From a virus, in IMG/VR virus record IMGVR_UViG_3300010885_013563, positions 1-24,659 of that record: a DNA stretch of 24,659 nt, one strand, 5' to 3'. This document shows positions 1-24,659 of the stretch, piece after piece; position 1 is the stretch's first letter; every line of letters starts with the position of its first letter. The notes below the pieces were generated by a model. The model was not told the DNA's origin and did no database searches. It worked only from the letters and a program-made list of their open reading frames with translations. The translations under genes were made by a program, and so were the position numbers.

Positions 1-628
1 ACGCATACAAATCACCTGCATCTCCATTAACTACTACTGTGATAATATCTGTGATTGTGGCCGTAACATTGCCAGTGATTGCAGGCATTTGTGAGATTGA
101 TACATTGCCCGACACCGCAGGCATTTGTGTTATGCTGACATTACCTGATACACCAACGTTGCCTGTTATAGCCGGAAGTTGTGTTATGCTTACATTACCA
201 TTGATTGCAGGCATACGTGATATTTCAATGTTGCCACTAACGCCCACATTGCCTGTTATAGCTGGCATTTGTGTAATAGAAACGTTGCTAGGGAAATTGT
301 CTACATTGACATTACCGCGAATACCTGGAAGTGTTGTGATACCCGAAATGTTGCCGATTACGTTGGCGTTGGCATACCAGGGTGTTGTGCCTTGATTAAC
401 AGTTAACACATTACCTACAATGTACACGGGTATCATTTGTGATTCAGTGTTGTTAATTCTCACAGTATCAACTAGATTAACGTTACCAGTGATGGTAATA
501 TTATCTCCGCCCAAAGTTACACGTAGGTGCGGCTCATCGTCTCTATAGACCATGGCCTTGTGTAGGTTTAGAAGGTTGGGTTCGTCTGGATGAACGTAAC
601 TGGTACTGTTAGGATTCTGTACGCCCAT
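1..628 (-). CDS. Hexapeptide-repeat structural/fibre protein (3' end outside window)
   Basis: Partial gene. The ATG at 628 opens a frame of 209 codons that is still open at the window edge. A GGAG ribosome-binding site lies 7 nt before the ATG, and the upstream gene stops 3 nt away. Residues 1-45 look like a small N-terminal domain (VHPDEPNLL, then DEPHLRVTLGGDNITITGNV). From residue 117 to 188 the protein is twelve consecutive six-residue units such as SITQMP, AITGNV and GVSGNI, the pattern of a beta-solenoid or triple-stranded beta-helix in phage fibres. The following segment (TITDIITVVVNGDAG) departs from the repeat. Probably a tail-fibre or baseplate-associated structural protein; the exact position in the virion cannot be told. 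It is the last visible gene of a late unit that also holds the ubiquitin-like gene. Confidence 0.75.
   Translation of the reverse strand, partial: MGVQNPNSTSYVHPDEPNLLNLHKAMVYRDDEPHLRVTLGGDNITITGNVNLVDTVRINNTESQMIPVYIVGNVLTVNQGTTPWYANANVIGNISGITTLPGIRGNVNVDNFPSNVSITQMPAITGNVGVSGNIEISRMPAINGNVSITQLPAITGNVGVSGNVSITQMPAVSGNVSISQMPAITGNVTATITDIITVVVNGDAGDLYA
65..280 (-). repeat. Tandem hexapeptide-coding repeats in fibre gene
   Basis: Twelve 18-nt units code for alternating hexapeptides of the forms S-I-x-x-M/L-P, A-I-x-G-N-V and G-V-S-G-N-V/I (residues 117-188). The DNA copies are also close; for example, the same 14 bases TTGCCTGTTATAGC recur on the plus strand near 160-175 and 247-262. This suggests recent duplication as well as structural constraint, and makes repeat number prone to change by recombination. 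Confidence 0.8.
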
Positions 629-631
629 GGA

Positions 632-1048
632 TCAACTCCAAGGACGACCAAGTACCAGACCGCCAGTGTTGGGATTGTTTACAACGGTATCACCAGAATA
701 TTTTGTAGGAAGATCATTGATTGTTAATGTGTGCCTTTTACCGGACTCTGTTCTATCAAGTTCAGCCAAGGCCAACTTGGCTTCTTGTCTAAGTTGTCTG
801 GTAGCCAACCTAGCAATCTTGTTATGTATTCTCAACTGTGAACCTTCCACAATACCATATGACCCAATGGTCTGTGCTGTATCTAACACATGGTCATTGA
901 ATACTAAATCAAACCAAGTTGCAGAATATGAAAAATTAGTTTCCATGGCAGTTTTCAAATCACCAATGGTTCCTGCGGTGTCTACCGTTTGCAGATCATA
1001 AACTGCGGTATTAAGTAAACTTTGAATGGTGATATTTATTGTGGCCAT
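632..1048 (-). CDS. Ubiquitin-like-fold protein
   Basis: 138 residues. Residues 3-75 align by eye to ubiquitin. TIGDLKTAM at 27-35 matches the T-I-x-x-V-K helix start, WFDLVFNDHVLD at 45-56 matches the R-L-I-F-A-G-K-Q-L strand-turn, and TIGSYGIVEGSQLRI at 60-74 matches T-L-S-D-Y-N-I-Q-x-x-S-T-L-H-L. A charged helical stretch follows (about 76-100: NKIARLATRQLRQEAKLALAELDR), then a tail ending LVLGRPWS. There is no Gly-Gly directly after the last ubiquitin-like strand (GG occurs only at 129-130), so it is probably not a conjugation substrate in the usual way. It starts in a TAATG overlap with the preceding gene and ends 3 nt before the fibre gene, so it is expressed with late structural genes. 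A virion or tail-assembly role is inferred. Confidence 0.65.
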   Translation of the reverse strand: MATINITIQSLLNTAVYDLQTVDTAGTIGDLKTAMETNFSYSATWFDLVFNDHVLDTAQTIGSYGIVEGSQLRIHNKIARLATRQLRQEAKLALAELDRTESGKRHTLTINDLPTKYSGDTVVNNPNTGGLVLGRPWS

Positions 1049-1344
1049 TATTTCATTCCTGCTTGAAATCCGGGAAACATGCTAGGTGCATTGGTTCTAA
1101 TATCTGCCGGGTTTTTAGCGTGATGTACATCATCACCTGCTGGAAATGCTGCACCCATTGGGGCAACAACTGCATTTGGTTCATTTGCAAATTCTGGGTC
1201 TGCCAGTATTCCAGCCAGACGCTGCATGTCCATTAGGTCTGCTTCGGGCTCGGCTGCAATTTCTATAGCAACTACAGGCTCTTCAGTAGCTTCTGCACCG
1301 TCGATAATGTCTAATACACTACGTATAATATCTGTAATCTTCAT
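1048..1344 (-). CDS. Small acidic phage protein, unknown function
   Basis: 98 residues. ATG 1344 is preferred over a TTG two codons upstream because AGGA lies 6 nt before the ATG. The protein begins MKITDIIRSVLDIIDG, an amphipathic N-terminus resembling those of several T4-like phage proteins. It is acidic in the first half and ends with the segment KNPADIRTNAPSMFPGFQ. Its stop overlaps the start of the ubiquitin-like gene (TAATG), so the two are translationally coupled. It is the first gene after a terminator and a late-promoter-like motif. No domain was recognised. Confidence 0.65.
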   Translation of the reverse strand: MKITDIIRSVLDIIDGAEATEEPVVAIEIAAEPEADLMDMQRLAGILADPEFANEPNAVVAPMGAAFPAGDDVHHAKNPADIRTNAPSMFPGFQAGMK

Positions 1345-1362
1345 GGTCAATCCTATATAGGA

Positions 1363-1370
1363 TATTTAGC
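1363..1370 (-). promoter_or_regulatory. Candidate late promoter GCTAAATA
   Basis: GCTAAATA on the minus strand, one change from the T4 late element TATAAATA once its first two bases are allowed to vary. It lies between the terminator tail and the start of the 1344 gene, where a promoter for the fibre unit would be expected. The same GCTAAATA also occurs ahead of the genes starting at 11240 and 14797. Confidence 0.4.
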
Positions 1371-1397
1371 CAAAAAGAAACCCGCTGCGGCGGGTTT
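1371..1397 (-). terminator. Rho-independent terminator
   Basis: Perfect 8-bp stem, AAACCCGC (1378-1385) with GCGGGTTT (1390-1397), a 4-nt loop, and on the minus strand a CTTTTT tail at 1372-1377. It closes the unit of small genes ending at 1422. Confidence 0.85.
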
Positions 1398-1421
1398 AAA
1401 TTGCTGCTCTTTTGAAAGGAA

Positions 1422-1601
1422 CTACAGGGTTCTCACATACTCAATTATGTCGCGGGCTTGACGCATATCGCTATGAGCCAATGCTCGTTCAATCATGTCA
1501 AAATACTGATCGTGTAACTCTTCAAGCATAGCATCAACAACGTGACGCTTACGGTTTAGACTCACACTTTTGTAATAACGTGGGCTGTAATCAGGCGTCA
1601 T
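1422..1601 (-). CDS. Small helical protein, unknown function
   Basis: 59 residues from the ATG at 1601 (MTPDYSPRYYKS, ending IIEYVRTL). The same frame is open to an ATG at 1694, but that longer form reads through another small gene in a different frame and has no ribosome-binding site. The 1601 start gives an 11-nt overlap with the upstream 49-residue gene. The sequence is tyrosine- and charge-rich with two predicted helices (RKRHVVDAMLEELHDQYFDMIERAL and QARDIIEYV regions). It is the last gene before the terminator at 1371-1397. No family recognised. Confidence 0.6.
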   Translation of the reverse strand: MTPDYSPRYYKSVSLNRKRHVVDAMLEELHDQYFDMIERALAHSDMRQARDIIEYVRTL

Positions 1602-1740
1602 ACGGTCTTTCCCTATGTTTGGTATTGCGTTGATAACGGGTTTTATTTTCCACTGTGCGGCTACGAAACGGACTGCCAGTTTCAAACAGAACACGATGTG
1701 CTCTAGTACGTTTTACGGGAAGTGTTTTCGTCTTGATCAT
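1591..1740 (-). CDS. Very small basic protein, unknown function
   Basis: 49 residues from ATG 1740. It begins MIKTKTLPVKRTRAHRVLF and contains many Arg and Lys residues (RSR, RYQR, KHRERP). It starts 2 nt after the stop of the upstream gene and overlaps the next gene by 11 nt, which fits the dense coding here. The KTLPVKRTRAHRVLF opening resembles a short conserved protein I recall from uncultured marine T4-like phages. The composition suggests nucleic-acid binding, by inference only. No good ribosome-binding site is visible, so translation may depend on coupling. Confidence 0.5.
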   Translation of the reverse strand: MIKTKTLPVKRTRAHRVLFETGSPFRSRTVENKTRYQRNTKHRERPYDA

Positions 1741-1742
1741 GA

Positions 1743-2135
1743 TTAGATATTTACCGCTTCTTTGTTAACAGCAAAACGGTATAGTGGTGTGCATTCTGCC
1801 AAGAAATCACGACCCACATCCAAGCTCACGTAGTTGTCACCTTGCATACCCTGCTCGGTGTAATTGATATCCGCAAGTGCTTGCACACTAAAATCCAATA
1901 CTGCCATACAACTCATAAAAGAACTTTTCCAAGTTGAATCGGAATAAATCAAGCCGTCCTTTTCAACGTCCCAATCTTGAGTATCAAAATAGGCACGTAA
2001 TTCCCCGTACTCACCATCTTCACTAACTGAAGCCACTACAACACGATTGATACGAATAGATTTTCTTGCTACTGTGCTCCAATAACCGCGACCGTCGGTG
2101 CGGGTAACGAAATTAACTTTGCGATCAAAATCCAT
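1743..2135 (-). CDS. Conserved-looking phage protein, unknown function
   Basis: 130 residues, mixed alpha/beta composition, no membrane segment and no recognised motif (begins MDFDRKVNFVTRTDGRGYW). It starts in a TAATG overlap with the preceding 65-residue gene, so the two are likely made together. It sits in the run of small genes 2645-1422 typical of phage accessory regions. Both it and its upstream neighbour contain an N-terminal Arg-Gly turn (TDGRGYW here, TDGRNGRGE there). I infer nothing firm from that. Confidence 0.7.
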   Translation of the reverse strand: MDFDRKVNFVTRTDGRGYWSTVARKSIRINRVVVASVSEDGEYGELRAYFDTQDWDVEKDGLIYSDSTWKSSFMSCMAVLDFSVQALADINYTEQGMQGDNYVSLDVGRDFLAECTPLYRFAVNKEAVNI

Positions 2136-2332
2136 TACGCCATCTCCGTATAGTTAGCCACGGTTGCATCAAAATAACCTATCGCATCACCGTATTCAGT
2201 TTCATAAAACTTAAGGTTCTTTTTATTAATACCAGAACCAATTTCAAGTTCGTAAGTGTATTCACCGGTACGCCACAAAATAACACGCTCACCGCGACCA
2301 TTGCGGCCGTCTGTAATAAGTTGAATACTCAT
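2135..2332 (-). CDS. Small protein, unknown function
   Basis: 65 residues from ATG 2332 (MSIQLITDGRNGRGERVILW). A GGGAGGA ribosome-binding site 7 nt upstream decides this start over an in-frame ATG at 2353. The predicted structure is mainly beta strands (VILWRTGEYTYELEIG, KNLKFYETEYGDAIGYF). The start codon overlaps the stop of a 28-residue membrane peptide and its own stop overlaps the next start, both as TAATG. Confidence 0.7.
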   Translation of the reverse strand: MSIQLITDGRNGRGERVILWRTGEYTYELEIGSGINKKNLKFYETEYGDAIGYFDATVANYTEMA

Positions 2333-2418
2333 TATACTTCCTCCCATTTCCAACCTTTGAAATAAGCCCGCATTGTGAGCAAGGCTGCGATAAAAGAAAT
2401 AGCACTCAGCATGGTCAT
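2332..2418 (-). CDS. 28-residue single-pass membrane peptide
   Basis: Hidden small gene: 28 codons from ATG 2418, beginning MTMLSAISFIAALLTMRAYF and ending with a charged, Trp-containing tail (KGWKWEEV). Residues 3-17 are long enough for one membrane-inserted helix. Both ends overlap real genes as TAATG (start with the stop of the 75-residue gene, stop with the start of the 65-residue gene). That arrangement, plus the ribosome-binding site for the next gene lying inside its last codons, supports real translation. The role is unknown; a small membrane effector or lysis accessory is possible. Confidence 0.55.
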   Translation of the reverse strand: MTMLSAISFIAALLTMRAYFKGWKWEEV

Positions 2419-2645
2419 TATGCTTGCTCCCGAGCGTCCATCATTTCGCAAAGAATAAACTTGGCAATGTTCATTTGTTTACGGGCATCTTCTGCGCGAC
2501 CCATAGTCAACAACTCTTGTGCATCGCTCAATACGCCCATAACTACCATCTCCAAACCACTCAAGCGAGCAGTAATTGATTGCATGTATTGCTCGCGGAT
2601 TGCGTCTTCACTCATACCAAACATACGCTTATGATCTTCTCTCAT
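2418..2645 (-). CDS. Small helical protein, unknown function
   Basis: 75 residues from ATG 2645 (MREDHKRMFGMSEDAIREQY). AAGGAG lies 6 nt upstream and the sigma70-like promoter is at 2676-2704, so this start is preferred over an in-frame ATG at 2675, which would lie at or before the expected transcript start. Nearly all-helical composition with regular heptad-like Leu/Met spacing (ITARLSGLEMVVMGVLSDAQELL); probably a helical bundle or coiled coil. First gene of the unit running to the terminator at 1371-1397. Confidence 0.7.
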   Translation of the reverse strand: MREDHKRMFGMSEDAIREQYMQSITARLSGLEMVVMGVLSDAQELLTMGRAEDARKQMNIAKFILCEMMDAREQA

Positions 2646-2675
2646 TTTGGGCTCCTTGTTATTCACTATACACAT

Positions 2676-2704
2676 ATTATAGCAAAATGGGGATTTTTGG
2701 TCTA
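2676..2704 (-). promoter_or_regulatory. Sigma70-like promoter for small-gene unit
   Basis: TAGACC, 17-nt spacer, TATAAT on the minus strand. The -10 is perfect and preceded by GC, as in the promoters at 2948-2976 and 4253-4281. The predicted start, near 2669, leaves a leader of about 24 nt containing AAGGAG before ATG 2645. Confidence 0.75.
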
Positions 2705-2710
2705 CCGTTT

Positions 2711-2941
2711 TTATGTTGCTAGTTTAACAACAAGTCCCACTGAGTAGATCAGCAACAATGTTGCATTAATAACAATAAGGCTCCATTCCCGCCACATTAT
2801 AGAAACAATGAGCCACAAGAATGCGCCCACGTTAAGCAGGGCCGGGCCCTCAGGGTACATGTTAATGCTGGTGCAAATGGCTCCTGCAATAGTTACTAAA
2901 GTAGCAAGCCATTTAAGATAAAATACTGTGTCCTTTTTCAT
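2711..2941 (-). CDS. Small multi-pass membrane protein, unknown function
   Basis: 76 residues with three hydrophobic stretches (about 8-26, 34-50 and 53-72) separated by a short Tyr-Pro-Glu-Gly loop and a central WREW motif. The pattern, LKWLAT then SINMYPEGP then IMWREWSLIVINA, resembles a short membrane-protein family I recall in marine phages and bacteria (DUF6552-like); function unknown. The ATG lies only 6 nt downstream of a perfectly spaced promoter, with no ribosome-binding site between, so a leaderless mRNA is predicted. It has its own promoter and is not overlapped by its neighbours. Confidence 0.7.
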   Translation of the reverse strand: MKKDTVFYLKWLATLVTIAGAICTSINMYPEGPALLNVGAFLWLIVSIMWREWSLIVINATLLLIYSVGLVVKLAT

Positions 2942-2947
2942 GCTCTA

Positions 2948-2976
2948 AGTATAGCAAAAAGGATCTTTTTGGTCAA
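2948..2976 (-). promoter_or_regulatory. Sigma70-like promoter giving a predicted leaderless mRNA
   Basis: TTGACC, 17-nt spacer, TATACT on the minus strand. The spacer holds the symmetrical AAAAAGATCCTTTTT. The -35 overlaps the stop codon of the upstream gene, and the -10 ends 6 nt before ATG 2941, so transcription should start at about the ATG. Confidence 0.8.
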
Positions 2977-3194
2977 TGAATAGTTATGTCGTCGTCAAAT
3001 TGATCTAGATCAATGACTCCCAATATCTTCATTATTTTAGCGATACTTTTTGGAGGTTTATCAGGTCGGACTTCGGGAATAAATGCATACTTCAAATTGC
3101 CATCGGCGTCGAAGACAAAACCATAATCTTCTTCGCCGATGTCTTGATATTCAGGCTCTAGCTCTTGTATTTCTATTTCGGCACGTTTGGTCAT
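2973..3194 (-). CDS. Small acidic protein, unknown function
   Basis: 73 residues, strongly acidic (ELEPEYQDIGEEDYGFVFD near the N-terminus, DLDQFDDD near the C-terminus) with a short basic middle (KPPKSIAKIMK). An AGGAGG ribosome-binding site precedes the ATG at 3194 at good distance. A late-like CATAAATA lies about 20 nt upstream. Acidic small proteins of this kind in phages are often DNA mimics or regulators, but nothing specific supports that here. No domain recognised. Confidence 0.65.
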   Translation of the reverse strand: MTKRAEIEIQELEPEYQDIGEEDYGFVFDADGNLKYAFIPEVRPDKPPKSIAKIMKILGVIDLDQFDDDITIH

Positions 3195-3215
3195 CGTGGC
3201 CTCCTGTTCTAAATA

Positions 3216-3223
3216 TATTTATG
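3216..3223 (-). promoter_or_regulatory. Candidate late promoter CATAAATA
   Basis: CATAAATA on the minus strand, 7 of 8 bases of the T4 late consensus. It lies in the 31-nt gap before the acidic-protein gene, with AGGAGG about 12 nt downstream. Confidence 0.4.
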
Positions 3224-3225
3224 GA

Positions 3226-3600
3226 TTACTTGAACAGGATCAGTGCCATCAGTACTGCTTGGATCACAAACCCTAGACCAATTGTGACAATGTTCAGTAT
3301 ATCTTTAAGAATTACTGCACGACCAAACAATAACACCAACCCCAACCACATAAACATCACAACATCAATGCTGGGCGTATTATCAGTTAATCCGGTCAGC
3401 AATGCCAGCAGTGTGGGAATGGTGGCTGCGTGTAACGCAATAGCAGCCAACCACCCCAGCGTGTCGGCACTGATTCTGTGGAAGTGAGTAGCGAAGAATT
3501 CTATTACACCGTTTTTAATTTGATCAAAATCAATTTTCTTTAAATCTTCAAGTTTTGACATATTGGCTTTGGGTCTAAGAGTTGAACTTAAAAGTGGCAT
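3226..3600 (-). CDS. Three-pass membrane protein, possible holin
   Basis: Up to 124 residues. ATG 3600 has AAGG 7 nt upstream and sits 11 nt after the endolysin stop. ATG 3561 (MSKLEDLKKIDFDQ) gives a more typical protein start but lacks a ribosome-binding site; I cannot decide between them. A charged, amphipathic N-terminal region is followed by three hydrophobic segments (about 48-68 TLGWLAAIALHAATIP, 80-97 and 101-122) and a C-terminal Lys. Position directly after an endolysin gene and the membrane topology make a holin or lysis-accessory role plausible, but this is inference; related proteins I recall from marine phages are of unknown function. Confidence 0.7.
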   Translation of the reverse strand: MPLLSSTLRPKANMSKLEDLKKIDFDQIKNGVIEFFATHFHRISADTLGWLAAIALHAATIPTLLALLTGLTDNTPSIDVVMFMWLGLVLLFGRAVILKDILNIVTIGLGFVIQAVLMALILFK

Positions 3601-3611
3601 TTGCTACCTTA

Positions 3612-4166
3612 CTAACTACCATAAAACACATGGTGTCCAATTTTAGCAATTGGTGTCTTGCCCCAGGCAGGCTTGACATAGTCAGCATGATAATACATGG
3701 CATGTTTGAGACTGGGCAACCGGAAGTTTTCCAGAAGAACTTTTTTTGCTACTTCGGCACTTTCGTTATAAAGTGGTTGATAGATTGGTTTGACTCTATG
3801 AGTACCATCACAGTACCACGAGAACTGACAAACCACTTTTTCATACACAACATTTTTTTGGTAAACCACACCACAGATGTCGCCGGGAAAATTTCCGCTG
3901 TTGGCTCTATTGATGGTGACCTGAGCCACGGCAACTTTGCCTTCAAAAGGTTCACTGGCAGCTTCCCAATAGATGTTCTGAGTGAGGCAACGTAGCTGGC
4001 GCTCACGGTCATTGGATGTTACAACTTTTACTTTTTGCATCTCGGCCTTCTCCGCCGCCAATGCTTCAAATTTGTTTTTGGTCACTGCGACCAAGGCAGC
4101 AGTGGCAAGCCACATTCCAAAAACGATTGTCGCAAATTTTGCGACACCGGGCAAATATTGTTTCAT
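3612..4166 (-). CDS. SleB-type cell wall hydrolase (endolysin)
   Basis: 184 residues. Cleaves peptidoglycan for host lysis. Residues 10-28 are one hydrophobic segment (signal anchor or SAR-type export signal), followed by an Ala/Lys/Glu-rich linker. The Hydrolase_2 (SleB/CwlJ) domain covers about 58-182. It has N-I-Y-W-E-A-A-S-E-P-F-E-G-K-V-A-V-A-Q-V with the likely catalytic Glu68, the N-R-A motif at 86-88, and the C-terminal YYHADYVKPAWGK and IGHHVFY blocks. Four cysteines (60, 98, 113, 119) could form disulfides in the periplasm. An AAGGAGG ribosome-binding site precedes the ATG. The gene has a sigma70-like promoter (4253-4281) rather than a TATAAATA-type late motif, which is unusual for a lysis gene. 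Followed closely by a membrane protein. Confidence 0.9.
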   Translation of the reverse strand: MKQYLPGVAKFATIVFGMWLATAALVAVTKNKFEALAAEKAEMQKVKVVTSNDRERQLRCLTQNIYWEAASEPFEGKVAVAQVTINRANSGNFPGDICGVVYQKNVVYEKVVCQFSWYCDGTHRVKPIYQPLYNESAEVAKKVLLENFRLPSLKHAMYYHADYVKPAWGKTPIAKIGHHVFYGS

Positions 4167-4226
4167 ATTACTTCCTCCTTATTCAGGTTGTAGTTTTATA
4201 TAACTGTGTTATTTTCAAGAAAACAA

Positions 4227-4262
4227 CTGCTATAACCCCATAATATAGGTATATTATAGCAG
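4227..4262. promoter_or_regulatory. Nested inverted repeat over endolysin promoter -10
   Basis: Outer arms CTGCTATAA (4227-4235) and TTATAGCAG (4254-4262) are perfect inverted repeats. Inside, ATAATATA and TATATTAT flank a GG centre. The right arm contains the -10 of the endolysin promoter, so a repressor bound here, or a hairpin at the start of the transcript, could control lysis timing. Confidence 0.5.
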
Positions 4263-4281
4263 TTTTTCTGGTTTTTTACAA
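4253..4281 (-). promoter_or_regulatory. Sigma70-like promoter for endolysin
   Basis: TTGTAA, 17-nt spacer, TATAAT on the minus strand, with the GC-TATAAT junction shared with the other promoters of this region. The predicted start near 4246 gives a leader of about 80 nt before ATG 4166, long enough for regulation; it contains the AAGGAGG site. Confidence 0.75.
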
Positions 4282-4304
4282 GTTATATGAGTAGTTAATT
4301 ACAA

Positions 4305-4601
4305 TTAGCCGCAAATTACATCGGCACTGCCGGCGGCGCAAGCATCACCGCAACTGATTGAATCCCCGATTCTTGCCAGGGCCTTGCCATTGACAAAAAC
4401 TGTTGATGAACCACCACTTTGACTTCCACCGTGGGTGTCTGGTGGACCAGGATCGGTGTGATCCGGCCAGGCATCGCCAACTCGTACTGCGCCTTGACCA
4501 TTTACAAAAACATCAGGGCTACCGTTAGGAGTACTTGGACGAGGCACATAACCTCCGTGCCCGGTACTGGGATCAACATTGGTTCTTGTGACTGGTGGCA
4601 T
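4305..4601 (-). CDS. PAAR-domain tail spike tip protein
   Basis: 98 residues, the size of T4 gp5.4. PAAR proteins form a sharp, metal-bound cone on the central spike of contractile tails and type VI secretion systems and help pierce the outer membrane. The sequence begins MPPVTRTNVDPSTGHGGY and has the internal duplication typical of the family: V-F-V-N-G-x-x-x-x-R-V-G-D at about 31-43 and V-F-V-N-G-x-x-x-x-R-I-G-D at about 68-80. His and Cys residues (DHTDPG, ISCGDAC) could bind the tip metal. There is no C-terminal effector extension. It starts in a TAATG overlap with the beta-rich gene upstream. Confidence 0.9.
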   Translation of the reverse strand: MPPVTRTNVDPSTGHGGYVPRPSTPNGSPDVFVNGQGAVRVGDAWPDHTDPGPPDTHGGSQSGGSSTVFVNGKALARIGDSISCGDACAAGSADVICG

Positions 4602-5059
4602 TAGAATTTTCCTTTCGCAACTGCCGCAATTAAGCTTTCTTGATTTGGAGTAAATCCTGTTTTAACTGGTTGTGTTAAAAAAATATTTGCTTCACCGTTA
4701 ATACTTATCGCATAATTGGCTGTTAAAGTTGCCGGAGCAGTATTAGCAATATAACTAATTATAAAATTAAGATTACTACTAACTTTTGAAAACTGATTTA
4801 CAGTTACATTGGCATTACCATTGGTGCCAAATTCTTCGTATAAAATTGTTTGGTCCCAATTTTGAAGATATTGACCATTTAATGTAAAAGAGCTGGCTCC
4901 GATACTTACATCAATATTTCCCTGAGTGTGCTCTAATTTATAAACTGCAATACTAGATATTGGGGGATCAAATGTACCGACTGTTATAGTGACCGTTTGA
5001 TTTACTTGCGTTCCCTCGGATGTTGCTGCTAACGTAGACGGACTAAGAGTATAGGACAT
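4601..5059 (-). CDS. Beta-rich structural protein, probable tail/baseplate component
   Basis: 152 residues, rich in Thr, Ser, Asn and Val with alternating hydrophobic strands (TVTITVGTFDPPISSIAVYKL and similar), as in Ig-like or carbohydrate-binding beta sandwiches. It has few charged residues and no cysteines. The C-terminal FTPNQESLIAAVAKGKF is a short helix. Coupled by TAATG overlaps to the Sm-like gene upstream and to the PAAR gene downstream, so it is probably a virion part made with the spike tip. No named family recognised. Confidence 0.65.
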   Translation of the reverse strand: MSYTLSPSTLAATSEGTQVNQTVTITVGTFDPPISSIAVYKLEHTQGNIDVSIGASSFTLNGQYLQNWDQTILYEEFGTNGNANVTVNQFSKVSSNLNFIISYIANTAPATLTANYAISINGEANIFLTQPVKTGFTPNQESLIAAVAKGKF

Positions 5060-5370
5060 TAGGTAATAATACTACCTCTGGTTATAGGTTCTATACCAGT
5101 AGTAGTTTTAATATAATGTTTTTGCATAGCATCAATACTGGGAGCATGCATAACAACATGTTCTTTGTACAACTTCACACCGGCATCTGCATCAGCAGTA
5201 AACAAACTTTGAATAAGTCCCATGCCTTGAGGACCGGGCATCACTGTGCATGGTTTGGCCACTTCAAAATATTCCCCGGTGACCAAAACGATTCTTGCTA
5301 CAATTTCGTCTCCGGTGACCAATTTGAAACTGACAATATCACCTTCGTCATATCCTTTTGATATTAACAT
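5059..5370 (-). CDS. Sm-like (LSm-fold) small protein
   Basis: 103 residues. Residues 10-45 (GDIVSFKLVTGDEIVARIVLVTGEYFEVAKPCTV) follow the Sm1 pattern: a strand, a short V-T-G-D-E turn, a long strand, then a further strand and turn. The second half (VKLYKEHVVMHAPSIDAMQKHYI) could give Sm2 and a helix. Similar phage proteins are often described as Sm-like, and some phages use an Hfq-like fold in tails or as RNA binders. Which applies here is unclear. It is coupled by TAATG to glutaredoxin before it and to a beta-rich structural gene after it. Function unproven. Confidence 0.5.
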   Translation of the reverse strand: MLISKGYDEGDIVSFKLVTGDEIVARIVLVTGEYFEVAKPCTVMPGPQGMGLIQSLFTADADAGVKLYKEHVVMHAPSIDAMQKHYIKTTTGIEPITRGSIIT

Positions 5371-5615
5371 TACGATCCTTTGATTTTATTGAAAAATTCT
5401 TGCGACTGTTTGCTTAAACCATCAAATCCTCCAGGGATTAATTCATATCCATGAAAGATTTGTGGTACACTTCTTAGACCTTGATCTACTAGCATCTGCC
5501 GTGCATCTTGGTCGTATTCTATATTAACTTCTGTGTACGGAACGGCTTTGCTTTCTAACAATTGTTTTGCCCTTACACAAAATGGGCAATTATTTTTTGA
5601 GTATACTGTTATCAT
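5370..5615 (-). CDS. grx: Glutaredoxin
   Basis: 81 residues, typical for a class I glutaredoxin. The thioredoxin fold has the active-site motif C10-P-F-C13, the Ser49-Val50-Pro51 cis-proline loop and the glutathione-binding G-G-F-D at 62-65. It acts in the cytoplasm and most likely reduces the phage ribonucleotide reductase, whose genes lie upstream in the same direction, as T4 NrdC does. Its stop overlaps the start of the Sm-like gene (TAATG). Confidence 0.93.
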   Translation of the reverse strand: MITVYSKNNCPFCVRAKQLLESKAVPYTEVNIEYDQDARQMLVDQGLRSVPQIFHGYELIPGGFDGLSKQSQEFFNKIKGS

Positions 5616-5623
5616 TTACTACA

Positions 5624-5938
5624 TTATCCATTTGATCTATTAATTGTTTGTGTGAGTCCCGATGCGGTTAGATATTCTTGGTATAAATTTTGAAACTCTG
5701 CAGATGGCTCAATCTCTGTCACATTCCAAATAAGATTATCGTCTACGGTTCTTTCTAATTTGCTTTCGGTTACAAGTTGTTCTAGACTGTTTGAGTGTTC
5801 GGTATAAACATTCCATGCTGATGTTTTTCTTTCGTCGGGTAAAGACTCAATCCAAGTTCTGAAATTATTAAAAACTGTAGTGCTTGCTACTCGCCCACCA
5901 TTGCTATCTGTAATTACAAATTCATTTTGTAGTGCCAT
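5624..5938 (-). CDS. Unknown protein in the nrd cluster
   Basis: 104 residues, begins MALQNEFVITDSNGGRVAST, acidic in the second half, with no cysteines, membrane segment or known motif. AAGGAG lies 7 nt before the ATG, giving it a good ribosome-binding site of its own. It sits 12 nt after nrdB and 8 nt before glutaredoxin, so it is co-transcribed with the nucleotide-reduction genes. The N-terminal NEFVITDSNGGRVAS looks like a short beta hairpin of the kind seen in small phage structural proteins. The function is unknown. Confidence 0.65.
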   Translation of the reverse strand: MALQNEFVITDSNGGRVASTTVFNNFRTWIESLPDERKTSAWNVYTEHSNSLEQLVTESKLERTVDDNLIWNVTEIEPSAEFQNLYQEYLTASGLTQTINRSNG

Positions 5939-5950
5939 TTTTTATCTCCT

Positions 5951-7078
5951 TTATAAACTAAACCCTTTAAATGTATTGCCGTCAACGTCCTGCTTTGTGC
6001 CGCCAATTACATAACTACTTATCTCTGTTTCCTGCGGTGCTACTTGTACTTCTGCACCGGCAATCCATTTCTGTGTCCACGGTAATGGATTACTGCCTGT
6101 TTTGATATGGCATTGTAATCCTACCGCTGTCATACGCTTGCAGGTCAGCCAATCAACATACTGACTTAACAATACTTCATTCAAGCCAATCATGCTTCCA
6201 TCTTTGAACAAGTAATGCGCCCAGGCCTTTTCTTGTGTTGCTGCTGCTAAAAACATTCGTTCACATTCTGCACGAGTTTCGTGTTTTATCAACTCGTAAT
6301 CAGGATCATCCTGAGGTAGCAATTTTAAGAGGGTTTGCGTGGACCCTAAATGTACATTTTCGTCTCGTGCAATAAGTTTGATAATTTTAGCATTACCTTC
6401 CATCTTTTTCAACTCTGCAAACGCCCAACTGCAAGCAAAGCTGACATAGAATCTAATGCCTTCAAGTGCGTTTACACTATTCAAACACAACCACAATTTC
6501 TTTTTGAGTTCGTATCTGTCAATGGTAACGGTTTGATAGTTGACTTCATGAACACCATAGCCTAGTAGTCTATAGTAACCGGCATAGTCTATTAGGTCAT
6601 CGTAATACTTGCTAATGTCGGTGGCACAATCCAGTATCTCAGGAATCTCGGTCAGCTGATCAAATATAACACTAGGATCGCTATAAACATTACGAATAAT
6701 ATGAGTATAGCTACGGCTATGGATAGTTTCGTTAAAGCTCCAGGTTTGAATCCAAGTTTCGAGCTCAGGAATAGTAGCGAGGGGCAGAAAAGCAAGATTG
6801 GGACTACGACCTTGAACACTATCCAATAGGATTTGTCGCTTAAGATTACTTGTGAAAATATGTTGTTCATGATCAGTCAGTTCCTTGAAATCTTTTGCAT
6901 CACGTAGTACATCTATCTCTTGTGGTTGCCAAAAGAAGCCTAACTGTTTATCTGTTAGTTTATCAAACTGTCTATACTTTAGTACATCATAACGCTGTAT
7001 GGGTGCTGCACCAGATTCATCCAAGAATGCCAAGGCCCGGGTATGATCTGTTTTATTATTAATATTGAATACGCTCAT
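5951..7078 (-). CDS. nrdB: Class Ia ribonucleotide reductase beta subunit
   Basis: 375 residues, the length of E. coli NrdB. It holds the di-iron tyrosyl radical that starts reduction of ribonucleotides to deoxyribonucleotides. All metal ligands are visible: Asp86, Glu117, His120, Glu206, Glu240 and His243. Tyr124 is in the E-T-I-H-S-R-S-Y radical motif. The C-terminal Tyr356, in SSYVIGG, matches the residue that passes the radical to NrdA, and the last residues (NTFKGFSL) resemble the NrdA-binding tail. Nothing suggests loss of function. Lies 9 nt after nrdA; a weak AAGAGAG precedes the ATG. Supplies dNTPs for phage replication. Confidence 0.97.
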   Translation of the reverse strand: MSVFNINNKTDHTRALAFLDESGAAPIQRYDVLKYRQFDKLTDKQLGFFWQPQEIDVLRDAKDFKELTDHEQHIFTSNLKRQILLDSVQGRSPNLAFLPLATIPELETWIQTWSFNETIHSRSYTHIIRNVYSDPSVIFDQLTEIPEILDCATDISKYYDDLIDYAGYYRLLGYGVHEVNYQTVTIDRYELKKKLWLCLNSVNALEGIRFYVSFACSWAFAELKKMEGNAKIIKLIARDENVHLGSTQTLLKLLPQDDPDYELIKHETRAECERMFLAAATQEKAWAHYLFKDGSMIGLNEVLLSQYVDWLTCKRMTAVGLQCHIKTGSNPLPWTQKWIAGAEVQVAPQETEISSYVIGGTKQDVDGNTFKGFSL

Positions 7079-7087
7079 TGTTCTCTC

Positions 7088-9391
7088 TTAAATTACACAA
7101 CTGTCACAATCTTCTTGGCTTTGTGCTGCTTGATCTTCTAACCGAATATCGGCAGTCATCTTGTCTACATTGATTTCACCTTGACCATCAAAGGTATTGA
7201 AATAATATAATTGCTTCAATCCATATTTGTAACACATGATAAGATGTTGTAGCATCTCACTCATTGGAATCTTTTCGTCTGCATAGTGCTGTGGATTGTA
7301 GGAAGTATTTACGCTAATACCTTGATCAATATACTTCTGTAGTACCGCACATAGCTTCAAATAACCTTCGGGGTTTTTTTGGTCCCAAAGTAGTTCATAT
7401 CGGTTCTTTAACCGACGATATTCAGGCACAACTTGCTTTAATTGGCCATGTTTTGAACCTTTAATACTAACATAGCTTCGCGGTGGCTCTATACCATTAG
7501 TGGCATTACTTATTTGTGCGCTTGTTTCTGCAGGCATCAAGGCCATCAATGTTGCATTGCGCTGACCAGTCCGTTGTACCTGTTCACGCAAACTCGCCCA
7601 AGGCATACGTTCTTGATATGCCACTAATTCATCCACATCAGCCTTACGTGTGTCTATGGGCAATACGCCTCGTGCTGATTTCAAATCGTTCCATCTGGTA
7701 CATGCACCTTGTTCTTCCGCGAGGTCTGCAGAAGCCTTGATCAAGTAATAACTCCAGGCTTCTGCATACTCATCTACTAATGTTAGTGCTTCTGGATCAC
7801 TGTAACCGACATCATTTTTAGCTAGGAAATAGGCAAAATTAATAATACCTATGCCCAGTGGTCTAAACTCCTCGGTAGCTAGCCGAGCAGCCAGGATTGG
7901 ATAGTTTTGATAACTTAGTAACGCATCCAGTCCTCGTACTGCCAACTTACACATCTTTTCGAAGTCATGTGGGCTTTTTACATTGCCCCAATTGATCGCT
8001 GATAAAGTACACAGGGCGATCCTACCATCCTCGTCGTTGACATCTCGTAACGGCACAGTCGGCAAATCTATTTCAGCGCAAAGATTACTCATCTTAACCG
8101 GGGCCACCATCTCATCAAACGGACTGTGGGTGTTGGCATGATCTACGTTCTGCAAATATATTCTTCCGGTATCCTTGCGTTCCTGCATGAACCTACTAAA
8201 CAAATCTGCTGCTTTAAAAGTTTTCTTTCTTAACTTGGTGTTACGTTCTGCTCGTTCATATAACTCTTTGAAACGCTCTTGGTCATTGAAAAATGCTTCA
8301 AACATGTCAGGTACATCGTGTGGGCTAAAACAAGTGATATCGCCACCTGTGATTAGTCTTTCATACATCAACTTGTTAAACTGTACGCCATAATCCATTT
8401 GACGCACACGATTATCTTCTGTGCCTTTGTTGTTCTTTAATACAATCAAGTCCTCAATCTCGAGGTGCCAGACGGGGTAATACAACGTAGCAGCACCGTT
8501 CCGGACTCCGCCTTGACTACAACTTCTTGTGGCACTTTGGAACAACTTGTAAAATGGTATAACTCCGGTATGGTAAGCATCACCATTGCGTATGGGGCTT
8601 CCAAGGGCTCGTATTCTACCCGCCCCGATACCGATGCCGGCTTTTTGGGAGACGTACTTAACAACACTGCTAGTAGTAGCATTGATACTATCCAGGCTAT
8701 CGTCAGCTTCAATGAGTACGCAGCTTGAGAACTGCTTTTGTGGAGTTCGTACACCAGCCATGACAGGAGTAGGCAGAGAAATGTCGTGAAGACTGATAGA
8801 ATCATAATAGTCCTTTACCCACTGTAAGCGAGTTTCTTGTGGATATGTTTGAAATAGTGTTGCTGCAATTAATAAATATGCCACTTGTGGTGTTTCAAAT
8901 ATTTCATTGGTAACACGGTTCTGTACCAGATACTTGCCGCGCCATTGCTCCATGGCCACATAGGTAAAGTTTTCGTCACGCTCGTGTTTGATGTAACTGT
9001 TTAAAGTTGCCCATTCTTCTTCAGTGTAGGCGGCGAGAAGGCCTTGATCGTAGAATCCAGACTCCACGTTCTTTTTGACTAGCTCTATCAACGAGCAAGG
9101 GGTATAGTTGCCGTATACCTGCTTACGCAAATGATAGTTAATCAATCTTCCAGCTACGTATTGGTAGTTAGGTGTTTCTTCACTGATAAGGTCAGCTGCA
9201 CTCTTAATTAATGTTTCTTGAATATCAGCCGTTCGAATACCGTTATAAAATTGTATGTGACTTTTTATTTCCACTTCGCTAGCACTTACCCCAGTTATCC
9301 CTTCGGTGGCCCACATAACCACTCGGTGCATTTTTTCTATGTCTAAATATTCTTTACTGCCATTTCGTTTTGTAACTTGAATTTGTGTCAT
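7088..9391 (-). CDS. nrdA: Class Ia ribonucleotide reductase alpha subunit
   Basis: 767 residues (E. coli NrdA 761). Order: an ATP-cone at about 3-94 (VTKRNGSKEYLDIEKMHRVV), then the catalytic ten-stranded barrel. Visible active-site residues are Cys224 and Cys461 (redox pair), Asn436, Cys438 (thiyl radical) and Glu440 in S-N-L-C-A-E, and the radical-path Tyr pair in K-Q-L-Y-Y-F-N-T. The full ATP-cone suggests dATP feedback control is kept. The C-terminal tail ends D-C-D-S-C-V-I: the two shuttle cysteines are spaced C-x2-C (762, 765) rather than the C-x4-C of E. coli. Glutaredoxin is encoded downstream. The start is supported by AGAGG before the ATG. Confidence 0.97.
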   Translation of the reverse strand: MTQIQVTKRNGSKEYLDIEKMHRVVMWATEGITGVSASEVEIKSHIQFYNGIRTADIQETLIKSAADLISEETPNYQYVAGRLINYHLRKQVYGNYTPCSLIELVKKNVESGFYDQGLLAAYTEEEWATLNSYIKHERDENFTYVAMEQWRGKYLVQNRVTNEIFETPQVAYLLIAATLFQTYPQETRLQWVKDYYDSISLHDISLPTPVMAGVRTPQKQFSSCVLIEADDSLDSINATTSSVVKYVSQKAGIGIGAGRIRALGSPIRNGDAYHTGVIPFYKLFQSATRSCSQGGVRNGAATLYYPVWHLEIEDLIVLKNNKGTEDNRVRQMDYGVQFNKLMYERLITGGDITCFSPHDVPDMFEAFFNDQERFKELYERAERNTKLRKKTFKAADLFSRFMQERKDTGRIYLQNVDHANTHSPFDEMVAPVKMSNLCAEIDLPTVPLRDVNDEDGRIALCTLSAINWGNVKSPHDFEKMCKLAVRGLDALLSYQNYPILAARLATEEFRPLGIGIINFAYFLAKNDVGYSDPEALTLVDEYAEAWSYYLIKASADLAEEQGACTRWNDLKSARGVLPIDTRKADVDELVAYQERMPWASLREQVQRTGQRNATLMALMPAETSAQISNATNGIEPPRSYVSIKGSKHGQLKQVVPEYRRLKNRYELLWDQKNPEGYLKLCAVLQKYIDQGISVNTSYNPQHYADEKIPMSEMLQHLIMCYKYGLKQLYYFNTFDGQGEINVDKMTADIRLEDQAAQSQEDCDSCVI

Positions 9392-9399
9392 TGACGCCT

Positions 9400-9849
9400 C
9401 TAGTATTGTTCTAATTTTAAATCCGCCGCTGTGTAGCAGTATTTTAATTTTAATTTTTGATTAATGTGTTCTTTATTTACAATCTCGCCTTCAATCAAAT
9501 TAAGAACATATTTTCCTTGACACAAGTAAGCTATATGGTAGGTGTGCCTGGTATCTGAGTCGTAATATGCTCGTATTTCTGGTTCTAATTTATTTCCGTG
9601 AATTGACAAGTGTAAAGTATATACTATTCCTAATACTTTTGCAAGATCACAATAGTAATTTTCTTCGATCAATTGCCAAGGATCTGGCCAGGTTGCAGGA
9701 TTTTCATGACTGAGATAAAATGGTATAAACGGACACGAATGCCAAAAATTCAGGACCTGATCTAGTGCTTCCTCTAGAGATTGAGAGGCCAGTTCTTGCC
9801 TAAAGGATTTCCAGCGAGAGAATCTCTCGCTGGAGTTTAGTCTAAACAT
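9400..9849 (-). CDS. Conserved phage protein, unknown function
   Basis: 149 residues, aromatic- and proline-rich (FWHSCPFIPFYLS, ATWPDPWQLIEENYYCDLAKVLG), probably a globular cytoplasmic protein. I recall similar proteins starting MFRLNSSERF from uncultured marine T4-like phages, all without known role. It starts in a TAATG overlap with the tail-fibre gene and ends 8 nt before nrdA, linking late fibre translation to the nucleotide genes. The C-terminal third resembles a small beta sheet (YHIAYLCQGKYVLNLIEGEIV). Not a known chaperone by sequence, though position after a fibre gene makes fibre assembly one possibility. Confidence 0.7.
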   Translation of the reverse strand: MFRLNSSERFSRWKSFRQELASQSLEEALDQVLNFWHSCPFIPFYLSHENPATWPDPWQLIEENYYCDLAKVLGIVYTLHLSIHGNKLEPEIRAYYDSDTRHTYHIAYLCQGKYVLNLIEGEIVNKEHINQKLKLKYCYTAADLKLEQY

Positions 9850-11240
9850 TAGTTAAAAGTTCTAAAGTGGTATGCAAAATTTGCTGTGCCGGAACCCATT
9901 GTTGCAACTATGCTGGTTGAATTAGCATATAAATTAGCATTAATGATTGCTGTTTCTACATATTCATCATTGAATATAGTTTGTTGTTTATTATAATTTG
10001 TTAGTCTAAATGAGCCAAATCTTACTGCTGAACTATTTGATATTTGATATTCAATTGTGGCGCCAATATTTGCCAGCAAAGGAATTACCGTGGGTGTAGT
10101 TGAAATGGCAAAATATTTTGCCGTAGATAATTGGAGATTACCAAGTCGGATACCGCTATGTGTTCCATCATCATTGGCCCAGTAATCTCCAATTTGATAA
10201 TAATCATTTGTGGCTCCTGTGCCCTGTATAATTGAAGTTACACTACCATAGTAATTTCCCATGCTAATAAAATGTTGACTACCACCAAGATCAACTGCTG
10301 CATTGGCAATTTGATCAAAATTGCTATTATTCACTCTTACACTGGTCACTGTTTTGTTATCAAAGGATATAGCCCATCCTGCACGTAGAAATTTACAATT
10401 TTCAAAAGTAACTAACGATGTTGATTTGACTGTACTAGATATAGTTACAAGATTAGGGTAATAACCAGGAACAGGAGTACTTCCGCTTTGTGTATTTCCT
10501 ACAAATGACGAATTTTTTATACTAATATTACTGGCACTATTAATCAGAAAGATTGATTTAACTAAACTTGTATTACTATTAAAAAATCTTATACCGTCTA
10601 TCTCTATATCATTTGGTAAGACAGCTCCGCTTGTGCCCAAATTGATACCAGATTGGAATTGGCTATCTGAGGTATTTGCTAAGAATTTATTACCTTGGGT
10701 CTGTTTTATAACAGTACTAGAAATTCCATCTCCTATCAATTTTGCATAAGGAGGAATGAGTAAGGTGTCACTTATAACATACGTACCACCCGGAAAGTAT
10801 ATTTTACGACGTGCTAAAGGTTCAGTTTCGTTGTAACCGGTTTTATAAATTTGCTGTAGAGCTCGATTTATTGATGCAGTGTCATCAGTTAAACCATCAC
10901 CTGTTGCACCAAAATCACGTATACTCACAAAGTCATCAAATTTATCATGATAACTTCTTCCTACCGGGGACAATGCACTAGGTCCAGTTACAGCAGTATA
11001 TCCTGCTATGTTTCCGTAAAAAGAATATGCATTTAGTGTAGAAAACAGATTATTTACATCAGTGTATTCGGTTAAGATTTCTGTTACTCCAGTTGTAGGA
11101 GCACCTTCTTCTAGTGTACCGTTACCAATGAATAATCTACGTTGGTCTAAACTCCATCCTAGTTCAGCTGAGGCCAACTGCGGCAAATCTTGCTGCAATC
11201 CTCTACGGTGTTGTATCCTGCTTATTTGTGTAATTGCCAT
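9849..11240 (-). CDS. Tail fibre with Mtd-type N-terminus and pectate-lyase-like beta-helix
   Basis: 463 residues. Residues 3-45 (ISRIQHRRGL, ELGWSLDQRRLFIGNG) match the short N-terminal module shared by Mtd-type tropism determinants and many tail fibres, which attaches to the virion. From about 104 the sequence VSIRDFGATGDGLTDDTASI begins the pectate-lyase-superfamily (PF12708-type) right-handed beta-helix, with later rungs such as IEIDGIRFFN, ISIKNSSFVGN and VTFENCKFL. This fold is common in receptor-binding or polysaccharide-degrading tail proteins; enzyme activity cannot be judged. The last 80 residues are a separate beta domain. AGAGGT precedes the ATG, and a GCTAAATA motif lies about 30 nt upstream. 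Confidence 0.85.
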   Translation of the reverse strand: MAITQISRIQHRRGLQQDLPQLASAELGWSLDQRRLFIGNGTLEEGAPTTGVTEILTEYTDVNNLFSTLNAYSFYGNIAGYTAVTGPSALSPVGRSYHDKFDDFVSIRDFGATGDGLTDDTASINRALQQIYKTGYNETEPLARRKIYFPGGTYVISDTLLIPPYAKLIGDGISSTVIKQTQGNKFLANTSDSQFQSGINLGTSGAVLPNDIEIDGIRFFNSNTSLVKSIFLINSASNISIKNSSFVGNTQSGSTPVPGYYPNLVTISSTVKSTSLVTFENCKFLRAGWAISFDNKTVTSVRVNNSNFDQIANAAVDLGGSQHFISMGNYYGSVTSIIQGTGATNDYYQIGDYWANDDGTHSGIRLGNLQLSTAKYFAISTTPTVIPLLANIGATIEYQISNSSAVRFGSFRLTNYNKQQTIFNDEYVETAIINANLYANSTSIVATMGSGTANFAYHFRTFN

Positions 11241-11268
11241 CTGAAAAACCTCTGATATAGTATTCTTA

Positions 11269-11276
11269 TATTTAGC
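11269..11276 (-). promoter_or_regulatory. Candidate late promoter GCTAAATA
   Basis: GCTAAATA on the minus strand overlaps the stop codon of the upstream radical SAM gene and precedes the tail-fibre gene by about 28 nt. Same octamer as at 1363-1370 and 14822-14829. Confidence 0.35.
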
Positions 11277-12240
11277 TGGTTTTTACTTTCCAGTTCTGCT
11301 TCAGGTAATGGCTACGTTCAAGATTCTGCCCTACTGCGTTTGGACCCGAAAATCCGCACATGTTACATACTTTTTCGGGAGTATCTTGGGCTGCAAACCA
11401 TTGTTCTATATCATCATCTGACGAATAAGCAGATAGTTTCTTATAGTCATTGACATACGGTTGCCAAGCGGGTTTATCATTGATATTAAAAGTAGTTAAC
11501 GAATGTTCCAGCACCCCAACAGGCGGGCATTTGTAAATATCTCCTTTGTATAGTGTAACAAAATATCTAGCTTGACAATGTTTATGATTTTCTTCGTAGT
11601 GTGTATCATTATAATCATACACAGGCATCATTGTTTCCCCGTATCCGGTATAATGTGTACACCATGCCAGTTTATGCATTTCACATATAACGTAATTTAG
11701 GTTACCGGCCCGTCCTGGAGCCCATTCTAAATTATACCAAAACTTTTCCCAAGTATCATCCCATAGTACCCACTGTGAATTTTCCCACCCCGGTAACGTT
11801 TTTCTGTAATCAAATATCCGATCTTTGAGAATAACTGACTTTTCTTTAACCGTGGAAAGATATGGTTCTGCGGCAGTTTGTATACTAATAACTACGCTTA
11901 AATCTACGTCAGGATTAAACAGTTCCTCTAAGTTATCAATTAACCGGTCTAGATAATATCCATTGGTGTTAACTTTAATTTGCGGTCTTGGCCCCCAAAT
12001 GCGTCGGACTTCTTTTGCCCAATTTACAAAGTCTGGGTGCAACAACGGTTCACCGCCAAATATTGTAATTGAATTTGGATCTAGTTTTTCAGCCCAAAAT
12101 TCCATCCATTGAATACTCTCATCTAAATCTACTAGACCTTTTATTTTTTTATGATTACTGTGTGTGAGACAACCAAAACAATCAAGATTACATGATCGTA
12201 TAATTGGTATATCTAAATGTTTAAAATTGATTCGTTCCAT
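11272..12240 (-). CDS. Radical SAM enzyme with C-terminal Cys-rich domain
   Basis: 322 residues. The radical SAM motif C17-N-L-D-C21-F-G-C24 (C-x3-C-x2-C) binds a [4Fe-4S] cluster that cleaves S-adenosylmethionine. G-G-E-P at 62-65 is the usual SAM-binding segment, and KVNTNG at 89-94 is a later barrel strand. The C-terminal part holds Cys222, Cys238 (GDIYKCPP), Cys292 and Cys295, a SPASM- or twitch-like pattern for an auxiliary cluster, as in enzymes that modify peptides. The substrate is unknown. It starts in a TAATG overlap with a nuclease gene and ends the IscU-IscA operon, so its cluster supply may come from the same transcript. Confidence 0.85.
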   Translation of the reverse strand: MERINFKHLDIPIIRSCNLDCFGCLTHSNHKKIKGLVDLDESIQWMEFWAEKLDPNSITIFGGEPLLHPDFVNWAKEVRRIWGPRPQIKVNTNGYYLDRLIDNLEELFNPDVDLSVVISIQTAAEPYLSTVKEKSVILKDRIFDYRKTLPGWENSQWVLWDDTWEKFWYNLEWAPGRAGNLNYVICEMHKLAWCTHYTGYGETMMPVYDYNDTHYEENHKHCQARYFVTLYKGDIYKCPPVGVLEHSLTTFNINDKPAWQPYVNDYKKLSAYSSDDDIEQWFAAQDTPEKVCNMCGFSGPNAVGQNLERSHYLKQNWKVKTS

Positions 12241-12938
12241 TATGCTGTTAGATAGTAAAGTTCAACACGGCGCATCCACTGGTCACTCCAGTATGCAAAG
12301 TCCTTGGGTTCTAGCACAAACTCTTGATACTTTGGTGTTTCGTTTTCGTCTGTGGGTCGAGCACACATTAAAATAACGCCGGTATTTATGTTGGTGCCAT
12401 GTGTCTCGTTATGAGCTGCTGCATAAGCGGCTAGTTGTAGGAAGTAGTCGTTGACCCATTCACGCTTTTTTGGCTTGTTGGTTTGTTTGAAGTCCAAAAT
12501 AGCAGATTGTCCTTTCCAAACTCCAACACAGTCAGTGGTTCCTGCATATAGTCCGCTATAATATAACGGAACTTCGCATCCCCAGTATTCATCAACGTGG
12601 CCTAGACCTTCAAGTATAACCTGTGCTGCCATAAACCACGACGGTTGTGCAAACGGATTCGTAGGGAAATCGCCTATATCACCATTCTTGACATAACGTT
12701 CAAGATAGGTATGCATACGTGTGCCGCGATTGGCTGCTTCGGTAGTAATCTGTTGAGCACGGTCATGGCCAACACGATTGCGCCATTCTTGTAATGCTTG
12801 TTGAGCTTCTTGTGGTTTAGTTTTTTCTAATATTGTAGTAACACTAGGCACACGACTACCATCTGGTAAGGCGTAATGGCGTTTGCCCTCTACGCTTTCT
12901 CTAGCTAAGGGGGTATAATTAAATTTTTCTATAATCAT
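12240..12938 (-). CDS. PD-(D/E)XK exonuclease of the RecB/Cas4/MGME1 type
   Basis: 232 residues. The conserved elements of this nuclease class are in order: His76 in R-G-T-R-M-H-T-Y-L-E, Glu122 in the strand CEVPLYY, Asp136 in Y-A-G-T-T-D-C, the Asp149-Phe-Lys151 core in A-I-L-D-F-K, and Gln168/Tyr172 in FLQLAAYAAA. The N-terminal PSVTTIL motif is also typical. It probably digests DNA ends in replication, recombination or host DNA breakdown. Only three cysteines are present, not arranged as the Fe-S staple of Cas4/AddB, so it is not obviously an Fe-S nuclease despite following IscU and IscA. It starts immediately after the IscA stop and overlaps the next gene by TAATG. Confidence 0.85.
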   Translation of the reverse strand: MIIEKFNYTPLARESVEGKRHYALPDGSRVPSVTTILEKTKPQEAQQALQEWRNRVGHDRAQQITTEAANRGTRMHTYLERYVKNGDIGDFPTNPFAQPSWFMAAQVILEGLGHVDEYWGCEVPLYYSGLYAGTTDCVGVWKGQSAILDFKQTNKPKKREWVNDYFLQLAAYAAAHNETHGTNINTGVILMCARPTDENETPKYQEFVLEPKDFAYWSDQWMRRVELYYLTA

Positions 12939-13265
12939 TTATACTTTGAAACTTTCTCCACAACCGCATCGGGCTGTTTCGTTTGGGTTGATGAACTCAA
13001 AGCCTTCATTGAGTCCTTGTCGTTTATAATCCATAACTAATCCACTAACATAGGGCAAGTCTTTACCATTAACCCATACTGTTACTCCATTACTTTCGTA
13101 AGTCATCCAATCACGAGTAGCAAACGGAGTGTCAATATATTCTAATTTATAAGCAAGTCCAGAGCAGCCAGTGGTTCTAACACCAACTGTGATACCAATT
13201 CCCTTGCCACGTTTCTCAATATGCTTTAAAACTTTTGTTGCTGCTATTTCAGTTAACTGTATCAT
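12939..13265 (-). CDS. iscA: IscA/HesB-type Fe-S cluster carrier
   Basis: 108 residues, the length of E. coli IscA (107). A-type carriers take Fe-S clusters from scaffolds and hand them to target enzymes in the cytoplasm. The three cluster-binding cysteines are Cys34 (T-T-G-C-S-G), Cys100 and Cys102 (C-G-C-G-E-S-F), one residue off the E. coli numbering. The middle (NGVTVWVNGKDLPYVSGLVMDY) fits the family core. It overlaps the end of iscU by 17 nt, so the two are co-expressed. A-type proteins are known from several marine phages; the pairing with IscU is less usual. Could be called SufA/ErpA-like, but length and partner favour IscA. Confidence 0.9.
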   Translation of the reverse strand: MIQLTEIAATKVLKHIEKRGKGIGITVGVRTTGCSGLAYKLEYIDTPFATRDWMTYESNGVTVWVNGKDLPYVSGLVMDYKRQGLNEGFEFINPNETARCGCGESFKV

Positions 13266-13635
13266 GTTTGGCCTTGTAGTCTGCTATCGCGCTTTTAATA
13301 GCGTCCTCGGCCAGTATACTACAATGTATCTTGACTGGAGGTAACGCAAGAGACTCCGCGATTTCAGTATTTTTGATGCAGGCAGCTTCACCCAGCGTTT
13401 TGCCCTTGAGCCACGTCGTGATGAGCGAACTTGACGCAATGGCTGAGCCGCATCCATAAGTTTTGAATTTTGCATCTGTAATGACATTGTCTTCTACTTT
13501 AATTTGGAGTTGCAGTACGTCTCCGCAGGCTGGTGCTCCGACTAGCCCTGTACCAACACTGGAATCATTTTTATCTAGTTTGCCAACATTGCGGGGATTT
13601 TCGTAATGATCTAAGACTTCACTTGAGTAAGCCAT
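13249..13635 (-). CDS. iscU: IscU-type Fe-S cluster scaffold
   Basis: 128 residues, the same as E. coli IscU. Scaffold on which Fe-S clusters are built from sulfur supplied by IscS. All ligand residues are present: Cys37 and Asp39 (G-A-P-A-C-G-D), Cys62 (Y-G-C-G-S-A) and His104-Cys105. The LPPVK motif, residues 98-102, is the HscA chaperone-binding site, so the protein should still dock on the host HscA/HscB system. No cysteine desulfurase is seen in the window, so host IscS would be needed. Has its own promoter (13656-13684) and AGGAG 7 nt before the ATG, and leads an operon of iscA, a nuclease and a radical SAM enzyme. Confidence 0.93.
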   Translation of the reverse strand: MAYSSEVLDHYENPRNVGKLDKNDSSVGTGLVGAPACGDVLQLQIKVEDNVITDAKFKTYGCGSAIASSSLITTWLKGKTLGEAACIKNTEIAESLALPPVKIHCSILAEDAIKSAIADYKAKHDTVN

Positions 13636-13655
13636 AACAGTACTCCTAAAGGATT

Positions 13656-13684
13656 ATTATAAATTATTTAACTGCGATTTGCAA
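13656..13684 (-). promoter_or_regulatory. Sigma70-like promoter of the iscU operon
   Basis: TTGCAA, 17-nt spacer, TATAAT on the minus strand, overlapping the last codons of the upstream gene. The predicted start near 13649 gives a leader of about 14 nt containing AGGAG before ATG 13635. No obvious IscR-type binding site was seen. Confidence 0.6.
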
Positions 13685-14081
13685 GAGCCGACTTAGCCAT
13701 TGCGTCTACAGTTTTTTCTGGTGCAGTACGTGGAGCATTTTCATCCCCCACGGCTGCTACTTCTGAATCATCAGCAAATGGCTGGAGATACACATACTTG
13801 ACTCCAGTAGAGTCATCTTTAATGTCTTTGACCAATGCTTTGATATTTTCGTTGTCGCTGTATGCGTCAAGCAGATTTTCTAATGTGAATTGTTGTTCAC
13901 CAGTTTTTTGTACTAGGTTGATTAAACTATCGGCACGTACACGAGGTTGTACGTGTGTGTCATGAGCACGATTGCGTAAAAACTCCAACGTGGTGATTAG
14001 GTTAGCATCACCACGTCCGTCAGCTTCATCTTCTAGCATATCGTCAATATGATCTTCGACGATGATATCACGTATCCGCAT
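13668..14081 (-). CDS. Conserved phage protein with capsid-targeting-like N-terminus
   Basis: 137 residues. It begins MRIRDIIVEDHIDDM, where I-V-E at 7-9 fits the (L/I)-x-E cleavage rule of T4-type prohead proteases, so residues 1-9 could be a capsid-targeting sequence. The middle (LITTLEFLRNRAHDTHVQPRVRADSLINLVQKTG) is helical and resembles short proteins I recall from uncultured marine phages. The C-terminal 45 residues are low complexity and acidic. Coupled by TAATG to the gene upstream, which has related helical composition. A prohead core or internal protein is possible; function unknown. Confidence 0.65.
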   Translation of the reverse strand: MRIRDIIVEDHIDDMLEDEADGRGDANLITTLEFLRNRAHDTHVQPRVRADSLINLVQKTGEQQFTLENLLDAYSDNENIKALVKDIKDDSTGVKYVYLQPFADDSEVAAVGDENAPRTAPEKTVDAMAKSALANRS

Positions 14082-14797
14082 TAACGTTTCTCTCTACCCA
14101 ATGCTTCTACACCACCGGCAGCTGCATCTGTTGCAGAGAATTCGTCAGAGTCAAGATCGTTACCCATATCAGCAGCCAATCCCATATCGCCGCCCATATC
14201 GGCACCACCCATACCTCCTGGAGCTGGCATGCCACCTCTCGCACCACCCATGGCCATTGGCTGAGCAACTTGTTCTCCGGCTAATGCACGGGCTGCTTGG
14301 TCTGCACTTTCACGGGCTGAACCTAATTGTTCAACCATGTTAGCTAGTAATGATCCAACACTGGCTTTAAATGCATCGGCTTGTTCCATGCCAATTTGGT
14401 CACGGATAGTGTCTAGTAGTGCAGGCATCTGCTCGTTTTGCATTTTGCTTACATCTTCTAGCATGTCCTGAATACTGTCAACCATGTCCTTGGCAGCAAG
14501 GATAGCTTGGCTCTTGCCCATTTCGCTTTCCATAATAAGCTGTTGCTTATTCTCTACCATCCAGCGATGTAGTCCTTCGCGCACCATTAACAGTTCCATG
14601 TATTTTGGATTCTTTTCTGCCACGTGTGCGCCATGACTGCCTTTAATCTGATTCAGACTTTCTGTTAATCCGCGGGCTAATTTATAGGCTTTTGAAAAGT
14701 CTAAGTTGGTATAATCAATCTTGATCCCAAAGCGGCTTTCCATTACTTTATTAATTTTTTTAGCGGAAGGCTTTACGCCCATTTCTGTTAATCTCAT
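14081..14797 (-). CDS. Helical protein with Met/Gly/Ala-rich tail, possible prohead core protein
   Basis: 238 residues. Residues 1-170 are nearly all helix with long charged stretches (for example AKDMVDSIQDMLEDVSKMQNEQMPALL), as expected for a coiled-coil bundle. About residues 175-215 are a Met-Gly-Gly/Ala-Asp low-complexity segment (repeats of GG-A-D-M-G), and the C-terminus ends EALGREKR. Scaffold or prohead-core proteins often look like this, and the neighbour downstream has a capsid-targeting-like N-terminus, but no specific family was recognised. It overlaps the upstream gene by ATGA and the downstream gene by TAATG. Confidence 0.65.
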   Translation of the reverse strand: MRLTEMGVKPSAKKINKVMESRFGIKIDYTNLDFSKAYKLARGLTESLNQIKGSHGAHVAEKNPKYMELLMVREGLHRWMVENKQQLIMESEMGKSQAILAAKDMVDSIQDMLEDVSKMQNEQMPALLDTIRDQIGMEQADAFKASVGSLLANMVEQLGSARESADQAARALAGEQVAQPMAMGGARGGMPAPGGMGGADMGGDMGLAADMGNDLDSDEFSATDAAAGGVEALGREKR

Positions 14798-15318
14798 AGT
14801 GGTTGTTTCCCAAAGTTTAAGTATTTAGCCGAATTTAAAGTTTTTTTCAAAATATTTAAAAGATGTCGGCGCTGTATTTTAGCATCTATACATCTATTTA
14901 ACACCGCTGCAGATTTAACTAAATCTTGGGTTTTTGATAGCGTATATTCATAGTACATGATATCTGAGTCTAATCTGCCTAGCTTAGTATCTAAGTCTAA
15001 TAGAGTTTGAGCTGCTTCGTATTTTTGCCGTATCTCACTGATACAATAAATGATAGAACTTGATTTTGATGTAAAATTGTGTACGTGTCGCCCATCTAAT
15101 TTTGTTACGTTCCAACAAGCGGCGTGTATTCCAGTAATATTAAAGGGCCCAACAAAAAACCCGTGATCCCCAACAGGGATAACCACGGGCTGCGTTCTAA
15201 ATTGTTTGAGTTCTTGTTCTGTCCAGTTTTTTATGTATTTGGTGCCAAAGTCAGCGAATGTACGTTGAGCTAGCTCAAGTTCAGATTTTCTTTTTGTAGT
15301 AGATTTTGCCTTCTTCAT
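14794..15318 (-). CDS. Conserved phage protein, unknown function
   Basis: 174 residues. Very basic N-terminus (MKKAKSTTKRKSELELAQ), then a beta-rich central part (PVVIPVGDHGFFVGPFNITGI) and a long C-terminal helical region (YEAAQTLLDLDTKLGRLDSDIMYYEYTLSKTQ) likely to form a coiled coil. It overlaps the upstream gene by 38 nt, which places its start within that gene, and the downstream gene by ATGA. I recall similar sequences in uncultured aquatic T4-like phages but no assigned role. Confidence 0.65.
   Translation of the reverse strand: MKKAKSTTKRKSELELAQRTFADFGTKYIKNWTEQELKQFRTQPVVIPVGDHGFFVGPFNITGIHAACWNVTKLDGRHVHNFTSKSSSIIYCISEIRQKYEAAQTLLDLDTKLGRLDSDIMYYEYTLSKTQDLVKSAAVLNRCIDAKIQRRHLLNILKKTLNSAKYLNFGKQPL
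14822..14829 (-). promoter_or_regulatory. Candidate late promoter GCTAAATA
   Basis: GCTAAATA on the minus strand, within the last codons of the 174-residue gene and about 25 nt before ATG 14797. It may serve the two putative prohead-related genes. Low information content, so chance is possible. Confidence 0.3.
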
Positions 15319-15487
15319 TTCTTCTCAGCAGTACGTCTTTATTAACTAGGTGGTTTGCAACTACCGTTTGTCTATGATCAAATTCTTCTTTTGCAATAGT
15401 TGCACGATCATAAAATTGTCCCAATACGTCTGCTTCTTCGTTTGTTAATGGTACGTGTACTTTATTTAAGAGTTCTACAATCTTCAT
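15281..15487 (-). CDS. Small protein, possible winged-helix fold
   Basis: 68 residues. The layout is MKIVELLNKVHVPLTNEEADVL, then helices through AKEEFDHRQTVVANHLVNKDVL, ending in the strand pair LLRRNEEGKIYYKKKI. Helix-helix-hairpin with a basic end is compatible with a small winged-helix DNA-binding domain, but this is read from pattern only. It overlaps the following gene by 38 nt and is 2 nt downstream of the coiled-coil membrane protein. A conserved small phage protein in my recollection; function unknown. Confidence 0.6.
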   Translation of the reverse strand: MKIVELLNKVHVPLTNEEADVLGQFYDRATIAKEEFDHRQTVVANHLVNKDVLLRRNEEGKIYYKKKI

Positions 15488-15489
15488 TA

Positions 15490-15756
15490 TTATTTTAATA
15501 TAAATTGAATGAATACTGTAATTAATCCTGTCAGTAATGCTGCCCCAAACACTGTGCCTATAGAAATCAACTGAGTGCTGCTTTTGTTTGACACATCAGC
15601 TGCTGACTCTGAAAGTTTCGTTCGTATCACGATGATATGTTCTTCCATCGTACTCATACGATTTTCTAGTTTATCTAATTTATCTTCCAAGCTTCGGTAT
15701 CTTTCAGCACATAAGTCCACGTGCGCCCCGAGGCTGGTTCTTTCGCTCTCTGCCAT
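15490..15756 (-). CDS. Coiled-coil membrane protein, XhlA-like
   Basis: 88 residues. Residues 20-50 have heptad spacing (YRSLEDKLDKLENRMSTMEEHI) typical of a coiled coil, followed by a polar linker. Residues 66-87 are one transmembrane helix at the extreme C-terminus (FGAALLTGLITVFIQFILK). This layout resembles the XhlA family of phage haemolysin/holin accessory proteins, so a role in lysis or membrane anchoring is plausible. It is far from the endolysin gene at 3612-4166, which weakens the lysis idea. No strong ribosome-binding site before ATG 15756 (GAAACGGAAACAAA). Confidence 0.6.
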   Translation of the reverse strand: MAESERTSLGAHVDLCAERYRSLEDKLDKLENRMSTMEEHIIVIRTKLSESAADVSNKSSTQLISIGTVFGAALLTGLITVFIQFILK

Positions 15757-15841
15757 TTTGTTTCCGTTTCGTTAAAGAAAGAGGGTTCTGTGTTGTTGCC
15801 TATAAAATGTGCCATAAGAGTTGCCTAAAAGTGCCAATGAA

Positions 15842-16276
15842 TCAAATAGTATTTAAGTGAATTCTACCAGTTTTAAAGTATATGTTTTTAATTGCGCCGT
15901 AAGGATAAAAAATTGGTAGCATGAATCGTGCTGTTTCTTCAAGTCCGCAAATAACAGGAACTTGTGCAAAGTCTTTGTCTAGCCCACCAACTGGATCATT
16001 ATTGTACAAAAATACATCTTCGTATTCGACTCCAAAACAGAATATCCAGACTTTATGCTTTCCATAATACATCTCACCAAACCCGCTATATTGATCCAGT
16101 TCAAACTCTTTAACTATAGGACCTTCGATCAACTGTGGTTGTGCCCTAAGTCCAATTACTTGCAATACTGTTTCCCAGTTGCGTTGTTGGTTACGCTCAA
16201 GTTCTGTTTCGGCAGTATGCCTAACAACTCCTGTAGCAGTAATATCAACTAATGTAACTCCAGTAAAGAATTTCAT
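15842..16276 (-). CDS. Conserved T4-like phage protein, unknown function
   Basis: 144 residues from ATG 16276 (MKFFTGVTLVDITATGVVRH). A frame extension to a TTG at 16294 would run through the promoter and has no ribosome-binding site, so ATG is chosen. The motif QQRNWETVLQVIGLRAQPQ and the aromatic C-terminal half (YYGKHKVWIFCFGVEYEDVF) resemble proteins I recall from cyanophage-like genomes, where function is unknown. A perfect TATAAATA ends 5 nt before the ATG and there is no ribosome-binding site, so the late transcript is probably leaderless. A terminator lies directly upstream, making this the first gene of its unit. Confidence 0.7.
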   Translation of the reverse strand: MKFFTGVTLVDITATGVVRHTAETELERNQQRNWETVLQVIGLRAQPQLIEGPIVKEFELDQYSGFGEMYYGKHKVWIFCFGVEYEDVFLYNNDPVGGLDKDFAQVPVICGLEETARFMLPIFYPYGAIKNIYFKTGRIHLNTI

Positions 16277-16281
16277 ATAGA

Positions 16282-16289
16282 TATTTATA
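16282..16289 (-). promoter_or_regulatory. Late promoter TATAAATA
   Basis: Exact T4-type late element on the minus strand, 5 nt before ATG 16276 and directly after the T tail of the terminator at 16296-16321. Predicted transcription start is at or next to the ATG. Confidence 0.65.
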
Positions 16290-16295
16290 GCCAAT

Positions 16296-16321
16296 AAAAA
16301 AGCAGACTAAAGTCTGCTTTT
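16296..16321 (-). terminator. Rho-independent terminator
   Basis: Stem AGCAGACT (16301-16308) with AGTCTGCT (16311-16318), extended by A-T pairs, and a minus-strand TTTTTT tail below 16301. Ends the transcript of the 131-residue protein gene (stop at 16344). Confidence 0.88.
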
Positions 16322-16343
16322 CTACTTTTAACTTGAGTTAAAA

Positions 16344-16739
16344 TTAAGCTACTGTGAAGCTTGTACCGTCAGTTACGTCTGTACCAGTAATATCAACACC
16401 ATTGGCACCAACGCTTGTACCTAGAGCACGGATTGCTGTTTGGATAACGCTTGCTGCTGGTGCATTAACACCATCAGTAATTACGTATACTAAACCAGTG
16501 CTGGCTGCTACTGCAGAATATGCTAATACTCCCTGTGGGAATTGAAGCATAATGATTTCAAATAGTTCATTAACTGCATCATCTTCAGCTTGTAAATTAA
16601 TATTGCTATTACTAACGTCTTGTACTTGTACTTTATAGAACTTTAAGCTAGCACCAACTTGTGCACCGCTAGTACCATTTAGTGTGCCAACTGCACCTGT
16701 GTACGCATATCCTGCGCTGCGAGTTACTCCGATTGCCAT
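16344..16739 (-). CDS. Small virion protein, related to its neighbour (paralogue A)
   Basis: 131 residues, rich in Ala, Gly, Val, Thr and Ser with few charges, typical of capsid decoration or tail-tube-like proteins. It begins MAIGVT and shares with the gene at 16839-17267 this start, a V-x-A-Y turn in the middle and the block SVIQ(T/S)xI(R/Q)ALG(T/S)(S/N)(V/I)GA near the C-terminus, so the two arose by duplication. It is a single-gene unit: GATAAATA late element, 5' GNRA hairpin, AAGGAG 7 nt before the ATG, and its own terminator. That expression arrangement suggests a high-copy structural protein. No Pfam-type domain recognised. Confidence 0.75.
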   Translation of the reverse strand: MAIGVTRSAGYAYTGAVGTLNGTSGAQVGASLKFYKVQVQDVSNSNINLQAEDDAVNELFEIIMLQFPQGVLAYSAVAASTGLVYVITDGVNAPAASVIQTAIRALGTSVGANGVDITGTDVTDGTSFTVA

Positions 16740-16759
16740 TTTATTTCTCCTTAAATGTT

Positions 16760-16771
16760 TGCGTTACCGCA
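16760..16771 (-). promoter_or_regulatory. 5' UTR GNRA hairpin
   Basis: On the minus strand TGCG-GTAA-CGCA: a 4-bp stem closed by a GNRA (GUAA) tetraloop, beginning 6 nt after the late element, so at the very 5' end of the transcript. Same position and stem as 17288-17299. Confidence 0.55.
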
Positions 16772-16777
16772 TGTTAA

Positions 16778-16785
16778 TATTTATC
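16778..16785 (-). promoter_or_regulatory. Late promoter GATAAATA
   Basis: 7 of 8 bases of TATAAATA on the minus strand, placed exactly as the TATAAATA upstream of the paralogous gene, 6 nt before the hairpin and just after a terminator. Confidence 0.6.
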
Positions 16786-16793
16786 CAAGTCAT

Positions 16794-16819
16794 AAAAAAA
16801 GCAGACCGAAGTCTGCTTT
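16794..16819 (-). terminator. Rho-independent terminator with UUCG loop
   Basis: Minus-strand stem AGCAGAC / GTCTGCT closed by a C(UUCG)G tetraloop (loop at 16807-16810), followed by TTTTTTT (16800-16794). Ends the transcript of the gene at 16839-17267. Confidence 0.9.
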
Positions 16820-16838
16820 CTTATATTGCTATGAGCAA

Positions 16839-17267
16839 TTAGGCTAGTTTGATACCGCCGGTACTAGTTACTGCTGCACTTGAACAGTTAACTGTGCTAT
16901 ACGCACCAATATTGCTACCTAATGCTTGAATAACGCTTTGCATTGAAGCGTCGCTATCCCATCCACTACGCTCAACGATAACGCTCAATTGTGCTGTTGA
17001 ACCTGTACTATCAACTTGATATGCTAGAACTGATGCGTTTGAGCTGATAGCTTTTAATAGTGTCTCAACTGCGCCAACTCTAACAGCACCTGGCTCTTGT
17101 AGTTCTGCTGCTAAGTTAGCAGTAACACCAAAAGTAGTTAGTTTGTATGCTGCGATTGGGCTTGCGATACCTGTGTTGATGATTTTTGCATTTGCGTAGA
17201 ACTGACCTGTGCCTACGTTGTTTACACCAGCTGAACTGCCGTGTACTTTAGTTACTCCGATTGCCAT
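16839..17267 (-). CDS. Small virion protein, related to its neighbour (paralogue B)
   Basis: 142 residues of the same low-charge, Ala/Ser/Val/Thr-rich composition as paralogue A, starting MAIGVTKVHG. Strand-rich (YKLTTFGVTANLAAEL, VLAYQVDSTGSTAQLSVIVE) with the shared block SVIQALGSNIGA near the C-terminus. Single-gene unit with an exact TATAAATA, a 5' GNRA hairpin, AGGAG before the ATG and a UUCG terminator. The strong, isolated expression signals suggest an abundant capsid or tail component, possibly a decoration protein; this is inference from context. Confidence 0.75.
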   Translation of the reverse strand: MAIGVTKVHGSSAGVNNVGTGQFYANAKIINTGIASPIAAYKLTTFGVTANLAAELQEPGAVRVGAVETLLKAISSNASVLAYQVDSTGSTAQLSVIVERSGWDSDASMQSVIQALGSNIGAYSTVNCSSAAVTSTGGIKLA

Positions 17268-17287
17268 TTTATTTCTCCTAAATTATT

Positions 17288-17299
17288 TGCGTTTCCGCA
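17288..17299 (-). promoter_or_regulatory. 5' UTR GNRA hairpin
   Basis: On the minus strand TGCG-GAAA-CGCA: 4-bp stem with a GNRA (GAAA) tetraloop, 6 nt after TATAAATA. The loop differs from the copy at 16760-16771 by one base that keeps the GNRA class, while the stem is unchanged. Confidence 0.55.
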
Positions 17300-17305
17300 T
17301 GCTAA

Positions 17306-17313
17306 TATTTATA
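17306..17313 (-). promoter_or_regulatory. Late promoter TATAAATA
   Basis: Exact T4-type late element on the minus strand, in the short gap after the ligase-like gene and upstream of paralogue B. Confidence 0.7.
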
Positions 17314-17317
17314 CCAG

Positions 17318-18430
17318 TTAGTCATTTTTCGCAAAATTGGCTGCAGAAAATACTTCTCGATCTACAATTTTCACTAGTCCTTGTGGGGTAGGAAACACAA
17401 ATCCTTCACCGGCTGGCTGTCCATTTACGTACTCTTCTAGCCCTTGCACTTGCGGTGCCAGTTGTTTAGCTAGATTTTGTTTAAATGCATAGATACTGTT
17501 CCATATTGCTTTTAGGCCCACATAGCCTGGGCTTTCTACAATTTGTCCATTGGGATCTTGTGCAAATAAACTGCCACTGTGATCGTCACCGGCCAGAGCT
17601 TGATATTGTTTTCCACTTACATTAGCGGCTAGCCAATCGTGCAATGCTTCCCTGGTCTGGCCTGTAATAAATTTATTAAAGTATGTTTTAATTCTATCCC
17701 TAGCACTCTGCGGAACGGTACTTAGCAATTGATCAACTGCAGCCCCATACTTCTGTAGTGCAGCATCTGCAGCCCGTTCTTGTTGTACTGGAGTTTTTAA
17801 TACAAATCTATTTCCTGCAGTTGGACTTATAATTGCCACGCCACCAGGCACTGCGGCTAATCCTTTGCCGTTCCATTGCACAGGTGTTGCACCTCTCTCA
17901 GAGTAGTATTGATGTACTACAACTCCACCCGATGTACCGGCTATTTGTTTGCCCAATGGACTACCAAGTGGGATACGATATTCTACTAAGTTTGGACGAA
18001 ACACAAACTTACCTTGTACTGATTGTAGTTGACCAGCATACAATAAATCACCCCAATAAAATCCAGGACCTTGTACTGCTGCATTTAACCCTGGCCAAAT
18101 TACTTCTAATAAATCGTATAAGCTACCACGTAGATTACCCGACGCTTTGTTAGCATCATATGTCTTCCAATCTTCTACGCTCTTAGCCAATGCACCAGCA
18201 TCCCACATATACTTGTCCATTACTGCCAATTGGCCATCTTTATCGCGGCCAAATATTAATGCTGGCTTACCGTCCCACTTAATTGTTAAATTAGTGGGAT
18301 TTGCAATAACAGATTTAAGTCCAGCTACTTGCTGTGCTGCTGCGGCACTACCTTGAAAGATAGCATCTTCGGGGTGCGGTGTACGAGGATCTGCTGCCTC
18401 GGTGAGCATGTTGATAAAATCTAATATCAT
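17318..18430 (-). CDS. Ligase-like covalent nucleotidyltransferase candidate
   Basis: 370 residues. Elements matching the DNA/RNA ligase and capping-enzyme superfamily are visible in order. Motif I is K51-W-D-G54, where Lys51 would take the AMP or GMP. A strand-turn-strand follows (ALIFGRDKDGQLAVMDKYM). A motif III-like F-Y-W-G-D-L-L-Y is at 124-131, motif IV E342-G-F-V-F and motif V L-V-K354-I-V. The 210 residues between III and IV are longer than usual, so this may be a divergent family (I recall DUF6267 for similar phage proteins). The N-terminus MILDFINMLTEAAD resembles a T4 capsid-targeting sequence with an L-T-E cleavage site after residue 11. Coupled by ATGA to a pol-beta-type nucleotidyltransferase. 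Function is inferred, not shown. Confidence 0.6.
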   Translation of the reverse strand: MILDFINMLTEAADPRTPHPEDAIFQGSAAAAQQVAGLKSVIANPTNLTIKWDGKPALIFGRDKDGQLAVMDKYMWDAGALAKSVEDWKTYDANKASGNLRGSLYDLLEVIWPGLNAAVQGPGFYWGDLLYAGQLQSVQGKFVFRPNLVEYRIPLGSPLGKQIAGTSGGVVVHQYYSERGATPVQWNGKGLAAVPGGVAIISPTAGNRFVLKTPVQQERAADAALQKYGAAVDQLLSTVPQSARDRIKTYFNKFITGQTREALHDWLAANVSGKQYQALAGDDHSGSLFAQDPNGQIVESPGYVGLKAIWNSIYAFKQNLAKQLAPQVQGLEEYVNGQPAGEGFVFPTPQGLVKIVDREVFSAANFAKND

Positions 18431-19170
18431 TGAAACTTATCGCTATATGTTCTGAACCAGGCCGCTGTGCCCGGGGTAGGTGCCGCTTCAGGTAATTGTA
18501 TATCACTGTGTGCCAGTGTTTCTCTTGCTGCAGCTATCAATTGATTGTAGTCAGGTCGTTTACTAACGGCATCAACGATATCATCTGGGGAATTTAACTT
18601 GGCAACTGGTATGCCAGTCACCTTGCTTAGTGTGGCAGGACTCTTGCCATTTTCTATTGTAGTGTTTGTTACACGATCTACTAGACCGTTTTTATAACTC
18701 CACTTGAGTCCTGGGTGCAATGCTGTCACAATACTGGCCAATATAACATGTCGACTCATACCAGTTAACTTGCTTCCTTCGGCAGCACCACTCATACTAA
18801 ACGATTGCCAGTCTGGTTCACCAAACATTAAGTCAGCTTGTACAAAGCCGTTACTGGGATCGCCAGCAATGGGAGTTTTAACGTGTACACTATCACCAGA
18901 CTTCTTAATGCTATTCTTATCTACACCATTAGCTAACAAAGTTTGAACTAATGTATCTTTATCTAATTTAGATTCATCTACTGATAAATCCAGGTCTCCG
19001 GAACTTGATTTACGTCCTGTGGTACCCAACCATGACGACTCAGGAAAAGCTAGTCCCGTTGTACTCTCAAGCCACTTAATAGTAGCAGGCACATCTTCAC
19101 GATTAATACGCTGTGTTAGTGGTTCCTTGTTGGGTCCTTTAAATACGTTCCCGCCCTCATTAACTACCAT
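18427..19170 (-). CDS. Pol-beta-type nucleotidyltransferase
   Basis: 247 residues. The nucleotidyltransferase signature is clear: L-G-T-T-G-R-K-S-S-S-G-D59-L-D61-L at 48-62, giving the helix-turn and paired metal-binding Asp residues, with a third candidate Asp113 on the strand F-V-Q-A-D-L-M-F. Such enzymes transfer a nucleotide to RNA, protein or small molecules. The C-terminal part is helical and ends AAWFRTYSDKFQ. AAGGAG lies 8 nt before ATG 19170. It overlaps the 82-residue gene upstream by 11 nt and the ligase-like gene downstream by 4 nt, so the three form one coupled unit. Substrate unknown; RNA end repair or tagging with its partner is the best guess. Confidence 0.75.
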   Translation of the reverse strand: MVVNEGGNVFKGPNKEPLTQRINREDVPATIKWLESTTGLAFPESSWLGTTGRKSSSGDLDLSVDESKLDKDTLVQTLLANGVDKNSIKKSGDSVHVKTPIAGDPSNGFVQADLMFGEPDWQSFSMSGAAEGSKLTGMSRHVILASIVTALHPGLKWSYKNGLVDRVTNTTIENGKSPATLSKVTGIPVAKLNSPDDIVDAVSKRPDYNQLIAAARETLAHSDIQLPEAAPTPGTAAWFRTYSDKFQ

Positions 19171-19408
19171 CTTTGAATCTCCTTACACCTCGATTAAATT
19201 TTGTAGGATCCTGTGCTCTGATACTATTCAATAGTCTACGCTCTAGCTCGGCTGCTTGCTCGGGATTGTAGTTTTCCTTGATATAATTAATCAAATTAAT
19301 AGCACCTGAGATAACGTGCCCAGCGCGGCTTTCCACAAGATTCTCCCTGTCTTTAGTGACAGGCATGTGTGCTAGCTCATCTAAGATACTACGAGTACGC
19401 TTTTGCAA
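19160..19408 (-). CDS. Small conserved phage protein, unknown function
   Basis: 82 residues from a TTG start at 19408, chosen because GGAG lies 6 nt upstream; the next in-frame ATG (Met15) has no such site. Basic and helical (RTRSILDELAHM, SRAGHVISGAINLINYIKENY, AAELERRLLNSIRAQDP). The pattern resembles short proteins I recall from uncultured marine T4-like phages. First gene of the unit with the nucleotidyltransferase and ligase-like protein, possibly read from the AATAAATA at 19428-19435. Could be a nucleic-acid-binding partner; not shown. Confidence 0.65.
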   Translation of the reverse strand: MQKRTRSILDELAHMPVTKDRENLVESRAGHVISGAINLINYIKENYNPEQAAELERRLLNSIRAQDPTKFNRGVRRFKDGS

Positions 19409-19427
19409 GATTTACTCCAATATTAGG

Positions 19428-19435
19428 TATTTATT
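19428..19435 (-). promoter_or_regulatory. Candidate late promoter AATAAATA
   Basis: AATAAATA on the minus strand, 7 of 8 bases of the T4 late consensus, overlapping the stop of the radical SAM gene and about 20 nt before the TTG start at 19408. If used, the nucleotidyltransferase/ligase-like unit is late. Confidence 0.35.
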
Positions 19436-20555
19436 AAAGATATCTGGAATAATATTCCGCAACTTCGGGGAATACTCTGCGCCAATCTTGATTTCTAATT
19501 TTATCATGTATTGCAGTTTCCCGTAGCATAGTTTTAATTTTTTCCGGATTTTCTCTCCAGTCCGGAGGCAACATTCTGAGAGTTTCTTTATTGGCCAGCG
19601 CAGCTACATATTCTTCTGTTATTGTATCGATGCTAAGAAAATCGTGAATAGCTAGTTGTCTAGAATGATTGGTTATATCTCCTAATCTATTGGTACTAAA
19701 ATTAGACTGTACCCATTGTAAAACTTCATCTGTATAAAGCAAGTTAAAATTGCATAATGTTTCTTGAATAATAAACATTACATTAACTGGTAAATTCTCT
19801 TTAAGTTGTAAAATATTATCCGATACTTGATTCCAATCGCCGGGCCATCTGAGATAATTGAATCTTTCACCAATTCCATCAATACTAATTATGAATTTTA
19901 CTAAATGAAATTTTTCAATTAATTCATAATATTTTGGATCCACTGATTGAGTACCATTGGTTTGAAAACCAAGAGTTATTTTTTTGTGAGCATCTGGAAT
20001 CAGTTTGGCTATAGCTTCGGCTGTTTTCCAGTATGTGTTTCCTAATAGGGTTTCGCCTCCGCAAAATTGTATCATTTCTACATTGGATAAGTCCAATGTT
20101 TTTAACTTGTCAATGACATTGTTTGCATCAGAGTTGGTGTTTATTTCTATAGTAGGCAAATTATTTTGTTGTAATTGTTGTTGCCATAATGTACTACTAT
20201 AAGGACCGCAGATGCGACAAGCTAAATTGCAACTACGATCAAATAATAAATCAATTCTCTGAGGGCCAGTTAGGGATTCTTTTTTTCCAAACTTGTCAAG
20301 CATGCCCAATCTAAAACTACTAGACCCCGATGCTTCCAATTGGCGGCATTCCCAACAACCATCATCCCAAACATTGTCCTTATTTGCTTGACGCAGAGGT
20401 ATAAATGTTTTGTTAGACCAAATATTCTCCTCCTCAATTGATACCAAAGGCGCAGTACTTAAACAACAGTGATTAAACCCCAATACTCCTTTATTATGGA
20501 TGTAATTGATGTTTAACCCACCATGTATCATTGGACAGTATATATCGTCGGTCAT
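19434..20555 (-). CDS. Twitch-type radical SAM enzyme
   Basis: 373 residues. The radical SAM motif C109-N-L-A-C113-R-I-C116 binds the SAM-cleaving [4Fe-4S] cluster, followed by G-G-E at 166-168 and the strands LGFQTNGT and FIISIDGIG. The N-terminal 70 residues carry Cys7, Cys30, Cys31, Cys67 and Cys70, matching the N-terminal twitch region of a radical SAM group common in large phages, which may hold an auxiliary cluster. The target is unknown; relatives of this group modify peptides or nucleosides. It overlaps the helicase gene by ATGA, so it is made with replication proteins. Confidence 0.88.
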   Translation of the reverse strand: MTDDIYCPMIHGGLNINYIHNKGVLGFNHCCLSTAPLVSIEEENIWSNKTFIPLRQANKDNVWDDGCWECRQLEASGSSSFRLGMLDKFGKKESLTGPQRIDLLFDRSCNLACRICGPYSSTLWQQQLQQNNLPTIEINTNSDANNVIDKLKTLDLSNVEMIQFCGGETLLGNTYWKTAEAIAKLIPDAHKKITLGFQTNGTQSVDPKYYELIEKFHLVKFIISIDGIGERFNYLRWPGDWNQVSDNILQLKENLPVNVMFIIQETLCNFNLLYTDEVLQWVQSNFSTNRLGDITNHSRQLAIHDFLSIDTITEEYVAALANKETLRMLPPDWRENPEKIKTMLRETAIHDKIRNQDWRRVFPEVAEYYSRYL

Positions 20556-21976
20556 TCTGTTTTGGTCTTTAAGCTGGCCAGCATTTGTTTTAATTTATTA
20601 CTGTCTACATTTGCTTGTACTTTGTTTTCAATGTTAAACCCCTCTCGAGGTTTAGCTGCAATCATTGGAGTAACTGTACTAGAGCTCTTGATTTGATCCA
20701 TTATGCCTCGACCGGTCTGGTGTCCAAAGCCACCATTCTCTGACTGTGCATCTTCACCCGGATCTGTAATGCGTAAACTTTCTATATTAAACTCTAAGTC
20801 TACTTTAGTGCCCACACCACTACTTGAACGTGTTTTCATTAATTGTATTTGATAACGACCGCGCTCTTTCATTGCACGACTTGTAAAGATACCAAACACA
20901 TTATCTGCTGTGTTAATTTTACTTATACCACCACTAATATGACTATGGTCAAATTCAATCTCTTCTACAGCACTACGATTCAACTGCGATGCAGTAATCA
21001 TTAATATATTAAATTCTTTGGCTAGGTTGCGTAGTTCTTCACTCACGTACTTGTCTTTAACAAACAAGTCACTGGGACTGACCTTGGCACTGACCGGCAT
21101 TACCAAGTCCAGGTAGTCAACCATGATAAAGTCTGTTTGCATACCTGTTTGTATTTGTAATTCTTTCAAGTATGCCCGTATCTGATTCACATTGCTCTGT
21201 GCTGGCATGTACTTGATACGCAACTTGCCAGACTTTTTACCTACCATGCGAATCTTCATTTCCAGTGTGTCTAGATCCTTAAAGATCTCCTTGGTGCTAC
21301 AGTTTGCTACCATGGCATCCATACGCATGGCAGTAAGGCCTTCACTGAGTTCTAGTGTTAGGAACACACCATTAAGTCCTGCAGTCATCCAGTTAATAGC
21401 AATGTTCTGCATAAACAAACTTTTACCTGAACCGGATCCACCAGCAAAAATGTTTAGTTCACCTCTATTCATGCCGCCAAACAATCTTGCATCCATGGTA
21501 GGCCAGCCTGTACTCACTTGTCCGTTGTTGCTCTTGATTGCTAATAAACGAGCACGAGGATCTTCAAAGTAATCTGTGCCCATGTCTTTGGTCAAACTAA
21601 TTTGTACTGCGTCCTTGATCAGTTTCTCTACAGGATCGTACTCACCTTTTTCTAATAAGTCTGCTGCTTTAAGGATAGCACGTTCAAGTTCATTGCGCCT
21701 ACTAAATCCTTCAAACTCTTCCAGGAACCAGTTGTAGTGTCCTTCAATCATGTCCGGCACCGGTCTTAGTTCTACACCCGTGGTTGCTCGAATTTGATCT
21801 CTAGTGGGCAGGGTTTTATGATCATCGCTGTGCTTCTTAATAAACTCAGCTGTAGTGCGTAAACTGCGATCAAAGTTCTCGGGATTATAAATGTTCTGCA
21901 CACGCACATAAGTTTCTGCGTCTTGCAGCATCATTTCCAAAAATAGTTTTTGTATGTCGGCGTTGTAATCTTTCAT
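20552..21976 (-). CDS. DnaB-family replicative helicase (T4 gp41-like)
   Basis: 474 residues, the size of T4 gp41 (475). The N-terminal domain (1-150) is helical and would bind primase. The RecA-fold motor starts STGWPTMDARLFGGMNRGELNIFAGG. Walker A is G-G-S-G-S-G-K185-S186, Walker B I-M-V-D287-Y-L-D, and the later ITASQLNRSAVE and Q-L-M-K-T-R-S-S segments are the usual sensor and arginine elements. It unwinds DNA 5' to 3' as a hexamer at the fork. The C-terminal 60 residues are polar and probably flexible. It is coupled by ATGA to radical SAM genes on both sides. Confidence 0.95.
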   Translation of the reverse strand: MKDYNADIQKLFLEMMLQDAETYVRVQNIYNPENFDRSLRTTAEFIKKHSDDHKTLPTRDQIRATTGVELRPVPDMIEGHYNWFLEEFEGFSRRNELERAILKAADLLEKGEYDPVEKLIKDAVQISLTKDMGTDYFEDPRARLLAIKSNNGQVSTGWPTMDARLFGGMNRGELNIFAGGSGSGKSLFMQNIAINWMTAGLNGVFLTLELSEGLTAMRMDAMVANCSTKEIFKDLDTLEMKIRMVGKKSGKLRIKYMPAQSNVNQIRAYLKELQIQTGMQTDFIMVDYLDLVMPVSAKVSPSDLFVKDKYVSEELRNLAKEFNILMITASQLNRSAVEEIEFDHSHISGGISKINTADNVFGIFTSRAMKERGRYQIQLMKTRSSSGVGTKVDLEFNIESLRITDPGEDAQSENGGFGHQTGRGIMDQIKSSSTVTPMIAAKPREGFNIENKVQANVDSNKLKQMLASLKTKTE

Positions 21977-23436
21977 GATGTCCTATTTTCTTGTTTGATA
22001 CGAATCATCCTTTTGATTTTATTTCGTGTTTCAAAATTTGAAATATTATTTTCTAATATTTTTAACATATGTTCACTGCTATCTTGTTCAAGTTGATACC
22101 CTAACGACAATGCATACTCTCTTGCATAGTTTCTTCTATATAATCTTTCTTTGAGATTTAGAGCAGGATTATTTAAGTTTATCCAATTATTTTCGTGTGT
22201 GTCTAATTCAAGATTGTATTCATGTGCATTATTATATAAAGGAGTACCGGGCAGTATTCCTAACGTAGGACCAAAATTTATATTTTTAATAATTCTATTA
22301 GCCAAGGAAGCATATCGCTTAAACATATTCAGAGTATCTTGAAAATCTTGTTCTGTCTCTGTTGGGTATCCAAATACCATTAAAAAAATACAAGTAATAT
22401 TATACTTGTCGAGCATTTCCATGGTATAGTCAAGATCCGCATTTGTGAACTTTTTATTCATATGCTCCCTGACTGAATCACTTCCGGTTTCTACACCAAT
22501 CGCCAATTTGGTTGCACCGGAATCTGCTAAATTTTTCCAATATTCCTCTGTTAATTGTGTTGCAGATCGTACAATATATTGCCCTGCCCAACTTATATTC
22601 TTTCCTTTTTTATTTTCGTCTGCAATGATAGAACAAAAGTTTTTAAATTCTTTAAGGCTTCCGTTAACTAAACTATCCGTAAATGCAAAAGTATCAATTC
22701 CGTGTTGTGTAGATAACGTGATTATTTCCTTGGCTACAGATTCTCCGGACCTATATCTATATTTCCAGTGCTCGTGTATATCACAAAAACTACAAGATCG
22801 CACACATCCTCTGCTGGCTGTAATTGGAAATAATTTTGTGTCGTATAGATCAAATTCATAATCACTGTAATCAGGTATTGGAAGTTGATCTAAATCTTCA
22901 ATTTGAGTAAAAGTATCACTGTTAATTCCGCTATAAGAAAGATTTCCTTTTAGGAGTTCTATTAGCGAAACTTCGCCTTCGCTTTTAATATAAAAGTCTG
23001 CCACATTGTGATTTAACATATCTTTAGCAAAACTTTGTGCCCCTAATATACCACCATCTATTAGACCTAAGCCGCCTAATATTATTTTTATACTTGAGTT
23101 TTCTTTAAGATGTTTACAAAAAAGTCTTGTAGCATTTTGATTCTGATATGTGAATACACTTATTCCAACAAACTCTGGATTATATGAAATAATCTCCATA
23201 ACCCAACGTTTGACTAACTGATCTGCAGTAGGATAATATTCTTCATTCATTCCGGTAGCAAAATAAGTTTCTAAATTTTGAATATCAATATTTTTTTCAG
23301 CATAAAATCTTGCATTAAAATCTATTGTTTTACACGTAAATCCAGCTTGTATCACTGATGCTTTCAGTACTGCAGGAGCAGCAGGAGGCATCAAACTTAT
23401 TGTTCCTGGAACATTAACAATCAATATATCAAGCAT
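21973..23436 (-). CDS. B12-binding-type radical SAM enzyme
   Basis: 487 residues. Residues 1-170 match a cobalamin-binding (Rossmann) domain as in many methyltransferase-type radical SAM enzymes (ILIVNVPGTISLMPPAAPAVLK, FVGISVFTYQNQNATRLF, IKIILGGLG). The usual D-x-H-x-x-G for lower-ligand binding is not seen, so cobalamin may bind base-off without His or not at all. The radical SAM motif is C211-V-R-S-C215-S-F-C218, and later strands include FAFTDSLVNG, KLAIGVETGSD and CIFLMVFGYPTET. Possible roles are C-methylation or thioether chemistry on nucleic acid, lipid or peptide. It lies between primase (8-nt overlap) and helicase (ATGA overlap). Confidence 0.85.
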   Translation of the reverse strand: MLDILIVNVPGTISLMPPAAPAVLKASVIQAGFTCKTIDFNARFYAEKNIDIQNLETYFATGMNEEYYPTADQLVKRWVMEIISYNPEFVGISVFTYQNQNATRLFCKHLKENSSIKIILGGLGLIDGGILGAQSFAKDMLNHNVADFYIKSEGEVSLIELLKGNLSYSGINSDTFTQIEDLDQLPIPDYSDYEFDLYDTKLFPITASRGCVRSCSFCDIHEHWKYRYRSGESVAKEIITLSTQHGIDTFAFTDSLVNGSLKEFKNFCSIIADENKKGKNISWAGQYIVRSATQLTEEYWKNLADSGATKLAIGVETGSDSVREHMNKKFTNADLDYTMEMLDKYNITCIFLMVFGYPTETEQDFQDTLNMFKRYASLANRIIKNINFGPTLGILPGTPLYNNAHEYNLELDTHENNWINLNNPALNLKERLYRRNYAREYALSLGYQLEQDSSEHMLKILENNISNFETRNKIKRMIRIKQENRTS

Positions 23437-24451
23437 ACAATCGTTTCTTCTTTAACTCAATCTTTAACCTACCGGTTTCTCTAGCATCAAGTATGGTCTT
23501 TAGTACAAATAACTTACCGTATTTAACTACTGCTTCGTTGATGTCTTTACAGGTTTCTAACCATACAGGAAAACTCACAGTCCATCCTAGCTCTATGGCA
23601 CGATCAATTAGTTTGCGTCCTGCCCTATCACTGTCAGGCACAACTATGACTTCACGCTGTAATCTATCAACGAGTTCTGCTTGTTGGTCCGATATTTCAC
23701 TGCCGTTTAATGCTACACCATCTATGCTCATTGCATCAAATGGTCCTTCACACACAACGACAAACTGCCAATACGATCGCTGCGTGTCCAAGTTAAACAC
23801 AAAGTCTGCCGGGTGATTACTGTAGTACTTGGGTTTGACACCGTCCACTATTGCTCTTGCGGTATATCCAACAACCTGACCTTGGTAGTAAAACGGGATA
23901 ACAATTCTACGATGTAGGTTGTACGCTTCTTCGGGCGTCCAATAGAATTTGTATTGATTGATATCTATTGCTCTACGATGCACATATTCTATCGCTGCTA
24001 GTAATGCTGCTGGTACATTGTTATAGTCACCTACAGCATAGAACGAAGCTAGATCAATGATGTTTCTTGCTTCTTGGGGTAATGTTCTTGCTTCAAATGT
24101 AATCTCCGATTCAGGCTCGGCTATCTCTTCGGGAGCAACAAGATCCTTTAAACGTACTGCATCAATTACTAATCGACGTACAGTTAAATCATCTGCACCT
24201 AACCAAGATAATAGTTTACGGAATTTGAATGTTAGATGCCGGCCCGGAACAAAGCTACTAGTGTAACCGCAATTAAAACAATGATAGGAAATTTGTCCAT
24301 TTGTTGTCTTTATCCCGCCTCGTCCTCTTGTGTCAGCAGTTTCCCCATTATGTACACAACAGGGTGCGTTAAAACTGGTCCAGCCGTTTTGCCCGGCTCG
24401 CCGACGAGCAGGCAATAGTTGTAGGACAGAGTTGGCAATAGAGTCTAGCAT
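23429..24451 (-). CDS. DNA primase (T4 gp61-like, zinc finger and Toprim)
   Basis: 340 residues, the length of T4 gp61 (342). Makes RNA primers at the fork together with the DnaB-type helicase encoded downstream. N-terminal zinc-binding residues are Cys31/Cys32 and His34 (A-P-C-C-V-H-N-G) with Cys58 and Cys61 (Y-H-C-F-N-C-G). The Toprim part has Glu235 in V-C-E-G-P-F-D-A and Asp273/Asp275 in V-P-D-S-D-R-A-G, all needed for metal binding. Starts at ATG 24451, 6 nt after a perfect -10, with no ribosome-binding site, so the mRNA is probably leaderless; the start codon lies in a 44-nt palindrome. First gene of the replication/radical SAM operon. Confidence 0.93.
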   Translation of the reverse strand: MLDSIANSVLQLLPARRRAGQNGWTSFNAPCCVHNGETADTRGRGGIKTTNGQISYHCFNCGYTSSFVPGRHLTFKFRKLLSWLGADDLTVRRLVIDAVRLKDLVAPEEIAEPESEITFEARTLPQEARNIIDLASFYAVGDYNNVPAALLAAIEYVHRRAIDINQYKFYWTPEEAYNLHRRIVIPFYYQGQVVGYTARAIVDGVKPKYYSNHPADFVFNLDTQRSYWQFVVVCEGPFDAMSIDGVALNGSEISDQQAELVDRLQREVIVVPDSDRAGRKLIDRAIELGWTVSFPVWLETCKDINEAVVKYGKLFVLKTILDARETGRLKIELKKKRLYA

Positions 24452-24484
24452 CTAGTAATTATATACTAGATTCATGCTAGACTC
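24441..24484. promoter_or_regulatory. Imperfect palindrome over primase promoter and start codon
   Basis: Outer arms GAGTCTAGCAT (24441-24451) and ATGCTAGACTC (24474-24484) are perfect inverted repeats. Inner arms CTAGTA (24452-24457) and TACTAG (24464-24469) flank ATTATA. A 3-4-nt bulge is the only asymmetry. It covers the start codon, the -10 and most of the spacer, so it is a likely operator for autoregulation or another protein. Confidence 0.65.
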
Positions 24485-24486
24485 AA
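24458..24486 (-). promoter_or_regulatory. Sigma70-like promoter of the primase operon
   Basis: TTGAGT, 17-nt spacer, TATAAT on the minus strand. The -10 ends 6 nt before ATG 24451, the same spacing as at 2948-2976. Confidence 0.75.
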
Positions 24487-24520
24487 ATTTATTTTTGTTT
24501 GTTGTTTGGTATTACTTCTT

Positions 24521-24658
24521 TTAGCAGTTGTAGATACCTGGATCCATAACAATTGTACCGTTGCCGTCTGAATTATACCAACTACCACCTGCACCATTTG
24601 CGCCTGTATATGGGCTAGTAGAATTATGTGATAATCCTATGAAGGTTAATTGTTGTCC
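24521..24658 (-). CDS. C-terminal end of a structural protein (5' part outside window)
   Basis: 45 codons ending at the TAA 24523-24521, open to the window edge. The sequence (LTFIGLSHNSTSPYTGANGAG, then NSDGNGTIVMDPGIYNC) is rich in Gly, Asn, Ser and Thr with no charged clusters, typical of the C-terminal beta domain of a tail fibre or other virion protein. It ends in Cys. No terminator was seen in the 69 nt between its stop and the primase start. Confidence 0.55.
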   Translation of the reverse strand, partial: GQQLTFIGLSHNSTSPYTGANGAGGSWYNSDGNGTIVMDPGIYNC

Positions 24659-24659
24659 T

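Follow-up and report, generated by a model that had tools for sequence, protein, structure and literature searches.

A phage gene trio coupling a family-X-polymerase-like nucleotidyltransferase to the ligase-like protein DUF6267, a candidate injected fill-and-seal kit

Introduction

The closest described counterparts of the locus reported here come from ASFV, jumbo phages and T4. ASFV holds a PolX (O174L) and a DNA ligase (NP419L) in its virion nucleoid, where a role in early repair of viral DNA has been proposed (PMC12172490). Jumbo phages carry RlaP together with an RNA ligase (PF10127 and PF09414), which joins a Pol-beta-superfamily nucleotidyltransferase to a ligase of the Lys-nucleotidyltransferase kind (PMC7824862). 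In T4, the first ten residues of internal proteins target them to the capsid and gp21 cleaves after [L/I]-x-E, with an anti-restriction protein among the internal proteins and Alt acting as an ADP-ribosyltransferase (PMC9026906). A further gap concerns the cyanomyoviruses, in which a g30 DNA ligase is not recognised (PMC2984593) and for which a 2010 review left open whether the DNA ligase is truly missing or unrecognised.

Here we describe three overlapping genes in a stretch of viral DNA (hereafter the window) that is a complete virus record of 24,659 bp and therefore probably a fragment of a genome. The reading that we favour, at about an even chance, is that T4-superfamily phages express this trio late and package it as a unit of cargo, in which a nucleotidyltransferase (NTase) and the DUF6267 protein form a fill-and-seal pair that is injected into the cell. 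A sequence-only reading of the same DNA had seen the two enzymes as a coupled pair, and had missed that the trio looks like virion cargo and not just a set of intracellular enzymes.

Results and discussion

Gene layout and coupling across relatives

All three minus-strand open reading frames lie where the sequence-only reading had placed them. First in the trio is a small helical protein of 82 aa with a TTG start (19160..19408) that matched phrog_11854, 'virion structural protein' (E 1.1e-17), followed by the family-X-polymerase-like NTase of 247 aa (18427..19170) and a ligase-like covalent nucleotidyltransferase of 370 aa (17318..18430). The overlaps were also as described before, at 11 nt between the small protein and NTase genes and 4 nt between the NTase and ligase genes. 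Further genes in the window encode a primase, a DnaB-like helicase, a class I ribonucleotide reductase, an endolysin, an exonuclease and radical-SAM proteins, and no gp21-type protease or capsid gene is visible within this 24.7-kb fragment.

Several neighbouring genes are recorded here for their own sake. The three radical-SAM proteins are encoded at 19434-20555, 21973-23436 and 11272-12240 (minus strand), one of them with a B12-binding match and two of the three genes interleaved with the helicase and primase genes, and a NifU-like protein is encoded at 13249-13635. Downstream of the ligase lie two small genes with similar starts (MAIGVT...; 16839-17267 and 16344-16739, minus strand), each with a [TG]ATAAATATTA-type motif in front and a terminator-like hairpin behind. 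Such genes also follow the ligase in related loci, NTase-less loci included.

Evaluating the trio across relatives revealed that the NTase and ligase are paired far beyond chance. Among 245 loci, a count that includes many near-copies, the two genes were adjacent in 110 and formed a single fused ORF in 53, and relatives kept the order small protein, NTase, ligase, so that both the proposed coupling and the conservation of the trio held up in the neighbourhood search. A tree of 113 rows showed five changes between the fused and adjacent states, with supported branches forcing five changes for the fused group, and one well-supported clade of that tree possessed the ligase without the NTase. In Atu_ph07, Phosso and PA5oct the same NTase family has a different KxDG ligase for a neighbour. 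The family-X NTase was absent from the Kyanoviridae (cyanophage) records searched. An ordinary DNA ligase was encoded elsewhere in 7 of the 18 records examined.

Departures from the common layout were seen in a number of loci. In loci L118-L149 the protein encoded between the small protein and the ligase varies from locus to locus; several of these proteins begin with MK[LI]N[ED]F..., some are rich in Gln/Pro, and in L140 and L158 a variable domain of this type is fused to the ligase or to the NTase-ligase. In L089 and L192-L198 the NTase occurs without DUF6267, in several of these loci after a HAD-like gene (DMDGVLADF), and many neighbouring genes start MRA[KNS]EF[IL]xE, so that numerous proteins of these loci may be targeted to the capsid. 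PA5oct-like Pseudomonas phages (L004 is PA5oct itself), Paride among them, keep a PolX-like NTase together with a KxDG ligase, and Atu_ph07 carries paralogous-looking genes of ~250 aa shortly after its NTase (L002:8664-10956), with PLYRG[IM].. and IM[IA][TS]G..YLA motifs.

The NTase is modelled as a family-X-type polymerase

In its AF2 model, which took the window and locus sequences as input (pLDDT 94.5, pTM 0.85), the NTase folds like the family-X DNA polymerases, and polymerase activity is predicted. Every one of the 50 PDB matches listed was a family-X polymerase (prob 1.00, best E 5e-4), namely Pol lambda, Pol mu, TdT or ASFV PolX, and in an hhalign comparison with bacterial PolX (P 0.006) the motifs of both palm and thumb aligned in register. 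The pol-beta signature pointed out from sequence was present as G49-T-T-G52, G58-D59-L-D61 and D113. The catalytic Asp59-Leu-Asp61 (codons 18988..18996, minus strand) and the third catalytic Asp, Asp113 (18832..18834, minus strand), were kept in 69/69 diverse relatives, in which G49, G52, S57, G58 and Q111 were likewise 100% conserved.

The class assignment can be narrowed from pol-beta-type to family-X-polymerase-like, with palm and thumb, and away from RlaP. An RlaP (PF10127) identity was rejected, as the NTase gave neither a Pfam match nor an hhalign alignment to the one RlaP protein compared. The NTase shares with bacterial PolX and with Pol lambda, Pol mu and TdT the Asp triad, the GDxD motif and the palm and thumb register, but it differs from them in having no recognised 8-kDa/HhH or PHP domain and in falling below Pfam thresholds. 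DNA_pol_B_thumb was the most widely shared Pfam family among its relatives, at sub-threshold level, and PF14791 was matched by 3/69 members, all below the cut-off (best E 0.025). The window NTase itself had no meaningful match in Pfam, PHROG or NCBIfam, and neither it nor the ligase directly matched a solved structure by sequence.

DUF6267 carries the motifs of a nucleotidyl-lysine ligase

The third protein belongs to DUF6267 (PF19782, function unknown; E 1.4e-31) and phrog_455. DUF6267 is a core gene of T4-like cyanophages, with ~460 records labelled "hypothetical": 371 from Synechococcus phages, 61 'Cyanophage', 24 Prochlorococcus, 4 Methylophilales and 2 Pelagibacter phage. In the same organism groups a close UvsX is present in 373, 61, 24, 4 and 2 records, so that, matched by organism name and not record by record, nearly all T4-like cyanophages sequenced so far appear to carry DUF6267. 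A tblastn search with the window protein matched 286 phage records. A host or prophage gene was rejected as an origin, with only 4 loci in the genomes of 84,980 species, all of them on marine metagenome-assembled contigs. The suggestion of an undescribed system therefore stands in part: DUF6267 was neither named nor given a function in the literature searched, but the ligase is no stand-alone novelty, as it belongs to a phage family of more than 460 records.

Ligase motifs I, III, IV and V were found in the order previously claimed. Lys51, the predicted nucleotidylated lysine of motif I (K51-W-D-G54; codon 18278..18280, minus strand), and Glu342 of the motif IV EG (17405..17407, minus strand) were invariant in 77/77 diverse relatives, together with D53, G54 and G343. 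Lys354 of motif V, K-[IL]-V-[DN]-R (17369..17371, minus strand), was kept in 76/77, as were D128 and R358, and the Ia-like K73 in 72/77; homologues have thus not lost the three residues on which the sequence-only reading had staked its ligase call. The motif III-like element is G127-D128, with Asp in place of Glu.

Structure prediction, again from window and locus sequences, gave a confident model (pLDDT 93.6, pTM 0.90). In it, motif IV is preceded by a helical insert, and a single helix behind motif V closes the protein, which has no OB-fold domain or motif VI at that place. Foldseek searches of BFVD matched PA5oct EST35_0228 (E 7e-6), an Atu_ph07 'RNA ligase' (E 9e-6) and the phiQ1 RNA ligase (E 1.6e-3); judged by their identical lengths (446 and 324 aa), the first two are apparently the KxDG genes near the NTase in those phages. 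The ten best PDB matches were all DNA or RNA ligases, weakly so, with E 0.1-0.4, low TM-scores and none passing E 0.001; ASFV ligase was at the top, and fungal tRNA ligase, archaeal Rnl, human Lig1 and Naegleria Rnl were also matched. In the Pfam scan DUF6267 alone rose above the cut-off, with PF01068 and PF09414 unmatched, while the NTase-neighbouring ligase of Atu_ph07 reached PF09414 RNA_ligase below threshold (E 0.002, 18.7 bits against a cut-off of 27). As hhalign found no match between the DUF6267 profile and any of four RNA ligases of PF09414, the ligase call rests on the motifs, the Foldseek matches and the bridge through Atu_ph07, Phosso and PA5oct. Membership of the ligase superfamily, as proposed before, is supported by the ordered motifs and by a fold matching viral RNA ligases. 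From these residues and this model we infer catalysis, with Lys51 as the residue predicted to be charged. An ordinary DNA ligase was rejected, as the protein has no Pfam match to one and differs from canonical DNA ligases in the missing OB-fold after motif V.

A possible RNA-repair pair

Rnl1/Rnl2-type ligases have no OB fold after motif V either, and the viral folds closest to the ligase are those of RNA ligases. These likenesses favour a reading in which the pair, injected or made early, would counter host anticodon nucleases, the NTase restoring cleaved tRNA or RNA and DUF6267 resealing it. A tRNA ligase and an archaeal Rnl among the PDB matches and the PF09414 match of the Atu_ph07 partner ligase point the same way, but the genes around the trio in the window showed no recognisable kinase, phosphatase or 2'-3' phosphoesterase, and the window also holds no tRNA gene. 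RlaP-Rnl pairs supply a precedent and likewise combine a Pol-beta-superfamily NTase with a lysine-charged ligase (PMC7824862), but the NTase here is family-X-polymerase-like and does not align with RlaP, DUF6267 lies below PF09414 detection, and the locus bears signals of virion cargo. RlaP itself was found in only one of 13 records searched, that of Atu_ph07, where it lies elsewhere in the genome. We regard RNA repair as a serious but rather unlikely explanation of the pair. Of the roles offered by the sequence-only reading, RNA end repair and tRNA restoration are possible given the nearest viral folds, with DNA gap repair at least as likely, and for protein modification there was no evidence.

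Late-like promoter and capsid-targeting-like starts

The T4 late promoter is TATAAATA, and NATAAATA is close to this consensus. Just before the trio, at -27 of the small gene, we found the T4-late-like promoter AATAAATA (19428..19435, minus strand). Across relatives, 85 of the 140 distinct regions examined, each covering the 100 nt ahead of the small gene, contained NATAAATA, versus 9.5 expected; among the relatives listed it lay nearly always at -26 to -28, mostly at -27/-28, despite differing preceding sequence. Over the window as a whole the T4-late-like motif was not enriched, and a scan for sigma-70-type promoters gave fewer sites than in shuffles. From its promoter, the trio looks to be expressed late.

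The N-terminus of the ligase resembles those of T4 internal proteins, and both enzymes carry a prohead-protease-like site ahead of the catalytic core. The ligase starts MILDFINMLTE|A (18398..18430, minus strand), which is T4 capsid-targeting-like with an [LI]xE|A site and has residues 1-13 disordered in the model, and the NTase starts with a putative short propeptide, MVVNE before GGN (19156..19170, minus strand), ending at a prohead-protease-like site. T4 ipII/ipIII start MKTYQEFIAEA, the ligase of L111 starts MKTYTEYLVEA, and further ligases start MRAFEFLTEA, MILDFINMLTEA and similar. Counted over related sequences that are not phylogenetically independent, T4 spacing of the capsid-targeting sequence (CTS) was seen in 69 neighbourhood plus-strand ORFs versus 9.3 expected, its EF[IL]xE form in 78 versus 6.7 expected, and the strict CTS motif in 25/126 ligases versus 1.5 shuffled. 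The strict T4 pattern misses many ligases (MLLEFITTLTEG...), and we therefore added a test for the [LIVMF]xE site. With the same dependence among sequences, 81/98 stand-alone ligases and 28/31 fusions had this site in the 14 residues that precede the ligase core, roughly double the shuffled frequency and against 16% in random windows, and the residue after it was mostly A, G or S. Its retention in fusions makes it a candidate cut between the enzymes even when they are fused. Among these related NTases, [LIVMF]xE|GG (GGN in the window) was present in 90 distinct relatives, and the few distinct ones without it begin at GG or within 1-10 residues. A gp21-type protease (PF03420) was encoded in 8/17 relatives' records, and gp21-type protease plus gp23 in most long ones. 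Cyanophage DUF6267 has no CTS-like start (MCDSTL...).

Virion data come from relatives. The PA5oct NTase is annotated as structural by ESI-MS/MS in the deposited annotation, and T4-GC190, a HIGH-type cyanophage enzyme, was detected in the S-SM1 virion (PMC3037559). The T4-GC190 gene directly follows DUF6267 and its product starts MKKFSAFLNE|A. For DUF6267 proteins themselves, no mass-spectrometric evidence of packaging was found.

The likeness to T4 ipI/II/III and Alt thus comprises the capsid-targeting-like N-terminus, the [LI]xE site, the late-like promoter and the gp21 and gp23 homologues in the trio's relatives; the difference is that this locus would load the capsid with enzymes for nucleic-acid repair. 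It could instead be that ancient enzyme folds were kept in internal head proteins whose role is structural or DNA-condensing, and the virion-type flanking genes, the promoter and the extra CTS-starting domains fused to ligases would all suit such cargo. Catalytic residues that hardly vary even among highly diverged relatives argue for active enzymes, however, and we think a purely structural role improbable.

A proposed fill-and-seal kit

Under the favoured reading of an injected repair pair, a gp21-type prohead protease would cut short N-terminal peptides from the NTase and ligase, leaving mature enzymes inside the capsid that would be delivered to the cell together with the genome. The NTase would fill a gap or extend a recessed 3' end by adding nucleotides, and DUF6267, charged with a nucleotide on Lys51, would activate and seal the break that remains. 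The combination of a family-X-like polymerase with a ligase suggests fill-and-seal repair, and late expression with packaging suggests action at the moment of entry. The likeliest substrate would be nicks and gaps in the incoming phage DNA, mended before phage genes are expressed, DNA being somewhat favoured over RNA. For the window's own proteins, packaging, injection and the DNA substrate are what we infer from these combined signals. Several findings count against this reading: the ligase has weak PDB matches and no OB-fold after motif V, it occurs in some relatives without the NTase, some of the records examined encode an ordinary DNA ligase elsewhere, and the cyanophage DUF6267 has no CTS-like start. 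Were the pair injected, nucleic acid could be mended before any phage gene is expressed, which would give a new view of how UV- or nuclease-damaged phage genomes survive, and an injected NTase-ligase might serve as a laboratory reagent.

ASFV offers a close parallel, with a small family-X polymerase and an ATP-dependent ligase packaged in the virion nucleoid. Both ASFV enzymes recur among the structural matches, PolX for the NTase and the ligase as top PDB match of DUF6267. ASFV belongs to another virus realm, no AP endonuclease was seen in this phage system, DUF6267 has no OB-fold after motif V, and the phage genes overlap or are fused.

DUF6267 and its HIGH-type partner in cyanophages

As cyanomyoviruses have no recognised g30 ligase, DUF6267 is a concrete candidate for that enzyme, with a testable catalytic lysine. 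The T4-like cyanophages that carry it are among the commonest marine viruses, and the family has no assigned function. A bolder proposal, which we hold to be possible but doubtful, is that the trio represents a prepackaged, injected polymerase-ligase kit convergent with that of ASFV, and that practically all T4-like cyanophages have in DUF6267 a ligase that has gone unrecognised. Their NMN-adenylyltransferase-like partner enzyme may provide NAD+ or recycle it.

That partner is the HIGH-type nucleotidyltransferase, which in cyanophages and several contigs is fused to DUF6267 or directly follows it, and which PHROG_455 merges with DUF6267. The ligase could accordingly be the constant element that uses whichever NTase is available, the HIGH enzyme in cyanophages, with a role in making or using NAD+ or nucleotide adducts and not in gap filling; a NAD+-fuelled ligase whose NMN is recycled would be one example. 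The best curated matches of the HIGH enzyme were NMN/NaMN adenylyltransferases (TIGR00482, TIGR01526), but these are weak (best E 3e-5, and nothing better than 0.08 against PDB), and in most NTase/ligase loci no HIGH gene is nearby. We give this explanation little chance, and a supply of NAD+ or recycling of NMN by the HIGH partner is speculation.

One further observation concerns the Pelagibacter and Methylophilales phages, in which the gene directly upstream of DUF6267 (L096:4941-5999, L097:4923-6008), without a meaningful family match in the Pelagibacter phage, encodes a nuclease-looking TD.....[IF]SLK motif.
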